From Microbacterium gallinarum (GTDB lineage: Bacteria > Actinomycetota > Actinomycetes > Actinomycetales > Microbacteriaceae), in contig NZ_JACSPM010000001.1 of assembly GCF_014837165.1 (NCBI RefSeq), positions 1-64,000 of the forward strand: a stretch of DNA of 64,000 nucleotides, read 5' to 3'. Positions 1 to 64,000 of the stretch are shown here, in pieces (position 1 is the first letter of the stretch; every line of letters begins with the position of its first letter). Both the position numbers and the translations under genes were made by a program. Under the pieces are notes generated by a model that made no database searches, had not been told where the DNA came from, and saw only the letters and a list, made by a program, of their open reading frames with translations.

Positions 1-20
1 CCCCCCCCCCCCCCCCCCCC
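1..20. repeat. 20-base C homopolymer at window edge
   Basis: Bases 1-20 are all C, lying 11 bases beyond the gluB stop codon. The permease genes gluC and gluD would normally follow in this direction. A 20-C run is unusual even in high-GC DNA and may mark a contig end or sequencing artefact rather than a biological tract. Confidence 0.9.
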
Positions 21-31
21 ACCACCGTGTG

Positions 32-946
32 TCACATGGCCGCGTCGACCTCGGGCTGCTCGCCCGTGATGCCGGCCGGTGCGAGGTGCTCCTCGAAGAG
101 CGCGGTCCACACGTCGCCGCCGTCGGTCAGCAGGGTGTTGATGTGCTCGACCATGGCGGTGTCGCCCTTGGCGACGCCGATGCCGTAGCGCTCCTCGCTG
201 AAGGGCTCACCGGCGATCTTCAGGTTGTCGGGGTCCTGCGCCACGTAGCCGGCGAGGATCGCCTCGTCGGTCGTGATCGCGTCGACGGAGCCCGCCTTGA
301 GCTGCTCGACGCACTGCGAGTACGTGTCGTACTCGACGGTGTCGCCGGGGTTGTACTCGTCGCGGATCCGCTGCAGCGGCGTCGAACCGGTCACCGAGCA
401 GACGATCTTGCCCTCGAGGTCGTCGGGGCCGTTGATGTCCTCGTTGTCGGCTGCGACGAGCAGGCCCTGGCCCGTGATGAAGTACGGGCCGGCGAAGTCG
501 ATCAGCTCCTTGCGGGTGTCGGTGATCGAGTAGGTGCCGACGTAGTAGTCGACGTCGCCGTTCACGAGCGCCTGCTCGCGGTTGGCCGACGGGATGGTGA
601 CGTACTCGATCTGGTCCTCGTCGAAGCCGAGGGATGCCGCGACCCAGCGTGCGATGTCGACGTCGAAGCCGGTGCGCTCACCGGTCGTGGCGTCCTCGTA
701 GCCGAGTCCGGGCTGGTCGTTCTTCACGCCGACGACGACGCCGCCGCGCTCGGTCATGGCGTCGAAGGTCGGGCTGCCCTCGAGCGAGACGTCCGAGGCG
801 ACCTCCCAGAGCGCGGTCGTCTCTCCGTCGCCGCCGTCGCCGGGTTCCGAGGGGTCCGCGCCGGGCGTGCCGCTGTTGCACGCGGTGAGGGCGAGGATGG
901 CGATGGCAGAAATGCCGATGCCGGTGATGATCCGTGACTTACGCAT
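32..946 (-). CDS. gluB: Glutamate ABC transporter, substrate-binding lipoprotein
   Basis: A 304-residue periplasmic-binding-protein-family lipoprotein predicted to capture glutamate (or a similar polar amino acid) outside the membrane and deliver it to the permease. Residues 1-25 form a signal peptide ending in the lipobox LTAC. The body is a bacterial extracellular solute-binding family 3 domain with GYEDATTGERTGFDVDIA and the later NREQALVNGDVD and VEQLKAGSVDAI segments. The ATG has a strong AGGAGG Shine-Dalgarno site about 5 nt upstream, so I prefer it to longer in-frame readings that run back into gluA. It follows gluA with a 125-bp gap; gluC and gluD would lie outside the window. Substrate assignment is by family and gene order only. 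Confidence 0.9.
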   Translation of the reverse strand: MRKSRIITGIGISAIAILALTACNSGTPGADPSEPGDGGDGETTALWEVASDVSLEGSPTFDAMTERGGVVVGVKNDQPGLGYEDATTGERTGFDVDIARWVAASLGFDEDQIEYVTIPSANREQALVNGDVDYYVGTYSITDTRKELIDFAGPYFITGQGLLVAADNEDINGPDDLEGKIVCSVTGSTPLQRIRDEYNPGDTVEYDTYSQCVEQLKAGSVDAITTDEAILAGYVAQDPDNLKIAGEPFSEERYGIGVAKGDTAMVEHINTLLTDGGDVWTALFEEHLAPAGITGEQPEVDAAM

Positions 947-1071
947 GGTTCCTCCTGGTTGCTGTGTGTGTGCGAACTGGTTCCGTATGTCCGACGTTTC
1001 GGGTCCGTGCGGAGTGATCGTGCGCTGGTGGTGCTTCGGTTCCCTCCCTGGGTGCCGTGACCTGACCCGGA

Positions 1072-1863
1072 TCAGTGGGTCAGGAGCTTCGAGAGGAAGT
1101 CCTTCGCGCGGTCGCTCTTCGGATGGGTGAAGAACTCCTCGGGCGTGGCTTCCTCGACGATCTGCCCGTCGGCCATGAACACGACGCGGTCGGCCGCCTT
1201 GCGGGCGAAGCCCATCTCGTGCGTGACGACGATCATCGTCATCCCGTCCTGTGCGAGGCCGACCATGACGTCGAGGACCTCGTTGATCATCTCGGGGTCG
1301 AGCGCGCTCGTCGGCTCGTCGAACAGCATGACCTTGGGCTGCATCGCGAGCGCCCGCGCGATGGCGACGCGCTGCTGCTGGCCACCGGAGAGCTGGGCCG
1401 GCAGCTTGGCGGCCTGGTGGCCGACGCCGACGCGGTCGAGCAGCTGCGTGCCCAGCTTCTCGGCCTCGGCCTTCTTCATGCCCTTGACCTTGATCGGGCC
1501 GAGCGTGACATTGTCGAGGATCGACAGATGCGCGAAGAGGTTGAAGGACTGGAACACCATGCCCACGTCGGCACGGAGCGCCGCGAGGTCCTTGCCCTCC
1601 TTCGGCAGCTCCTTGCCGTCGATCATGATGGTCCCGCTCGTGATCGTCTCGAGGCGGTTGATCGTGCGGCAAAGAGTCGACTTGCCCGATCCCGACGGAC
1701 CGATGACCACGACCACCTCGCCACGGTTGACCGTGAGATCGATGTCCTTCAGCGCTTGGAACTCGCCGTAGTGCTTCTGCACGTCGGTGATCTGCACGAG
1801 GGGATCGCCGCGACGGACGTTGATGTTCGACGTCTTCGGCGCGCTGTCTTCCGGCATCGTCAT
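1072..1863 (-). CDS. gluA: Glutamate ABC transporter ATPase
   Basis: A 263-residue ATPase of the polar amino-acid uptake family (GluA/GlnQ type), which hydrolyses ATP in the cytoplasm to drive import. Walker [10 protein letters not shown] is at residues 55-63, the signature LSGGQQQR at 158-165, Walker B VMLFDEP at 178-184, and an H-loop VVTHEMGFA follows. Length is normal for the family, with a short extra N-terminus. The start is the ATG at 1863: TAGGGT lies 7 nt upstream (1871-1876) and there is no Shine-Dalgarno site, fitting a leaderless transcript. It is the first gene of the gluAB(CD) unit. Confidence 0.92.
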
Positions 1864-1950
1864 AGCTGCAACCCTAGGACCGGGGACTCCCCGCTGCCAC
1901 CAGCGCGCCGCGTCTTTACCGTCTTGTAACAGCGCGAGAACAAACGGCCG

Positions 1951-2751
1951 TCAGCCCGCCGCGCGCTGCGCGAACGCCGTCTCGTACAGGCACACGCTGG
2001 CTGCCGTGGCCAGATTCAGCGATTCGGCTGCGCCATAGATCGGCAGACGCAGCGACATGTCGGCGAGCGCCAGCGCCGTCTCGTCGAGACCCCGAGCCTC
2101 GTTTCCGAACAGCCACGCCGTCGGCTCGGCGAGCAGCTCGCGCGAAGCCAGGAAGTCGCCGCCGCCGACGTCGGCCGCGATGACGCGCACGCCTGCGGCA
2201 TGCGCCTTCTCGACCGCCGACGCCAGATCGACGCCCACGGCGACCGGCAGGTGGAACAGCGAGCCGGTCGTCGCGCGCACGACCTTGGGGTTGTACGGGT
2301 CGACCGTGCGGCCGGTGAGCACGACGGCGTCGGCGCCCGCGGCGTCCGCTGCCCGGATGATCGTGCCGAGGTTGCCGGGGTCGCGCACCTCCTCGCAGAT
2401 CGCGACCAGGCGAGGCGAGGCCGCGAAGACCTCGCGGACCGACGTGGGCGACTGGCGGGCGACTGCCACGATGCCCTGCGGCGTGACGGTGTCGGCCATC
2501 GCGTCGAGCACGTCTTCCGTCGTGAAGACGACCTCGAGGCCGGCGTCGCGCGCCGCGTCGCGGACGTCGGTGTGACGCTCCATGGCCGTCGGGGTCGCGA
2601 AGATCTCGACCAGCGTGTCGGGCCGGTACGCCAGCGCTTCGCGGGCCGCCTGGGGGCCTTCCAGCAGGAAGAGTCCGGTCTCCTGGCGCGCGCTGCGCTT
2701 CGTCAGCTTCGCGACGGCGCGGACGCGCGGAGAGCGAGGGTTCTCGAGCAC
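1951..2751 (-). CDS. TrmH/SpoU-family RNA 2'-O-methyltransferase
   Basis: A 266-residue SPOUT methyltransferase that transfers a methyl group from SAM to a ribose 2'-OH of rRNA or tRNA; the exact target cannot be read from the sequence. An N-terminal substrate-binding domain ([10 protein letters not shown], residues 31-40) precedes the three SpoU motifs: [14 protein letters not shown] at 124-137, FGNEARGL at 215-222, and [13 protein letters not shown] at 236-248, which form the trefoil knot. The start is GTG at 2751 with TAGACT 6 nt upstream (2758-2763), so it probably has its own leaderless promoter, although it follows infC-rpmI-rplT as in many actinobacteria. A terminator separates it from rplT. 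Confidence 0.88.
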
Positions 2752-2805
2752 GGTTTCAGTCTAGGTCGCGGCATCCGCTCGCTCGCTCTCCCACCCCCAC
2801 GGACG

Positions 2806-2843
2806 CGAAAGGGGCGCCCTCCCGGAGGAGGACGCCCCTTTCG
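2806..2843 (-). terminator. Hairpin terminator after rplT
   Basis: An 11-bp perfect stem pairs 2806-2816 with 2833-2843, and the interior can extend it further (CCTCC with GGAGG). It lies 17 bp past the rplT stop and before the trmH-family promoter, so it should end the infC-rpmI-rplT message. The T-rich 3' half gives a short U run on one strand. Confidence 0.8.
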
Positions 2844-2859
2844 TGAAACGTGCGAGGTG

Positions 2860-3243
2860 TCAGGCGCTCTTCGGAGCGTTGACGTTCTCGGGGAGCGCCT
2901 TCTTGGCCGTCTCGACGAGCGAGGCGAACACGGCGGGCTCGTTGACCGCGAGCTCGGCGAGCATGCGGCGGTCGACCTGCACGCCGGCAAGGCCGAGGCC
3001 CTGCATGAAGCGGTTGTACGTGATGCCGTTCTGGCGGCTCGCAGCGTTGATGCGCTGGATCCACAGGCGGCGGAAGTCGCCCTTGCGCTTGCGACGGTCG
3101 CGGTACGCGTAGACGAGCGAGTGGGTGACCTGCTCCTTCGCCTTGCGGTACAGGCGCGAACGCTGTCCGCGGTAACCGGACGCGCGCTCGAGGATGACGC
3201 GACGCTTCTTGTGGGCGTTTACTGCCCGCTTGACTCTAGCCAT
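2860..3243 (-). CDS. rplT: 50S ribosomal protein L20
   Basis: A 127-residue L20, a primary 23S rRNA-binding protein needed for assembly of the large subunit. It begins [15 protein letters not shown] and contains the conserved [18 protein letters not shown] and [19 protein letters not shown] segments. Length is slightly above the usual 117-120 because of a short C-terminal tail ([11 protein letters not shown]). It is the last gene of infC-rpmI-rplT, 29 bp after rpmI, with AGGAAA upstream of the ATG. In other phyla L20 represses this operon; no such site is obvious here. Confidence 0.97.
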
Positions 3244-3272
3244 TTCTACTGTTTCCTATCGTGCGTCGGCGC

Positions 3273-3467
3273 TCAGAGGCCGAGGAGCTTCTTGGCGACC
3301 TTGGCGTCACCCGGGGCCAGGACCTGCTCCTGGTTGAGGCGACGCGTGCGGCGCGACGACTTGCCCTCGAGGTTGTGGCGCATGTTCGCCTGCTGCTTCA
3401 TCAGCTTTCCCTTACCGGTGAGCTTGAAGCGCTTCTTGGCACCCGAGTGGGTCTTCTGCTTCGGCAT
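3273..3467 (-). CDS. rpmI: 50S ribosomal protein L35
   Basis: A 64-residue L35 beginning [20 protein letters not shown], the classic N-terminus. The in-frame ATG seven codons upstream (3488) is rejected because family members start at MPK and a GGAAGA Shine-Dalgarno-like site precedes this ATG. The protein is highly basic, as expected for an rRNA-binding subunit. It sits between infC (69 bp upstream) and rplT. Confidence 0.96.
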
Positions 3468-3536
3468 CTCTTCTTCCTTCGTTTCCATCCCGCGAAGCGG
3501 GAGTCGGTGTCCCGCGGTGCGGGAGTCTGTGGGGTC

Positions 3537-4172
<636 letters not shown>

Positions 4173-4175
<3 letters not shown>

Positions 4176-4187
4176 GCGGAGCTCCTT
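4173..4187 (-). promoter_or_regulatory. infC: Shine-Dalgarno plus AUC start of infC
   Basis: On the minus strand AAGGAG (4187-4182) is followed by six bases and ATC (4175-4173), exactly where IF-3 homology begins. In E. coli infC starts at AUU, and IF-3 represses its own synthesis by discriminating against that codon. The same logic is inferred here from the rare start codon combined with a strong Shine-Dalgarno site. Confidence 0.7.
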
Positions 4188-4390
4188 CGTGCGGGTGATG
4201 GCCACCACGACACAGGGTGCGCCGCGGGTGGAAGAGTCACTCATTCCACCCGGCACGACGCTCGAACGCCGGCCTTCTGCACCCTGTTCCCGCCTCGAGC
4301 GGCTACCCCGGCCGCAGAACGGTCGGGGCGGAGTGCGTGACCCGGTAGCCTTGAACGGCAAGCGCGGGTGGGATGTGATCCTCTTTCAAT

Positions 4391-4409
4391 CCGGTGCAGA
4401 ACGCACCGG
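4391..4409 (-). promoter_or_regulatory. Hairpin in the infC leader
   Basis: A 7-bp perfect inverted repeat (4391-4397 with 4403-4409) lies near the 5' end of the long infC leader. TAAACT at 4425-4420 on the minus strand is a possible -10 element just before it. The 195-bp gap between infC and the divergent DUF1844 gene has no other coding potential. A role in attenuation is possible but unproven. Confidence 0.4.
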
Positions 4410-4439
4410 AGCCCGCACGAGTTTAGCAGAGAGAAACGC

Positions 4440-4826
4440 GTGACCACGATTCCGCCCTCCGACGACGACCGCCACGCCCGCTGGGAGGAGCAGGAGCGAG
4501 CCGCCTCAGCCGCCACCCGCGACATCGCCGACGTCCCCGCGGTCGAGGTCATCACCACCGCCGCCGTGCACCTCATGAGCGCCGCGGCCGTGAAGGTCGG
4601 ACTCGCCGACGATCCCTCGACGCAGACCGACCTCGACGAGGCGCGCAAGCTCATCAACGCCCTCGCCGGGCTCATCACGGCCGGTGCGCCCGAGATCAGC
4701 GACATGCACGCCCGCTCCCTGCGTGACGGTCTGCGCTCGCTTCAGCTCGCGTTCCGCGAGGCATCGACCATCCCCGACCCGATCGGCAAGGGGCCCGGCG
4801 AGAAGTGGACCGGCCCGGTCAACTGA
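4440..4826 (+). CDS. DUF1844-family protein
   Basis: A 128-residue protein of the actinobacterial DUF1844 family; function unknown. A charged N-terminus (DDDRHARWEEQERAA, residues about 7-21) precedes a helical core with VEVITTAAVHLMSAAAVKVGL and DLDEARKLINALAGLI, the conserved part of the family. There is no signal peptide or convincing membrane helix. The start is GTG at 4440, since the longer ATG reading has a non-homologous extension that overlaps the infC leader. It is divergent from infC, as is common in this phylum. Confidence 0.8.
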   Translation: MTTIPPSDDDRHARWEEQERAASAATRDIADVPAVEVITTAAVHLMSAAAVKVGLADDPSTQTDLDEARKLINALAGLITAGAPEISDMHARSLRDGLRSLQLAFREASTIPDPIGKGPGEKWTGPVN

Positions 4827-4841
4827 CGGTGCGCGCGCTCC

Positions 4842-6230
4842 TCAGCGGCTGATCCCGAGCGCGGCGGCCCCGCGCGCCACCGTCTCGACGGTGCGGTGCA
4901 CCGCCTCTGCGTCGGTGCCGCGGTTGCTCACCGCGAAACGCACCACGGTGCGGCCGTGCCAGGACGAGGATGACGCCCACACGGTCCCTTCGGCGCGCAG
5001 CCACTCCCCCAGCGCGGCGGTCGACGCGTCGTCGCGTGCGGCGAGGCACACCTGCGTGAAGACGACGTCATTCAGCACGTCGAGCCCGTCGATCCCCCGG
5101 AATCCCTCCGCAAGGCCGGACGCAGCATCCGCCAGCCCGTCCACGAGCGCGACGACCCCTCGCCGTCCGAGCGAGCGCAGCACCGCCCACACCGGCACGC
5201 CCCGCGCGCGGCGCGAGAGCTCGGCAACGCGGTCGTAGGGGTCGGAGACGCTGGCCACGGCGGGCAGGTAGGACGCGTGAGCGCCGAGGGATGCCGTCAT
5301 CGCCGCCTCATCGCGCACGATCGCCACCCCGCAGTCGTACGGCACGTTCAAGGTCTTGTGCGCGTCGGTCGCCCACGAGTCGGCGTCGGAGAGACCGGCG
5401 GTGAGCGCGGCGAAGCGCGGGCTCGCCGCCGCCCACAGTCCGAACGCGCCGTCGACGTGCACCCAGGCGCCCGCCTCACGCGCGACGGCGATCGCCGATG
5501 TGAAGTCGTCGAACGCGCCTGAGTGCACGTCGCCGGCCTGGAGGGCCACGACGGTCGGCGCGTCGTCCTCGGCGAGGGAGCGGCGCAGCCCGTCGACGTC
5601 GATGCGCCCCTCGGCGTCGGCTCCGACGGTCCGGGGCGCGCCCATGCCCGACAGTCGTCCGCCGAGCACGACCGACGTATGCACGGCGGCGCCGGCGAGG
5701 AAGCGAACGCGCGGCGCCTTGCGCACGTCCGACACCGGGTCGAAGCCTCGGGCGCGCAGCACCGCGTCACGACCGGTGACGAGGCAGGAGAGGTTTGCGC
5801 TCGTGGCGCCGGTGGCGAAGCCGACGCCGCTGTCGCCGGGCAGTCCGAGGAGATCGAGCAGCCAGGCCGCGGCGACTTCCTCGACCGCGGCGGTCGCCGG
5901 CGTCGGCTGGCGCGAGCCGGTGTTCTGGTCCCACGCCGAGACGAGCCAGTCCGCGGCCAGCGCCGCGGGATAGGCACCGCCGATCACGAACCCGTAGAAC
6001 CGCGGCGAGCCCATGGCCATGAGGCCCGGCTCGGCCGCCTCGGCGAGTTCGTCGACTACTGCCGCGGCATCCGCTCCCTCCTCGGGAAGCTCGCGACGCA
6101 GACGCCCGAGCATCCCCTCGGCATCGAGATCGGGGCGGATGGGCCGCTCCGCCGTCGACTCGAGCCACGCGAGCGCGTGCCGGTGCGCGGCGTCGAGCGC
6201 CTCGCGGTACTCATCCGCCGTCCCGTCCAT
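4842..6230 (-). CDS. PLP-dependent amino-acid decarboxylase
   Basis: A 462-residue group II pyridoxal-phosphate decarboxylase (fold type I) that removes the carboxylate of an amino acid; the substrate (aromatic amino acid, glutamate or other) is not clear. Visible are the PLP-contacting HVDGAFG (Asp260) and the Schiff-base lysine Lys292 in ATDAHKTLNVPYDCG. The N-terminal half carries GFATGATSANLSCL, which binds the phosphate. The ATG at 6230 has GGAGGTG upstream and is preferred over a 29-codon longer reading with a low-complexity start. The C-terminus ends soon after FAVSNRGTDAEAV, a complete family length. It stands alone between the his-sseB genes and the DUF1844 gene. Confidence 0.87.
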   Translation of the reverse strand: MDGTADEYREALDAAHRHALAWLESTAERPIRPDLDAEGMLGRLRRELPEEGADAAAVVDELAEAAEPGLMAMGSPRFYGFVIGGAYPAALAADWLVSAWDQNTGSRQPTPATAAVEEVAAAWLLDLLGLPGDSGVGFATGATSANLSCLVTGRDAVLRARGFDPVSDVRKAPRVRFLAGAAVHTSVVLGGRLSGMGAPRTVGADAEGRIDVDGLRRSLAEDDAPTVVALQAGDVHSGAFDDFTSAIAVAREAGAWVHVDGAFGLWAAASPRFAALTAGLSDADSWATDAHKTLNVPYDCGVAIVRDEAAMTASLGAHASYLPAVASVSDPYDRVAELSRRARGVPVWAVLRSLGRRGVVALVDGLADAASGLAEGFRGIDGLDVLNDVVFTQVCLAARDDASTAALGEWLRAEGTVWASSSSWHGRTVVRFAVSNRGTDAEAVHRTVETVARGAAALGISR

Positions 6231-6309
6231 GGGCACCTCCGGAGCCGATCCTCCGCCGCCCCGGCGCGACCCGCAAGTGCAGGCGGAGTCACTGCACCGG
6301 TCCCGACCC

Positions 6310-7113
6310 TCAGGCACGGACGAGCTTGACCGTGAGCGAATCGACCAGCACCGCGATGCGGTCGTCGGCCGCCCAGCGCGACGCGAGGCGCGACAGCACG
6401 GCGTCGAGCTCGGCCTGGTCGAGGCCGTGGATGAGCTGCAGGCGAACCACCAGTTCCGGGCCCCGCAGGCGCGCGTCGGGGTCGCCGGGCTCGATGGCGA
6501 GGTCGATCACGGCCAGCTCGCCGCCGATGCTCTGCTGCAGCCCCGAGAAGACCTCCGGCGAGGCGAAGCTCGGCTCCCAGGCGTGTCCCTGCGCGATCGC
6601 CCAGACCGCGGGGCGCCGGATCACGAACTCCGTGGGCGAGCCGGGGTCGATCACGATGAGGTCGGTGTCGTCGGCGGATGCCGCGGCCGCAGTCCGCGGA
6701 CCGTCGGCGGGCACCGGCCGGGCCGAGGCATCCCACCGTCCCATCGCCTGCACCGACGTGAACACCGGCAGCACCCGGCGGCCGTCGGGAGCCGCGACCG
6801 TGACGATCGACAGCTCCTGGGTCTTGTCGACGGCGAGACCATGGGCGCCGATGCCCTCGTCGCCCTTCTCGGCGAGCAGCGGGATCAGCAGGCGGGCAGA
6901 GCGGTAGGCGTCGACGACCTCAGCCTGACTGCCCGTGCCGTCCCGGAAGGCGAGCAGCGCGCCGAGGAGCGCCGGATCGGCCGAGCCGTCGTCGCCGGAG
7001 TGGGGATTCGAGTGAAAGCTCCGCCCCTCCCACGGCACGCCGGCGGAGTCGGCATGCGCGGCGTCACCCGCGTGCGGGTGCGCGTGACCGTGCGGGTCAG
7101 TGTCCGGCGACAT
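6310..7113 (-). CDS. SseB-like protein at the end of the his operon
   Basis: A 267-residue SseB-family protein; function unknown in actinobacteria. A His/Asp/Gly-rich N-terminus ([18 protein letters not shown]) precedes the SseB domain, with [27 protein letters not shown] and the second half [30 protein letters not shown]. There is no signal peptide. The start is ATG at 7113, overlapping the priA stop (7097) by 17 bases and implying translational coupling. The histidine-rich tail resembles metal-binding tails, but this is only composition. Confidence 0.8.
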
Positions 7114-7843
7114 CCAGCGCCTCTGCCAGCGTGAACGCGCCGGCATAGAGGGCCTTGCCGACGATGGCGCCTTCGACGCCTAGCGGCACGAGCTCGCGCA
7201 GCGCCGCGATGTCGTCGAGGCTCGAAACGCCGCCCGAGGCGACGATCGGCTTCGGGGTGCGTGTGGTCATCTCACGGAGGAGGTCGACGTTGGGGCCCTG
7301 CAGCGTGCCGTCCTTGGTGACGTCCGTCACGACGTAGCGGCTGCACCCGGCCGCCTCGAGGCGGTCGAGCACGGTCCACAGGTCGCCGCCGTCGCGCGTC
7401 CAGCCGCGCGCCGCGAGCGTCGTGCCGCGCACGTCGAGACCGACGGCGATGACATCGCCGTATCGGCCGATCACGTCGGCGGCCCATTCGGGGTTCTCCA
7501 GCGCCGCGGTGCCGAGGTTGATGCGCGCCGCGCCGCTCTCGAGGGCGGCCTCGAGGGTGCGGTCATCGCGGATGCCGCCCGAGAGCTCGACCTGCACGCC
7601 CTTGACCTGCTTGATGACCTTGCGCATGACGCCGGCGTTGCTGCCGCGTCCGAAGGCGGCGTCGAGATCGACGAGGTGGATCCACTGCGCGCCCTGGCGC
7701 GCGAAGTCGAGGGCCGCGTCGACGGGGTCGCCGTAGCTCGTCTCGGTGCCCGCCTCCCCCTGGGTCAGGCGCACGGCCTTGCCACCGGCGACGTCGACCG
7801 CGGGCAGCAGGATCAGTTCGGGCATTGAGGCGAAATCGTTCAT
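7097..7843 (-). CDS. priA: Bifunctional HisA/TrpF isomerase PriA
   Basis: A 248-residue (beta/alpha)8 barrel. HisA isomerises ProFAR to PRFAR in histidine synthesis; the actinobacterial form, PriA, also performs the TrpF step of tryptophan synthesis. Family features are [15 protein letters not shown] (catalytic Asp17), [16 protein letters not shown], the loop TDVTKDGT near 173-180 (second acid), and ASGGVSS and GAIVGKALY as phosphate-binding loops. The ATG at 7843 has AGGAG close upstream and precedes the conserved N-terminus by few residues. PriA dual function is inferred from taxon; no trpF is in view. It follows hisH in the operon and overlaps the sseB-like gene. Confidence 0.92.
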
Positions 7844-7898
7844 GGCTCCTCGTGCGGGAAGGTCTCGGAAGGAGTTCGCTCCCGCAGACGGCACGGTT

Positions 7899-8549
7899 TC
7901 AGAGGGTAGCCCCGCCGAGGCCGTCGATCCAATTCGCGAGCAGCCGGATGCCGGCATCCCCCGACTTCTCGGGGTGGAACTGGGTCGCCGACAGCGGGCC
8001 GTTCTCGACCGCCGCGAGGAACGGCTGGCCGTAGGTGCACCACGTGAGCGTGGGCTCGGGGAAGGGCGGCTGCACGTCGAGCAGCCACTTCTGCGCTCCG
8101 TACGAGTGGACGAAGTAGAACCGCTCGTCCTCGATGCCGCGGAAGAGGCGCGACCCCTCCCCCGCGTCGACGGTGTTCCACCCCATGTGCGGCAGCACCG
8201 GCGCATCGAGCTCGGTGACGGCCCCCGGCCACTCGCCCATGCCCTCGGTGTCGACGCCGCGCTCGACACCGTGCTCGAACAGCACCTGCATGCCGACGCA
8301 GATGCCGAGCACCGGGCGCCCGCCCGACAACCGGCGGCCGATCAGTTCGTCGCCGCGGCTCGCCTTGAGCGACTCCATGACCGCACGGAAGGCGCCGACG
8401 CCGGGAACCACGAGCCCGTCGGCTTCGAGGACGAGGGCGCGGTCGGACGTCAGGCGCGCGTCGGCACCGGCGGCAGCCAGCGCCTTGACGGCCGAGTGCA
8501 CGTTGCCCGATCCGTAGTCGAGGACCGCGACGAGGGGCTGCGAGCTCAC
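7899..8549 (-). CDS. hisH: Imidazole glycerol phosphate synthase, glutaminase subunit
   Basis: A 216-residue class I glutamine amidotransferase that releases ammonia for HisF in the fifth step of histidine synthesis. The catalytic triad is visible: Cys84 in GICVGMQ, and His192 and Glu194 in [16 protein letters not shown] forms the oxyanion strand. The start is GTG at 8549, whose codon overlaps the hisB stop (GTGA overlap). The HisF partner is not in this window. Confidence 0.95.
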
Positions 8550-9154
8550 AGAGCGCCCTTGGTGCTGGGGATGCCCTCGACCAGAGGGTCGAGGGCCTTG
8601 GCCTGGCGGAACGCGCGGGCGAACGCCTTGTACTCCGCTTCGGCGATGTGGTGCGGGTCGCGGCCCGAGATCACGCGCACGTGCACCGTGAGGGCAGCCT
8701 GGAACGAGATCGCCTCGAAGGTGTGACGCACGAGCGACCCCGTGAAGTGGCCGCCGATGAGGTGGTGCTCGAAACCAGCAGGCTCACCTTCGTGCACCAG
8801 GTACGGGCGGCCGCTGATGTCGACCACCGCCTGCGCGAGGGCCTCGTCGAGCGGCACCAGCGCGTCGCCGTAGCGCGAGATGCCCGACTTGTCGCCGAGG
8901 GCCTCGCGGATCGCCTGCCCGAGCACGATCGAGATGTCTTCGACCGTGTGGTGCGCGTCGATCTCGGTGTCGCCCGATGCGCGGACGGTGAGGTCGGTCA
9001 GCGAGTGCTTCGCGAACGCCGTCAGCAGGTGATCGAAGAACGGGACCGTCGTGTCGATCCGGCTGCGGCCGGTGCCATCGAGGTCGAGCTCGAGCTCGAC
9101 GGTCGATTCGCTGGTGGAGCGTCGCAGGGACGCGGTACGCGGAGCGGCGCTCAT
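8546..9154 (-). CDS. hisB: Imidazoleglycerol-phosphate dehydratase
   Basis: A 202-residue monofunctional IGPD that dehydrates imidazole glycerol phosphate to imidazole acetol phosphate. The duplicated Mn-binding motifs are present: FFDHLL and DAHHTVEDI in the first half, EHHLIGG and [20 protein letters not shown] in the second. The ATG at 9154 overlaps the hisC stop (ATGA). The length is standard for the enzyme, with no phosphatase fusion. Product goes to HisC, encoded just upstream. Confidence 0.96.
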
Positions 9155-10236
9155 GATGTCGATCCTACCGAGGCCAGTGCGTCGAGGAACGCGGTGGTCT
9201 CCTCTTCGGTTCCCGCGGTGACGCGCAGGTGGTTCGGGATCCCGACGTCGCGGATCAGCACTCCGCGGTCGTAGAGCGCCTGCCACGTCGTCGCGGGGTC
9301 GGCCACCCCTCCGAACAGCACGAAGTTCGTCCACGTCTCGTGCGGCGTGTAGCCGAGCGCTTCGACGGTGGCGCTGATGCGGTCGCGCTGCGCGACGATC
9401 TCGTCGACCATCCGCAGCATCGTGGGGGCGTGCCGAAGAGCAGCGGATGCCGCGGCCTGCGTCAGCGCGCTCAGGTGATACGGCAGTCGCACCAGGCGCA
9501 GGGCGTCGATGAGGGTCGGGTCGGCGGCGAGGTACCCGACCCGCGCGCCGGCGAAGGCGAAGGCCTTGCTCATCGTGCGCGAGACGACGAGCCGCTCCCG
9601 GTTGGGAAGGAGCGTGAGGGCGGACCGCTCGTCACGCGGCGCGAACTCGAAGTACGCCTCGTCGACGACGACCACGCCGTCGGTCGCGTCGTAGACCGCC
9701 TCGATCACGTCGAGGCCGAGCGGCGTGCCGGTCGGGTTGTTCGGCGCGCACAGGAAGACGACGTCGGGAGCGGCATCCGCCACCTGAGCCGCCGCGTCCG
9801 AGGCGTCGACGCTGTAGTCGGAAGCACGGGTTCCGGCGAGCCAGGACGCGCCGGTCGCACGAGTGAGCAGCGGGTACATCGAGTACGTCGGCGCGAACCC
9901 GAACGCGGTGCGGCCCGGTCCGGCGAAGGCCTGCAGGACGTGCTGCAGCACCTCATTGGAGCCGTTCGCGGCCCAGATCTGCTCGCGCGTCAGACCGTGG
10001 CCGAGATAGTCGGCGAACCCCTCGCGCAGTGCCGTGAACTCGCGGTCGGGATAGCGATTGACGTCCCGCAGCGCGAGTGCGATCGAGTCCATGATGTCGT
10101 CGGCCACGTCCTGCGGGACGGGATGCGTGTTCTCGTTGACGTTCAGCGCGATGGGCAGCGGCGCCTGCGGAGCGCCGTAAGGCGTCATTCCGCGGAGGTC
10201 GTCGCGTAGGGGAAGGTCTTCGAGACGTGGACTCAC
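9151..10236 (-). CDS. hisC: Histidinol-phosphate aminotransferase
   Basis: A 361-residue PLP fold-type I aminotransferase that converts imidazole acetol phosphate to histidinol phosphate. It shows [38 protein letters not shown] and the PLP lysine in [20 protein letters not shown] at 10236 is the start; TACCAT sits 7 nt upstream (10244-10249) with no Shine-Dalgarno site, pointing to a leaderless message. It is the first gene of hisC-hisB-hisH-priA-sseB; hisD, hisG, hisF and hisI are absent here. Confidence 0.95.
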
Positions 10237-10243
10237 CCCTCAC

Positions 10244-10262
10244 ATGGTACGGGGGCGGTACC
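10244..10262 (-). promoter_or_regulatory. hisC -10 element with overlapping inverted repeat
   Basis: TACCAT on the minus strand (10249-10244) lies 7 nt before the hisC GTG. It is overlapped by the inverted repeat GGTAC (10246-10250) / GTACC (10258-10262), a possible operator for the histidine genes. The promoter is inferred from position; the operator is a guess from symmetry. Confidence 0.45.
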
Positions 10263-10351
10263 GCTCACCTGCCGCGTGTGTCGGCGGGAGACGGCTCCGG
10301 ATGCCGGGGTCCGCGCCGCGCCCTGTGACGAGCAGCGGCACCGAATCGACG

Positions 10352-10738
10352 TCAGCGGCTCGAGTCGTACTCGGCCGGGATCGCCAGGCTCTGCCCGGCT
10401 TCGAGCGACACGCCCTCGAGCGCGTTGAGGCGGACGATGGCATCGATGACGTCGCGCGGGTCTGCCTGTGGGGCCACGGTCTCGGCGATGGACCACAGCG
10501 TGTCGCCGAACGAGACGGTGACGGTGGAGAACGACTCCGGAGCGGTACCCGCGTCGCGGCTGGCGAGCGCCGTGCCGCCCGAGACCATCGCAAGGCTGAT
10601 CGCGACGACGGCGGGGATCGCAGCGAGCGTCGCGAGCACACGACGACCGCGGAGCGTGAGGCGCAGGCGCGTCGAACGTGCGGGCCGGGCGAAGGCGGAA
10701 CCCGCGAAAGCGGGCGACGTGATGCCGATGGTGCTCAT
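10352..10738 (-). CDS. LysM cell-division suppressor, ChiZ/DivS-like, divergent from lexA
   Basis: A 128-residue membrane-anchored protein: basic N-terminus, one transmembrane helix (about residues 33-55), then a LysM domain (71-121: [15 protein letters not shown] to [10 protein letters not shown]). Its size and position match actinobacterial SOS-induced division inhibitors: ChiZ in Mycobacterium, DivS in Corynebacterium, and YneA in Bacillus by analogy. During DNA damage it should bind peptidoglycan and hold septation. The ATG at 10738 has AGGAGGAG 6 nt upstream. A TTGACA promoter with an SOS-like box over its -10 lies 76-104 bp upstream of the start codon. No catalytic glycosidase motif is visible. 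Name is by context; family members diverge strongly. Confidence 0.82.
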
Positions 10739-10810
10739 GTTCTGCTCCTCCTGCTGGGGAGAGATTCGCACCCGCCGCTCGGCCGGGAGCAGAGGATGCG
10801 AATCTCTGTA

Positions 10811-10842
10811 CCGAAGTTATCTTCGATGTTCTACGATGTCAA
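10811..10842 (-). promoter_or_regulatory. Promoter and SOS-like box of the ChiZ-like gene
   Basis: On the minus strand TTGACA (10842-10837) and TAACTT (10819-10814) are separated by 17 bp. Overlapping the -10 is TCGAAGATAACTTCGG (10826-10811), which keeps nine of the ten outer bases of the actinobacterial LexA box TCGAAC-N4-GTTCGA but has G and C swapped at the inner positions. Binding by LexA is inferred. Confidence 0.6.
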
Positions 10843-10855
10843 GGGGCCGATCCGG

Positions 10856-10871
10856 GTTCGATCTCTCGAAC
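10856..10871. promoter_or_regulatory. Perfect palindrome GTTCGA-N4-TCGAAC before lexA
   Basis: GTTCGA at 10856-10861 and TCGAAC at 10866-10871 are separated by TCTC. The half-sites are those of the LexA box but in the opposite order, with the same 4-bp spacing. It lies 141 bp before the lexA start, between the two divergent genes. It may be an autoregulatory site or a coincidence. Confidence 0.45.
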
Positions 10872-11011
10872 GCGACACGCGGTCGCGGTGTTCCCTTCGA
10901 GCGTCGGAGCCGGATACGGTTTCGATACGAGAACCCCACCACGGGCCTCCGACATTCGAAGACCGCTGCACTCCCGGAGCCCTCTCCGAGGCGGCGAGAC
11001 AGGAGCCGGAC

Positions 11012-11692
11012 ATGAGCGACGCCACCGGGCGCGAGAGGCCGCAGACGCGACGGCGCAAGAGCCTCAGCGACAAGCAGCTCGCGATCCTCGAGGTCATTCA
11101 GCGCTCGATCGCGCGCCACGGCTATCCGCCGAGCATGCGCGAGATCGGCGACGCCGTCGGGCTGAAGTCGCTCTCGAGCGTGACGCACCAGCTCAACCAG
11201 CTCGAGCTGAGCGGCTACCTGAGGCGCGACGCGGGCAAGACCCGCGCGATGGAGGTGCTGATCGACCTGCCGGGCGCCTCCACCGAGAACCCCGACGACG
11301 CAGCCCCCTCGGTGGGCGACGCCGCCCTCGTGCCCCTCGTCGGCCGGATCGCCGCCGGCGTCCCCATCACCGCCGAGCAGCAGGTCGAGGAGATCTTCCC
11401 GCTCCCCCGCCAGTTGGTGGGCAAGGGCGACCTGTTCATGCTGAAGGTGTCGGGCGAGTCGATGATCGACGCCGCCATCTGCGACGGCGACTGGGTGGTC
11501 GTGCGCTCGCAGGCCACGGCCGACAACGGCGAGATCGTCGCCGCGATGCTGGACGGCGAGGCGACGGTGAAGACGTTCCGCCAGCGCGACGGGCACACGT
11601 GGCTCCTTCCCCGCAACTCGGCGTTCGAGCCGATCCTCGGCGACGAGGCCGTCGTGCTCGGAAAGGTCGTCGCGGTCCTCCGCGCCGTCTGA
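11012..11692 (+). CDS. lexA: SOS repressor LexA
   Basis: A 226-residue LexA that represses DNA-damage genes and self-cleaves when RecA filaments form. The N-terminal winged helix (residues about 17-80: [30 protein letters not shown]) reads the SOS box. The cleavage site is Ala115-Gly116 in GRIAAGVPI; the catalytic dyad is Ser150 (VSGESMID) and Lys187 (EATVKTF). The hinge is longer than in E. coli, as is typical in actinobacteria. ATG at 11012 has AGGAG 6 nt upstream; longer readings extend into the intergenic region. Divergent from the ChiZ-like gene with a shared 273-bp regulatory gap. Confidence 0.96.
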
Positions 11693-11709
11693 TCACCCCC
11701 GGCGGGTGA
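11693..11709 (+). terminator. Short hairpin after lexA
   Basis: TCACCC (11693-11698) pairs with GGGTGA (11704-11709) directly at the lexA stop. The 6-bp stem has no U tract and could end or pause lexA transcription; the evidence is weak. Confidence 0.4.
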
Positions 11710-11749
11710 AACTCCGGCGCGATGGGCCACCGTCCGCCACAATGGCGGC

Positions 11750-13180
11750 ATGAGCGACATCGACACCGCTGACGCGCAAACGCTCGAAGCACGCATCCGC
11801 GAGCTCGAACGGGAGAACGCACGGCTCGCGGCCGAGACCGCCGCCGCAACGCCTGCCCCGTCCGGCGGACGATGGCGGGCGTGGGTCTCCGCGCTGTGCA
11901 TCGTCATCGCCGCCATCCTCGTGCCGGTGTCGATCGTCACGGCGTGGGCCCGCGTCCAGCTCGTCGAGGAAGACGCGTTCGTCGCGACCCTTGCTCCGCT
12001 CGTCGACGACCGCGCCGTGCAGGCGATGGTCATCGACGAGGCGATGGAGGCGATCAACGACCAGGTCGACTTCCAGACTCTGACGGCCAACGTGTTCGAC
12101 GGCATCGCCGACCTCGGGCTCCCGCCCCGGGCCGCCCAGGCGCTCGGCCTGCTGGAGGCCCCGGCGGCGAGCGGGCTCGAGAACCTGGTCAACGAGGCGG
12201 TCACCCGCGTCGTGGAATCCGATGCGTTCTCCGACGTGTGGGCCACCGCGACGCGCGCCGCCCATCGCGCCCTCACCACGGCGGCGACGTCGGACGGCGG
12301 GGGCCTGGTGGTGCGCACCGATGAGGGCGTCGGCATCCAGCTCGGCGCCGTCGTCGACGCCGTCAAGCAGCGTCTGGTCGACCGGGGCGTGAGCGCCGCA
12401 CAGCTCATCCCCGAGATCGACAGGGTCGTCATCGTGGGCAAGGGCGACAACCTCGCCGCCGTCCGCACCGGATACGCCCTCGCGACGTCACTCGGCTGGT
12501 GGCTCCCGGTCCTCACTCTCGTCCTGTTCGGGCTCGGCATCGCCGTGGCCCGTCGGCGCAGCCTCGCCGTGCTCGGCACGGGCCTCGCCATCGCGATCGG
12601 CGCCGGCGCGCTCGCGATCGGCCTCTCCGTCGGGGATACCGTGATGGGTACGGTGGCCTCCGATCTCGGCCTCTCCCCCGCCGGCCTCGGCGTGATCTAC
12701 GAGCAGGTCGTCGGCGCGATGACGCAGACGGCGATCGTGCTGAGCGTGCTCGGCGTGTTCGTCGCGCTGCTGGGCTGGGCGATGGGCCGCTCCGCCGCCG
12801 CGCAGGGCACCCGCAGCGCGGTCCGCTCCGTCAACTCGTCCGCCCGCCGCCAGCTCGCCGCCCGCGGCCTCGACACCCGCGGCTTCGGCGCCTGGCTCGC
12901 ACGCTCGCGTGTGCTCGTGCGCACGATCATCGCCGTCCTCGCGGTGCTGTGGCTCTTCGCCCTGCGACCGCTGTCGTTCGGCGACGTCGTGCTGGTGATC
13001 GTGGTGGCCTTCGCCGTCGCGTGGCTCCTCGAGCTGCTGCAGCGCCGCGAGGAGGAGCACCCCGTCGAGGGCGACATCGTGGTCGAGAGCGACATCATCG
13101 AGCCCGAGCCGGTGACCACGGATGCCGCGGCCGACGTGGCCGCGGCATCCGATCCGCTCTCGCAAGACGTGAAGAACTAG
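11750..13180 (+). CDS. Actinobacterial multi-pass membrane protein with N-terminal coiled coil
   Basis: A 476-residue integral membrane protein of unknown function. Residues 7-34 form a short coiled coil ([18 protein letters not shown]). A first transmembrane helix follows at about 45-66, then a large extracytoplasmic domain (about 67-250) without recognisable motifs. Two helices lie near 250-300, one near 325-345, a basic Ser/Arg-rich cytoplasmic loop near 350-385, and two helices near 390-435. The tail is acidic. ATG at 11750 lies 57 bp after lexA; CACAAT is 6 nt before it, a weak leaderless-type -10. The end overlaps the convergent metE end by 4 bp. Related proteins are widespread in the phylum, but I know of no assigned role. 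Confidence 0.75.
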
Positions 13181-15513
13181 ACCGCGGCACCCACCTTCGC
13201 GCGGATCGTGCGCGTCGCCTCGATGATGTTGCGCAGCGACTCGACGGTCTCGTCGTAGCCGCGGGTCTTGAGACCGCAGTCCGGGTTCACCCACACCTGC
13301 CGCAGCGGCAGCTCGGTCGCGGCGCGGTCGAGCAGCTCGGCGACCTCACCGGCCGACGGGACGCGCGGCGAGTGGATGTCGTAGACGCCCGGACCCACGC
13401 CGTGCGTGAAGCCCGACTCGGCGATGTCGCCGATCACCTCGCCGCGACTGCGCGCGGCCTCGATCGACGTCACGTCGGCGTCGAGCGCTGCGATCGCGTC
13501 GATGACGACGTCGAACTCCGAGTAGCAGAGGTGGGTGTGCACCTGGGTCGCCTCGGCCGCGCCCGCCGTCGACAGCCGGAACGACCCGACCGACCACTCG
13601 AGGTACGCCGGCTGATCGGCTTTCTTCAGCGGCAGGAGCTCGCGCAGCGCCGGCTCGTCGACCTGGATCACGCCGATGCCGGCGGCCTCGAGGTCGGCGA
13701 TCTCGTCACGCAGTGCCAGGGCCACCTGGTTGGCGGTGTCGGCGAGCGGCTGGTCGTCGCGCACGAACGACCACGCCAGGATCGTCACCGGGCCCGTCAG
13801 CATGCCCTTCATCGGCTTGGCGGTGAGCGACTGCGCGAACGTCGACCACGCCACCGTGATCGGCGCCGGCCGTGACACGTCACCCCACAGGATCGAGGGA
13901 CGCGTCGCACGCGAACCGTACGACTGAACCCAGCCGTGCTGCGTGACGTCGAACCCGTCGAGGTTCTCGGCGAAGTACTGCACCATGTCGTTGCGCTCGG
14001 CCTCGCCGTGCACCAGCACGTCGAGCCCGAGGTCCTCCTGCAGCGTCACGACGCGGGCGATCTCGTCGCGGAGGAACTGCTCGTACTCCTCCGTGGTGAT
14101 CTCGCCCTTGCCGTGGCGCGCACGTGCGCGGCGGATGTCGCCGGTCTGCGGGAACGAGCCGATCGTGGTCGTCGGCAGCACGGGAAGGTCGAGCGCGGCC
14201 TCCTGGGCGGCGACCCGTGCCTCGTAGTCGCCGCGGTCGAAGTCCGCCGGGGTCAGTGCGGCGGCGCGCTGGCGCACGGCGCCGTCGCGCACGCCGGGCG
14301 CGCTCCGCCGGTCGGCGAGGGCAGCGGATGCCGCGGCCACCTCGTCCGCGATCGAGTCGGCGCCCTCGGCGAGACCCCGTGCGAGGGTCACGACCTGTCC
14401 GGTCTTCTGGTCGGCGAAGGCCAGCCACGACACCAGACGCGGGTCGAGCGCCGTCTCGTCCTCGACGTCGTGCGGGACGTGCTGCAGCGACGTCGACGTG
14501 CCGGCCGACACCTGAGCCGCGCCGAGCGCCTCGAGGGCCGTGAGCTTCGTCCACGCGGCGGCGAGGTCCCCGCGCCAGATGTTGCGGCCGTCGATCACCC
14601 CGCCGACGAGCGTCTTGCCCGCCAGACCGTGGGCTGCGGCCGGCGCCGAGCCGCGCGTCAGATCGATCGCGAGCGCCTCGACGGGCGCAGCGGCGAGCGC
14701 CGTCCACGCCTCGGGTGAGAGCTGGGCGTAGCCGGCCGTCACGAGGATCGAAGGGCGGTCCGACGCGCCGCCGAGCACGGCGTACGCGCGTGCAGCCGCA
14801 TCGGCGAGCGCCGCCGGCGACGCCGGCAGGCTCTCGCTGACGAGGGCGGGCTCGTCGAGCTGCACCCACTCGGCTCCCGCGGCGCGCAGCGCGCCCAGGA
14901 GTTCGGCGTACACGGGCAGGAGGTCGTCGAGACGGCTGAGCGGGTAGAAGCCCTCGGGCGCGGCATCCGTCGCCTTCGCCAGCGCGAGCAGGGTGACCGG
15001 CCCGACGACGACCGGGCGAACGGTGAAGCCATCCGACTTCGCCTCGGCGACCTGGCTTGAGAACCGCTCGCTCGACAGGGCGAACGCCGTCTCGGGTCCG
15101 ATCTCGGGAACGAGGTAGTGGTAGTTGGTGTCGAACCACTTCGTCATCTCGAGAGGGGCGTTCTCACCGGCGCCGCGCGCGGCGGTGAAGTACGCGCCGA
15201 GGCCGATCGTGCCGTCGGCCTCGCGTAGGTCGGCGAACCGCTCCGGCAGCGCACCGACGGCGACAGCGGCGTCGAGGACCTGGTCGTAGTACGAGAACGA
15301 CTCGGGGATCGACGAGTCGTCGCGGCCGAGGCCGAGCTCGGCGAGGCGCTCGCGCGTCGCGCGACGCAGGTCGGCGGCGGTCTGCTCGAGCGCGGCTGCA
15401 TCGGTCGTGCCGGCCCAGTGGGCCTCGACGGCGCGCTTGAGCTCGCGACGGCGACCGATCCGGGGGTAGCCGAGGATCGTGCCGCGGGGGAAGGCGGGGG
15501 TGGTGTCGGTCAT
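13177..15513 (-). CDS. metE: Cobalamin-independent methionine synthase
   Basis: A 778-residue enzyme that transfers the methyl group of methyltetrahydrofolate (triglutamate form) to homocysteine without B12. The N-terminal barrel begins [20 protein letters not shown]. The C-terminal catalytic barrel has [12 protein letters not shown], the zinc ligands His-x-Cys in [11 protein letters not shown], and the terminal [12 protein letters not shown] with a further zinc Cys. Length is full. ATG at 15513 has AAGGAAG upstream and overlaps the metF stop (ATGA), so translation is coupled to MetF, which makes its methyl donor. Confidence 0.97.
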
Positions 15514-16469
15514 CGTGCGACTTCCTTTTCGAGGGGGTGGGTGAGGATCCCGGCGTCGCGCAGCACCGCGAGCACCGTTTCGTGGCTGTTGAAGGCGTAC
15601 AGGTGAACGCCGGGAGCGCCCCCGGCGACGACGTCGCGGGCGAGTCCGGCGGCGTACTCGATCCCGAGCGCGCGCTGGCCCTCGGCGGTGGGCTCGACCT
15701 CGAGCGCGATGGCGAGCTCGGCGGGCAGCTCCTCGTCGCTGAGCTCGAGCACGCGGCGCAGCCGCGACGGCGAGGTGATCGGCATGATGCCCGGCAGAAT
15801 CGGGATCGTCACGCCGGCGTCGCGCGAACGCTGGACGAACGCGAGGTAGTCGTCGGCGTGGAAGAAGAGCTGCGTGATCGCGAGCGTCGCACCGGCCGCC
15901 TGCTTGGCGAGCAGCGCGTCGATGTGCTCGCGCGGATGCCGCGACCGGGGGTGCCCGTTGGGGAAGGCCGCGACGGCGATGTCCACCTTGGTGCGCGGCT
16001 CGACCTGCACGGCGCCGGGGACGCCCGGGATCTCGCGCTCGGTGTACGGCGCGCGCTCCGCCTGCACGCGGTCGATGAGCTGGACGAGCTGCGCCGAGCT
16101 CTCGAGATCGCCGAGGAACGTCTCATCCTCGCGGACGCCGGCGGGCGGGTCGCCGCGCAGCGCCAGGAAGCTCGTGACCCCGGCATCCAGGAACTCCCGG
16201 ATCAGCGCATTGGCGCCCGCGTACGTGTTGCCGACGCAGGTGAGGTGGGCGAGCGGGGACGCCGCGGTCTCGGCGAGGATGAACCGCAGCAGGTCGAGGG
16301 AGCGCCCGCCGGTGGATCCGCCCGCGCCGTAGGTGACGGAGATGAATCGCGGGCACGCGGCCGCCAGCTGCCGGATGGTCTCGTGGAGGGCGAGGATGCC
16401 CGCCTCGGACCTGGGCGGGTAGACCTCGAACGAGAACGGCACCGGAGGTGTGCTGAGGTCGATCGACAT
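15510..16469 (-). CDS. metF: Methylenetetrahydrofolate reductase
   Basis: A 319-residue FAD barrel that reduces methylene-THF to methyl-THF, the substrate for MetE encoded next. Recognisable are [13 protein letters not shown] at the start, [58 protein letters not shown] and [19 protein letters not shown] at 16469 is where homology begins; no good Shine-Dalgarno site is seen. A leader of up to about 220 bp with several hairpins precedes it (16470-16717). First gene of metF-metE. Confidence 0.95.
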
Positions 16470-16717
16470 ATCGTGCTTCTCGGATCGGGACGGACGGGAT
16501 GGGCGGGCGGCCGCGGACGCGCGCACGCTCGGGGTGTCCGGCGGCGCGGTGTCATCGCGGGCGGGTGCCGGGCTCGGCTGTCGCTCCCTGCCCGGCCCCT
16601 CGATCTCTCTCGGGGACCGTCCGATTCGGACGACCGGGCGACGATGGGGTCCAAGCTAGCCGAGCGCCGCACGCAACCCCCTCCCTGTGACCTTCTGTTT
16701 CGCCGTAGCGTGGACTC
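16470..16717. other. Intergenic region between metF and the S9 peptidase gene
   Basis: A 248-bp divergent gap. The S9 peptidase promoter element TAGCGT is at 16706-16711. Toward metF, GTCCG-ATT-CGGAC and neighbouring GC-rich inverted repeats could form hairpins in the metF leader. I could not fit the sequence to a cobalamin or SAM riboswitch, although such leaders are common for metE/metF units. Confidence 0.5.
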
Positions 16718-18640
16718 GTGACGACGGAACTGCCCTACGGATCCTGGCCCTCCCCGCTGTCGGCCGAGGCGGTGTCGGCCGCATCGCCCCGCATCGAGGG
16801 TGCGCGGTTCGTGGGCGACGAGGTGTGGTGGGGCGAATCCGTGCCCGAGGAGGCAGGCCGCACCGCCGTGCGCAGACTGGCGCCATCCGGCGAGGTCTCC
16901 GATGTGATCGACGCGCCGTGGAGCGCACGTTCGCGCGTGCACGAGTACGGCGGCGGCGCCTGGACCACCGTCGTCGGCGACGCCCTCGTCTTCGTCGAGA
17001 AGGCGGACCAGCGCGTGTGGAGGGCCACCCCCGGCGAGCGCCCGAGAGCTCTCACGCCCCTGGCCGGCGACATGCGCTTCGGCGGCCTCACCTGGGAGGG
17101 CGGACGCCTGCTCGCCGTGCGCGAGACGCATCGCGACGAGGCGGCTCCGCACCGTGACATCGTCGAGATCCCCGTCGACGGAAGCGCAGTGGAGGATGCT
17201 GCGCGACTCCGCTCGCTCGTCGAGGACAGCGACTTCCTCGCGCATCCCGCCCTGTCACCCGACGGCACGCGTCTCGCCTGGGTGGCGTGGAACCATCCCG
17301 ACATGCCATGGGACCGCGCGGAGCTGCGCGTCGGACGCCTCGAAGGCGGTCTCGTCGCCGAGTGGACGACCGTCACCTCGGGCGCCACCGCGCCGCTCCA
17401 GCCCATCTGGGTGAGTGACGACGACATCGTGTTCAGCGACGATCCGACCGGCCGCTGGAACCTGACGCGGCTGCGGCTGACCGCTGACCTGCACTGCGAG
17501 GACGTCGCCCCCGCAGACGCCGATACGGGCGGTCCGCTGTGGGTGCTCGGCCAGAGGTGGTTCGCCGTCCTCGACGACGGCCGCATCGTCGCGGTGCGCA
17601 CGAACGGCTCGGATGAGCTGGTCCTGATCGGGACCGACGGCGAGGTGCACCCCCTTCCCGTCGACGCCGTCGCCGGCATGTCGATCGAAGACGTCCGAGG
17701 CAGCCGGATCCTCCTGAGCGGCGCGGGAGCGGCGGGCACCGGCCTGTGGGACCTCGACGTCGACGACCCCGGCGCCGCCCGCCTGCTCGTCGGCGGCCGC
17801 ACGGCGTGGGGCGAGGAATGGATGCCGCGCCCCCGTGTCGTCACGGTCGACGGCCCGCGCGGGCCGGTCCACGCCTTCGACTACCCGCCGACGAATCCCG
17901 ACGTCACTGCACGCGCCGACGAGCGCCCCCCTTATGTGGTGTTCGTGCACGGCGGGCCGACATCGCACGTGGGGGGCGCGGCATCCACCAAGATCGCGTA
18001 CTTCACGAGCCGCGGGATCGGCGTGCTCGACGTCAACTACGGCGGTTCGAGCGGCTACGGGCGCCCGTACCGCGAGCGCCTGCTCGGACAGTGGGGCGTC
18101 GTCGACGTCGACGACGTGATCGCCGCCGCCCGGGGCCTCGCCGCCGAGGGCGCCGCCGACGCGGATCGTCTCGCGATCGCGGGCGGATCCGCCGGGGGCT
18201 GGACGGTGCTGTGCGCACTGACCCTGTCGGACGCCTTCGCCGCGGGGATCAGCCGCTACGGCGTCGCCGATCTGCGACGGCTGGCCGAAGACACCCACGA
18301 CTTCGAGGCGCGCTACCTCGACAGCATGGTCGGGCCGTTGCCCGAGGCCGAGGCGCTGTACGTCGCCCGCTCGCCGCTGTCACGGCTCGACCGGCTGCGC
18401 ACGCCCCTGCTGATCGAACAGGGGCTCGACGACCGCGTCGTGCCCCCCTCGCAGTCCGAAGCCGTGCGCGACGCCCTCCGTCAGAACGGCGTGCCGCACG
18501 CATACCTCGCGTTCGAGGGCGAGGGGCACGGCTTCCGCCGCGCCGAGACGGTCGTGCGTCAGCTGCAGGCCGAGGTGGCGTTCCTCGGCCGGGTGTTCGG
18601 GTTCGCCCCCGACGGCCTGCCCCCGCTCGAGCTCGACTGA
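16718..18640 (+). CDS. S9-family (prolyl oligopeptidase-like) peptidase
   Basis: A 640-residue cytoplasmic serine peptidase of the acylaminoacyl-peptidase/DPP branch. The N-terminal 380 residues form a beta-propeller. The alpha/beta-hydrolase domain carries VFVHGGPTSHVGG, NYGGSSGYGRPYR, the nucleophile elbow GGSAGGW (Ser491), Asp in GLDDRVVPP and His in GEGHGF. No signal peptide is present. Start is GTG at 16718 with TAGCGT 6 nt upstream and no Shine-Dalgarno site (leaderless type). Substrate is probably short peptides; alternative hydrolase activities cannot be excluded. Confidence 0.9.
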   Translation: MTTELPYGSWPSPLSAEAVSAASPRIEGARFVGDEVWWGESVPEEAGRTAVRRLAPSGEVSDVIDAPWSARSRVHEYGGGAWTTVVGDALVFVEKADQRVWRATPGERPRALTPLAGDMRFGGLTWEGGRLLAVRETHRDEAAPHRDIVEIPVDGSAVEDAARLRSLVEDSDFLAHPALSPDGTRLAWVAWNHPDMPWDRAELRVGRLEGGLVAEWTTVTSGATAPLQPIWVSDDDIVFSDDPTGRWNLTRLRLTADLHCEDVAPADADTGGPLWVLGQRWFAVLDDGRIVAVRTNGSDELVLIGTDGEVHPLPVDAVAGMSIEDVRGSRILLSGAGAAGTGLWDLDVDDPGAARLLVGGRTAWGEEWMPRPRVVTVDGPRGPVHAFDYPPTNPDVTARADERPPYVVFVHGGPTSHVGGAASTKIAYFTSRGIGVLDVNYGGSSGYGRPYRERLLGQWGVVDVDDVIAAARGLAAEGAADADRLAIAGGSAGGWTVLCALTLSDAFAAGISRYGVADLRRLAEDTHDFEARYLDSMVGPLPEAEALYVARSPLSRLDRLRTPLLIEQGLDDRVVPPSQSEAVRDALRQNGVPHAYLAFEGEGHGFRRAETVVRQLQAEVAFLGRVFGFAPDGLPPLELD

Positions 18641-18641
18641 G

Positions 18642-18703
18642 CGCGTCCCGCGTCGCCGCGCCCCGGTCGTCGAGCGAGGAGCGAGGCGGCGCGACGGGAC
18701 GCG
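18642..18703. terminator. Bidirectional terminator between S9 peptidase and hflX
   Basis: A 9-bp perfect arm (18642-18650 with 18695-18703) plus an inner GC-rich part lies between two convergent genes and abuts the hflX stop. The loop holds a CGAGCGAGGAGCGAGG stretch resembling the intergenic repeat seen near recA. Confidence 0.65.
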
Positions 18704-20221
18704 TCAGCGCACGAACGGCGCGAGCCGTGCGGCGAGGTGCTCGCCGACCCGGGCGCGCACCGCGGTGCCGCCCTCTTCATGCTGCTGGTCGAGGATCATG
18801 CCCTGCTCGTGGATGGCCGACACCAGGTCGCCCCGGTCGTACGGCACGAGCACGTCGATCTCGACGGCGGGAAGCGGCAGCGCCGCCTCGATCGCCGCGC
18901 GCAGCTCGTCGATCCCCTCGCCGGTGCGCGAGGACGCGAAGAGCGCCTTCGGCTCGAGGCCGCGCAGCAGCAGGCGCTCGTCGTCGTCGATCAGGTCGGC
19001 CTTGTTGAAGACGACGAGTTCCGGGATGTCGCGTCCGCCCACATCGCCGATGACATCGCGCACCGTCGCCAGCTGAGCGGCCGGGTCGGGGTGCGAGCCG
19101 TCGACGACGTGCACGATGACGTCGGCCTCGCCGACCTCCTCGAGCGTCGAGCGGAACGCCTCGACGAGCTGGTGCGGCAGGTTGCGCACGAACCCGACCG
19201 TGTCGGTGAGCGTGTAGACGCGACCGTCGGTCGTCTCGGAGCGGCGGACCGTGGCATCGAGCGTCGCGAACAGCGCATTCTCGACCAGCACGCCGGCGCT
19301 CGTGAGCCGATTGAGCAGGCTCGACTTGCCGGCGTTGGTGTAGCCGGCGATCGCGACGGAGGGGATGGTGTGGCGCTTGCGCTCGGCCCGCTTGGCGTCG
19401 CGGGCGGGCGCGAACTCGCGGATCTGGCGGCGCAGCTGCGCCATCTTGGTGCGGATGCGACGGCGGTCGAGCTCGATCTTCGTCTCACCGGGACCGCGCG
19501 AGCCCATGCCCGCGCCGCCGGCGCCGACCTGGCCGCCCGCCTGGCGGCTCATCGAGTCACCCCAACCGCGCAGACGCGGCAGCAGGTACTCGAGCTGCGC
19601 GAGCTCGACCTGCGCCTTGCCCTCGCGGCTCTTGGCATGCTGGCTGAAGATGTCGAGGATGACCGTGGTGCGATCGATGACCTTGACCTTCACCACGTCT
19701 TCCAGCGCGCGCCTCTGGCTCGGCGCGAGTTCGGTGTCGGCGATGACCGTGTCGGCACCCACGGCGGCGACGATGTCACGCAGCTCCTGCGCCTTGCCCC
19801 GGCCCACATAGGTCGCGGGATCGGGGTGCGGACGCCGCTGCAGCACGCCGTCGAGCACCACGGCGCCGGCGGTCTCGGCGAGCGCCGCGAGCTCGCGCAG
19901 CGAGTTCTCGGCGTCCTCCTGCTCACCCTGCGCGTGCACGCCGACCAGCACGACGTTCTCGAGTCGCAACTGCCGGTACTCGACCTCGGTGACGTCTTCG
20001 AGCTCGGTGGACAGTCCGGGCACACGTCGCAGCGCGGCGCGCTCCTCGCGGTCCCACTGCTCGCCGTCGGTGTCGGCGCTGGCGACCGTGGCTTCGTCCT
20101 GGAGCGCCTGCGCGGCGCCGAACACACGCACCCCCGAGCGCGCTTCAGCGCGCGCGAGCACGCGATCCACCGGGTCCACCGGCGTCTCGTCCGTGCTGCG
20201 AGGTGTTGTCGTATCCGTCAT
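18704..20221 (-). CDS. hflX: Ribosome-associated GTPase HflX
   Basis: A 505-residue GTPase that binds and splits stalled ribosomes under stress. The N-terminal HflX domain includes LAALAETAGA and DPATYVGRGKAQEL, followed by the glycine-rich linker RQAGGQVGAGGAGMGSRGPG and the helical QLRRQIREFAPARDAKRAERKRH. The G domain has G1 GYTNAGKSSLLN, G3 LTDTVGFVRNLP and G4 NKADL. An Asp/Glu-rich N-terminal extension is typical of actinobacteria. ATG at 20221 has GGAAGGA 4 nt upstream. Monocistronic by layout. Confidence 0.95.
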   Translation of the reverse strand: MTDTTTPRSTDETPVDPVDRVLARAEARSGVRVFGAAQALQDEATVASADTDGEQWDREERAALRRVPGLSTELEDVTEVEYRQLRLENVVLVGVHAQGEQEDAENSLRELAALAETAGAVVLDGVLQRRPHPDPATYVGRGKAQELRDIVAAVGADTVIADTELAPSQRRALEDVVKVKVIDRTTVILDIFSQHAKSREGKAQVELAQLEYLLPRLRGWGDSMSRQAGGQVGAGGAGMGSRGPGETKIELDRRRIRTKMAQLRRQIREFAPARDAKRAERKRHTIPSVAIAGYTNAGKSSLLNRLTSAGVLVENALFATLDATVRRSETTDGRVYTLTDTVGFVRNLPHQLVEAFRSTLEEVGEADVIVHVVDGSHPDPAAQLATVRDVIGDVGGRDIPELVVFNKADLIDDDERLLLRGLEPKALFASSRTGEGIDELRAAIEAALPLPAVEIDVLVPYDRGDLVSAIHEQGMILDQQHEEGGTAVRARVGEHLAARLAPFVR

Positions 20222-20312
20222 GTGTTCCTTCCGGGATGCCGTTTCCAGCGCTCATCGGCCAGTTCGAGGCATCCGTGAATTCTAGTCTGGTCCTCCGCTA
20301 GGCTCGTCAGCC

Positions 20313-20954
20313 ATGGGCAGCGACCACTACTTCAGTGCTACGCCCGCCAGTCCCGAGAATCTCCGTCGCGTCCGCGTCGTGCTCGCCGGCCGGGAGGTCG
20401 AGGTGACGACGGCGGGCGGGGTGTTCAGCCCCGATCACGTGGATTCGGGCACCGGCGTGCTGCTCTCGAACACTCCCCCGCCGCCACCCGGCGGGAACCT
20501 GCTCGATCTCGGGGCCGGTTGGGGTCCGATCGCGTTGAGCCTCGCCCTGGAGTCGCCCCACGCGACCGTCTGGGCGGTCGATGTGAACGAACGCGCCCTG
20601 GACCTGGTACGGCGCAACGCCGAGGCGCTGGGCCTCTCGAACATCAACGCCGTCCTGCCCGATGATGTTCCCGACGACGTCGTCTTCCGCACGATCCGCT
20701 CGAACCCCCCGATCCGCGTCGGCAAGCACGAGCTGCACGGCCTGCTCGAACGCTGGATCCCGCGGCTCGACGAGCGCGCCGACGCGTGGCTCGTCGTGCA
20801 GCGCAACCTGGGGTCGGACTCGCTGCAGCGCTGGCTCGCCGCGACCTTCGAGCGGGGCTACAGCGTGCAGCGCGCGGCGACCGGCCGCGGCTTCCGCGTG
20901 ATCAAGGTGCGCCGCCACGGCTCGCCACCGAGCGAGCCGATCGACCTGCCCTGA
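20313..20954 (+). CDS. Class I SAM-dependent methyltransferase, RsmC-like
   Basis: A 213-residue methyltransferase of the MTS (methyltransferase small) group. SAM-binding motif I is LLDLGAGWGPIALSLALE, and the catalytic motif is NPPIRVGK, as in RsmC-type enzymes that methylate guanine N2 of 16S rRNA. It corresponds only to the C-terminal half of E. coli RsmC, so the substrate remains uncertain. ATG at 20313 has TAGGCT 8 nt upstream (20299-20304). It ends 6 bp from the convergent dapF end. Confidence 0.83.
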   Translation: MGSDHYFSATPASPENLRRVRVVLAGREVEVTTAGGVFSPDHVDSGTGVLLSNTPPPPPGGNLLDLGAGWGPIALSLALESPHATVWAVDVNERALDLVRRNAEALGLSNINAVLPDDVPDDVVFRTIRSNPPIRVGKHELHGLLERWIPRLDERADAWLVVQRNLGSDSLQRWLAATFERGYSVQRAATGRGFRVIKVRRHGSPPSEPIDLP

Positions 20955-20960
20955 ACCGCT

Positions 20961-21833
20961 TCAGGCGAGGGTGACCTCGCCCGAGTACACGAGCGTCGCC
21001 GGTCCGGAGAGCAGCACGTGCCGCTCGCCGTCGATCTCGGGCACGCGCACCCCGAGCGTGCCCCCGGGCACCTCGACGCTCCAGTGGTCGGGAGCCGCGG
21101 GTCCTGCCCAGTGCCGCACCGCCAGCGCCGCGGCCGCCACGCCGGTGCCGCAGCTGAGCGTCTCGCCCACGCCGCGCTCGAAGACGCGCATGCGGATGGA
21201 GCCGACGCCATCGCGCACGAGCGGGTCGCTCGGCACGACGAACTCGACGTTCGCGCCGTGCGGCGGCTCGGGGTGCAGCTGCGGCAGCACTCCGAGGTCG
21301 AGGGCTTCGAGTTCGCGATGGTCGGGCAGGGCCACCACGATGTGGGGGTTGCCGACGTCGATGCCGAGGCCCGGACGGGGAGCCCCGATGCCCCGCGCGC
21401 GGACGAGCACATCGTCCTGTTCGATGCGCCACGGTCCGAGGTCGACCTCGAAGCCGAGCTCGCTGCGGGTGAGCGTCTTCACGCCGGCGCGTGTGGCGAT
21501 CCGAAGCGGACCCTCGTCCAGCGTCGCCCAGCCGACCTCGGCCAGATAGCGGGCGAACACGCGGATGCCGTTGCCGCACATCTCGGCGCGGGAGCCGTCG
21601 GCGTTGCGGTAGTCCATGAACCACTCGACACCGGATGCCGCGGCCTCGGCGCCCTCATCGATGGCGGCAGCGCGCACGACGCGCAGGATCCCGTCACCGC
21701 CGATGCCGAACCGTCGATCGCACAGGACGGCGACCTGGTCGTCGGAGAGATCGAGGTCACCGTCGCGGTCGGGGACGATCACGAAGTCGTTGCCGGTGCC
21801 GTGACCTTTGGTGAACGCGATCGTCTGCGGCAT
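20961..21833 (-). CDS. dapF: Diaminopimelate epimerase
   Basis: A 290-residue cofactor-free racemase that interconverts LL- and meso-diaminopimelate. The two catalytic cysteines are in the duplicated motifs [11 protein letters not shown] and [11 protein letters not shown]. The N-terminus [15 protein letters not shown] is canonical. ATG at 21833 has TAGACT 6 nt upstream (21840-21845), leaderless type. Works in the same pathway as dapA and dapB further along. Confidence 0.95.
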
Positions 21834-21861
21834 CGTCCCAGTCTATGGGCGCAGCCCTGGG

Positions 21862-22284
21862 TCAGTCGGCGATGAGGCGCTTGCCCGTCGCCCAGGTCTC
21901 GAACGTCTCGAAGCCGAGCGCCTCGTAGAACCCCTGCGCAATGTCGTTGTCGGGCCGCACCATGAGCTGCACTTTCGGGCATCCCATGTCGAGCAGCAGC
22001 GCCTCCGCCCGTTCCACGAGCGAACGCGCGATGCCCTGCCCGCGGCGGGCCGGATCGCTCGCGAGGTAGTAGAGCCAGCCGCGATGACCGTCGTAGCCGG
22101 CCATCACCGTGCCGACCATGTCGGCGCCGTCGACCGCGACGAGGAACAGCTCGGGCTGGACCTTCAGCTTGCGGCTGATGTCCTGGTACGGGTTGTTCCA
22201 CGGCCGGGTGAGTTTCGTCGCCTGCCACAGCGAGACGACTGCTTCGGTGTCGGGAAGTTGGAAGGCCCGGATCGCGACAGTCAT
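21862..22284 (-). CDS. GNAT acetyltransferase, YpeA-like
   Basis: A 140-residue Gcn5-related N-acetyltransferase. The acetyl-CoA loop is in [20 protein letters not shown], and [14 protein letters not shown] is the typical final strand-helix. [18 protein letters not shown] resembles the YpeA group. ATG at 22284 overlaps the miaA stop (22281), so it is co-translated with miaA. The substrate is unknown. Confidence 0.85.
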
Positions 22285-23216
22285 GCCGTCGAGTCTGCCA
22301 GGTCGGCGGCATCCGCTCCCGGAGTCGTCCACAAGACGCCGCCGTAGCGCTTGAACCACGACACCTGCCGGCGCGCGTAGCGGCGCGTGAGCGCCTGCGT
22401 CTCGGCGATCGCCTCGGCCTCGGTCATCTCGCCGTGCAGCTGGGCCAGGGCTTGCGCGTAGCCGATGGCCCGCCGTGCCGTGACGCCGCGCTCGAGCCCG
22501 GCATCGCGCAGCGACTCGACCTCGGCGAGGAGGCCATTGCGCCACATCCCCTCCACCCGCGCGTCGAGGCGCGCGACGAGTTCGTCGCGCGGAACGGCGA
22601 CGCCGACGATCGCGGTGTCCTCGCGCCAGAGCACGGGCTCGTCGGGCAGCGCGGCGCCGTGGGTGCGCTCCCCCATCTCGAGCACCTCCAGCGCGCGGAC
22701 GACCCTGCGGCCGTTGCGGGGGTCGACGCGCTCCGCCGTGGCGGGGTCGAGCTCGCGCAGGCGGGCGAACAGCGCGCCCGGCCCCGACGCCTCGAGCTCC
22801 GCTTCCAGACGCTCCCGCACGGCGCGATCCCGCGGCGGGAACCGGAAGTCGAACAGCACGCTCGAGACGTACAGGCCCGAGCCTCCGACGAGGATGGCGT
22901 CGGCGCCGCGGCCGTGGATCTCGTCGATCACGGCGCGTGCGGTCGTCTGATACCAGGCGACCGCGGCGTCCTCGGTCGGGTCGAGGACGTCGAAGAGGTG
23001 ATGAGGGATGCCGCGCCGCTCCGATTCCGGCAGCTTGGCGGTGCCGATGTCCATGCCGCGGTACAGCTGCATCGCGTCGGCATTGACGATCTCGGCTCGA
23101 CCGCCGCGCGCGACGATCGCCTCGGCGAGGTCGAGCGACAGGGCAGTCTTGCCGGTTCCGGTCGCGCCGACGACCGCCCACAGGCGCGGCGGGCGCGGGT
23201 GCGCGGCGGCGGTCAC
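22281..23216 (-). CDS. miaA: tRNA dimethylallyltransferase
   Basis: A 311-residue enzyme that adds dimethylallyl to N6 of A37 in tRNAs reading UNN codons, the substrate for MiaB. P-loop [36 protein letters not shown], the insertion with FDFRFPPRD, and [13 protein letters not shown] near the end mark the family. The GTG start (23216) overlaps the miaB stop as GTGA. A longer in-frame ATG reading lacks homology in its extra 35 residues. Confidence 0.94.
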
Positions 23217-24763
23217 ACCCCGATGCGCAGCGTCGGGAGCCCCAGCGAGACGGCGCGCGGCGCACCGGCCTCGCCGGCGGGAGCCGGAACACCGCACGAC
23301 TCGGCCTGCGTGCGATCCCACGCGTCACCGGACCGCGTGCGGCGGATGCGCAGCGGCGCCCCGTCGGGGCTGTCGGCCAGCAGGTGGAACGGCGCGCCGT
23401 GCGTCACGGTCACCGACACGACGTCACCCGGACGCGGGAGGTCGGAGCCCTCGGGCACCTCGAAGTGCACGAGCCGGTTGTCTTCGGCGCGGCCGGTGAG
23501 GCGGTGGGTCGCGGCATCCTTCTTGCCCTCGCCGGTCGAGACGAGCACCTGCAGCTCGCGCCCGACCTGCTTCTGGTTCTCCTCGAGCGAGATGCGCTCC
23601 TGAAGCGCGACGAGGCGCTCGTAGCGCTCCTGCACGACGGCCTTCGGCACCTGGTCGGGCATCGTGGCCGCCGGGGTGCCCTCGCGGATCGAGTACTGGA
23701 AGGTGAAGGCACTTGCGAACCGCGCCTGCTCGACGACCCGCATCGTGTCTTCGAAGTCCTCGTCGGTCTCGCCCGGGAAGCCGACGATGATGTCGGTCGA
23801 GATGGCCGCGTTCGGGATGCGCGCGCGCACGCGGTCGAGGATGCCGAGGAACTTCGCGCTGCGGTACGAGCGGCGCATCGCCTTGAGGATGCGGTCGCTG
23901 CCCGACTGGAGCGGCATGTGCAGCTGCGGCATGACGGCGGGCGTCTCGACCATCGCCTCGATGACGTCGTCCGTGAATGCCGCCGGGTGCGGACTGGTGA
24001 AGCGGATGCGCTCGAGTCCGGGGATCTCGCCGGCCGCGCGGAGCAGCTTGCCGAACGCCTGCCGGTCGCCGAACTCCACTCCGTAGGAGTTGACGTTCTG
24101 GCCGAGGAGGGTGACCTCCATCGCGCCGTCCTCGACGAGGAGCCGGATCTCGTTCAGGATGTCGCCCGGTCGGCGGTCCTTCTCTTTGCCGCGCAGGCTC
24201 GGGACGATGCAGAACGTGCAGGTGTTGTTGCACCCGACCGAGATCGACACCCAGCCGCTGTACACGCTGTCGCGCTTGGTGGGCAGCGTCGAGGGGAAGA
24301 CCTCGAGCGACTCGAGGATCTCGAGCTCGGCCTCGCCGTTGTGACGGGCGCGCTCGAGCAGGCTCGGGAGCGACCCCATGTTGTGCGTGCCGAAGACGAC
24401 ATCCACCCAGGGCGCCTTCTCCTGGACGGTGTCCTTGTCCATCTGGGCGAGGCAGCCGCCCACGGCGATCTGCATGCCCTCACGCTTGTCTTTGCGCGAC
24501 TTCAGATGGCCGAGCGTCCCGTAGAGCTTGCCGGCCGCGTTGTCACGCACCGCGCAGGTGTTGATGACGACGACGTCGGCTTCCTCGCCGACCTCGGCGC
24601 GCACGTAGCCAGCGCTCTCGAGCGAGCCGGACAGCCGCTCCGAGTCGTGCACGTTCATCTGGCAGCCGAAGGTGCGCACCTCGTAGGTGCGGGCCTTGCC
24701 GTCGGCGTCGCGCGCCGCGTCGGAGGGCGCGATGAGTGTCGGGAGTGGGGACGGCATGGTCAT
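23213..24763 (-). CDS. miaB: tRNA-2-methylthio-N6-dimethylallyladenosine synthase
   Basis: A radical-SAM methylthiotransferase that converts i6A37 to ms2i6A37 in tRNA. The UPF0004 domain ([30 protein letters not shown]) supplies three cysteines for one cluster. The radical-SAM motif is CNNTCTFC. The TRAM domain is C-terminal, followed by about 65 extra residues rich in Arg and Asp. Start is uncertain: ATG at 24763 (516 residues), with TAGAAT 10 nt upstream, or ATG at 24775 that lies within that TAGAATG. First gene of miaB-miaA-GNAT. Confidence 0.93.
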
Positions 24764-24802
24764 GATGCGTGCCATTCTACGAGCCGCTCGTGTGAGTCGA
24801 GT

Positions 24803-25555
24803 TCAGTCGGAGTGGCTCGCCTCAGGGCGCGCGAGTCCGCGAAACGGGTCAGCCAGGCGTTCGAACTCCGCGCGATCCGCGGCCGCGATCGTCTGTATGC
24901 CATAGAACAGCGAGATTCCGCTGACGAGCCAGCCGTTCTGCTCAGCCTCGGCGAGGGCTTGGTCGTCTCGGCGCGCGTCCTGCACGGTGACGGTCATGAA
25001 CTCGCCGTTCGCGAAGAAGTCGATCGACCGCATCCAGTGCGAGGTTTCGACCGGGTCGTCGTCGACGGCGGGGACGTCGGAGCGGCGGATGCCCCACTCG
25101 GCAAGCTCTCGCTCGGCGGCGTCGAGGATGCCCTGCCACACCTCCGGCGGCAGTTCCGCTTCGGCTTCCCAGTTCGCGGAGTTGTACACCTGCAGCATCG
25201 ACGTGCCGCCGTAGCCGTTCCCGCCGTAGGGGTACCAGCCCTCCGGGCCGGTGGAGTGCCAGTCGAAATCCCCTGTCCGGCCGAGCGCCGCCTCGATCCC
25301 CTCCGCCACGGCTTCGCGCACCTCGGGCCAGTGATCGTCGATCTCCTCCACCGAGGGCAGCGCCAGGACATCATCCGCATCGGTGTAGGCGTCGGCGGGA
25401 TAGTCGCGCCAGTCGACCGTGACCACATCGCCGTCGGCGCCGCGATAGGTGGTGGTCGGCGAGGACGCGCAGCCGGCGAGCACCACCGCGGCCGTCAGGC
25501 CCACCAGCACGGGGATGAGCCGCCGCGAGAGCGGGAGGGCAGGGTCGGTGGTCAT
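24803..25555 (-). CDS. Lipoprotein of unknown function
   Basis: A 250-residue predicted lipoprotein. The signal peptide (residues 1-26) ends with lipobox VLAGC. The mature part is acidic and Trp/Tyr-rich, with a Gly/Tyr patch (YPYGGNGYGGTS) and a conserved-looking MRSIDFFANGEFMTVTVQDAR. I do not recognise the family. ATG at 25555 has TAGGCT 7 nt upstream (25563-25568). It lies between miaB and recX on the same strand but has its own promoter. Confidence 0.72.
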   Translation of the reverse strand: MTTDPALPLSRRLIPVLVGLTAAVVLAGCASSPTTTYRGADGDVVTVDWRDYPADAYTDADDVLALPSVEEIDDHWPEVREAVAEGIEAALGRTGDFDWHSTGPEGWYPYGGNGYGGTSMLQVYNSANWEAEAELPPEVWQGILDAAERELAEWGIRRSDVPAVDDDPVETSHWMRSIDFFANGEFMTVTVQDARRDDQALAEAEQNGWLVSGISLFYGIQTIAAADRAEFERLADPFRGLARPEASHSD

Positions 25556-25649
25556 CGCGGCCAGCCTAAGCCGCGCCCGGCTGCCGCCCGCAGCGCGCGA
25601 AGAGTGTTCCCAGGTTCTGTGGCGCCGCTCCCCCGGGCGGACCGGGCGA

Positions 25650-26471
25650 TCAGACGAACCGCACTCCGCCGCCCGAGCCACGAGACCCCTCGTCGAGGGC
25701 GATGCGCGCGGCGGTCATCGCGAGAGAGCCGTACCCTCTCCGCGCCAGCTGACCTGTGAGCCGACGGAGTGCCGTGTCGCGGTCGAGGCTCTGGAGCGAG
25801 CGAGCCTTGCTGCGCGCGAACTCGAGTGCCCGCTCGAGATCGTCGTCAGGCAGCTCCGCCAGAGCCACGTCTGCCACCTCGCGCGGGATGCCTCGCTTGG
25901 CGAGCGTCTGCGCGATCGCCTGACGACCCTGACACTTGCGGTCGGCGCCCGCATGGATGAGCTGGTCGGCGAGCGCTGCGTCGTCGAGATAGCCGTACTC
26001 GTCCATCTGCGCGATGAGATGGTCGACTTCTGCGGCGTCGAGCGAGTACTCGCGAAGAACGCCTCGAGCCTCCGAGACCGACAGCGACCGGGTGCGCAGC
26101 TTCTTGAGCAGCACCTTCTCGGCGAGCTCGAGGTTCTCGGCATGCTCGCTGTCGACGGACGGACCGAGCTGCGGGCGGTCGTCGGCCCACGTCGGGTGCC
26201 ATGCCTCCGCGACGCCACCCGCCGCGACGTCGGTGAGCGAGTCGTCGCTCGACGAATCGACGCTGACCACGTCGTCGAGCTCGGCCGCGACGTCGCCCTC
26301 TCCGTGCGCGCCGGCGTCCGATAGCGCGCGGTCCACGTCACCGGACGCGACGTCCACGTCACCGGACGCCGGTCGGGTTCGGGTCGGCCGCGGGGCGGTC
26401 GGAACCGGTCCGCCGAAGAGAGGGATCACGGGGGCGAGCGTGTCGCGCTCGCCCCCGTCATCGTGACGCAT
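25650..26471 (-). CDS. recX: RecA regulator RecX
   Basis: A 273-residue RecX, which binds RecA filaments and modulates strand exchange. The C-terminal 155 residues carry the three-helix repeats: LLKKLRTRSLSVSEARGVL, QMDEYGYLDDAALADQLIHA and LAKRGIPREVADVAL. The first 115 residues are an acidic, low-complexity actinobacterial extension that includes a short tandem duplication (ASGDVDV/ASGDVDR, 26331-26372). ATG at 26471 starts 1 nt after the recA stop, so it is in one operon with recA. Confidence 0.93.
   Translation of the reverse strand: MRHDDGGERDTLAPVIPLFGGPVPTAPRPTRTRPASGDVDVASGDVDRALSDAGAHGEGDVAAELDDVVSVDSSSDDSLTDVAAGGVAEAWHPTWADDRPQLGPSVDSEHAENLELAEKVLLKKLRTRSLSVSEARGVLREYSLDAAEVDHLIAQMDEYGYLDDAALADQLIHAGADRKCQGRQAIAQTLAKRGIPREVADVALAELPDDDLERALEFARSKARSLQSLDRDTALRRLTGQLARRGYGSLAMTAARIALDEGSRGSGGGVRFV
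26331..26372. repeat. 21-bp tandem duplication inside recX
   Basis: Two copies of a 21-bp unit (18 leading bases identical) encode a seven-residue acidic repeat in the disordered RecX N-terminus. It is in frame and looks like a small replication-slippage product. Confidence 0.8.
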
Positions 26472-26472
26472 G

Positions 26473-27522
26473 TCAGGCCGGGCGGCGCGCGGCCAGATCG
26501 TCGGCCGGCGCCTCGACGGCCTTCGGCTGACCGATGCCGAGCTTCGCCTTGATCTTCGACTCGATCTCGGCCGCGGTGTCGGCGTTCTTGATCAGGAAGT
26601 TGCGGGCGTTCTCCTTGCCCTGGCCGAGCTGCTCGCCGTCGTAGGTGTACCAGGCGCCAGACTTCTTCACGATGCCGTGCTCGACACCGAAGTCGATGAG
26701 GCTGCCTTCCCGCGAGATGCCGACGCCGTAGAGGATGTCGAACTCGGCCTGCTTGAACGGCGGGGCCATCTTGTTCTTGACGACCTTGACGCGCGTGCGG
26801 TTTCCGACCGCGTCGGTGCCGTCTTTCAGGGTCTCGATGCGGCGGATGTCGAGGCGTACCGAAGCGTAGAACTTCAGCGCCTTTCCACCGGCGGTGGTCT
26901 CGGGCGAGCCGAAGAAGACGCCGATCTTCTCACGCAGCTGGTTGATGAAGATCATGGTGGTGTTGGTCTGGTTGAGGCCACCGGTGAGCTTGCGAAGCGC
27001 CTGCGACATGAGGCGCGCCTGCAGACCGACGTGGGAGTCGCCCATCTCACCCTCGATCTCGGCCTTCGGCACCAGTGCCGCGACGGAGTCGATCACGACG
27101 AGGTCGATCGCACCCGAGCGCACGAGCATGTCGGCGATCTCGAGCGCCTGCTCACCCGTGTCGGGCTGCGACACGAGCAGCGAGTCGATGTCGACGCCCA
27201 GCTTCTGCGCGTAGTCGGGGTCGAGCGCGTGCTCGGCGTCGATGAAGGCGGCGATGCCGCCGGCACGCTGCACGTTCGCGATGGCGTGAAGCGTGAGCGT
27301 CGTCTTACCCGACGACTCCGGGCCGTAGATCTCGATGATGCGGCCGCGGGGAAGCCCGCCGATGCCGAGGGCGACGTCGAGGGCGATCGACCCGGTGGGG
27401 ACGACCTCGACGGGTGCGCGCTCGTCGCTGCCCAGCCGCATGACCGAGCCCTTTCCGAACTGCCGGTCGATCTGGGCGAGGGCCGACTCGAGGGCCTTCT
27501 CGCGGTCAACTGCTGAGGGCAT
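26473..27522 (-). CDS. recA: Recombinase RecA
   Basis: A 349-residue RecA, the strand-exchange protein that also triggers LexA cleavage. Walker A is GPESSGKTT, Walker [11 protein letters not shown], and loop L2 contains [27 protein letters not shown]. No intein is present, in contrast to M. tuberculosis. The C-terminus is short and acidic/basic mixed. ATG at 27522; a LexA-type box is 198 bp upstream (27720-27735). Followed by recX. Confidence 0.98.
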
Positions 27523-27719
27523 GACGTGCTCTTTCTGCTCGCGTTCCGTCGCCTGTAGGCTGTCGCGTTCCGGCCCCGGTGGGACGGATGCTGCGACAAG
27601 GCGTGAGGTGTCGTTCGACGCTGTTCACGCTAGGGCTGGGCTCCGACATCCGTCTTCGCTCATCCGCCGACGTGGACAGACATCCTTCGACACCTGCTGT
27701 GCAGGAGCCTACGCCGGTA

Positions 27720-27735
27720 TCGAACACTTCTTCGA
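27720..27735 (-). promoter_or_regulatory. LexA (SOS) box of recA
   Basis: TCGAACACTTCTTCGA matches the actinobacterial consensus TCGAAC-N4-GTTCGA at 11 of 12 defined bases; only the first base of the right half differs. It sits 198 bp before recA. LexA is encoded in the same window. Confidence 0.75.
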
Positions 27736-27801
27736 TGACACGCCGCGACGCGGCACCTGCCGGTTCCTGAGTAGCCGAGCGAAGCACGGCGTATCGAAGG
27801 G

Positions 27802-27817
27802 CGATGACACGCCGCGA
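27802..27817. repeat. 16-bp direct repeat near recA (second copy)
   Basis: CGATGACACGCCGCGA occurs at 27733-27748 and again here, 69 bp apart; both copies are preceded by TATCGAA within 13 bp and followed by GCGG. The second copy looks like a degenerate duplicate of the box region without the right half-site. Confidence 0.75.
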
Positions 27818-27836
27818 AGCGGGGTGCCCGAGGAGG

Positions 27837-28061
27837 TCAGCGGCGCTTGGGCTCGAGGCGTCCGACGCCATAGCGGCGGTCGGCCGGCACGTCTGTCTCC
27901 TCGCACAGGGCGAGCCAGACCTCGCGTGGCGGCACGCCGGCGGCGAGAGCCTCCGCGGCCGTGCGGGAGCCGACGCGGGAGAGCACCAGGTCCGCGATCA
28001 ACGCGCTTCCGCGACTGCCGAACTCGTCGCGCACGGCGCGTTCGAACTCACTGCGCCTCAT
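27837..28061 (-). CDS. DUF3046-family protein
   Basis: A 74-residue protein of the actinobacterial DUF3046 family, regularly found beside recA; function unknown. It is compact and mostly helical: MRRSEFERAVRDEFG, then SALIADLVLSRVGSRTAAEALAAGVPPREVWLALC. No signal peptide or Cys cluster is present. ATG at 28061 follows clgR by 21 bp, so it is probably in the clgR transcript. Confidence 0.85.
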   Translation of the reverse strand: MRRSEFERAVRDEFGSRGSALIADLVLSRVGSRTAAEALAAGVPPREVWLALCEETDVPADRRYGVGRLEPKRR

Positions 28062-28082
28062 GCGTCGGAGAACCCGCAGCGC

Positions 28083-28391
28083 TCAGCGAAGCGACAGCTC
28101 GGCGTCGACCGCGGCGACCAGGTCGTCGGGCACGACGTCGGGGAAGGTCTGCAGGCCCTCGAGCACGGAGATGCGGTCACCGACCTCGCGCATGATGGTC
28201 GAGATGGGAACATCCAGCGCCTCGGCCACGGACGCGAGGATCTCGCTGGAGGCTTCCTTCTGGCCGCGCTCCACCTCGCTCAGATAGCCGAGGGCGACAC
28301 TCGCGCGGCTCGCGACCTGACGGAGGGTGCGACCCTTCTGCTGGCGGAAATCACGAAGCACTTCGCCGATTTCTTGACGTACCAGGATCAT
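28083..28391 (-). CDS. clgR: XRE-family regulator, ClgR type
   Basis: A 102-residue DNA-binding protein. The helix-turn-helix spans residues about 8-62 (IGEVLRDFRQQKGRTLRQVA, ALGYLSEVERGQKEASSE). In Corynebacterium, Streptomyces and mycobacteria the gene at this place is ClgR, an activator of clp protease genes that is itself a Clp substrate. The C-terminus ends AELSLR. ATG at 28391 has GGAGG 9-12 nt upstream. Between cinA-type/pgsA and recA, the same context as clgR elsewhere. Targets are inferred. Confidence 0.82.
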   Translation of the reverse strand: MILVRQEIGEVLRDFRQQKGRTLRQVASRASVALGYLSEVERGQKEASSEILASVAEALDVPISTIMREVGDRISVLEGLQTFPDVVPDDLVAAVDAELSLR

Positions 28392-28535
28392 TGTGGGCCC
28401 CCTCCTCACTTCTGATTCCGCTGTCCGGGGTGGATAACAGTACCGCACCGGATGATGCCAATCTAATCCCGCGAACTGGGGAATGGGTGGGAATCACCGA
28501 ATGTAACCGAGAAGAAACCCGGTGTATTTCCGACG

Positions 28536-29012
28536 TCACCGACCGGTTGCGCGCAGCTCCGCGAGCACGAGTTCGAGCGCCCGGCGGACCGACTCGGTCC
28601 GGATGTCGGCCCGCGATCCTTCCAGACGGAACCCCGAGACTGCGCTCCCCTCCGGCGTCTCGACGGCGACGAACACCGTGCCCACAGGGTGGTCACCCTG
28701 TGGATCGGGCCCCGCGACGCCCGTCGTCGCCACTCCCACGTCGGCGCCGAGCACCCGCCGCGCGCCGGCGGCGAGCTGCTGCGCAACGGTCGCATCGACC
28801 GGTCCGGTGCCGGCGAGAAGCGCCTCATCTACGCCGAGCGCACTCGCCTTCACATCGGTGGAGTACGCCACCACGCCACCGCGCACGTACAGGGAAGCAC
28901 CGGGCACGTCGACGAGGGAGGCGACGACCAGCCCGCCGGTGAGGGACTCCGCCGTGCCGATCGTCCAGCCCCGGCGACCGAGTGCGTCGAGCACATCGGA
29001 GGCGAGCGTCAC
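28536..29012 (-). CDS. CinA-family nicotinamide-nucleotide amidohydrolase
   Basis: A 158-residue stand-alone CinA C-terminal domain (PncC type), which hydrolyses nicotinamide mononucleotide to nicotinate mononucleotide and ammonia in pyridine-nucleotide recycling. Motifs are TIGTAESLTGGLVVASLVDVPGAS, GGVVAYSTDVKASALGV and GVATTGVAGPDPQGDHPVGTVFVA. The MoCF-like N-terminal domain of full CinA is missing, which is normal for this group. GTG at 29012 overlaps the pgsA stop as GTGA. Confidence 0.9.
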   Translation of the reverse strand: MTLASDVLDALGRRGWTIGTAESLTGGLVVASLVDVPGASLYVRGGVVAYSTDVKASALGVDEALLAGTGPVDATVAQQLAAGARRVLGADVGVATTGVAGPDPQGDHPVGTVFVAVETPEGSAVSGFRLEGSRADIRTESVRRALELVLAELRATGR

Positions 29013-29581
29013 GCCGATCCCTTGGCCTTGCGTGCGCCGCGGGCCTCGGTGATCACGTAGTCGATCCCGCTGGCGATCGTCAGCAGCACGGCGATGGTCA
29101 TGGTGATGCCGTTGACCCAGAAGATCCACTCTCCGACGACCGTCCACAGCGGCAGCAGCGCGAGCGACAGGGCGATCCCCTGCGCGAGCGTCTTCAGCTT
29201 GCCCATCCACGCCGCCGCGACGACGTGATCGCTCGCGACGATGAGTCGGTGCACCGTGATGCCGACCTCGCGGATGAGCACGATGATCGTGATCCACCAC
29301 GGCAGCTCAGCGAGGATCGACAGCCCGATGAACGCGAACCCGGTGAGGACCTTGTCGGCGATCGGATCGAGGAGCTTGCCCAGGTCGGTGACGATGTGGT
29401 GCTTGCGCGCGAGATACCCGTCGATCCCGTCAGTGGCGATCGCGACGATGAAGAGCACCGCAGCCCACCAGCGCAGCGGGCCGTCCGTCCCGCCGTCGGC
29501 CAGCAGCATCCACAGGAACACCGGCGCGCACAAGATGCGCACGATCGTGATCGTGTTGGGAAGCTGCCTCGGGATCGTCAT
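29009..29581 (-). CDS. pgsA: Phosphatidylglycerophosphate synthase
   Basis: A 190-residue membrane CDP-alcohol phosphotransferase that makes phosphatidylglycerophosphate from CDP-diacylglycerol and glycerol-3-phosphate. The motif D-G-x2-A-R...G...D...D is intact: Asp51, Asp54, Arg59, Gly68, Asp72, Asp76. Five or six membrane helices are visible. ATG at 29581 has TAGGCT 6 nt upstream (29588-29593), leaderless type. Followed by the cinA-type gene. Confidence 0.93.
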   Translation of the reverse strand: MTIPRQLPNTITIVRILCAPVFLWMLLADGGTDGPLRWWAAVLFIVAIATDGIDGYLARKHHIVTDLGKLLDPIADKVLTGFAFIGLSILAELPWWITIIVLIREVGITVHRLIVASDHVVAAAWMGKLKTLAQGIALSLALLPLWTVVGEWIFWVNGITMTIAVLLTIASGIDYVITEARGARKAKGSA

Positions 29582-29634
29582 GCGCCGAGCCTATCGCCGC
29601 CGGACGGCGGGGCCCGTGCGCTGGTTGGTGCCGC

Positions 29635-32310
29635 TCACTCGCGGCCGGTCAGGCCCCACGCATCCTCATCGCCCCCGCTCTCGACGACCGGGTAGCCGTC
29701 GAACTGGGCGTCCACCGCGTCGGCGCCGTAGGGGTCGGCCTGCGGAGTGGCCGTCTCGGGCACGTCGTCGCCGCGCAGGCGGGCGAGGACGGCGGGCAGC
29801 TGGTCGGGCGTGACGAGCACGTCGCGGGCTTTCGAGCCCTCGGACGGGCCGACGATCTCGCGCGATTCGAGCAGGTCCATGAGGCGTCCTGCCTTGGCGA
29901 ACCCGACGCGGAGCTTGCGCTGCAGCATCGACGTCGAGCCGAACTGCGTCGACACGATCTGCTCGGCCGCCGCCAGCAGGAGTTCGAGGTCGTCGCCGAT
30001 GTCCGCGTCGATCTCCTTCTTCTCGGCCGCGACCTGCACGTCGTTGCGGTACTCAGGGCGCGCCTGAGCCGTGACGTGCTTGACGACCTTCTCGATCTCC
30101 TGCTCGCTGACCCACGCTCCCTGGACGCGCAGGGCCTTCGACGCCCCCATCGGCAGGAACAGACCGTCGCCCTGCCCGATCAGGCGGTCGGCGCCCGGCT
30201 GGTCGAGGATGACGCGGGAGTCGGTGACGCTCGTCACCGCGAACGCGAGACGCGAGGGGACGTTGGCCTTGATGAGGCCGGTCACGACGTCGACCGACGG
30301 TCGCTGCGTGGCCAGCACGAGATGGATGCCGCTGGCACGGGCCAGCTGCGTGATGCGCACGATCGAGTCCTCGACGTCGCGGGGAGCGACCATCATGAGG
30401 TCGGCGAGCTCATCGACCACGACCAGCAGGTACGGGTAGGGCTTGAGCACCCGCTCGCTGCCCGCGGGAAGCGTGATCTCGCCCGCCACAACCGCCTTGT
30501 TGAAGTCGTCGATGTGACGGAAGCCGAACGACGCGAGGTCGTCGTACCGCATGTCCATCTCCTTCACGACCCACTGCAGCGCCTCAGCCGCCTTCTTCGG
30601 GTTCGTGATGATGGGCGTGATGAGGTGCGGCACGCCGGCGTACGAGGTGAGCTCCACGCGCTTGGGGTCGATGAGGACCATGCGCACGTCGGCGGGCTTC
30701 GCGCGCATCAGCAGGCTCGTGATCATGGAGTTCACGAAGCTCGACTTTCCCGAGCCGGTGGAGCCGGCGACCAGGAGGTGCGGCATCTTGGCGAGGTTCG
30801 CCACGACGTAGCCGCCGCCGACGTCCTTCCCGACGCCGATCGTCATGGGGTGCGTCGACTGCTGCGCGTTCTGGGAGCGGAGCACGTCGCCGAGGGTGAC
30901 GATCTCGCGGTCGGCGTTGGGGATCTCGACGCCGATCGCACTCTTGCCGGGGATGGGGGCGAGTATGCGCACCTCGTTCGAGGCGACCGCGTACGCGATG
31001 TTGTTGGTGAGCGCCGTGATGCGCTCGACCTTGACGCCGGGGCCGAGCGCGATCTCGTACTGCGTGACGGTGGGCCCGCGCGAGAAGCCCGTGACGCGCG
31101 CGTCGACGGAGAACTGGTCGAGCACGCTCGTGATCGCCTTGACGGTGTCGTCGTTGGCCTGCGACCGCGCCACATGGGGCGTCCCCTGGGCGAGCGCGTT
31201 GACCGACGGCAGGCGATAGGGCGCAGTGGGCGCCGCGGGCGAGGCATCCGAGCCGATCCCCGTCAGTCCGGGCAGCACGCCGTCTTCGAGCGGATCGACG
31301 CTGTCGTCGCGCAGCGAGGTGCTCGACCCCTTCGACGCCGCGGCGATGACGGACGGGTCGATGACCTCGGTGAGCGCCTCGGCCGATACTTCGGGAACCG
31401 GCGGAGCCGGCGGCTCGAGCACCTGGTCGAAGCCGCCCTGCACGGCCCCTGGCGTCAGGAGCGCCGTGAGGTCGTCCGAGCCGAGGGTGTCTTCGGGATC
31501 CTGCTCGCGTCCGGTCTTGTTGCGCCGCCACCAGGGCAGGGCGGGATCGGTGTCGTCGTCGGAGACGGATGCCGCGGCATCCGCTGCGCTCTCACGGCTG
31601 CGCGGCTCGGCGTCGAACATCCACGCGTAGAGCTCGCCGAGCCGGCGCCCGATGCGGTTCGGCGGTGTCTTGGTGATGATCAGGACGCTGAGCACGGCCA
31701 GCAGCGACAGGGCGACATAGGCGCCGACATCGGTGAGGACGAATGCGAGGGGCTCCCCCACCATCCAGCCGAACAGTCCGCCGGCCTCGCTGAGCGCCGG
31801 CAGTCCCTGCTTCGGCTGGGGGCGCCCGCCGGCGACGTGGCAGAAGCCCGCGATCGTGACGATCAGCAGGCCGAAGCCGATCCCGATGCGGCCGTTGTCG
31901 TGAACCGACGAGGGGTGCCGGAACATCCACCCCGCGAGGAACAGCAGCAGCACCGGCAGGATGAACGCCTCACGGCCGATGAGCCCGCCGACGGAGTAGG
32001 CGCTGATCGTCGCCGCGACGTCGCTGCCGATGAAGAACCACTCGTTGACCGCGCCGGCGATGGCGAGAAGCACCAGCAGGAACGGGAAGCCGTCCCGGCG
32101 CTGGTCCTTCTCGAGGGTCTCGGGGCCGAACGCCCGGAACAGCGCACCCGTGGCGTGAGCGAGCCCCAGCCACGCGCGCACGATGACGGGGGGCGCCTCG
32201 GCGTCGCCGACGTACCGCTTCGGCGCCGGTTCGGGCTTCTTGGCGCGCGACGAGGACGATCCGCGCGCAGGCGTGCGGCCGTTCTTGGTCGGGGTGGTGC
32301 TCCTGGCCAT
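29635..32310 (-). CDS. ftsK: DNA translocase FtsK
   Basis: An 891-residue septal DNA pump that clears chromosome ends during division. N-terminal region: Lys/Arg/Ser-rich tail, then four membrane helices (about residues 60-210). An acidic linker (about 240-370) precedes the motor, with Walker [15 protein letters not shown] near residue 515 and Walker [13 protein letters not shown]. The C-terminal gamma winged-helix (about 800-865: [23 protein letters not shown]) reads polarity sequences. ATG at 32310 has TACCGT 6 nt upstream. A GGATGCCGCGGCATCC palindrome lies inside the linker (31567-31582). Confidence 0.96.
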
Positions 32311-32374
32311 CCCCCCACGGTAAGCGGACTCGCGGACTTTTCCGCGGAACCACGCGGCGGAGCGGGCCGGTCGA

Positions 32375-32872
32375 TCAGCGCAGGCGCTTGACCATCGTGT
32401 CGCGGCCGTGGCCGGCTGAGGTGACCGCGAAGCCCTCGCTGCGGTACAGCGTCGTCGCGAAGTTGCCGCGCTCCACGCTCAGGCTGATCCGGGCGAAGCC
32501 CTGCGTCCGCGCGTGGTCGCACAGCCTCTGCAGGAGGGCTCGGCCGACGCCGTGGGCGCGCCAGATCGGTCGCACTCCGATGATGAGTTCCGGCACGCCG
32601 GTGCCGACGTATCCGAATCCGGGATCCGTGCGCGGCAGCATCCGGTACCAGGCGGCGCCGATGGGCTCTTCGTTCGCGTCGACCGCGACGAAACCGGCAT
32701 CGCCCGGCTGCTTCCACCCCGTGACGTACCGGCTGTGATCGGAGTCGGTGATCAGCTGATGCTTCGGCCGCGCCGCGCCAGGCCGCCAATTCGCCGCCTC
32801 GACGACCATGTCACCCAGAAACGTGCCGTCCGCCTGCGTGGCTTCGCGAACGCGGAAGGCTGCGGGTGGCAT
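32375..32872 (-). CDS. GNAT acetyltransferase
   Basis: A 165-residue N-acetyltransferase. Motif A is visible as [28 protein letters not shown], followed by [20 protein letters not shown]. The first 50 residues are [24 protein letters not shown]-like, a typical GNAT N-terminus. ATG at 32872 has TAAACT 6 nt upstream (32879-32884), so it is transcribed on its own. The substrate is unknown. Confidence 0.85.
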
Positions 32873-32946
32873 GACGCGAGTTTAGCGATGGTGTGCGGAT
32901 GCCTCGTCCCGTCCCTGCGGCACGGGACGCGGCATCCGCTCGCCCC

Positions 32947-34623
32947 TCACGCCTCGATGACGAGCGGCACGATCATCGGCCGGCGACGCAGCGACTGGTT
33001 CACCCAGCGGCCGATCGTGCGGCGGACGACCTGCGAGAGCGCGTGCGAGTCGCGCACCCCCGACTTGGCCGCCTCGGAGAGCGCCGCGGCGATCTTCGGC
33101 TTGACCGCGTCGAACACGGCGTCGTCCTCGGCGAAGCCGCGTGCGTGGATCTCCGGCCCCGAGATGATCTTGCCGGTCGACGCGTCGACGACGACGATGA
33201 CCGAGATGAAGCCCTCCTCGCCGAGGATGCGGCGATCCTTGAGGTCGGCGTCGGTGATCTCGCCCACCGTCGACCCGTCGACGTAGACGAAGCCCAGGTC
33301 GAGCTGGCCGACGACCGACGCGTCGCCGTCCTTGAGGTCGATCACGGTGCCGTTCTCGCCCAGGATCGTGCGCTCGGGGTCGATGCCGGTGTCCTGGGCG
33401 AGCCGCGCGTTGGCCATGAGGTGGCGGTACTCGCCGTGGATCGGGAGCACGTTCCTCGGCTTGAGGATGTTGTAGCAGTACAGCAGCTCGCCGGCGGCGG
33501 CATGGCCCGACACGTGCACCTTCGCGTTGCCCTTGTGCACGACGTTCGCGCCCAGCTTCGTCAGCCCGTCGATCACACGGTAGACGGCGTTCTCGTTGCC
33601 GGGGATGAGGCTCGAGGCGAGGATCACGGTGTCGCCGGGGCCCGGCTCGATCGCGTGGTCGAGGTTGGCCATGCGGCTGAGGACGGCCATCGGCTCGCCC
33701 TGCGAGCCCGTCGACATGTAGACGATGCGGTCGTCGGGCAGGTCGCGCGCCTTCTTGTAGTCGATGAGCACGTTCTCGGGCACGTTGAGGTAGCCCAGGT
33801 CTTCCGCGATCGTCATGTTGCGCAGCATGCTGCGGCCGAGGAGCGCGACCCGCCGGCCGTGGGCGGCCGCGGCATCCAGCACCTGCTGCACGCGGTGGAC
33901 GTGGCTCGAGAAGCTCGCGACGATGACGCGGCGCGGCGAATTGCCGATGACCTGGTCGAGCACCGGACCGATGGAGCGCTCGAGCGGGGTGAAGCCCGGC
34001 ACATCGGCGTTGGTCGAGTCGACGAGGAACAGATCGACGCCCTCCTCGCCGAGGCGAGCGAACGCGCGGAGGTCAGTGAGGCGGCCGTCGAGCGGCAGCT
34101 GGTCCATCTTGAAGTCGCCGGTCGCGAGCACGAGACCCGCGGGAGTGCGGATGGCGACGGCCAGCGCATCGGGGATCGAGTGGTTGACCGCGATGAACTC
34201 GAGCTCGAATGGTCCCAGGTTCTCGCGCTGCCCCTCCGCCACGGTGAGGCTGTACGGCTTGATCCGGTGCTCCTTGAGCTTCGCCTCCGTGAGGGCGAGC
34301 GTCAGGCCCGAGCCGACGATGGGGATGTCGGACTTCAGCTTGAGGAGGTACGGCACGGCGCCGATGTGGTCTTCGTGACCGTGGGTGAGCACCACTCCGA
34401 CGATGTCGTCGAGGCGGCTCTTGATCGGCTCGAAGTCGGGCAGGATCAGGTCGACGCCGGGCTGGTGCTCCTCGGGGAACAGCACACCGCAGTCGACGAC
34501 GAGCAGCTTGCCGCCGTACTCGAACACGGTCATGTTGCGGCCGACCTCGCCGAGACCGCCGAGTGGGGTGATCCGGAGGGTGCCCTGCTCGAGTGCGGGC
34601 GGGTCGAATGGGGTAGTGGGCAT
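32947..34623 (-). CDS. rnj: Ribonuclease J
   Basis: A 558-residue metallo-beta-lactamase/beta-CASP ribonuclease with 5'-3' exonuclease and endonuclease activity in mRNA decay and rRNA maturation. The zinc motif HGHEDHIG lies near residue 80, DCGVLFPEE upstream, the motif VLATGDFKMDQ, and the CASP region with SMLRNMTIAEDLGYL and STGSQGEPMAVLSRMA. The C-terminal domain (RHLMANAR onward) is complete. ATG at 34623 has GAGGAGG 6 nt upstream. Downstream partner of dapA, as in mycobacteria. Confidence 0.95.
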   Translation of the reverse strand: MPTTPFDPPALEQGTLRITPLGGLGEVGRNMTVFEYGGKLLVVDCGVLFPEEHQPGVDLILPDFEPIKSRLDDIVGVVLTHGHEDHIGAVPYLLKLKSDIPIVGSGLTLALTEAKLKEHRIKPYSLTVAEGQRENLGPFELEFIAVNHSIPDALAVAIRTPAGLVLATGDFKMDQLPLDGRLTDLRAFARLGEEGVDLFLVDSTNADVPGFTPLERSIGPVLDQVIGNSPRRVIVASFSSHVHRVQQVLDAAAAHGRRVALLGRSMLRNMTIAEDLGYLNVPENVLIDYKKARDLPDDRIVYMSTGSQGEPMAVLSRMANLDHAIEPGPGDTVILASSLIPGNENAVYRVIDGLTKLGANVVHKGNAKVHVSGHAAAGELLYCYNILKPRNVLPIHGEYRHLMANARLAQDTGIDPERTILGENGTVIDLKDGDASVVGQLDLGFVYVDGSTVGEITDADLKDRRILGEEGFISVIVVVDASTGKIISGPEIHARGFAEDDAVFDAVKPKIAAALSEAAKSGVRDSHALSQVVRRTIGRWVNQSLRRRPMIVPLVIEA

Positions 34624-34702
34624 GGTCAGCCTCCTCGGGACGCCGGGGCGTCCCTTCGCTTGTGTCGCCGTCGCCCCGATGGGGGCTGGTCGGCGCGCGT
34701 GG

Positions 34703-35680
34703 TCATCTCGTGGTGCCCGACACCTTCGGCAGCGCGCCGCCGGCGGCGGCGTTGCGGTCGGGCCGGAAGTTGGAGAAGTCGGCGCCGGGCACACCGACGA
34801 CGAGCGCCAGCTCGTCCTCGATCTTCGCGGCTTCCCACTCCTCGGGACCGACAAGGGGCAGCCGCACGCGCGGGCTGCCGATGCGGCCGAGGCCGTGCAG
34901 GATGTACTTCGCCGAGACGGTGCCCGGCACGTGGGTCATCACCGCGCGCACGAGCGGCTCGAGCCGCTTGTGCTCGGCGGTGGCGGCGGTGAGATCGCCG
35001 GCGTTGACGGCGTCGACGATCGCGCGGTACGGCGCGGGGGCGATGTTGGCAGTGACGCCGATGAGCCCGGTCGCCCCGATCGAGAGGTGCGGCAGCACGT
35101 TGGCGTCGTCGCCCGAGAAGTACAGCAGGTCGGTCTGGTTCAGAACGCGGCTGACCTCGCTGAAGTCGCCCTTGGCGTCTTTGATCGCGAGGATGTTCGG
35201 ATGCTTGGCCAGGCGCAGGATCGTCTCGTACTTGATGGGCACGCCGGTGCGGCCGGGGATGTCGTAGAGGATGACGGGGAGGTCGGTGGCATCGGCGACG
35301 AGCCGGAAGTGGGTGAGGATGCCCGCCTGCGTCGGCTTGTTGTAGTACGGCGTGACGATCATGATGCCGTCGGCGCCGGCCTTCTCGCTGGCCTTGTAGA
35401 GCTCGATGGCGTGCGCTGTCTCATTGGAGCCGCCGCCCGTGATGATCTTGGCGCGGCCGGCTGCGACGTCCTTCCCGACCTCCACCAGACGGATCTTCTC
35501 GGCGTCGGTGAGGGTCGAGGTCTCACCGGTGGTGCCCGTGACGACGATGCCGTCGGCTCCAGCGGTGATGACGTCGTCGATGTGCTTCTCGACAGCGGGC
35601 CAATCGACTTCGCCGTCCGCCGTCATCGGGGTGACGAGCGCGACGAGAACCTGTCCGAATGGGTTGCCCGTGTGCGTCAT
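34703..35680 (-). CDS. dapA: 4-hydroxy-tetrahydrodipicolinate synthase
   Basis: A 325-residue Schiff-base aldolase that condenses pyruvate and aspartate semialdehyde, the first committed step to diaminopimelate and lysine. Motifs: GTTGETSTLTDAEK, VTPYYNKPTQAG (Tyr), ILYDIPGRTGV, and the Schiff-base lysine in LAIKDAKGD. ATG at 35680 has TAGCCT 6 nt upstream (35687-35692). Followed by rnj after 79 bp. Confidence 0.95.
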   Translation of the reverse strand: MTHTGNPFGQVLVALVTPMTADGEVDWPAVEKHIDDVITAGADGIVVTGTTGETSTLTDAEKIRLVEVGKDVAAGRAKIITGGGSNETAHAIELYKASEKAGADGIMIVTPYYNKPTQAGILTHFRLVADATDLPVILYDIPGRTGVPIKYETILRLAKHPNILAIKDAKGDFSEVSRVLNQTDLLYFSGDDANVLPHLSIGATGLIGVTANIAPAPYRAIVDAVNAGDLTAATAEHKRLEPLVRAVMTHVPGTVSAKYILHGLGRIGSPRVRLPLVGPEEWEAAKIEDELALVVGVPGADFSNFRPDRNAAAGGALPKVSGTTR

Positions 35681-35720
35681 GCACCCAGGCTATCGGGATG
35701 CCGCCTGCTGCGCCGTGTCG

Positions 35721-36485
35721 TCAGCGCCCTGTGGCAGCCGCCCGAGCGACGAGCCGGGCAGGTGCGAGGCGGCTCGCCGTCACGAGCAGCTTGTACTTCG
35801 CCGACGGCACCGAGACCGCCTTGCCCCGCGCGGCATCGCGCAGCGATGCGGCGACGACCGTGCGCGCGTCCAGCCACATCCAGTCGGGAACGCCCTCCTT
35901 CCCCGGCGGGAGTCCAGCCCGCTCGTGGAAGTTGGTGTGCGTGAAGCCGGGGCAGACGGCGGTCATCGTCACGCCGCGGCCGGCGTACGCCGCATTGGCC
36001 CAGCGGCTGAAGCTGATGAGCCAGCCTTTGCAGGCTCCGTAGGTCGAGCGGGGCGTGAATCCCGCCACGGACGCGACGTTGAGGATGCGGCCGTGCCCGC
36101 GCGCCAGCATGGGTCCGAGGGCGGCGTGGCTCAGCCGCATGGGCACCTCGACGTGGAGGTCCAGGTGACGCACCTCGTCTTCGATGTCGTTGCGCTCGAA
36201 CGCCAGCGGAAGCCCGAAGCCCGCGTTGTTGACGAGCATCTCGATCGGCCGGCCGGGGTCGGTGAGGCGCCGCTCCACCTTCTCGCGCTGCCGCGGCTCG
36301 AGCAGGTCGGCCGCGAGCACCTCGACGCCGACGCCGTGACGCGTGCGCAGGGCGGCCGCCAGGTCGTCGAGCGCCTCGCGGTCGCGCGCGACCATCACGA
36401 GGTCGGCGCCCATCGCCGAGAGCTGCCGCGCGTACTCCGCGCCGAGGCCCGAGCTCGCGCCCGTGATCATCGCCGTCTTCGCCAT
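35721..36485 (-). CDS. Short-chain dehydrogenase/reductase
   Basis: A 254-residue SDR. Cofactor loop TGASSGLG (residues 8-15), NNAGFG, the catalytic Ser in NVASVAG and the Tyr-x-x-x-Lys in STYGACK are all present, so it should be active. The replacement of the usual SKAA by CKGW after the Tyr is less common. ATG at 36485 has TAGGCT 7 nt upstream (36493-36498). It sits between folA and dapA without obvious functional link; substrate unknown. Confidence 0.88.
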   Translation of the reverse strand: MAKTAMITGASSGLGAEYARQLSAMGADLVMVARDREALDDLAAALRTRHGVGVEVLAADLLEPRQREKVERRLTDPGRPIEMLVNNAGFGLPLAFERNDIEDEVRHLDLHVEVPMRLSHAALGPMLARGHGRILNVASVAGFTPRSTYGACKGWLISFSRWANAAYAGRGVTMTAVCPGFTHTNFHERAGLPPGKEGVPDWMWLDARTVVAASLRDAARGKAVSVPSAKYKLLVTASRLAPARLVARAAATGR

Positions 36486-36495
36486 GCGCGACAGC

Positions 36496-37005
36496 CTAGG
36501 ACGCGCGCGTGAGACCGAGGAATCGATAGCGGATGCCGCTGCTCGACGTGTGCCAGCCCTCGACGGGGTCGATCGACTCGACCGCCCACCCGGCTCGGCC
36601 GGGGGCGAGAGTGTCGCCGTCGACCTCGGCGTCGAGCTCGGTGACCTCGAGCCGGTCGGCCATCGCGATGCTCTCGCGGAAGAGCTCGCCACCGCCGATG
36701 ATCCAGATCCAGTCGGGTGCGTCTGCCGTCGCGGCGGTCATCGCAGCGTCGAGCGATCCCGCCCGCTCCGCGCCCTCGGCACTCCACGCCCCGTTGCGGG
36801 TGACGACGATGTTGCGTCGGCCCGGGAGCGGCCGGAACCGCTCGGGGAGCGACTCCCACGTGCGGCGGCCCATCACGACCGGTCCGCCCGACGTCACCGC
36901 CTTGAAGTGCGCGAGGTCTTCGGGCACGTGCCACGGCATGCCGCCGTCGGCCCCGATCACCCCGCCGTGCGCTTCGGCCCAGACGAGGCCGATGCGTGGC
37001 GTCAT
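36496..37005 (-). CDS. folA: Dihydrofolate reductase
   Basis: A 169-residue enzyme that regenerates tetrahydrofolate from the dihydrofolate produced by ThyA. It shows [31 protein letters not shown], with the active-site Glu/Asp region, [19 protein letters not shown] and IGGGELF. ATG at 37005 overlaps the thyA stop (ATGA), so the pair is translationally coupled. Confidence 0.95.
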
Positions 37006-37811
37006 ACCGCGACCGCCCCGCGGATCGCCGGGTGGTGCTGGTAGTCCTCGACGACGAAGTCGTCGTACGTGTAGTCGAAGATCGTCTCGGGCTTCCGAGC
37101 GAAGCGGAAGGTCGGGTAAGGGTACGGCTCGCGCGTGAGCTGCTCGCGCACCTGCTCGACATGGTTGTCGTAGATGTGGCAGTCGCCGCCGGTCCAGACG
37201 AAGTCGCCCGGCTCGAGACCGGTCTGCTGCGCGACCATGAGCGTGAGCAGGGCGTACGAGGCGATGTTGAACGGCACGCCGAGGAAGAGGTCGGCACTCC
37301 GCTGGTACAGCTGGCACGACAGGCGACCGTCGGCGACATAGAACTGGAACATCGCGTGGCAGGGCGCGAGGGCCATGTCGGGGATGTCGGCGGGATTCCA
37401 CGCCGACACCAGCAGCCGACGGGAGTCGGGGGTCGAGCGGATCTGCTCGATCACCTGGGAGATCTGGTCGATGTGCGCGCCGTCGGGCGTGGGCCACGAG
37501 CGCCACTGCACGCCGTACACAGGACCGAGCTCGCCGTCGGCGTCGGCCCACTCGTCCCAGATGGTCACGCCGTTGTCCTGCAGCCATCGCACGTTGGACT
37601 CGCCGCGAAGGAACCACAGCAGCTCGTAGGCGATGGACTTGAAGTGCACCCGCTTGGTCGTGATCAGGGGGAAGCCCTGCGACAGGTCGAAGCGGATCTG
37701 GCGCCCGAACGCGCTGGTCGTCCCCGTTCCGGTGCGGTCGTCCTTGTGGGTGCCGTGCTCGAGCACATCGCGCAGGAGGTCCTCGTAGGGGGTGGGGATC
37801 GCCGTCGTCAC
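37002..37811 (-). CDS. thyA: Thymidylate synthase ThyA
   Basis: A 269-residue classic thymidylate synthase that methylates dUMP using methylene-THF. The active-site Cys lies in [43 protein letters not shown] and [22 protein letters not shown] are canonical. GTG at 37811 is preferred because TATCGT lies 7 nt upstream (37819-37824) and E. coli-like homology begins here; a 10-codon longer GTG reading exists. No thyX is visible in the window. Confidence 0.95.
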
Positions 37812-37919
37812 GGCTGCCACGATACCCGCGCCCTCCCCCACCGGCCTCTGTTACGCCGGGAGCGTCATAATCGCGGCATCCGGTCTCCATTCAGGTGAAC
37901 GGGAATACCCTGATCAGTT

Positions 37920-38357
37920 GTGAACCTCGTGACCGCCTTCGTCATCATCGCCGCGCTCCTCGCGCTGACGGTGGCCATCGGCGTCTATCTGCGCTGGCGC
38001 CAGTCGCGTCCGCAGCGTCACATCCTCCACGAGGTCGTCGAGCCACAGCGGCTCGGCGCCGACGGCCTCGGCGAGGTGGCGACGCTGCTGCAGTTCAGCA
38101 CCGAGCTCTGCGCCCGCTGCCCCGGCGTGCACCGCACGCTGTCGAGCATCGCCGACGCGCACGAGGGCGTCCGCCACCTCGACGTCGACCTGACGCATCG
38201 GCCCGACATCGCCAAGCACTTCCACGTCCTCCAGACGCCCACCACGCTCGTGCTCGACCGCGGCGGAGTGATCCGGACCCGCTTCGGCGGTACGCCGAGC
38301 CGTGACGTGCTCGAGCTCGAACTGAACCGGCTCACGGCGGAGGACGCGCATGTCTGA
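37920..38357 (+). CDS. Membrane-anchored thioredoxin-like protein
   Basis: A 145-residue protein with one N-terminal transmembrane helix (about residues 4-24) and a thioredoxin fold facing outward or inward (orientation unknown). The redox motif is Cys64-Ala-Arg-Cys67, followed by Pro, and a cis-Pro is in QTPTTL (Pro107). GTG at 37920 has TACCCT 8 nt upstream (37906-37911). The end overlaps the DUF4395 gene, and OsmC follows, indicating a thiol-redox operon. Confidence 0.83.
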   Translation: MNLVTAFVIIAALLALTVAIGVYLRWRQSRPQRHILHEVVEPQRLGADGLGEVATLLQFSTELCARCPGVHRTLSSIADAHEGVRHLDVDLTHRPDIAKHFHVLQTPTTLVLDRGGVIRTRFGGTPSRDVLELELNRLTAEDAHV

Positions 38358-38946
38358 CGGGGCGGATGCCTCGGCCCGGCGCGGCATCGACCCCCGGGGT
38401 CCCCGCTTCGCGGCCGGGATCACCTCGGTCCTGCTGCTGATCGCGCTGTTCCTCAGCCTCACGGGGCTGTCTGCGGCGTACGGATCGGCGGCGTTCGGAT
38501 GGTTCGCCTATCAGCCGCTGGCCCAGGAGAGCTTCATCCCGCTCGGCTGGGTCGTTTCGACGACGACGGTCGACGCCCGCATCCTCGACCCGGGCTTCCT
38601 GCTGCTGCTCGTCATCGCGCTGCTGTTCCTGTGGGGCGTCGTCTCTCCGCGCACCGCACCGTGGGGCGTGCTCTACCGCTCCGTCGTCGCGCCGCGCCTC
38701 GCGCCGCCGACCGAGCTCGAAGACCCGCGTCCGCCGCGGTTCGCGCAGGGCGTCGGCCTGGTCGTCGTCGGCCTGGGCCTCGTCCTCCACCTCTTCGGCG
38801 TGCCGCTGGCCCTGCCGGTCGCCGCGGCGTTCGCATTCGTGGCCGCCTTCCTCAACGCGGTCTTCGGCGTGTGCCTCGGCTGCATGATGTACCTCCTGCT
38901 GCAGCGGCTCGGTCTGATCGGCCGCGCAGGCCCGGCGTCCGCCTGA
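38350..38946 (+). CDS. DUF4395 membrane protein
   Basis: A 198-residue membrane protein with about four helices. The DUF4395 domain begins ARRGIDPRGPRFAAGITSVLL and ends with FGVCLGCMMYLLLQRLG, carrying a conserved Cys-x-x-Cys (about residues 177-180) inside the last helix. Overlapping the thioredoxin-like gene by 8 bp, it probably exchanges electrons with it. Function not established for the family. Confidence 0.85.
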   Translation: MSDGADASARRGIDPRGPRFAAGITSVLLLIALFLSLTGLSAAYGSAAFGWFAYQPLAQESFIPLGWVVSTTTVDARILDPGFLLLLVIALLFLWGVVSPRTAPWGVLYRSVVAPRLAPPTELEDPRPPRFAQGVGLVVVGLGLVLHLFGVPLALPVAAAFAFVAAFLNAVFGVCLGCMMYLLLQRLGLIGRAGPASA

Positions 38947-39038
38947 CACGCGTCGCGCACCGTCGCGCCGCTGCGTCGCGCGCGGTTAGGCTGACCGCGA
39001 GGCGCTCGGTCCGCGGGCGCCGTGAGAGGGAGGCCCCC

Positions 39039-39464
39039 ATGACGGTCACGAGCGAAGCAACCACCGCCTGGAAGGGCGGTCTGTTCGACGGAGCCGGCGA
39101 GGTGACGTTCGTCTCGTCCGGGCTCGGCACCTTCGACGTCAACTGGAAGGCGCGCAGCGAGGGCTCGACCTCCACGACGACGCCCGAAGAGCTCATCGCC
39201 GCCGCCCACTCGTCGTGCTTCAGCATGGCCTTCTCGCTCGCGCTGGCCGAGAACGGCACGCCGCCCGAGTCGATCGACACGACCGCGTCGGTGACCTTCA
39301 AGCCCGGCACCGGTATCACCGGCAGCCACCTCAACGTGAACGCCGTCGTGCCCGGCCTCGACCCCGAGGAGTTCGAGCGCCTGGCGCAGGCGGCGAAGGC
39401 GGGATGCCCGGTCTCGCAAGCCCTCGCGGGCGTCGAGATCACCATCGAGGCCACGCTTGCCTGA
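39039..39464 (+). CDS. OsmC/Ohr-family peroxide reductase
   Basis: A 141-residue OsmC-type thiol peroxidase that reduces organic hydroperoxides. The two catalytic cysteines are Cys60 (AAHSSCFSMAFS) and Cys123 (AGCPVSQAL). The start TVTSEATTAWKGGLFDGAG and the spacing of cysteines are those of OsmC rather than Ohr. ATG at 39039 has GGGAGG 5 nt upstream. Fits the thioredoxin-like/DUF4395 cluster, though 92 bp separate them. Confidence 0.92.
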   Translation: MTVTSEATTAWKGGLFDGAGEVTFVSSGLGTFDVNWKARSEGSTSTTTPEELIAAAHSSCFSMAFSLALAENGTPPESIDTTASVTFKPGTGITGSHLNVNAVVPGLDPEEFERLAQAAKAGCPVSQALAGVEITIEATLA

Positions 39465-40386
39465 TGCCGCTTCACCGCGGCCCGGCCCACGCCGGGTCGT
39501 GGTGCACGGGTCGACGGGACTCATCGGGTCGGCCCTGGTGGACAGCCTGCGCGCCGACGGCGTCGAGGTCACGCGCCTCGTGCGCCGGCCCGCCGAGGCG
39601 TCCGACGAGGTGGAGTGGCTCACCGGCTCCTCCGCGCTCGATCCCGCGGTCCTCGACGGCGCCGAGGCGGTCGTCGGGCTCAACGGGGCGACGATCGGCC
39701 GATTCCCGTGGACGGCCCGTTACAAGAACACGCTGCTCTGGTCGCGCGTGACGCCGACCCAGGCGATGGCCCGCGCGCTGCGCGAACTGGGAGCGGATGC
39801 CCCGGCTTTCGTGTCCGCGTCGGCCGTGGGCTACTACGGCTCGGCGCCGCGTCGCCGTCTCGACGAGACGTCACCGCGCGGTGAGACGTTCCTCGCGGAC
39901 CTCTGCGGCGAATGGGAGGCCGCTGCGCGTTCGGCGGGCGATCAGACGCGGGTCGCCCTGCTGCGCACGGCTCCGATCGTCCATGCCGACGGCGTGCTCA
40001 AGCCGCTCATGCTGCTGACCAAGCTCGGCGTGGGCGGTCCGATCGGCCGGGGCACGCAGGTCTGGCCATGGATCTCGCTCGAGGACGAAGTGCGCGCCAT
40101 CCGCCACGTCATCGACTCCGGCCTCGACGGCCCCGTCAACCTCGTGGGTCCCACGCGCGCCACCGCGAACGACCTGGGCTTCGCGCTGGCGGTGCGGATG
40201 AACCGCCCGTTCCTGCTCCGAGCGCCGGTGTGGGCCGTGCGGATGGTGCTCGGAACCGACGCCACCGAGGCCGTGCTGACGTCCGACCTGGATGTCGCGC
40301 CCGCTGTGCTCGAGGCATCCGGATTCTCGTTCCGCCACCCCACGGTCGAAGACGCGATCGCCTCCGCCGTGCCTGCGGCGGACTGA
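39457..40386 (+). CDS. TIGR01777-family NAD(P)-dependent epimerase
   Basis: A 309-residue extended SDR. The cofactor loop is VVVHGSTGLIGSALVDSL, then NGATIGRFPW, SASAVGYYGSAPRRRLDE and WISLEDEVRAIRHVIDSGLDGPVNLVGP, all hallmarks of the YfcH/TIGR01777 group. The C-terminal DUF1731 part (FLLRAPVWAVRMVLG, LEASGFSFRHP) is present. The start appears to be TTG at 39457, overlapping the OsmC stop. The substrate is unknown. Confidence 0.88.
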   Translation: MPDAASPRPGPRRVVVHGSTGLIGSALVDSLRADGVEVTRLVRRPAEASDEVEWLTGSSALDPAVLDGAEAVVGLNGATIGRFPWTARYKNTLLWSRVTPTQAMARALRELGADAPAFVSASAVGYYGSAPRRRLDETSPRGETFLADLCGEWEAAARSAGDQTRVALLRTAPIVHADGVLKPLMLLTKLGVGGPIGRGTQVWPWISLEDEVRAIRHVIDSGLDGPVNLVGPTRATANDLGFALAVRMNRPFLLRAPVWAVRMVLGTDATEAVLTSDLDVAPAVLEASGFSFRHPTVEDAIASAVPAAD

Positions 40387-40389
40387 ACC

Positions 40390-40839
40390 TCAGGAGCGGT
40401 GCTCGGCCCGTTCGAGCCGGATGGCGCGGCGCACGGCTTCGCGCGCGCGGCGGCGGTCGCCGGAGGCGTCGTACGCGAGGCCGAGACGGTACCAGGCGCG
40501 CCAGTCGTCCGGGTTCTGCTCGGCAGCGGCGCGGTACACCGGGAACACGGCGTCGGCCTCTTCCCGGATCGCGCGCCCGCTGGGGCGCACCGCCACCTCC
40601 TCGGTGGGAAGGGCGTCTTCGGACGACAGCCGCCGGCCGAGCTGCTCGGCGCGCACGCCGAACCACAGCTCACGCCCCACGCCCCACACCGCGAGCAGCG
40701 GCAGCACGATGAGCGCCGCGCCCATGATCACAGCGACCGTGTCACCGCTCGTGAGCAGCAGCCACGCCCGCTGACCCACGAGCACGATGTACAGGGCGAG
40801 GAGCACCGCCATGACGGCGACGCCGATGCGTGCGCTCAT
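40390..40839 (-). CDS. TPR-containing membrane protein downstream of dapB
   Basis: A 149-residue protein with two N-terminal transmembrane helices (about residues 5-30 and 36-56) and a single TPR-like repeat at the end (ADAVFPVYRAAAEQNPDDWRAWYRLGLAYDASGDRRRARE). ATG at 40839 overlaps the dapB stop by 4 bp. Function unknown. The C-terminal ends convergent with the TIGR01777 gene at 3 bp distance. Confidence 0.75.
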   Translation of the reverse strand: MSARIGVAVMAVLLALYIVLVGQRAWLLLTSGDTVAVIMGAALIVLPLLAVWGVGRELWFGVRAEQLGRRLSSEDALPTEEVAVRPSGRAIREEADAVFPVYRAAAEQNPDDWRAWYRLGLAYDASGDRRRAREAVRRAIRLERAEHRS

Positions 40840-41654
40840 GCGCCCGTCGTCCGGGCGACCTGGCCGGGCACGCCGCCCTCGTCGAGCGGACGGCCTGCCG
40901 TCGTCGATGCACCCGGGGTGCGCAGACGGAGGTCGAGGAAGCTGTCGAGGCCGACCGTGACGCCCTTCGCGTCGCGGGCGGCGGCGAGGGCGAGGCGGAT
41001 GCCGGGCCCGTACGCGCTGGCCGGCTCGATGGTGTCGTGGACGATCGTGAGCGACTCCCCCGCGCCGGCGAGGATCGTCTCCTGCCGAGCGATGACGCCG
41101 GGACGACGCAGCGAATGGATCGGCACGCTCGCGACCTGCTGACCGCGGGCGCGCTGATCGACGTGAGGCGACTCGACAGGGCCGACCTCGACGCGCGCGG
41201 CGGCGATGAGCTCGGCCGTGCGCACGGCCGTGCCGCTGGGCGAGTCGATCTTCGTCTCGCGGTGCGCCTCGACGATCTCGATCGAGGGGAAGAACGGCGC
41301 GGCCGCGGCGACGATCGCCGAGCCGATGACCGAGCCGAGCGAGAAGTTCGGGATGAACACGACGCCGACATCGGTGGCGTCCACGAGCGGGCGAACGAGG
41401 GCGATGCGCTCGGCCGACCAGCCTGACGTGCCCACGAGCACGTTGATGCCGCGCTCGACGGCGGCGCGGACGACGTCGATCGACACCGCCGGAGTGGAGG
41501 CGTCGACGACGAGATCGGCGCCGTCGAGCTCGTCGAGCTGCGAGCGCGACGACAGGGTCGCGTGAAGGTCGAAGCCGTCTTCCTGCTCGACCACGTCGCG
41601 GATGATCCCGCCGAGCTTGCCGGTGCCGCCCACGATGGCCACGCGCGTCGTCAT
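40836..41654 (-). CDS. dapB: 4-hydroxy-tetrahydrodipicolinate reductase
   Basis: A 272-residue NAD(P)H-dependent reductase in diaminopimelate/lysine synthesis. Dinucleotide loop VAIVGGTGKLGGI, VVDASTP, GTSGWS and the C-domain EAHRETKIDSPSGTA with the catalytic His and Lys. The second His of the common HH pair is Arg here. A 25-residue C-terminal tail follows the family end. ATG at 41654 has TAGGAT 7 nt upstream (41662-41667). Confidence 0.93.
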   Translation of the reverse strand: MTTRVAIVGGTGKLGGIIRDVVEQEDGFDLHATLSSRSQLDELDGADLVVDASTPAVSIDVVRAAVERGINVLVGTSGWSAERIALVRPLVDATDVGVVFIPNFSLGSVIGSAIVAAAAPFFPSIEIVEAHRETKIDSPSGTAVRTAELIAAARVEVGPVESPHVDQRARGQQVASVPIHSLRRPGVIARQETILAGAGESLTIVHDTIEPASAYGPGIRLALAAARDAKGVTVGLDSFLDLRLRTPGASTTAGRPLDEGGVPGQVARTTGA

Positions 41655-41759
41655 GCGTTTCATCCTAGGCGGGAGGGATGCCGCCCCCGGCCGTGTGACG
41701 TCCCGCCGGAGCCCCGCCGGCGGGCGTGCCGGCCCACCCCGGACGCCTACGCTGGAAGG

Positions 41760-42266
41760 GTGGTGACCCTTCGCGAATCCCCTGTCGACGCCCCTGACGC
41801 CCACGAGCTCCTCGCCGAGTACTTCCGTGCCCGCACAGCCGGCTTCGCCGAACAGGCCGTGGTGTACACCACGACCTTCCCGCAGCCCGAGGCGTTCGTG
41901 CGGCCGGCCGGCGTCTTCGTGATCCTCGACGACGACGAGCGCCGGCCGGTCGGCTGCGGCGGAATCCGCCTCATCCCCGACGGGCCGCACGGCACCCGGT
42001 ACGAGGTCAAGCACCTCTACCTCCGGCCCGAGACCCGCGGCCGCGGCTGGGGACGCCTGCTCATGGACGGCCTCGAGTCACGGGCCCGCGAGCTCGGCGC
42101 GCGTGAACTGGTGCTAGACACGCACCACTCGCTGGAAGCCGCCGGCGCACTCTACGCCCGCACCGGCTTCACCACGATCGAGCCCTACAACGACAACCCG
42201 AACGCGAGCCGCTGGTACAGCAAGGTGCTCGCAGCTCCGGCGACCTCCGAGGATCAGACCGGGTAG
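41760..42266 (+). CDS. GNAT acetyltransferase
   Basis: A 168-residue N-acetyltransferase. VKHLYLRPETRGRGWGRLLMDGLE is the acetyl-CoA loop, followed by LVLDTHHSLEAAGALYARTGFTTIEPYNDN. GTG at 41760 is followed by a second GTG; I chose the first because TACGCT is exactly 6 nt upstream (41748-41753). Substrate unknown. It overlaps the convergent phosphatase gene by 13 bp. Confidence 0.86.
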   Translation: MVTLRESPVDAPDAHELLAEYFRARTAGFAEQAVVYTTTFPQPEAFVRPAGVFVILDDDERRPVGCGGIRLIPDGPHGTRYEVKHLYLRPETRGRGWGRLLMDGLESRARELGARELVLDTHHSLEAAGALYARTGFTTIEPYNDNPNASRWYSKVLAAPATSEDQTG

Positions 42267-42856
42267 ACCTCGGGCAGGCCCGTGCGCAGCTCGACCGGGA
42301 GGTGCGCCATGTCGTTGTGCGAGAGCAGAGTCCAGGGGCGGCCCTGCTTCTGGGCGATCACCGTCAGGCCGCAGTGGGCCTGGTTCAGAGTCATCCAGCG
42401 CCAGTCGGGCGCCTGCAGCACCTCGCGGACGAACCACGCGATGACGAAGTTGTGCGTGATGAGCAGCTCGTGCACCTCGCCGCGCTTGCGCACGAGGTAC
42501 TCGCTCACGGCGTCGGCCATCTGCGCGCGGCCGGCTTCGATCTCGGCCTCGGTGACGGAACCGAAGAACGGCTCGAACGCCGTCGGCGTCTCCTCGGTCA
42601 TGCCCGTCGGCACGCAGTCGAACAGCAGTGCCGATGGCTCGGGCTCGAGCGACGGCATGCGCTCCTTGACGGCCTGCGCGGTCTGGCTCGCACGCTCGAG
42701 CGGCGAATGCCACACCGCATCGAACGGCACGCCGGACAGCCGATCGGCCAGCAGAGCGGCCTGCCGCCGGCCCCGCGGCGACAGGCGCCCGTCGACCAGG
42801 CCGTGCTCGGCATCCTGGTGCTCACCATGTCGCACGAGGTAGATGTAGTGCGTCAC
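42254..42856 (-). CDS. Histidine phosphatase (phosphoglycerate-mutase-like)
   Basis: A 200-residue member of histidine phosphatase branch 1. The phosphohistidine motif LVRHGEH, the Arg in WHSPLERASQTA and the second His in LLITHNFVIAWF are intact. The substrate is not evident; family members include phosphoglycerate mutases and broad phosphatases. GTG at 42856 has GGAG 8 nt upstream; another GTG lies 3 codons earlier. Confidence 0.83.
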   Translation of the reverse strand: MTHYIYLVRHGEHQDAEHGLVDGRLSPRGRRQAALLADRLSGVPFDAVWHSPLERASQTAQAVKERMPSLEPEPSALLFDCVPTGMTEETPTAFEPFFGSVTEAEIEAGRAQMADAVSEYLVRKRGEVHELLITHNFVIAWFVREVLQAPDWRWMTLNQAHCGLTVIAQKQGRPWTLLSHNDMAHLPVELRTGLPEVYPV

Positions 42857-42954
42857 GCAGCTCACTCCGTCGGGGGTCGCGTGCCCCGACGGGACACCTC
42901 CTCCACCCTACGACACGGACCAGACAGCCCCCGGTCGCGCCGTGACGGAGCGAC

Positions 42955-43995
42955 CTACTCGGACGCCCGGGCGATGTCGGACAGCTGGGCGCGGCTCAGG
43001 CGGACGCCGACGCCCTGCACGAGCTCCTCGACCTGTGCCGAGGCGAACGCGTTGATGATCGGCGCCGTCACGAGCTTCTGCGCGAGCAGCCACGCCACCG
43101 CGACGGCAGCGTCGGGCACGCCGAGCTCCGTTCCGACCGCGTCGAGCGCGCGCAGTGTGCGGCTGCCGCGGCGGTTGAGGTTCGCCGCGAGCTGGGCGCC
43201 GCGCACGGACAGCGTGCCGCGCAGGCGCGTGCGCTGACGACCGGCGAGGAAGCCGTGCTCGAGCGCGTGCGACGGCGTGACCGCCATGCCCTGCGCTCCG
43301 GCGACGAGCCGCAGGTCGGCGTCGAACTCGTGCCGCCGGAGCACGTTGAACGGCACGTCGAGCACGGTGATGCGCGGGAACCCCGCGGACGAGTAGATGC
43401 GCGCTTCGACGAGCTGGGCTGCGGTGTAGCCGATGGCGCCCAGCGCACGGACCTTGCCGCTGTCGACCAGCCACTCGGCCGTGGCCAGCGTGTCTTCGAG
43501 GGCGGTGGTCGAGTCGCTCGTGGCGTCGAGGTACAGCACGTCGATGCGATCCGTCCGCAGACGGGTGAGGGATGCCTCGACCGCGCGCACCAGGTTCACC
43601 GGACCGAGCCCGGGGTTGTCGGCATGGCCGCCGATGCGCACCATGAGGGCGACGTCGTCGCGGAGCCCGCGGGAGTGCAGCCACTGACCGATGATGTGCT
43701 CGCTGCGCCCGGCGGCGAAGCTGTCGGACGTGTGCACCGCGTTGCCGCCGAGTTCGACGTAGGTGTCGAGGATGTCGTGGCTGGACTCGAGGTCGACGTT
43801 CCAGCCGAACTCCGCGCCGCCGAGGATCAGCGGGAAGATGTCGATGCCGCTCTCGCCGAGCGGAGTGCGCACGTTGCGGCCGACGGGCGGCCCCTGAACC
43901 GGGATCGGTGCGGACGGGTGCACGCCGGGCACGATGGTGGAGAGTGTCTCGGGGCTCGATGACGAGAGCTTCGAGTCAACGCCGAAGAAAGCCAT
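42955..43995 (-). CDS. Aldo/keto reductase homologue lacking the catalytic tetrad
   Basis: A 346-residue protein with the full AKR barrel but none of the four catalytic residues. Aligning VHTSDSFAAGRSE with the canonical FDTADxYGxGxSE puts His88 in place of Asp and Phe93 in place of Tyr. MVRIGG has Arg120 for Lys, and VLYLDATSD has Asp157 for His. The rest (LGAIGYTAAQL, AVAWLLAQKLVTAPIINAFASAQVEELVQG) keeps the AKR plan, so NADPH binding may remain. An Ala/Ser-rich 40-residue N-terminal tail is present. ATG at 43995 has GAGGGGG upstream. It is probably a pseudoenzyme or has a different chemistry. Confidence 0.88.
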   Translation of the reverse strand: MAFFGVDSKLSSSSPETLSTIVPGVHPSAPIPVQGPPVGRNVRTPLGESGIDIFPLILGGAEFGWNVDLESSHDILDTYVELGGNAVHTSDSFAAGRSEHIIGQWLHSRGLRDDVALMVRIGGHADNPGLGPVNLVRAVEASLTRLRTDRIDVLYLDATSDSTTALEDTLATAEWLVDSGKVRALGAIGYTAAQLVEARIYSSAGFPRITVLDVPFNVLRRHEFDADLRLVAGAQGMAVTPSHALEHGFLAGRQRTRLRGTLSVRGAQLAANLNRRGSRTLRALDAVGTELGVPDAAVAVAWLLAQKLVTAPIINAFASAQVEELVQGVGVRLSRAQLSDIARASE

Positions 43996-44216
43996 GTGAC
44001 ACCCCCTCACGTCGACTCCCGATGGAGACTTCGTGATCGCCTGTCCCGCACCCCCCGGCGCGTTACCTAAGAGGGTAGGGCAGTCCGGACAATCCCCTGA
44101 CCGTTGCGGTGTGTCGCGGGTAAACATTACATAACGCTTTGGTCACGTCCCGAGAGCTCCACCCCCGCCTGTCCCCCATTCGGCGGACACACTCGCGCAT
44201 CCCGCGCGCAGACGAG
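43996..44216. other. Intergenic region upstream of the AKR-like gene
   Basis: It contains an AT-rich island at about 44117-44137 (GTAAACATTACATAACG), unusual for this genome and probably part of a promoter or operator for the AKR-like gene. TACCCT (44077-44072, minus strand) is a possible -10. No coding sequence is seen. Confidence 0.45.
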
Positions 44217-44255
44217 GGATGCCCGCCCCCTCCGCTCGGGAAGGGACGGGCATCC
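44217..44255 (-). terminator. Hairpin terminator after pnp
   Basis: GGATGCCCG (44217-44225) pairs perfectly with CGGGCATCC (44247-44255), and the inner CCC/GGG run can extend the stem. It lies 17 bp past the pnp stop. No U tract, as is usual for GC-rich actinobacterial terminators. Confidence 0.75.
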
Positions 44256-44272
44256 GGACAATGCTGTCTGGC

Positions 44273-46552
44273 TCAGCCTTCGGCGGGAGCCTCGGGGCCC
44301 TCGCTCGCAGCGTCGCGACCCTCCTGGTCGGCGGCCTCCTCGAGAACGGGCTCGAGGGAGAGCTTGCCGCGGTCGTCGATCTTGGTGATCCGGACGAGCA
44401 GCTTCTGTCCGACACCGAGCACGTCTTCGACGTTCTCGACGCGCTTTCCGCCGGCGAGCTTGCGGACCTCGCTGACGTGCAGCAGGCCGTCCTTGCCGGG
44501 CAGGAGCGAGATGAACGCGCCGAACGTCGCGATCTTCACGACGGTGCCGAGGAACTGCTCGCCGACCTCCGGGTTGGTGGGGTTGGCGATCGCATTGACC
44601 TGGGCACGGGCGGCCTCGGCCGACGGGCCGTCGGTCGCGCCGATGTAGACGGTGCCGTCCTCCTCGATGGAGATCTGAGCGCCGGTCTCATCCTGGATCG
44701 CGTTGATCGTCTTGCCCTTCGGGCCGATGAGCTCGCCGATCTTGTCGACCGGGATCTGCACGCTGATCACGCGCGGGGCGGTCGGAGCCATCTCGTCCGG
44801 CCCGTCGATCGCGGCGTTGAGGACGTTGAGGATCGTGAGGCGAGCCTCCTTGGCCTGGGTGAGCGCGGCGGCGAGGACCGACGACGGGATGCCGTCGAGC
44901 TTCGTGTCGAGCTGGATCGCCGTGACGAACTCGCTCGTGCCGGCGACCTTGAAGTCCATGTCACCGAGGGCGTCCTCGGCGCCGAGGATGTCGGTCAGTG
45001 CCGCATAGCGGGTCTGACCGTCGACCTCGTCGGACACGAGCCCCATCGCGATGCCGGCGACCGGAGCGCGCAGCGGCACACCGGCGTTCAGCAGCGACAG
45101 CGTCGAGGCGCAGACCGAGCCCATCGACGTCGAGCCGTTCGAGCTCAGCGCCTCCGAGACCTGGCGGATGGCGTACGGGAACTCCTCGCGGCTGGGCAGC
45201 ACCGGCATGAGGGCGCGCTCGGCGAGGAAGCCGTGCCCGATCTCACGACGCTTGGGGCTGCCGACCCGGCCGGTCTCACCGGTCGAGTACGGCGGGAAGT
45301 TGTAGTGGTGCATGTAGCGCTTGCTCGTCGTGGGCGACAGCGAGTCGATCTGCTGCTCCATCTTGAGCATGTTCAGCGTCGTGACACCCAGGATCTGGGT
45401 CTCACCGCGCTGGAAGATCGCCGAGCCGTGCACGCGCGGGATGACCTGCACCTCTGCGTCGAGCGGACGGATGTCGGCCAGGCCGCGCCCGTCGATGCGG
45501 ACGCCCTCGGAGAGGATGCGACCGCGCACGATCTTCTTGGTGACGGACTTGTATGCACCGCCGAACTCGGCTGCGGCCGATGCCGGCAGCTCGCCGGCGT
45601 CGATCGCCGCGGTGAGCTCCGCCTTGACACGGTCCTTGATCGCGTCGTCGGCGCTCTGGCGCTCCTGCTTGTCGGCGATCTGGTAGACGCCGACGAGCTC
45701 ACCGTAGGCGCGCGAGTTCACGAATTCGAACGTCTCATCGGTGTAGGGCGGGAAGACGGGGTACACGCCGGGCTCGCGCGACGAGCTCGCAGCCATCTGG
45801 GCCTGGGCCTCGACGAGCTGCTTGAGGAACGGCTTGGCGGCCTCGAGGCCCTGCGCCACGATCTCCTCGTTCGGCTTGACGGCGCCACCCTTGATGAGGT
45901 TCCAGCTGTTCTCGGTGGCCTCGGCCTCGACCATCATGATCGCGACGTCGCCGTCGGGCAGGACGCGACCGGCGACCATGAGGTCGAAGACGGCCTCCTC
46001 GACCTGGGCCTGGTTCGGGAACGCGACCCACTGGTCGGCGTGCTCACCGTGGCCGGGGACGAGCGCGAGGCGCACACCGGCGATCGGGCCCGAGAACGGC
46101 AGGCCCGAGATCTGCGTCGACGCCGACGCGGCGTTGATCGCGAGCGCGTCGTAGTACTCGCCGGGTGCGATCGAGAGCACCGTCACGACGATCTGCACCT
46201 CGTTGCGGAGGCCGTCGACGAACGAGGGACGCAGCGGGCGGTCGATGAGACGGCAGACGAGGATCGCCTCGGTGGAGGGGCGGCCCTCACGGCGGAAGAA
46301 CGAGCCGGGGATCTTGCCCGCGGCGTACGAGCGCTCTTCGACGTCGACGGTCAGCGGGAAGAAGTCGAAGCCTTCGCGCGGGTGCTTGCCGGCGCTGGTG
46401 GCCGAGAGGAGCATCGTCTCCTCGTCGAGGTACGCGGCGACGGCACCCTGTGCCTGCTGCGCGAGGCGTCCGGTCTCGAACCGGACGGTGCGGGTGCCGA
46501 AGCGGCCGTTGTCGAGGACGGCTTCGGCGGCGGTGATTTCAGGACCTTCCAA
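44273..46552 (-). CDS. pnp: Polyribonucleotide nucleotidyltransferase (PNPase)
   Basis: A 759-residue phosphorolytic 3'-5' exoribonuclease. Two RNase PH cores ([46 protein letters not shown]) flank an alpha-helical domain. KH ([25 protein letters not shown] region) and S1 ([28 protein letters not shown]) domains follow; the tail is acidic. Start is TTG at 46552 with AAGGAG 7 nt upstream, within a leader of about 240 nt that contains a strong hairpin. rpsO, its usual neighbour, is 15 kb away. Confidence 0.97.
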
Positions 46553-46866
46553 GAGGTCTCTCCTTCTTTGTTTAGCCTCGTCCGGCCGTGTGCCGGGCGA
46601 GGATCAATCGAAGGAGCAGGAACAGGCAGATCTCGGCGCGCGGCGATCGCCGCGGATGTCGCCAGCACTGGCCACCAGTAGAAATCCACCCGGCGCGAAG
46701 CGACGAGGAGACCACCACAGGGGACCAGCTAGCTGCCGGCCTGCTCCGTGAGCTCATGTTGAATTGAGCGGATGCCGCGAGGGCAACCTTCCCGATCCTA
46801 CCAGTGGCTGCCCGTTCCGGCGGAAATGCCTGGCGCCGGACCGGCCCCGGTGCCTAGGGTGGGGTC
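46553..46866. other. pnp leader and intergenic region
   Basis: A 314-bp gap. It holds the pnp 5' leader hairpin (46576-46602), a possible pnp -10 TAGGAT (46800-46795, minus strand) and the leaderless -10 TAGGGT of the DUF5302 gene (46855-46860). No protein-coding signal is visible. Confidence 0.6.
46576..46602 (-). ncRNA. Structured pnp leader, possible Actino-pnp RNA
   Basis: An 11-bp stem with one G-U pair (46576-46586 with 46592-46602, 5-nt loop) lies 14 nt upstream of the pnp AAGGAG. A conserved structured RNA called the Actino-pnp motif is known from 5' UTRs of actinobacterial pnp genes. Position matches, but I cannot verify the covariance model. PNPase autoregulation through such a leader is the likely role. 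Confidence 0.5.
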
Positions 46867-47049
46867 ATGAGCACCGACGAGAAGCCGGCGGGCGCGGCAT
46901 CCGATGAGATGAAGCGCAAGTTCAAGGAAGCACTCGACAAGAAGAACTCGCAGCATCGAGAGGGCGAGCAGCACCTCGACGGCGATTCCGCCGTTCACGG
47001 CACCCATGGCGCCGTGACGAAGCGGGAGTTCCGCCGCAAGAGCGGGTGA
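46867..47049 (+). CDS. DUF5302-family small protein
   Basis: A 60-residue charged protein of the actinobacterial DUF5302 family: ASDEMKRKFKEALDKKNSQHREGEQHLDGDSAVHGTHG. It is probably mostly disordered with a basic helix and His-rich middle; function unknown. ATG at 46867 has TAGGGT 6 nt upstream, a leaderless-type start. First of three closely spaced genes. Confidence 0.8.
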   Translation: MSTDEKPAGAASDEMKRKFKEALDKKNSQHREGEQHLDGDSAVHGTHGAVTKREFRRKSG

Positions 47050-47062
47050 CCGGGAGGTCGGC

Positions 47063-47248
47063 ATGAGTGATTTCCGGGAGCGCATCCCCGACGACGAGCG
47101 CGACGTGCCGCTCGACGACGACACGGAGTTCGAGCTGCCGCCGGCCACGCTCGATCCGATGGAGTCCGTCGAGGACCAGATGGACGAACTCGACCTCGAG
47201 GAGCGCGAATCAGCGATCGAGTCGGGCGAGCTCGATCCCGGGGCGTGA
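47063..47248 (+). CDS. Small acidic protein
   Basis: A 61-residue very acidic protein (DDERDVPLDDDTEFELPP, VEDQMDELDLEERESAIESGELD); I do not recognise a family. GGGAGG lies 5 nt before ATG 47063, supporting translation. 13 bp after the DUF5302 gene, whose product is basic-plus-acidic, and overlapping the next gene. Confidence 0.65.
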   Translation: MSDFRERIPDDERDVPLDDDTEFELPPATLDPMESVEDQMDELDLEERESAIESGELDPGA

Positions 47249-47910
47249 GCGGCGGCCCCGACCGGGTCACGCGCCTGCGGCGTGAGGCCTGGGGCTTCGC
47301 GATCGGCTCGCTGTGCTTCCTTGCCGGCTCGCTGCCGTTCTACGCGGACTGGGCGGGGACCGTCTGGACCAACGTCACCTTCTTCGTCGGATCGATCTTC
47401 TTCACGCTCGCCGCGCTCATCCAGCTGGTGCTGAGCGGTCGCCGCCCACCGCGGGGCGACACGAATCGCGCCGACCGAGCCGACTGGTGGGCCGCGGCGA
47501 TCCAGTTCGCCGGCACCCTGCTGTTCAACGTCTCCACGCTGGGCGCTCTGCTGGCGGCGATCGCCCGACCCGACGCCGTCGGGGTGGGGTGGCGGCCCGA
47601 TGCATGGGGCTCGGCGGCGTTCCTGATCTCGAGCGCGCTCGGGGTGGCGGCCACGCGGGAGCGCGAGCGGCTGTGGGACCGCGATGCGCGAACGTGGCAC
47701 GGCACGGGCCTCAACATGCTCGGCTCCATCGCGTTCGGCGTGTCGGCAGTGGCGGCGTACGTGGTGCCTTCCACCGGCGACCTCGTCAGCGAGCGGTGGA
47801 CGAACCTCGGCACGGCGATCGGGGCGATCTGCTTCTTCACCGCAGCGGTGCTCTCGCGCCGCGAGATCCCTGCGACGGACTCCGCACTCCGAGTCCCCGG
47901 TCAGCGCTAG
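47245..47910 (+). CDS. YrhK-like membrane protein
   Basis: A 221-residue protein with about five to six membrane helices in two YrhK-like repeats (AIGSLCFLAGSLPFYADWAGTVW and MLGSIAFGVSAVAAYVVPSTG). Function unknown. GTG at 47245 overlaps the preceding stop codon. Between the helices is a basic loop (GRRPPRGDTNRADR). Confidence 0.75.
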   Translation: MSGGPDRVTRLRREAWGFAIGSLCFLAGSLPFYADWAGTVWTNVTFFVGSIFFTLAALIQLVLSGRRPPRGDTNRADRADWWAAAIQFAGTLLFNVSTLGALLAAIARPDAVGVGWRPDAWGSAAFLISSALGVAATRERERLWDRDARTWHGTGLNMLGSIAFGVSAVAAYVVPSTGDLVSERWTNLGTAIGAICFFTAAVLSRREIPATDSALRVPGQR

Positions 47911-47929
47911 GCCGCCCGGACGGCCGTGA

Positions 47930-47957
47930 GCCCGCCTGCGCACGCGCGCAGACGGGC
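47930..47957. terminator. Bidirectional terminator between the YrhK-like gene and dctA
   Basis: A 12-bp stem with one wobble pair (47930-47941 with 47946-47957) and a 4-nt loop lies between two convergent genes. Confidence 0.75.
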
Positions 47958-47971
47958 CCCGGCGGGTCAAC

Positions 47972-49420
47972 TCAGCGGCTGAGCAGCTCGCGCTGCCGAG
48001 ACCGCTCCTCCTTCGCCCCCGCCTCGGCGACGGCGGCCTCCTCCAGGCCTTGCAGGCCGACCGCGCCCGCATCCTCGGACATGCCGTCGTGGTCGTCGCC
48101 CGAGAGCGTGGTCTCGTCGAAGGGCAGCTCGCCGGCGAGCACTCGGCGGGCGCGCGACGCGTCGAACTCCTTCGTCCACGTGCCGATGAGGACCGTGGCG
48201 ACGGCGTTGCCGGTGAAGTTGGTGAGCGCGCGGCCCTCCGACATGAAGCGGTCGATGCCCACGATGACGCCGACGCCGTTGACCAGATCGGGACGGTACG
48301 CCTGCAGTCCGCCCGCGAGCGTCGCCAGACCCGCTCCGGTCACTCCGGCCGCACCCTTCGACGCGATGATCATGAAGACCAGCAGCCCGATCTGCTCGCC
48401 GATCGACATCGGAGCGCCCATGCCGCTCGCGATGAACAGCGATGCCATGGTCAGGTAGATCGCCGTTCCGTCCAGGTTGAACGAGTAGCCGGTGGGAACG
48501 GTGATGCCCACGACCGGCTTGGAGACGCCGAGGTGCTCCATCTTCGCGATGAGGCGGGGCAGCGCCGACTCCGAGGACGACGTGCCGACGATCAGCAGGT
48601 ACTCGCGGGCCAGGTACTTCACCAGGCTGAAGATGTTCACTCGCGTGACTGCGTAGAGCAGGGTGCCCAGCACGCCGACGATGAAGACGACGCAGGTGAT
48701 GTAGAACGCGATCATGAGGGTGCCCAGCGCCCAGATCGCGGCGACGCCGGTGTTGCCGACGACCGCGGCGATCGCGCCGAACGCGCCGATCGGCGCGAGC
48801 CACAGGATCATGCCCAGGATGCGGAAGACGAGCGCCTGCAGGTGCTTGACGGCGTTCATGATCGGCTCGCCCTTCGCGCCCATCTGCTGCAGCGCGAAGC
48901 CGACGAGGAGCGCGATGAAGAGCACCTGCAGAACGCTCTCGCCGATGAACGCCGAGAAGAACGTGGTGGGGATGATGCCGAGGATGAACTCCTGCGTCGT
49001 CTTGGCTTCGGCGACCGCCTCGTAGGTCGAATCGGCCATGTTCAGGCCCTCGCCGGGGTGCAGGAGGTTGCCGACCACGAGCCCGATCGCGAGCGCGAAG
49101 GTCGACATGACCATGAAGTACAGCAGCGCCAGCCCGCCGATCTTGCCGACTGTGGCCGCCTTCGCGATCGACCCGACCCCGACCACGATCGTGCAGAAGA
49201 TGATCGGGGCGATCATCATCTTGATCAGTCCGACGAACGCCTCGCCCAGGGGCTTCAGCGCCACGCCGACCTCGGGCCAGACGAGGCCCACGATCGCGCC
49301 CAGCACGACCGCGATGATCACGGAGACATAGAGCCACGTGTGCTTGTCCCACGACCGCTTGCCGCGCCTCCAGTTGAAGCCGGGCAGTGTGAACGAAGTT
49401 GTCCGTGTGGAAAGAGCCAT
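47972..49420 (-). CDS. dctA: C4-dicarboxylate transporter DctA
   Basis: A 482-residue sodium- or proton-coupled symporter of the DAACS family for succinate, fumarate and malate. Eight helices and two re-entrant loops are implied by the hydrophobic pattern. Signature motifs are GTSSSESALPRLIAKMEHLG, TGYSFNLDGTAIYLTMASLFIA and the final NGVGVIVGIDRFMSEGRALTNFTGN. A hydrophilic 45-residue C-terminal tail follows. ATG at 49420 has AGGAGG 5 nt upstream (another ATG is immediately before). Divergent from the two-component system that probably regulates it. Confidence 0.95.
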   Translation of the reverse strand: MALSTRTTSFTLPGFNWRRGKRSWDKHTWLYVSVIIAVVLGAIVGLVWPEVGVALKPLGEAFVGLIKMMIAPIIFCTIVVGVGSIAKAATVGKIGGLALLYFMVMSTFALAIGLVVGNLLHPGEGLNMADSTYEAVAEAKTTQEFILGIIPTTFFSAFIGESVLQVLFIALLVGFALQQMGAKGEPIMNAVKHLQALVFRILGMILWLAPIGAFGAIAAVVGNTGVAAIWALGTLMIAFYITCVVFIVGVLGTLLYAVTRVNIFSLVKYLAREYLLIVGTSSSESALPRLIAKMEHLGVSKPVVGITVPTGYSFNLDGTAIYLTMASLFIASGMGAPMSIGEQIGLLVFMIIASKGAAGVTGAGLATLAGGLQAYRPDLVNGVGVIVGIDRFMSEGRALTNFTGNAVATVLIGTWTKEFDASRARRVLAGELPFDETTLSGDDHDGMSEDAGAVGLQGLEEAAVAEAGAKEERSRQRELLSR

Positions 49421-49566
49421 CATCGCCTCCTGGTGAAACGTCGTTGTCCAGATCCGGCGGGCATCGGTCCTGCCGGTGACACCAGGGTGCGGCGCGTCGC
49501 GGGTTGCGACGAGTTGTGGTCGTATTGGTCGCAGCGGATGCCGCGCCATCCGCATGAGGAGGACTC

Positions 49567-50826
49567 TTGGGCGAGGCGACCCCGCAGGGCAGCGCCGCTT
49601 CGCGCGTCTTCCTCGTGGTCGTGGTGTCGGTGGCGGCGCTGGTGGCGGTGCTCGCCGTGGTGCTGATCCTCGACGCCCAGCGCGCCGCCCGCACCGAGGC
49701 GGAGGAGGTCACGCGCGCCGTGGCAGAGTCTCTCGCCGTGATGCCGCAGGTCATGTCGGACGTGACCGGGGCCGAGGCATCCGCTCGTCTTCAACCGGTC
49801 GCCGTCGATGTCATGGAGCACGCGCACGTCGACTTCGTGACGATCATGACGTCGGACGGCGTGCGCGTGACGCACCGGGATCCGGCCGAGATCGGACGCG
49901 CGTACATCGGCACCATCCCCGGATCCGCCGTGACGGCGACCGAGGAGTACACCGGCACGCTCGGCCCGTCGGTGCGCACGATCGCGCCCATCCTGCGTGA
50001 CGGCGACGTGGTGGGCTGGGTCGCGGTGGGTGTGACGATCGGCAGTATCGCGTCGGACATCGTGCCCCGCCTGCCGTTCGTCGTGTCGATCACCCTCGCG
50101 GTGCTCGCGGCCGGCCTGCTGGGCGCGGTCCTCGCCCGCCAGACCACACGCCGCGTGGCCGGCGACCTCCCCGCGGGCACCATCCGCGACGCCGTCGCCT
50201 CGTACGAGTCGATGCGGACGCTCGGCGAGGCGCTTCGAGCGCAGACCCACGAGCACGGGAACCGCATGCACACGGCCGTGTCCCTGCTCGAGCTCGGGCG
50301 CACGCAGGAGGCGATCGACCTGCTCACCGAGACCTCGCGACAGAGCCAGGTGCTCGTGGACCAGGTCGCCGCGGGCCGGCTCGGCGATCCGACGGTGGGC
50401 GCGCTGCTCCTCGGCAAGTCCGCACAGGCACGCGAGCGCGGCGTCGAGTGGAGCGCCGACATCGATCCTGAGGCGCCGCGCAGCCCGCTGTCGCCCGTCG
50501 ACGCCGTGTCGGTCGTGGGCAACCTCATCGACAACGCCCTCGACGCCGCGGCGGCCGGTGACCCACCCCGCTGGGTCCGCGTGGAGTTCACGGCGGCGGA
50601 CGACGGCCGTCTGCGGATCGCCGTGTCCGACAGCGGAGAGGGGGTGCGGGACGAGCTCGCCGAGCGCGTGTTCGAGCACGGGTTCTCGACCAAGCCGGCG
50701 GGGACGGAGGGGCGCGGCGTGGGGTTGGCCCTGGTGCGCTCCATCGTCGACGGCGCGGGTGGGACGGTCCGGATCTCCGCCGACCCGACCGCATTCACCG
50801 TCACGCTTCCGGCGGGGTCGCCGTGA
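49567..50826 (+). CDS. CitA/DcuS-type sensor histidine kinase
   Basis: A 419-residue membrane kinase. Two helices (about residues 13-35 and 170-192) enclose an extracytoplasmic sCACHE/PAS-like sensor with HVDFVTIMTSDGVRVTHRDP, the CitA-type ligand loop. The cytoplasmic PAS domain of DcuS is missing. Phospho-acceptor His228 is in RAQTHEHGN; N-box NLIDNALDAA, then DSGEGV and GRGVGLALVRSIV. TTG at 49567 has GAGGAGG 4 nt upstream. Divergent from dctA, so C4-dicarboxylates are the likely signal. Confidence 0.88.
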   Translation: MGEATPQGSAASRVFLVVVVSVAALVAVLAVVLILDAQRAARTEAEEVTRAVAESLAVMPQVMSDVTGAEASARLQPVAVDVMEHAHVDFVTIMTSDGVRVTHRDPAEIGRAYIGTIPGSAVTATEEYTGTLGPSVRTIAPILRDGDVVGWVAVGVTIGSIASDIVPRLPFVVSITLAVLAAGLLGAVLARQTTRRVAGDLPAGTIRDAVASYESMRTLGEALRAQTHEHGNRMHTAVSLLELGRTQEAIDLLTETSRQSQVLVDQVAAGRLGDPTVGALLLGKSAQARERGVEWSADIDPEAPRSPLSPVDAVSVVGNLIDNALDAAAAGDPPRWVRVEFTAADDGRLRIAVSDSGEGVRDELAERVFEHGFSTKPAGTEGRGVGLALVRSIVDGAGGTVRISADPTAFTVTLPAGSP

Positions 50827-51503
50827 TCCGCGTTCTCCTCGTCGACGATGACGCGCTGACGCTCGAGCTGCATCGGTCCTACATCGAGCGGCTCGACGGC
50901 TTCGGGGTGACCGGAGAGTGCACAGGCGCGCGCGCCGCGATCACCGCGCTCGTCGACCGCGGTGACGACTTCGACCTCGTGCTGCTCGACATCACGATGC
51001 CGGACGGCACCGGGGTCGACGTGCTGCGCCGGGTCCGCGCGCGCGGCGCACGGGTCGACGTCGTGGCGATCACCGGCGTGCGCGACGCCGAGGTCGTGCG
51101 CACGATGGTCGGGCTGGGGGTCGCCCAGTACCTGGTGAAGCCATTCACCTTCGCGACGTTCCGGGAGCGCATGGAGCAGTACCGCGAGTTCCGCCGTCGT
51201 GCGGAGCAGGCCGCCGGCACCGCGACCCAGAGCGAGATCGATGCCCTGCTCGGCGCCCTGCGCCCTGCGACCTCGGTCGCGCTTCCCAAGGGCCTCTCGT
51301 CGGCGACGCTCGAGCGTGTGACCCAGGACGTACGGGAGAACGGACCGGTGTCGGCGGGAGAGGCGGCGCAGCGGCTCGGGATCTCCCGCGTGTCGGCGCG
51401 ACGCTACCTCGAGCACCTCGCAGCGGTGGGACGCGTGGCGCGCTCGCCGCGCTACGGGACACCGGGGCGGCCCGAATCGGAGTACGCGTGGAGCGGGGGG
51501 TAG
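50823..51503 (+). CDS. CitB/DcuR-type response regulator
   Basis: A 226-residue response regulator. The receiver domain has VDDD at 8-10, phospho-acceptor Asp56 (LLDITMPDGTG) and Lys in LVKPFTF. A winged-helix output (PVSAGEAAQRLGISRVSARRYLEHLAAVG) follows. GTG at 50823 overlaps the kinase stop, so the pair is coupled. Probably activates dctA. Confidence 0.9.
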   Translation: MIRVLLVDDDALTLELHRSYIERLDGFGVTGECTGARAAITALVDRGDDFDLVLLDITMPDGTGVDVLRRVRARGARVDVVAITGVRDAEVVRTMVGLGVAQYLVKPFTFATFRERMEQYREFRRRAEQAAGTATQSEIDALLGALRPATSVALPKGLSSATLERVTQDVRENGPVSAGEAAQRLGISRVSARRYLEHLAAVGRVARSPRYGTPGRPESEYAWSGG

Positions 51504-51509
51504 CCCCCG
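51494..51509 (+). terminator. Hairpin overlapping the response-regulator stop
   Basis: CGGGGG (51494-51499) pairs with CCCCCG (51504-51509) around the TAG stop codon. Short but G/C-only; a plausible end of the kinase-regulator transcript. Confidence 0.45.
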
Positions 51510-51538
51510 ATGTCGGCGGCGCACGTCAGGATGGACCC

Positions 51539-52369
51539 GTGGCGAACGCGACCCCGACCGGCTACGACGACGACTTCCTCGGCATCCCGCTCCCGCTCCC
51601 CCGCCCTGTCGGCGACACAGCCGTGCGGGCGCTGACCTACCCGAGATTCACCGTGCTGCTCGCGCCGCAGCGCCGCCTCGCCGCGGTCACCGGCGTCAAC
51701 ATCGACGGCGCGACGCTGCGCGATGTCGCGCGCACCGGAGAGTGGCACCTCGACGCGCGAGTCCCCGCCGCGGAGCAGGCGGGGCCGTCGGTGTACGCCG
51801 ACAACGACCTCGACCGCGGCCACCTCGTGCGTCGGCGCGACCCGGGGTGGGGCACGGCCGCCGAGGCCCGCGCAGCCACCGAGGCGACCTTCGTGTACAC
51901 GAACGCCGCCCCTCAGGCGGGTGCGTTCAATCAGTCGAAAGAGCTGTGGCTCGGGCTCGAAGACCACGTTCTGGCCTACGCCGACACCGCCGATCACCGG
52001 GTCAGCGTGTTCACTGCGCCGGTGCTGGCGCCCGAGGATCCCGAGTACCGCGGAGTGCAGATCCCCCGTCGGTTCTTCAAGGTCGCGGCCTGGGCGGCGT
52101 CGGGTGACGCCGACCCCCGACTGCTCCGCCTCGAGGCTGCGGGTTTCGTGCTCGACCAGTCCGACCTGATCGACACGTCGCAGGGAGCCCTCGCCGTGTC
52201 GAGACTCGGCGGCTTCCGCACCTTCCAGGTGCCGATCGCCGACATCGAGGCCCTGACCGACGTCGACTTCGGGCCGCTCGTCGACGCGGACGTGCTGCAG
52301 CCGGTCGCGGTGCGCGGAGAGAGCGCGTGGCGCCCCCTCCGCACAGCCGACGACGTCGTGCTCGGCTGA
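51539..52369 (+). CDS. DNA/RNA nonspecific endonuclease
   Basis: A 276-residue His-Me (beta-beta-alpha metal) nuclease of the NucA/EndoG family. The catalytic motif DLDRGHLVRRRD (His near residue 96) is intact, followed by TNAAPQAGAFNQS, where the Asn binds metal, and KELWLGLEDHV. FTAPVL and IPRRFFKVAAW are conserved family strands. No signal peptide, so it is cytoplasmic by prediction, which would be hazardous without control. GTG at 51539 has CAGGAT 6 nt upstream. No immunity gene is recognised beside it. Confidence 0.86.
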   Translation: MANATPTGYDDDFLGIPLPLPRPVGDTAVRALTYPRFTVLLAPQRRLAAVTGVNIDGATLRDVARTGEWHLDARVPAAEQAGPSVYADNDLDRGHLVRRRDPGWGTAAEARAATEATFVYTNAAPQAGAFNQSKELWLGLEDHVLAYADTADHRVSVFTAPVLAPEDPEYRGVQIPRRFFKVAAWAASGDADPRLLRLEAAGFVLDQSDLIDTSQGALAVSRLGGFRTFQVPIADIEALTDVDFGPLVDADVLQPVAVRGESAWRPLRTADDVVLG

Positions 52370-52371
52370 GG

Positions 52372-53046
52372 CTACTCCCCGGCCAGGCCGCCGAGGAGAT
52401 GCCCGAAGGATCGGCCCTCGCCGAGGTAGTTCGCGGGGTCGAACGGGTCCTCGTTCCTGGCCGGCTCGCGGCGCGCGATGGCGTCTGCCAGCTCGCGCGC
52501 GCCACGATCGACCCGCTCGCCCAGCGGCGCGACCTGGTCGCCTGCGGCGCCCCAGTCGCTCGACGCGGCGAACACGCCCGTCGAGACCGGCTCGGCGTGG
52601 AGGTAGGTGAACAGCGGCCGGATGGCGTAGTCGATCGCGAGCGAGTGCCGGGCGGTTCCGGCGTTCGCGCCGATGAGCACCGGCTTGCCCGTGAGCGCGT
52701 CGGGGTCGAGCACGTCGATGAACGACTTGAACAGGCCCGAGTAGCTCGTCGAGAAGATCGGCGTCACGGCGATGACCGCATCAGCGGAGACGACCGCGTT
52801 CACCATCGACTCGAGGGCCGGCGGCGCGAAGCCGGTGAGCAGGTTGTTGGTGATGTCGTGCGCGTAGTCGCGCAGCTCGAACACGTCGACCTCCGCCGCG
52901 ATGTCGCGCGCGGCGAGCTCCTTCACGGTCGCGGACGCCAGGCGATCGGCCAGCAGCCGGGTCGACGAGGGGTTGGACAGGCCGGCCGAGACGACGGCGA
53001 CGCGGCGGGCTGCGCGCGACGCGGCTGCTCCAGCACCTGAGGTCAT
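52372..53046 (-). CDS. FMN reductase partner of LLM monooxygenase (CE1759-type)
   Basis: A 224-residue flavodoxin-like NADPH-dependent FMN reductase. Motifs are VVSAGLSNPSSTRLLAD at the start, TPIFSTSYSGLFKSFID at the flavin site and KPVLIGANAGTARHSLAID. It matches the reductase described as partner of CE1758-type luciferase-like monooxygenases. It follows the LLM gene by 1 bp, so they are one transcript. The C-terminus ends FGHLLGGLAGE. Confidence 0.88.
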   Translation of the reverse strand: MTSGAGAAASRAARRVAVVSAGLSNPSSTRLLADRLASATVKELAARDIAAEVDVFELRDYAHDITNNLLTGFAPPALESMVNAVVSADAVIAVTPIFSTSYSGLFKSFIDVLDPDALTGKPVLIGANAGTARHSLAIDYAIRPLFTYLHAEPVSTGVFAASSDWGAAGDQVAPLGERVDRGARELADAIARREPARNEDPFDPANYLGEGRSFGHLLGGLAGE

Positions 53047-53047
53047 G

Positions 53048-54274
53048 TCACGCCTCCTTCCGGCCGAGGCCGAACGCGGCGCCCGCGGGCGCCGGGGTGT
53101 CCTGGTAGGGGCTGTCGCCGACCAGGTTGTCGCCGCGGTTCGCGCCGGGCACCGCCTGGCGCGGCGCCGCGTCGCCGTAGGCCGCCATGACCAGACCGGC
53201 GTGGGTCGGGGCATCCGGAACCTGCGCCGGGCGATTCTGCGCGAGCTCCTTGCGGAGCACCGGCACGACCTCGCCGCCGAGGATGTCGAGCTGCTCGAGC
53301 ACCGCCTTGAGCGGCAGTCCCGCGTGGTCGATGAGGAACAGCTGGCGCTGGTAATCGCCGTAGTAGTCGCGCATCGCCGCGTAGCGGTCGATGACCTGCT
53401 GCGGCGAGCCGACGGTCAGCGGGGTCATCTCGCTGAAGTCCTCCAGCGACGGCCCGTGGCCGTACACCGGTGCGTTGTCGAAGTACGGGCGGAACTGCGA
53501 CACGGCGTCCTGCGACTTCGCCGACATGTACACCTGGCCGCCCAGGCCGACGATCGCCTGCTCCGGCGTGCCGTGCCCGTAGTGGGCGTAGCGCTGGCGG
53601 TACAGCGCGATGAGGCGCTGGTAGTGCTCCTTGGGCCAGAAGATGTTGTTCGCGAAGAAGCCGTCGCCGTAGTAGGCGGCCTGCTCGGCGATCTCAGGGG
53701 TGCGGATCGAGCCGTGCCACACGAACGGCGCGACGCCGTCCAGCGGACGGGGCGTCGAGGTGAAGCCCTGCAGCGGCGTGCGGAACTGGCCCTCCCAGTC
53801 CACGACGTCCTCGCGCCACAGGCGGTGGAGCAGGTTGTAGTTCTCGATCGCGAGCGGCAGTCCCTGGCGGATGTCCTTGCCGAACCACGGGTAGACCGGG
53901 CCGGTGTTGCCGCGGCCGAGCATGAGGTCGACACGTCCGCCCGAGACGTGCTGCAGCATCGCGAAGTCCTCGGCGATCTTCACCGGGTCGTTCGTGGTGA
54001 TGAGGGTGGTCGCGGTCGAGAGCACCAGGCGCTCGGTCTGCGCGGCGATGTACGCGAGCGTCGTCGTGGGCGACGAGGACCAGAACGGCGGGTTGTGGTG
54101 CTCACCCAGCGCGAAGACGTCGAGACCGACCTCCTCCGCGTGCTTGGCCACGGTGATGGTGTTGCGGATCTTCTCCGCCTCGCTCGGGGTGGTCCCGTTC
54201 GTCGGGTCCTCGGTGATGTCGCTCACCGTGAAGATGCCGAACTGCATCCCCGGCCACGTGGTGCTCTCGCTCAC
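53048..54274 (-). CDS. LLM-class flavin-dependent monooxygenase (CE1758-type)
   Basis: A 408-residue luciferase-like monooxygenase, a (beta/alpha)8 barrel that uses reduced FMN and oxygen. It shows MQFGIFTVSDI, EEVGLDVFALGEHHNPPFWSSSPT, GGRVDLMLGRGNTGPVYPWFG and SPQQVIDRYA. The substrate is unknown; relatives oxidise sulfonates, alkanes or polyamine acids. Start is GTG at 54274 with GGAGAG upstream. A typical promoter (TTGCAC/TAGAAC) in an AT-rich patch lies 46-75 bp upstream. Followed by its FMN reductase. Confidence 0.9.
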   Translation of the reverse strand: MSESTTWPGMQFGIFTVSDITEDPTNGTTPSEAEKIRNTITVAKHAEEVGLDVFALGEHHNPPFWSSSPTTTLAYIAAQTERLVLSTATTLITTNDPVKIAEDFAMLQHVSGGRVDLMLGRGNTGPVYPWFGKDIRQGLPLAIENYNLLHRLWREDVVDWEGQFRTPLQGFTSTPRPLDGVAPFVWHGSIRTPEIAEQAAYYGDGFFANNIFWPKEHYQRLIALYRQRYAHYGHGTPEQAIVGLGGQVYMSAKSQDAVSQFRPYFDNAPVYGHGPSLEDFSEMTPLTVGSPQQVIDRYAAMRDYYGDYQRQLFLIDHAGLPLKAVLEQLDILGGEVVPVLRKELAQNRPAQVPDAPTHAGLVMAAYGDAAPRQAVPGANRGDNLVGDSPYQDTPAPAGAAFGLGRKEA

Positions 54275-54319
54275 GATCTCTCCGCTTCTGCGCCCTGCCG
54301 GGATCTCCGGCGCCGGACG

Positions 54320-54349
54320 GTTCTATGCAAATGAATGTATCTCGTGCAA
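54320..54349 (-). promoter_or_regulatory. Promoter of the LLM monooxygenase operon
   Basis: TTGCAC (54349-54344) and TAGAAC (54325-54320) are spaced 18 bp on the minus strand (ATAGAA gives 17). The spacer is the most AT-rich stretch of the region, suggesting an inducible promoter. Confidence 0.55.
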
Positions 54350-54404
54350 CGTGTGCGCCTCCAGGTTATTCCCGAGCGGATGCCGCGGCTCGGCCGGTCG
54401 CTGC

Positions 54405-55286
54405 TCAGGAGCCCGTGAACAACGCGATCATGTCGCGCACGAGCTGATGCGGGGCGGTCTCGCACGGCGCGTGACCGGTCGGGTACACCGTCATCCGCGC
54501 TCCGATGCGGTCGGCGTAGGCGGCGTGCTGCTCGGTCGGCCAGAGGTCCTGCTCGCCCACCGCGATCAGCTTCGGGATGCCGACGCGGGCCACGTCGTCG
54601 GCGATGTCGGGCATCGTCATCATGAGCGCGACGACGTCGTCGATCACCGGCCGGCCGGTCACGGTCATCCGCTCCCGCACGAACTGGATGCGCAGCGGCG
54701 GCGTGCGATTGAGGTTGTAGCGGATGCCCCACAGGATGAGCCCGGCGGCGCGGTGGGGCGGCATGTCGGAGATGGGTCCGATGTGCTTCACACCGCGGAA
54801 GACCTGCCCGGTAGCGGGCGGCGCCGCCATGAGCGTGAGACTGGCGAACAGCTCGGGGCGCTCGGCGAGCGCGAGCTCGGCGAGCAGGCCCGCGAAGCTG
54901 TAGCCGAGCACATGCACCGGGCCGGGTCCGTCCTCGAGCACGGCGATGAGGTCGTCGAGGAACAGCCGGTAGTCGTAGTGGTCGCGGGGCGGATCGAGGT
55001 TCTGCGGACCCGCGCCGGCCGACTGATAATGTCCGGCGAGATCGTAGGACTCGACGCGGTACCCGGCGGCCGCGAAGAGCGGGAAGAGCCGGACGAAATC
55101 CTCCTTCGACCCCGCGACGCCCGAGACGAGCAGCACGCGCGGCGCTTCGGCGGAGCCGAGGCGCACACGCGCGAGCCCGCCGCTGGGCGCGGCGAAGGTG
55201 TCGCGCTCCGTGCCGTCGGGGAACACCCGCCAGTCGATGTCGGGGATGTCGCGGTCCTGGGCGCGTGCCTCGTCGGTCGTGGTCAT
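54405..55286 (-). CDS. Alpha/beta-fold hydrolase
   Basis: A 293-residue hydrolase. The nucleophile elbow is GYSFAG (VHVLGYSFAGLLAELA), Asp in VGEQDLWPTE, and His in YPTGHAPCE complete the triad. VLLVSGVAGSKEDFVRLFPLF supplies the oxyanion loop. No signal peptide. ATG at 55286 has TAGTCT 8 nt upstream (55295-55300). Its stop is 130 bp upstream of the LLM start codon. Substrate unknown. Confidence 0.87.
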   Translation of the reverse strand: MTTTDEARAQDRDIPDIDWRVFPDGTERDTFAAPSGGLARVRLGSAEAPRVLLVSGVAGSKEDFVRLFPLFAAAGYRVESYDLAGHYQSAGAGPQNLDPPRDHYDYRLFLDDLIAVLEDGPGPVHVLGYSFAGLLAELALAERPELFASLTLMAAPPATGQVFRGVKHIGPISDMPPHRAAGLILWGIRYNLNRTPPLRIQFVRERMTVTGRPVIDDVVALMMTMPDIADDVARVGIPKLIAVGEQDLWPTEQHAAYADRIGARMTVYPTGHAPCETAPHQLVRDMIALFTGS

Positions 55287-55297
55287 CGCGCGGCAGA

Positions 55298-56752
55298 CTA
55301 CCGCTCCGGGAGGCCCGCGAGCTCGTCCTGACGCGGCGCGTAGTCGATGTGCCCGCCATCGGCGTCGAACGCCTGCACCGGCCTGCGCGCCGACCAGCGC
55401 TCCCAGCCGGGGTCGCCGTCGCGGATGAACGACACCCACGCGCCGTGCATGGCGTCGGCGAGCGCGCGCGGTCCGTCGGTTCCGCCGAGGGCGATGGCGT
55501 CGGGGGTGTCGAGCCGGTCGAACACGAACCCGAGCTCCATCGCGTGGGCGGCGCCGAGTCCGTCGACGGGGCTCTGCCAGCGGAACTCGTACACCCACGT
55601 GGGAGCGGCGCCCTCGATCCGGCCGTCGGCGAAGCGCGTGGTCGGTCCACGCAGCAGCATGTCGGTCATGACCTCGCCCAGCAGCTCGCCGGGAGTGGCG
55701 CCGGGACGACGACGGCGGTGCGCGTCGATGATCCTCTTCGGCACGCGAGCGGCGAGCCGGGCGAGCGTGAGGGTGGCCGTGGTGATCCGGTCGACGGTTC
55801 CACCGGGGACGAACCACAGGCGGTACTCCTCACTGGTCGAGCCGATCAGGACCGGGATTCCGCGTCCCGCGCCGCTCCGCAGTGCGGCGAGCGGATCCGA
55901 CGGCACGGCCGCACCACCGATCGCGAGCGCGACCGACGGACCACGGCCGAGCGGCGACGCGCCCGCCGAGACGGCGGTCTGGGCGGCGGCGAGGTCGTCC
56001 GGCGCGACACCGGCGAATCCTTCGCGTGTGGCTGGTACGCCGAGGCGCTTCGCGATCGCACGCGACATGCGGCCGGCTCTCTTGGGCGGCTGAGCCGACA
56101 GCGGGCCGCTCTGCAGGACGGCCTGATCGAACAGCTCCGCCGCGCGCGGCAGGGCGAGCAGTGCGGTGAGGGTGTTCGCGCCGGCGGACTGGCCCATCGC
56201 CGTCACGCGGCCGGGGTCGCCGCCGAACACGGCGATCTCCCGGCGCACCCAGCGCAGCGCGGCCTGCTGGTCGAGCACGCCGAGGTTCTGCGGCACGCCG
56301 TCGAGCACCGCGAAGCCCTCCTGTCCGAGCCGGTACTGCACGGACACGTACACGATGCCGTGGCGCGCGAACGACGCGCCGTCGTAGATCGGCAGCGCCG
56401 CCGATCCGCGGGTCAGCGCGCCGCCGTGGACGTAGACGACGACCGGCAGCGGTTCGCGCTCGGCGTGATCGGACGGCGTCCACACGTTGACGGTCAGCGC
56501 GTCGGCACCCGGGATCTCGACGGACGGGAGGTAGGGGGCGAGCGCCGGCGGATAGACCGTCTGCGGCGCTGTGGGGCCGAAGGCCGAGGCATCCCGTTCC
56601 CCCTCCCACGCGGCGGGAGGAGCCGGTTCGCGGAAGCGGAGCCGTCCGGCCGGAGGCGCCGCGTACGGGATGCCGAGGAACCGATCGATGCCGTTCTGCC
56701 GCACGCCGCGCAGGCGTCCGCTCGAGATGGACAGGACAGGGGAATCGGGCAT
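55298..56752 (-). CDS. Type B carboxylesterase
   Basis: A 484-residue carboxylesterase/lipase of the para-nitrobenzyl esterase type. N-terminal GIPYAAPPAGRLRFREP, LTVNVWTP and VVYVHGGALTRGSAAL (oxyanion hole) precede the nucleophile MGQSAGAN. The acid is in STSEEYRLW and the His in GAAHAMELGFVFD. No export signal. ATG at 56752 has AGGAG 6 nt upstream. 11 bp lie between its end and the next hydrolase. Confidence 0.92.
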   Translation of the reverse strand: MPDSPVLSISSGRLRGVRQNGIDRFLGIPYAAPPAGRLRFREPAPPAAWEGERDASAFGPTAPQTVYPPALAPYLPSVEIPGADALTVNVWTPSDHAEREPLPVVVYVHGGALTRGSAALPIYDGASFARHGIVYVSVQYRLGQEGFAVLDGVPQNLGVLDQQAALRWVRREIAVFGGDPGRVTAMGQSAGANTLTALLALPRAAELFDQAVLQSGPLSAQPPKRAGRMSRAIAKRLGVPATREGFAGVAPDDLAAAQTAVSAGASPLGRGPSVALAIGGAAVPSDPLAALRSGAGRGIPVLIGSTSEEYRLWFVPGGTVDRITTATLTLARLAARVPKRIIDAHRRRRPGATPGELLGEVMTDMLLRGPTTRFADGRIEGAAPTWVYEFRWQSPVDGLGAAHAMELGFVFDRLDTPDAIALGGTDGPRALADAMHGAWVSFIRDGDPGWERWSARRPVQAFDADGGHIDYAPRQDELAGLPER

Positions 56753-56836
56753 TCCACGCTCCTCGGCGTCATCGCTCGCTCTCCCGGCCGCGCACCGGCG
56801 CAGGGCGAGACCCCCAGGATAGGGTGGCAACGCGCC

Positions 56837-58036
56837 ATGACCGATCACGCGAACGCCTCCGACGCGGCCTCCACCGCTCCCCCGCTGACCGGGAGCACCG
56901 CCATCGTGCGCGCCAAGCGGCGGACGCCCTTCTGGGACAACGCCCGCTTCGCCTGCATCGTGCTGGTCGTGCTCGGTCACGCCGTGCAGCGGCTGACCTA
57001 CGACTCCGACATCGCACTCGGCCTGTATCTGCTGATCTACGCGTTCCACATGCCGGCCTTCGCGATCATCTCGGGCTACTTCTCGAAGTCGGATCCGCCC
57101 AACCGCCGCCAGATGGCGCGCGTCGTCACCGACATCCTCCTGCCCTACTTCATCTTCGAGGGTCTGTGGACGCTCACGAAGTGGATCGTCGAAGGCAGCG
57201 CCAACCCGAACCTCACCCAGCCGTCGTGGACGCTGTGGTTCCTCCTGGCCCTCGGCATCTTCCGCCTCGTGCTGCCGTACCTCGCGCTGCTGCGGTGGCC
57301 GCTGCTGTGGACCGTGGCGATCTCGATCGGCGCCGGCTATCTGCCGAACATCGACTCGACGTTCTCGCTCTCGCGCACGCTCGGCCTTCTGCCGTTCTTC
57401 ACCCTCGGCTGGTGGCTCCGCGAGCACGACGTCGTGGAGCGCTTCGGGCTGCTCGCGCGACGCCGCTGGGGCGTAACGGTCGCGGCGGTGGCGGTGTTCG
57501 CGATGGCGGGGTGGTCGGCCTGGTTCTTCGTCGACGGCTGGCGGGCGATGAACCTGCGCGAGTGGCTCTTCTACGACGACAACTACGCGGCGCTCGGCGG
57601 CACCGAGTGGTGGGCGGGCGGCGTGCGGCTCGCGCTCATGGCGGTCGCGATCGTGCTCAGCGCCGCGTTCTTCGCGCTGCTCCCGCGCGGGACCCACTGG
57701 TGGACGCACTTCGGGCAGTACACGATGTACGTCTACCTCCTGCATTCGTTCGTGCTCTACCCGTTCCGCGAGTCAGGCGTGCTGCGCGACCTCGAGCCGA
57801 CGTGGCTGTGGCTGCCGATCGTCATCGTCGCCTCGGTGCTCATCGCACTCGGCCTGGCGACCCGGCCCGTGCGGCGCGTGTTCCGGCCGCTCGTCGAGCC
57901 ACGGCCCGCGTGGCTGTTCGCCGATCGCGCCCTCGCCGGACTCGAGGGGCGCCGCAGCGACCCGACCGGATCTCGCCGCCCGCGGGAGGAGCCGAAGCCC
58001 GTGCGCCCGCGTCCCGATCCCCGGCAGAACGGGTGA
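56837..58036 (+). CDS. Membrane acyltransferase 3 family protein
   Basis: A 399-residue integral membrane acyltransferase with about ten helices. WDNARFACIVLVVLGHAVQRL carries the conserved His of the family; MPAFAIISGYFSKSD and QYTMYVYLLHSFVLYPFRESG are also typical. Such proteins O-acylate sugars or cell-wall polymers; target unknown. ATG at 56837; TAGGGT is 11 nt upstream. Arg/Pro-rich C-terminal tail. Confidence 0.87.
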   Translation: MTDHANASDAASTAPPLTGSTAIVRAKRRTPFWDNARFACIVLVVLGHAVQRLTYDSDIALGLYLLIYAFHMPAFAIISGYFSKSDPPNRRQMARVVTDILLPYFIFEGLWTLTKWIVEGSANPNLTQPSWTLWFLLALGIFRLVLPYLALLRWPLLWTVAISIGAGYLPNIDSTFSLSRTLGLLPFFTLGWWLREHDVVERFGLLARRRWGVTVAAVAVFAMAGWSAWFFVDGWRAMNLREWLFYDDNYAALGGTEWWAGGVRLALMAVAIVLSAAFFALLPRGTHWWTHFGQYTMYVYLLHSFVLYPFRESGVLRDLEPTWLWLPIVIVASVLIALGLATRPVRRVFRPLVEPRPAWLFADRALAGLEGRRSDPTGSRRPREEPKPVRPRPDPRQNG

Positions 58037-58100
58037 CGCGCGTCCGCAGGCGGAGGCCGCCGATGCGCGCGACGTCGGTCCCGCCGGGTACGGTCGCGGA

Positions 58101-60224
58101 GTGAGCGACGACACGACCGACGACCTGCACACCGAGGCTCTGGCGGCCCTCCGCCGGCTCGTCGATCGCGACGACGCAACCTTCCACGACGGCCAGTTCG
58201 AGGCGATCGACGCGCTCGTGCGCGGTCGTTCGCGCGCGCTCGTCGTGCAGCGCACCGGGTGGGGGAAGTCGGCGGTGTACTTCGTCGCGACGCTGCTGCT
58301 GCGCCGCCGAGGCGCCGGCCCCACGATCCTCGTCTCGCCGCTGCTCGCCCTCATGCGCGACCAGGTCTCCGCGGCCGAGCGCGCGGGGGTGCGCGCCGCG
58401 AGCATCAACTCCGCCAACCCGCTGGAGTGGGACGACGTGCTGTCGCGGCTGCACGCCGACGAGCTCGACGTGCTGCTGGTCAGCCCCGAGCGCCTCAACA
58501 ATCCGCGCTTCCGGGACGAGCAGCTCCCGGCCCTCATCGCGCGCGTCGGGCTGCTCGTCGTCGACGAGGCGCACTGCATCTCGGACTGGGGCCACGACTT
58601 CCGTCCCGACTACCGTCGGCTCCGTGACCTCATCGCCGGCATGCCCGGCGACGTGCCCGTGCTGGCCACCACCGCCACGGCCAACGAGCGCGTCGTGCAC
58701 GACGTCGAGGAGCAGCTCGGCGCCGGGGGCGCGGGCGTGCTCACGATCCGCGGTCCGCTGGCGCGCGCGTCGCTGCGGCTGGGTGTGCTGAGACTGCCGG
58801 ATGCCGCGGCCCGCCTCGCCTGGCTGCTCAGCCACCTCGGCGACCTGCCCGGCAGCGGCATCATCTACACGCTCACGGTGTCGGCCGCCGAAGACACCGC
58901 CCGACTGCTGCGCGAGGCCGGCCACGAGGTGCGCGCATACACGGGCCAGACCGATCCCGCGGAACGCGAAGAGTCGGAGCGTCTGCTGAAGGAGAACCGC
59001 CTCAAGGCGCTGGTCGCCACGAGCGCCCTCGGCATGGGCTTCGACAAGCCCGACCTCGGCTTCGTCATCCACGTCGGTGCGCCGTCGACGCCCGTGGCGT
59101 ACTACCAGCAGGTCGGCCGCGCCGGCCGCGCCACGGAACGAGCCGACGTGCTGCTCCTCCCCGGGCCCGAGGATGCCGCGATCTGGCAGTACTTCGCGAC
59201 CGCCTCGATGCCCGATGAAGTGAAAGCGGCCGCCGTGCTCGACGAGCTCGCCCACGAGGGTGGCCCGCTCTCGACGGTCGCGCTCGAGGCGCGCGTCGAC
59301 ATCCGCCGCAGCCGGCTCGAGCTGCTGCTCAAGGTGCTCGACGTGGACGGGGCGGTCGATCGCGTGCAGGGCGGCTGGGTGTCGTCCGGCGCCTCGTGGA
59401 CCTACGACGCGGAGCGCTACGGACGGATCGCCGACGCGCGCACGCGCGAGCAGCAGTCCATGATCGAGTACGAGACGACGTCGGAGTGCCGCATGGAGTT
59501 CCTCCAGCGCTCCCTCGACGACCCCGCCGCCGCGCCGTGCGGACGTTGCGACAACTGCACGTCGCCCTGGTACCCGATCGATGTCGACCCGGCCACCACG
59601 GCCACCGCCGGCGCCGCCATGGACCGCGTGGGCGTGCTGGTCGAGCCGCGCGCGCAGTGGCCGAGCGGCATGGCCAGGCTCGGGCTCGAGCTGCGCGGCA
59701 ACATCGCCCGTGACGAGCGTCTCGAGCCGGGCCGGGCGCTCGCGCGCCTGACCGACCTCGGCTGGGGTGGGCCGCTGCGCGCGCTCTTCGCCCCCGGCGC
59801 TCCCGACACCGAGGTCTCACCGGCGATGGCGGCCGCCTGCGTGCGCGTTCTCGCGGAGTGGGACTGGGCGGCCCGGCCGGCCGCAGTCGTCGCGATGCCG
59901 TCGCGCACGCACCCGCGCCTGGTGGGGTCGCTCGCCCGCACGATCGCCGAGGTGGGCAGGCTGCCGCTGCTCGGCTCGCTGGAACTCACCGGGTCGGGTC
60001 CGGGCGGCAACGGCGGGAACAGCGCCTACCGTCTCGCCGGTGTCGCGGAGAGCTTCGTCGTCGGTCCGGCGCTGAGGTCTGCGGTCGCCGGCCTCGAGGG
60101 CGCCCCGATCCTCCTCGTCGACGATCTCGTCGACAGCCGCTGGTCGCTCACTGTCGCCGGTCGCCTGCTGCACCAGGCGGGTGCCGGGCCGGTGCTGCCG
60201 TTCGTGCTGGCCGCGCGCGCCTGA
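58101..60224 (+). CDS. RecQ-family helicase fused to a phosphoribosyltransferase-like domain
   Basis: A 707-residue helicase. RecA-like lobes carry QRTGWGKSAVYF (Walker A), VVDEAHCISDWGHDFRPDY (DEAH), ALGMGFDKPDLGFVIHVG and QVGRAGRATERADVLLLPG. A RecQ zinc region follows (CRMEFLQRSLDD, CGRCDNC). The last 150 residues are not an HRDC domain: AVVAMPSRTHPRLVGSLARTI near 594 and ILLVDDLVDSRWSLTVAGRLL at 670 resemble a PRTase fold with the acidic pair, but the PRPP loop is DSRWS. GTG at 58101 has TACGGT 6 nt upstream. Confidence 0.9.
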   Translation: MSDDTTDDLHTEALAALRRLVDRDDATFHDGQFEAIDALVRGRSRALVVQRTGWGKSAVYFVATLLLRRRGAGPTILVSPLLALMRDQVSAAERAGVRAASINSANPLEWDDVLSRLHADELDVLLVSPERLNNPRFRDEQLPALIARVGLLVVDEAHCISDWGHDFRPDYRRLRDLIAGMPGDVPVLATTATANERVVHDVEEQLGAGGAGVLTIRGPLARASLRLGVLRLPDAAARLAWLLSHLGDLPGSGIIYTLTVSAAEDTARLLREAGHEVRAYTGQTDPAEREESERLLKENRLKALVATSALGMGFDKPDLGFVIHVGAPSTPVAYYQQVGRAGRATERADVLLLPGPEDAAIWQYFATASMPDEVKAAAVLDELAHEGGPLSTVALEARVDIRRSRLELLLKVLDVDGAVDRVQGGWVSSGASWTYDAERYGRIADARTREQQSMIEYETTSECRMEFLQRSLDDPAAAPCGRCDNCTSPWYPIDVDPATTATAGAAMDRVGVLVEPRAQWPSGMARLGLELRGNIARDERLEPGRALARLTDLGWGGPLRALFAPGAPDTEVSPAMAAACVRVLAEWDWAARPAAVVAMPSRTHPRLVGSLARTIAEVGRLPLLGSLELTGSGPGGNGGNSAYRLAGVAESFVVGPALRSAVAGLEGAPILLVDDLVDSRWSLTVAGRLLHQAGAGPVLPFVLAARA

Positions 60225-60328
60225 CGCGCTGCCGCCGGCGTGCGCCGACACAGGCATCGCCACACGCGCCGCTCGACGGCGTGAGGTCCGGTCGTCGAGG
60301 GAGGGCGTGGTCATCGACTGCAACAAAG

Positions 60329-60352
60329 AAGCGGATGCCGCGGCATCCGCTT
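60329..60352. repeat. 24-bp perfect palindrome before the oxygenase gene
   Basis: A perfect 24-bp palindrome centred on CCGCGG contains GGATGCCGCGGCATCC. Its last base overlaps TACTCT (60352-60357), the putative -10 of the oxygenase gene. It is the longest instance of the heptamer that recurs throughout the window. Confidence 0.9.
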
Positions 60353-60363
60353 ACTCTCGGCAC

Positions 60364-61383
60364 ATGAGCGACCTCACCCTGCCGATCCTCGATCTGTCCC
60401 AGCTCGACGAGGGCCCCGAGGCGGCCGCCCGATTCCGCGACGACCTGCGGGCGGCGACGCACGAGGTCGGGTTCTTCTATCTCACGGGCACGGGAATCAC
60501 GCCGGAGCTCGAGGGACGCCTGCACCAGGCGGCGCGCGATTTCTTCGCACTCCCCGAAGCCGACAAGCTCGCCATCGAGAACGTCAAGAGCCCGCACTTC
60601 CGCGGATACACGCGCATCGGCGGCGAGCGCACGCAGGGCAAGGTCGACTGGCGCGAGCAGATCGACATCGGCCCCGAGCGCGAGACGGTCGCCAACCCGA
60701 GCGCGGCCGACTTCTTCCGTCTCGTCGGGCCGAACCTCTGGCCCGAGGCTCAGCCCGAACTGCGCGAGGTCGCGTCGGAGTGGCACGACCACCTGTCCGG
60801 TGTCGCCCGCAAGCTGCTCCGTGCCTGGGCACTGTCACTGGGCGCGCCCGAGAGCTACTTCGACGAGCACTTCGGCGAACCTTCGACGCTGATCAAGATC
60901 GTGCGCTACCCCGGCAAGGAGGACCCGACTCCCCAGCAGGGTGTCGGCGCTCACAAGGACTCCGGTGTGCTCACGCTGCTGTGGGTCGAACCGGGCAAGG
61001 GCGGCCTGCAGGTGCAGCGCGATGGCAAGTGGGTCGACGCGCCGCCGGTGCCGGGTGCGTTCGTCGTCAACATCGGCGAGCTGCTCGAGTACGCGACGCA
61101 GGGCTACCTCGTCGCGACGAACCACCGGGTGATCTCGCCGGCCTACCCGGACGACCGCATCTCGGTGCCGTTCTTCTTCAACCCGGCCCTCGACAAGCGC
61201 CTGCCGCTGATCGACCTGCCGCCCGAGCTCGCGGCGGAGGCGCGCGGAGTCACCCAGGATCCGGCGAACCCCATCCACGCGCTCTACGGCGAGAACGCGC
61301 TCAAGTCGCGGCTGCGCGCGCACCCCGACGTGGCCGAGATCCACCACGCCGATCTTCTGGCAGCCCGCGCCGCCTCAGCGTGA
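60364..61383 (+). CDS. 2-oxoglutarate/Fe(II) dioxygenase, isopenicillin-N-synthase-like
   Basis: A 339-residue non-haem iron oxygenase. The N-terminal DIOX_N part (ATHEVGFFYLTGTGI) precedes the jelly roll, with iron ligands His197 and Asp199 (GAHKDSGVLTLL) and His254 (TNHRVISP). RISVPFFFNP supplies the Arg265 and Ser267 that bind 2-oxoglutarate. Substrate unknown; relatives act on small metabolites and plant-like hormones. ATG at 60364 has TACTCT 6 nt upstream. Confidence 0.9.
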   Translation: MSDLTLPILDLSQLDEGPEAAARFRDDLRAATHEVGFFYLTGTGITPELEGRLHQAARDFFALPEADKLAIENVKSPHFRGYTRIGGERTQGKVDWREQIDIGPERETVANPSAADFFRLVGPNLWPEAQPELREVASEWHDHLSGVARKLLRAWALSLGAPESYFDEHFGEPSTLIKIVRYPGKEDPTPQQGVGAHKDSGVLTLLWVEPGKGGLQVQRDGKWVDAPPVPGAFVVNIGELLEYATQGYLVATNHRVISPAYPDDRISVPFFFNPALDKRLPLIDLPPELAAEARGVTQDPANPIHALYGENALKSRLRAHPDVAEIHHADLLAARAASA

Positions 61384-61392
61384 CAGCATCCG

Positions 61393-61441
61393 CTCACCTG
61401 TCACGATGTGCCACCCCGTCGAGCGCATCGTGACAGGTGAG
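61393..61441. terminator. Perfect 16-bp inverted repeat between oxygenase and rpsO
   Basis: 61393-61408 pairs perfectly with 61426-61441 (CTCACCTGTCACGATG and its complement) around a 17-nt loop. It lies 9 bp past the oxygenase stop. It could serve as its terminator, though the long symmetric arms are unusual for one. Confidence 0.6.
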
Positions 61442-61463
61442 GAGAGCACCCTCCGGGAATGAC

Positions 61464-61494
61464 GAAGGCCTCCCCACACCGTGGGGAGGCCTTC
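61464..61494 (-). terminator. Terminator after rpsO
   Basis: A 14-bp perfect stem (61464-61477 with 61481-61494) with a 3-nt loop lies 40 bp past the rpsO stop. TGTTTTG follows on the plus strand, so it may work in both directions. Confidence 0.85.
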
Positions 61495-61534
61495 CAAGAA
61501 TGTTTTGCGCGATTGAACGCTGGTTCGCTCTGCC

Positions 61535-61804
61535 TTATCGACGCAGACCGAGGCGCTCGATGAGCGAGCGGTAACGGTTGATGTCGATGTCCTGGAGGTA
61601 ACCCAGGAGACGGCGGCGCTGACCGACGAGCAGGAACAGCCCACGACGCGAGTGGTGGTCGTGCTTGTGCTCCTTGAGGTGCTCGGTGAGGTCCTTGATG
61701 CGCTGCGTCAGCATCGCGACCTGCACCTCGGGGGATCCGGTGTCACCGGGGTGCGTCGCGTACTCTTCGATGATCGCCTTCTTGACGTCTGCTTCCAGTG
61801 CCAT
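61535..61804 (-). CDS. rpsO: 30S ribosomal protein S15
   Basis: An 89-residue S15 that binds helix 22 of 16S rRNA and organises the platform. [27 protein letters not shown] and [21 protein letters not shown] are canonical. ATG at 61804; GGGGA is upstream. Leader of about 95 nt after TAGACT (61900-61895, minus strand). Not linked to pnp here (15 kb away). Confidence 0.97.
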
Positions 61805-61900
61805 AAAGTGATCCCCTTTCTCGTCGTTGCGCGGTGCCCGACGCCTGATGCGTGAGCTCTCTTTATCCGCGGCCGATCAAACGGCAACCTCACGAGTCTA
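61805..61900 (-). promoter_or_regulatory. rpsO promoter and leader
   Basis: TAGACT (61900-61895) is a -10 candidate, followed by a leader that can pair GTGAG with CTCAC and GCC-rich segments. S15 represses its own mRNA through leader structures in several phyla. A similar role here is inferred from length and position only. Confidence 0.4.
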
Positions 61901-61967
61901 CCAGCCGCAAAGACCAGGACGGTACGGGGACGGACGCGCACTCCGTCCGCCGGGTTAGCCTCGAAGG

Positions 61968-62189
61968 ATGCAGTACACCGTCCGCGTCAAACCCGGCAGC
62001 CGACGCGGACCGCTGGTCGAGGCATCCGACGACGCTCTCATCGTCTACGTGCGCGAGCGCGCCGTGGACGGCGCCGCCAACGACGGTGTCGTGCGGGCGC
62101 TCGCCGAGCACTTCGGTGTGCCGCGCAGCGGCGTGACGATCCTCCGCGGCCACACCGCGCGCATCAAGCGCGTCGAGGTCGACGAGTGA
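61968..62189 (+). CDS. DUF167 (YggU-family) protein
   Basis: A 73-residue protein of the DUF167 family: VRVKPGSRRGPLV, LIVYVRERAVDGAANDGVVRALAEHFGVP and VTILRGHTARIKRVEV. Function unknown though widely conserved. ATG at 61968 has TAGCCT 6 nt upstream (61956-61961). Overlaps the MFS gene by 4 bp. Confidence 0.88.
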   Translation: MQYTVRVKPGSRRGPLVEASDDALIVYVRERAVDGAANDGVVRALAEHFGVPRSGVTILRGHTARIKRVEVDE

Positions 62190-63496
62190 GCGACACGGAG
62201 CGCCGCAGCCACTTCATCGATCTGAGCCCGTTCCGCGAGAGCCCGGCGTTCACGCGGATGTGGATCGGCTCCACGCTCGCGGGCCTCGGCGGCCAGCTCA
62301 CGATCGTGGCGATCATGCTGCAGATGTACCACCTCACCGGATCGACCTTCGCGGTGGCGATGATCGCCGTCGCCGGACTGGTGCCCATGGTCGTCGCGGG
62401 CATCTACGGCGGCATGCTCGCCGACGCGTTCGACCGCCGCGCGGTCGCGCTGATCGCGGCGACCATCACGTTCGGCTCCACCGCGCTGCTGGCAGGGCTC
62501 ACGTGGGCGCAGCTCGAGACGGTCTGGTGGCTCTACGCCCTGAGCGTCGTCAATTCCTCGGCCAACTCGATCGTCATGGCGACGCGCCAGGCGATCGTGC
62601 CGCGCCTCCTCCCCCGGCGGCTCCTGCCCGCGGCGTCGGCTCTCGGCGGCATCACGGTCGGGATCATGGTCATGGCCGGCCCCGCGCTGGCGGGCGTCCT
62701 CGTGGCACTGACCGGATACGCCTGGACGTACACCCTCGACGTGGTGCTCATGCTGTCGCTGTTCCTCGGACTCTGGACGCTCCCGAAGCTGCGCCCGGAA
62801 GGCGAGACGGTGCGCCCGGGCATCGAGTCGCTGCGTGACGGCTGGCGGTTCCTTCGGCGGGCGTCGAACATCCGCCTGCAGTTCATCCTCGACATCATCG
62901 CGATGACGTTCGGGCAGCCGCTGGCGCTCTTCCCCGCCATCGGCGCCGTGCTGCTGGGCGGTGGTCCGATCACGACCGGCGTGCTCACGGCGTCCGTCGC
63001 CGTCGGTGCGTTCGGCTCGAGCCTGTTCTCGGGCCGCGTCGGCGCGGTGCGGCATCAGGGGCTCGGCATCGAGCGGGCGATCCTGGTGTACGGCGCGTCC
63101 ATCGTCGCCCTTGGCCTCGTGCTCGGCGCGGCAGCGCTGGGCTGGTTCGCCCCCGCCGGCGTCGACGCACAGACACCCAACCTCGTGCTCATCGTGCTGG
63201 CGTGCCTCGTGCTCGCCGTGTCGGGCGCCTCCGACAACGTCAGCTCGATCTTCCGCAACACGATGGTGCAGGCGGCCGTGCCCGACGCCATCCGCGGGCG
63301 TCTGCAGGGCGTCTTCATCGTCGTCGTCGCGGGAGGACCGCGCCTGGGGGCCCTGTACGCCGGCACTCTCGCCACGCTCACGGCGCTGTGGTTCCCGCCA
63401 CTCCTCGGAGGCTTCGTCATCGTCGGTCTGGTCGCGAGCCTGGTGCGGCTCAGCCCGCGGTTCCGGGCCTACGACGCCGAGAACCCGGTGCCGTAG
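62186..63496 (+). CDS. MFS exporter, EntS-like
   Basis: A 436-residue major facilitator with 12 helices. It starts SPFRESPAFTRMWIGSTLAGLGGQLT, as in enterobactin exporter EntS/MFS_3. The helix 2-3 loop has GGMLADAFDRRAVALI (motif A), then GTM-type helix 5 and the internal NTMVQAAVPDAIRGRLQGVF (repeat of motif A). Substrate unknown; no siderophore genes nearby. GTG at 62186 overlaps the DUF167 stop. Confidence 0.87.
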   Translation: MSDTERRSHFIDLSPFRESPAFTRMWIGSTLAGLGGQLTIVAIMLQMYHLTGSTFAVAMIAVAGLVPMVVAGIYGGMLADAFDRRAVALIAATITFGSTALLAGLTWAQLETVWWLYALSVVNSSANSIVMATRQAIVPRLLPRRLLPAASALGGITVGIMVMAGPALAGVLVALTGYAWTYTLDVVLMLSLFLGLWTLPKLRPEGETVRPGIESLRDGWRFLRRASNIRLQFILDIIAMTFGQPLALFPAIGAVLLGGGPITTGVLTASVAVGAFGSSLFSGRVGAVRHQGLGIERAILVYGASIVALGLVLGAAALGWFAPAGVDAQTPNLVLIVLACLVLAVSGASDNVSSIFRNTMVQAAVPDAIRGRLQGVFIVVVAGGPRLGALYAGTLATLTALWFPPLLGGFVIVGLVASLVRLSPRFRAYDAENPVP

Positions 63497-63579
63497 CCGA
63501 ACGGCCGCACACCGGCGGATTTCGGACGTCGCACCGGTACAGCGGGTTCGACGTCGACGCGCGAGCGTACCGTGAAGCC

Positions 63580-64000
63580 GTGACCACGACACGGACGATG
63601 CCCATGGCGCGCGAGAGCGGCCCGCCCTCGGCGCGCTGGATCACCGTCCAATTCGTGCTCGCGGGCATCGTGTGGGGCGCGAGCTTCCTGTTCATGAAGG
63701 TGGCGCTCACGGGCATCTCACCCGCGCAGGTCGCCTGGACGCGCATCCTCCTCGGTGCGCTCACGCTGGGCGCGCTCGTGCTGCTGCGGCGTGAGGCGCT
63801 CTCGCGCAGCCTGCGCGTGTGGGGTCATCTGACCGTCCTAGGGCTGACGTTCTGCGTCGTGCCGTTCCTGCTCTTCTCGTGGGCGCAGCAGCACGTGAGC
63901 TCGGGCGTCGCGAGCATCTTCAACGCGACGACCCCGATCATGACGGCGATCATGGCGTGGCTCGTCTTCCGCGTCGAGAAGCTCAAGCTGCTGCAGGTGC
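63580..64000 (+). CDS. EamA/DMT-family transporter (N-terminal part)
   Basis: The first 140 codons of a drug/metabolite transporter, cut by the window end. WITVQFVLAGIVWGASFLFMKVALTG is the first EamA helix, then AWTRILLGALTLGALVLL and LTFCVVPFLLFSWAQQHVSSGVASIFNATTP. GTG at 63580 has TACCGT 6 nt upstream (63568-63573). The function of most members is metabolite efflux; the substrate cannot be told. Confidence 0.85.
   Translation, partial: MTTTRTMPMARESGPPSARWITVQFVLAGIVWGASFLFMKVALTGISPAQVAWTRILLGALTLGALVLLRREALSRSLRVWGHLTVLGLTFCVVPFLLFSWAQQHVSSGVASIFNATTPIMTAIMAWLVFRVEKLKLLQV

Follow-up and report, generated by a model that had tools for sequence, protein, structure and literature searches.

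Genes and Features at the Locus

Within the window (the whole 64,000-nucleotide stretch of Microbacterium gallinarum DNA that was analysed), an aldo/keto reductase (AKR) homologue is flanked by pnp and a histidine-phosphatase gene (Table 1). Microbacterium is a soil bacterium. Among genome contigs, a scan found 80 close relatives, almost all from Microbacterium; in these 80 loci, the gene order is pnp, AKR homologue, histidine-phosphatase gene, followed further along, in most cases, by a GNAT gene and dapB. With the window and locus L010 added, the relatives form an alignment of 82 Microbacterium rows. A record titled Planococcus sp. APC 4015 (L047) holds a typical Microbacterium locus, with 83–88% identity in pnp, the AKR homologue and the phosphatase gene, and its name is therefore probably wrong.

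Table 1. Coordinates of the features at the pnp–phosphatase locus, as positions in the window.
Feature	Position	Strand	Remarks
pnp (polynucleotide phosphorylase/guanosine pentaphosphate synthetase)	44273..46552	-	Constant upstream neighbour
17-bp hairpin just after pnp	44217..44255	-	z -5.8 for 96-nt stretch; terminator-like, no T run
Gene of the candidate AKR-fold pseudoenzyme, 346 aa + stop	42955..43995	-	Open frame, PF00248, fold match
N-terminal 43-residue extension before the barrel	43867..43995	-	HPSAPIPVQGP motif conserved, model confidence low
His88 codon, in place of the tetrad Asp	43732..43734	-	Alignment; H in 82/82 Microbacterium rows
Phe93 codon, in place of the tetrad Tyr	43717..43719	-	Alignment; F/Y alternate among orthologues
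Arg120 codon, in place of the tetrad Lys	43636..43638	-	Alignment; retained in all divergent full-length genus members
Asp157 codon, in place of the tetrad His	43525..43527	-	Alignment; D in 81/82 Microbacterium rows
Histidine-phosphatase (phosphoglycerate-mutase-like) gene	42254..42865	-	Constant downstream neighbour

The 346-aa frame is open from end to end, in agreement with the first-pass annotation, which had described it as intact. It starts at the ATG at 43995, with a ribosome-binding-like GAGGGGG (44008–44002) a few bases upstream; a longer in-frame ATG at 44127 was rejected because the orthologues align from the shorter start. No T-tailed terminator was found after pnp, and the hairpin there may be a GC-rich-type terminator. 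Since this hairpin is strong, the AKR homologue may be transcribed separately from pnp, so that a link to RNA decay would be one of position only. A PADLOC search gave no match that would indicate a defence function, and a plasmid collection yielded only AKRs below 60% identity.

By descent and fold, the product is a member of the AKR superfamily. It matches Pfam PF00248 (Aldo_ket_red) with an E value of 1.3e-41 over profile positions 1–289 of 291, and its AlphaFold2 model (pLDDT 81.9, pTM 0.82) is most like the solved structure 7utf (Z 36.0 over 290 residues, 2.5 Å), with AKRtyl at Z 35.1. The HPSAPIPVQGP motif, kept among the orthologues, occupies residues 26–36, upstream of the barrel.

Replacement of the Catalytic Tetrad

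At the four positions where AKRs have Asp-Tyr-Lys-His (DYKH), the M. gallinarum protein has H88, F93, R120 and D157. The sites were placed by alignment with close DYKH relatives, which are 48–51% identical and in which the GNFIDTADSYSAGRSE, ATKIG and IDLLYFH blocks are contiguous; a pairwise HMMER alignment with AKRtyl shifts the tetrad His by one column, and here the many-sequence alignment decides. The identical procedure, applied as a control to the same genome, recovered DYKH in all seven of its seven other AKRs. Misalignment is therefore not the cause of the missing tetrad, and an alignment artefact was rejected on the strength of this control and the close DYKH relatives. The tetrad by which an AKR enzyme is recognized is absent, being H-F-R-D in this protein and H-x-R-D in its clade, and the initial claim that all four catalytic residues are replaced holds.

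The homologues, once collected and aligned, also bear out the earlier description of a conserved protein. His88 is present in all 82 Microbacterium rows, residue 120 is Arg in 80 rows and Lys in 2, and residue 157 is Asp in 81 and Asn in 1, which led us to reject chance or sequencing error. Position 93 behaves differently, with 48 Phe, 33 Tyr and 1 Ser, and the F and Y types swap repeatedly on the tree (6 changes for one label and 8 for the other). Consequently, of the HFRD set proposed at first pass, H88, R120 and D157 stand as conserved residues and Phe93 does not; the signature is H-x-R-D, and the catalytic Tyr hydroxyl is not needed.

Conservation, Loss and Selection within Microbacterium

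A match at 1e-40 was obtained in 290 of the 295 Microbacterium genomes, a figure that includes a few hits to other AKRs. Within the genus, divergent members read HDRD, HLRD, HDRN or QERD; the full-length ones all have Arg120, with D or N at the Asp157 site. The gene is cleanly absent from four Microbacterium genomes (L255, L256, L257 and L258), in which pnp directly adjoins the phosphatase gene, and it is therefore dispensable. In three others (L231, L233 and L234), it is split across two frames, which may reflect sequencing error or decay.

Purifying selection acts on the AKR homologue, if a little less strongly than on the core enzymes. Its median pairwise omega (Nei–Gojobori, pairs with dS of 0.15–1) is 0.28. 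The genes around it give 0.15 (phosphatase gene), 0.17 (pnp), 0.21 (dapB) and 0.35 (GNAT gene); a comparison with the canonical copies is unusable, as synonymous sites are saturated between genera. Could the gene be a relic, in slow decay, of a reductase that has been lost? The clean absences, the split frames and the existence of fast-evolving members are what such a relic would leave, but invariant sites across the sampled species, the near-universal match in the genus and the omega value make this reading hardly credible.

The Cofactor Site

In AKRtyl, the nicotinamide is contacted by Ser160, Asn161, Gln186 and Trp214 (PMC10923870). Pairwise and family alignments place these residues at positions 188, 189, 213 and 242 of the M. 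gallinarum protein, where the DYKH relatives have mostly S, N/D, Q/E and R/Y. Among the Microbacterium rows, position 188 is variable and its Ser is lost, 189 is Gly in 81 of 82, and 213 and 242 are Asp and Ser, respectively, in all 82. At the adenine side, the S-A-S-R-P-x-Q motif of the DYKH relatives has become N-A-F/Y-A-P-x-H in most Microbacterium members and N315-A-F-A-S-A-Q321 in the M. gallinarum protein. As judged from the sequence, the residues that hold NAD(P)H are thus missing at both the nicotinamide and the adenine ends, and we infer that NADPH-dependent carbonyl reduction has been lost in the H-x-R-D protein.

The closest solved folds (Z 35–36) and sequences, namely the AKR12 family, AKRtyl (8jwk–8jwo) and the deoxynivalenol AKRs 7utf and DepB (8hwn), differ in this respect: they are NADPH enzymes with the tetrad, whereas all four AKRtyl contacts are replaced in the M. 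gallinarum protein. It is very improbable that the protein is still a reductase or oxidase that binds NAD(P)H in an altered way. The fold is retained, as are Trp65, Asp91 and Gly248, and 33 of the 82 members keep a Tyr at position 93; this has to be set against the change of Tyr to Phe in 48, the replacement of Lys, His and Asp, and the exchange of every published nicotinamide contact together with the adenine-side motif.

Are these replacements concentrated at the site? Among 300 comparable positions, 31 are fixed in Microbacterium and unlike the DYKH consensus. Such switched-and-fixed residues account for 6 of the 8 tetrad and nicotinamide positions (P 1.8e-5) and for 3 of the 4 nicotinamide positions outside the tetrad (P 0.004), the latter being the fairer test because the search itself was prompted by the tetrad. 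This enrichment indicates that the residues of the site were first replaced and then held constant. With the genus-wide fixation and the purifying selection, it upholds the original view of redesign rather than decay. The catalytic face as a whole is conserved no more strongly than the remainder of the protein (P 0.41), which weakens the claim of a precise new site.

A further reading is that the former nicotinamide site is itself catalytic, with E62, H88, R120, D157, D213 and S242/H243/H247 serving an acid–base or metal-assisted isomerase, lyase or hydrolase. E62, H88, D213, S242 and H247 are each present in 82 of 82 rows, R120 and D157 are nearly as constant, and the enrichment at nicotinamide contacts also speaks for such a non-redox enzyme. 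We nevertheless regard it as unlikely: the face is not unusually conserved as a whole, divergent members that retain R120/D157 have lost E62, H243 and H247, and the neighbours are core genes that offer no substrate context. The broader proposal, that the AKR barrel acquired a new non-redox site, either catalytic or sensing, where the nicotinamide subsite had been (E62, H88, R120, D157, D213 and S242) and that this site became fixed genus-wide, is a tentative one that we consider doubtful.

Probable Origin by Conversion of a Canonical Gene

Seven loci from sister genera (L012, L015, L024, L025, L033, L035 and L037) have a DYKH gene at the corresponding place; for L035 and L037, the synteny call rests on pnp, the sole neighbour within the stretch examined. 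The pnp-linked canonical AKRs of other Microbacteriaceae (L012, L015 and L024) share with the M. gallinarum protein their genomic place, family, 46–48% identity and descent, but the DYKH tetrad and the cofactor residues of the Ser/Asn/Gln type are theirs and are absent from the M. gallinarum protein. When 122 sequences were placed in a maximum-likelihood tree, the H-x-R-D rows came together in a single group nested among DYKH rows (SH-aLRT 97, a value from a quick method, with the placement of long branches less sure), and a very divergent copy, G164, falls inside this group. The same locus with DYKH in sister genera, together with this nesting, points to a single event, most likely the conversion of a reductase gene in the stem of Microbacterium. 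Descent from a tandem paralogue of the S-Y-K-D type, described below, was rejected because the tree puts the H-x-R-D rows near other DYKH rows.

Repeated Loss of the Tetrad in the Same Gene Family

The tree requires a minimum of five changes between canonical and lost tetrads. Paralogues with S-Y-K-D (in one case S-Y-Q-D) occur in several other Microbacteriaceae genera, at L036, L137, L148, L149, L151, L152 and L165, in tandem before a DYKH-type copy, and such a copy is possibly a pseudoenzyme partner of the active DYKH-type one. A V-H-R-E/Q lineage comprises L038, L124 and L125, and the D-A-K-D copy in L026 goes with it. In addition, L152 has a D-Y-K-Q copy, and a D-V-T-R copy in L164 (2737–3927) has its basic residue in the place of the tetrad His and not in that of the Lys. 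In all copies with H-x-R-D, S-Y-K-D or V-H-R-E, position 88 has no acid, position 157 has one and position 120 retains Lys/Arg. This pattern suggests that the AKR fold favours a buried charge pair that can be re-made across the pocket.

The same pattern would also suit a structural or assembly subunit in which the pocket is irrelevant, the moved charge pair only keeps the barrel folded and the outer surface does the work. The recurrence of the acid at 157 rather than 88 in independent lineages fits this alternative, as do the basic residue at 157 in D-V-T-R, the lack of face-wide conservation and the tandem S-Y-K-D and DYKH copies of other genera, which could form mixed oligomers. We hold it to be quite improbable, since positions 189, 213 and 242 were switched and then fixed, which goes beyond what folding should require.

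A Probable Pseudoenzyme with a Rebuilt Pocket

At the sequence level, the features of a pseudoenzyme are present: the fold is kept, the catalytic residues are lost and selection is maintained. Our preferred reading, to which we give a probability of about 55%, is that the protein is a non-reductase pseudoenzyme derived from a formerly canonical AKR, whose rebuilt polar pocket binds a ligand and is read out by a partner or an oligomer. The pnp-linked DYKH gene, widespread in the family, was most likely altered once in the Microbacterium stem, with Asp changing to His, Lys to Arg and His to Asp, and with the Tyr site left free to become Phe. The residues that held the nicotinamide were exchanged for Gly, Asp and Ser, and the new set has stayed fixed under purifying selection. 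In our model, based on the geometry of the AKR fold, Arg120 would pair with Asp157 rather than with an acid at residue 88. The barrel would thereby retain its buried charge pair, and the site would have become a polar pocket formed by E62, H88, R120, D157, D213 and S242. This pocket may hold a small polar or charged ligand, and binding would be read out, without turnover, through a partner or the oligomer state. Two sets of observations stand against the pseudoenzyme reading. It is weakened by the absence of special conservation on the catalytic face and by an omega above those of pnp and the phosphatase gene, and some lineages drift (those with HDRD, HLRD, HDRN and QERD) or, in some cases, have lost the gene.

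A precedent for a protein that works in this way is the glutamate–cysteine ligase modifier subunit, a eukaryotic AKR-like protein that serves as a regulatory subunit; the M. gallinarum protein is likened to it by role, not by relationship. The comparison first offered, with the beta subunits of potassium channels, proved inexact. Kv beta proteins (AKR6) resemble the M. gallinarum protein in the AKR fold (Z about 34), but they are described as functional, NAD(P)H-dependent AKRs in which NADP+ is tightly bound and a catalytic tyrosine is used (PMC9317154). They are active with bound NADP(H), whereas the M. gallinarum protein has lost the cofactor contacts as well as the tetrad. Furthermore, the Kv beta model TIGR01293 scored 58.6 bits, far below its cut-off of 365.4, and none of the genes seen beside the AKR homologue encodes a channel. 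Searches of the open-access literature found no description of an H-x-R-D protein or of such an AKR pseudoenzyme.

The locus offers a well-sampled case in which an enzyme family loses its chemistry while the gene stays put. The DYKH and H-x-R-D types stand at one locus in sister genera, and the loss recurs under a repeated rule, the acid appearing at the His site rather than the Asp site, opposite the retained Lys/Arg; the order and the cost of catalytic-site loss are therefore testable. The case is also a warning that, of the genes annotated as aldo/keto reductases, hundreds probably do not encode reductases.
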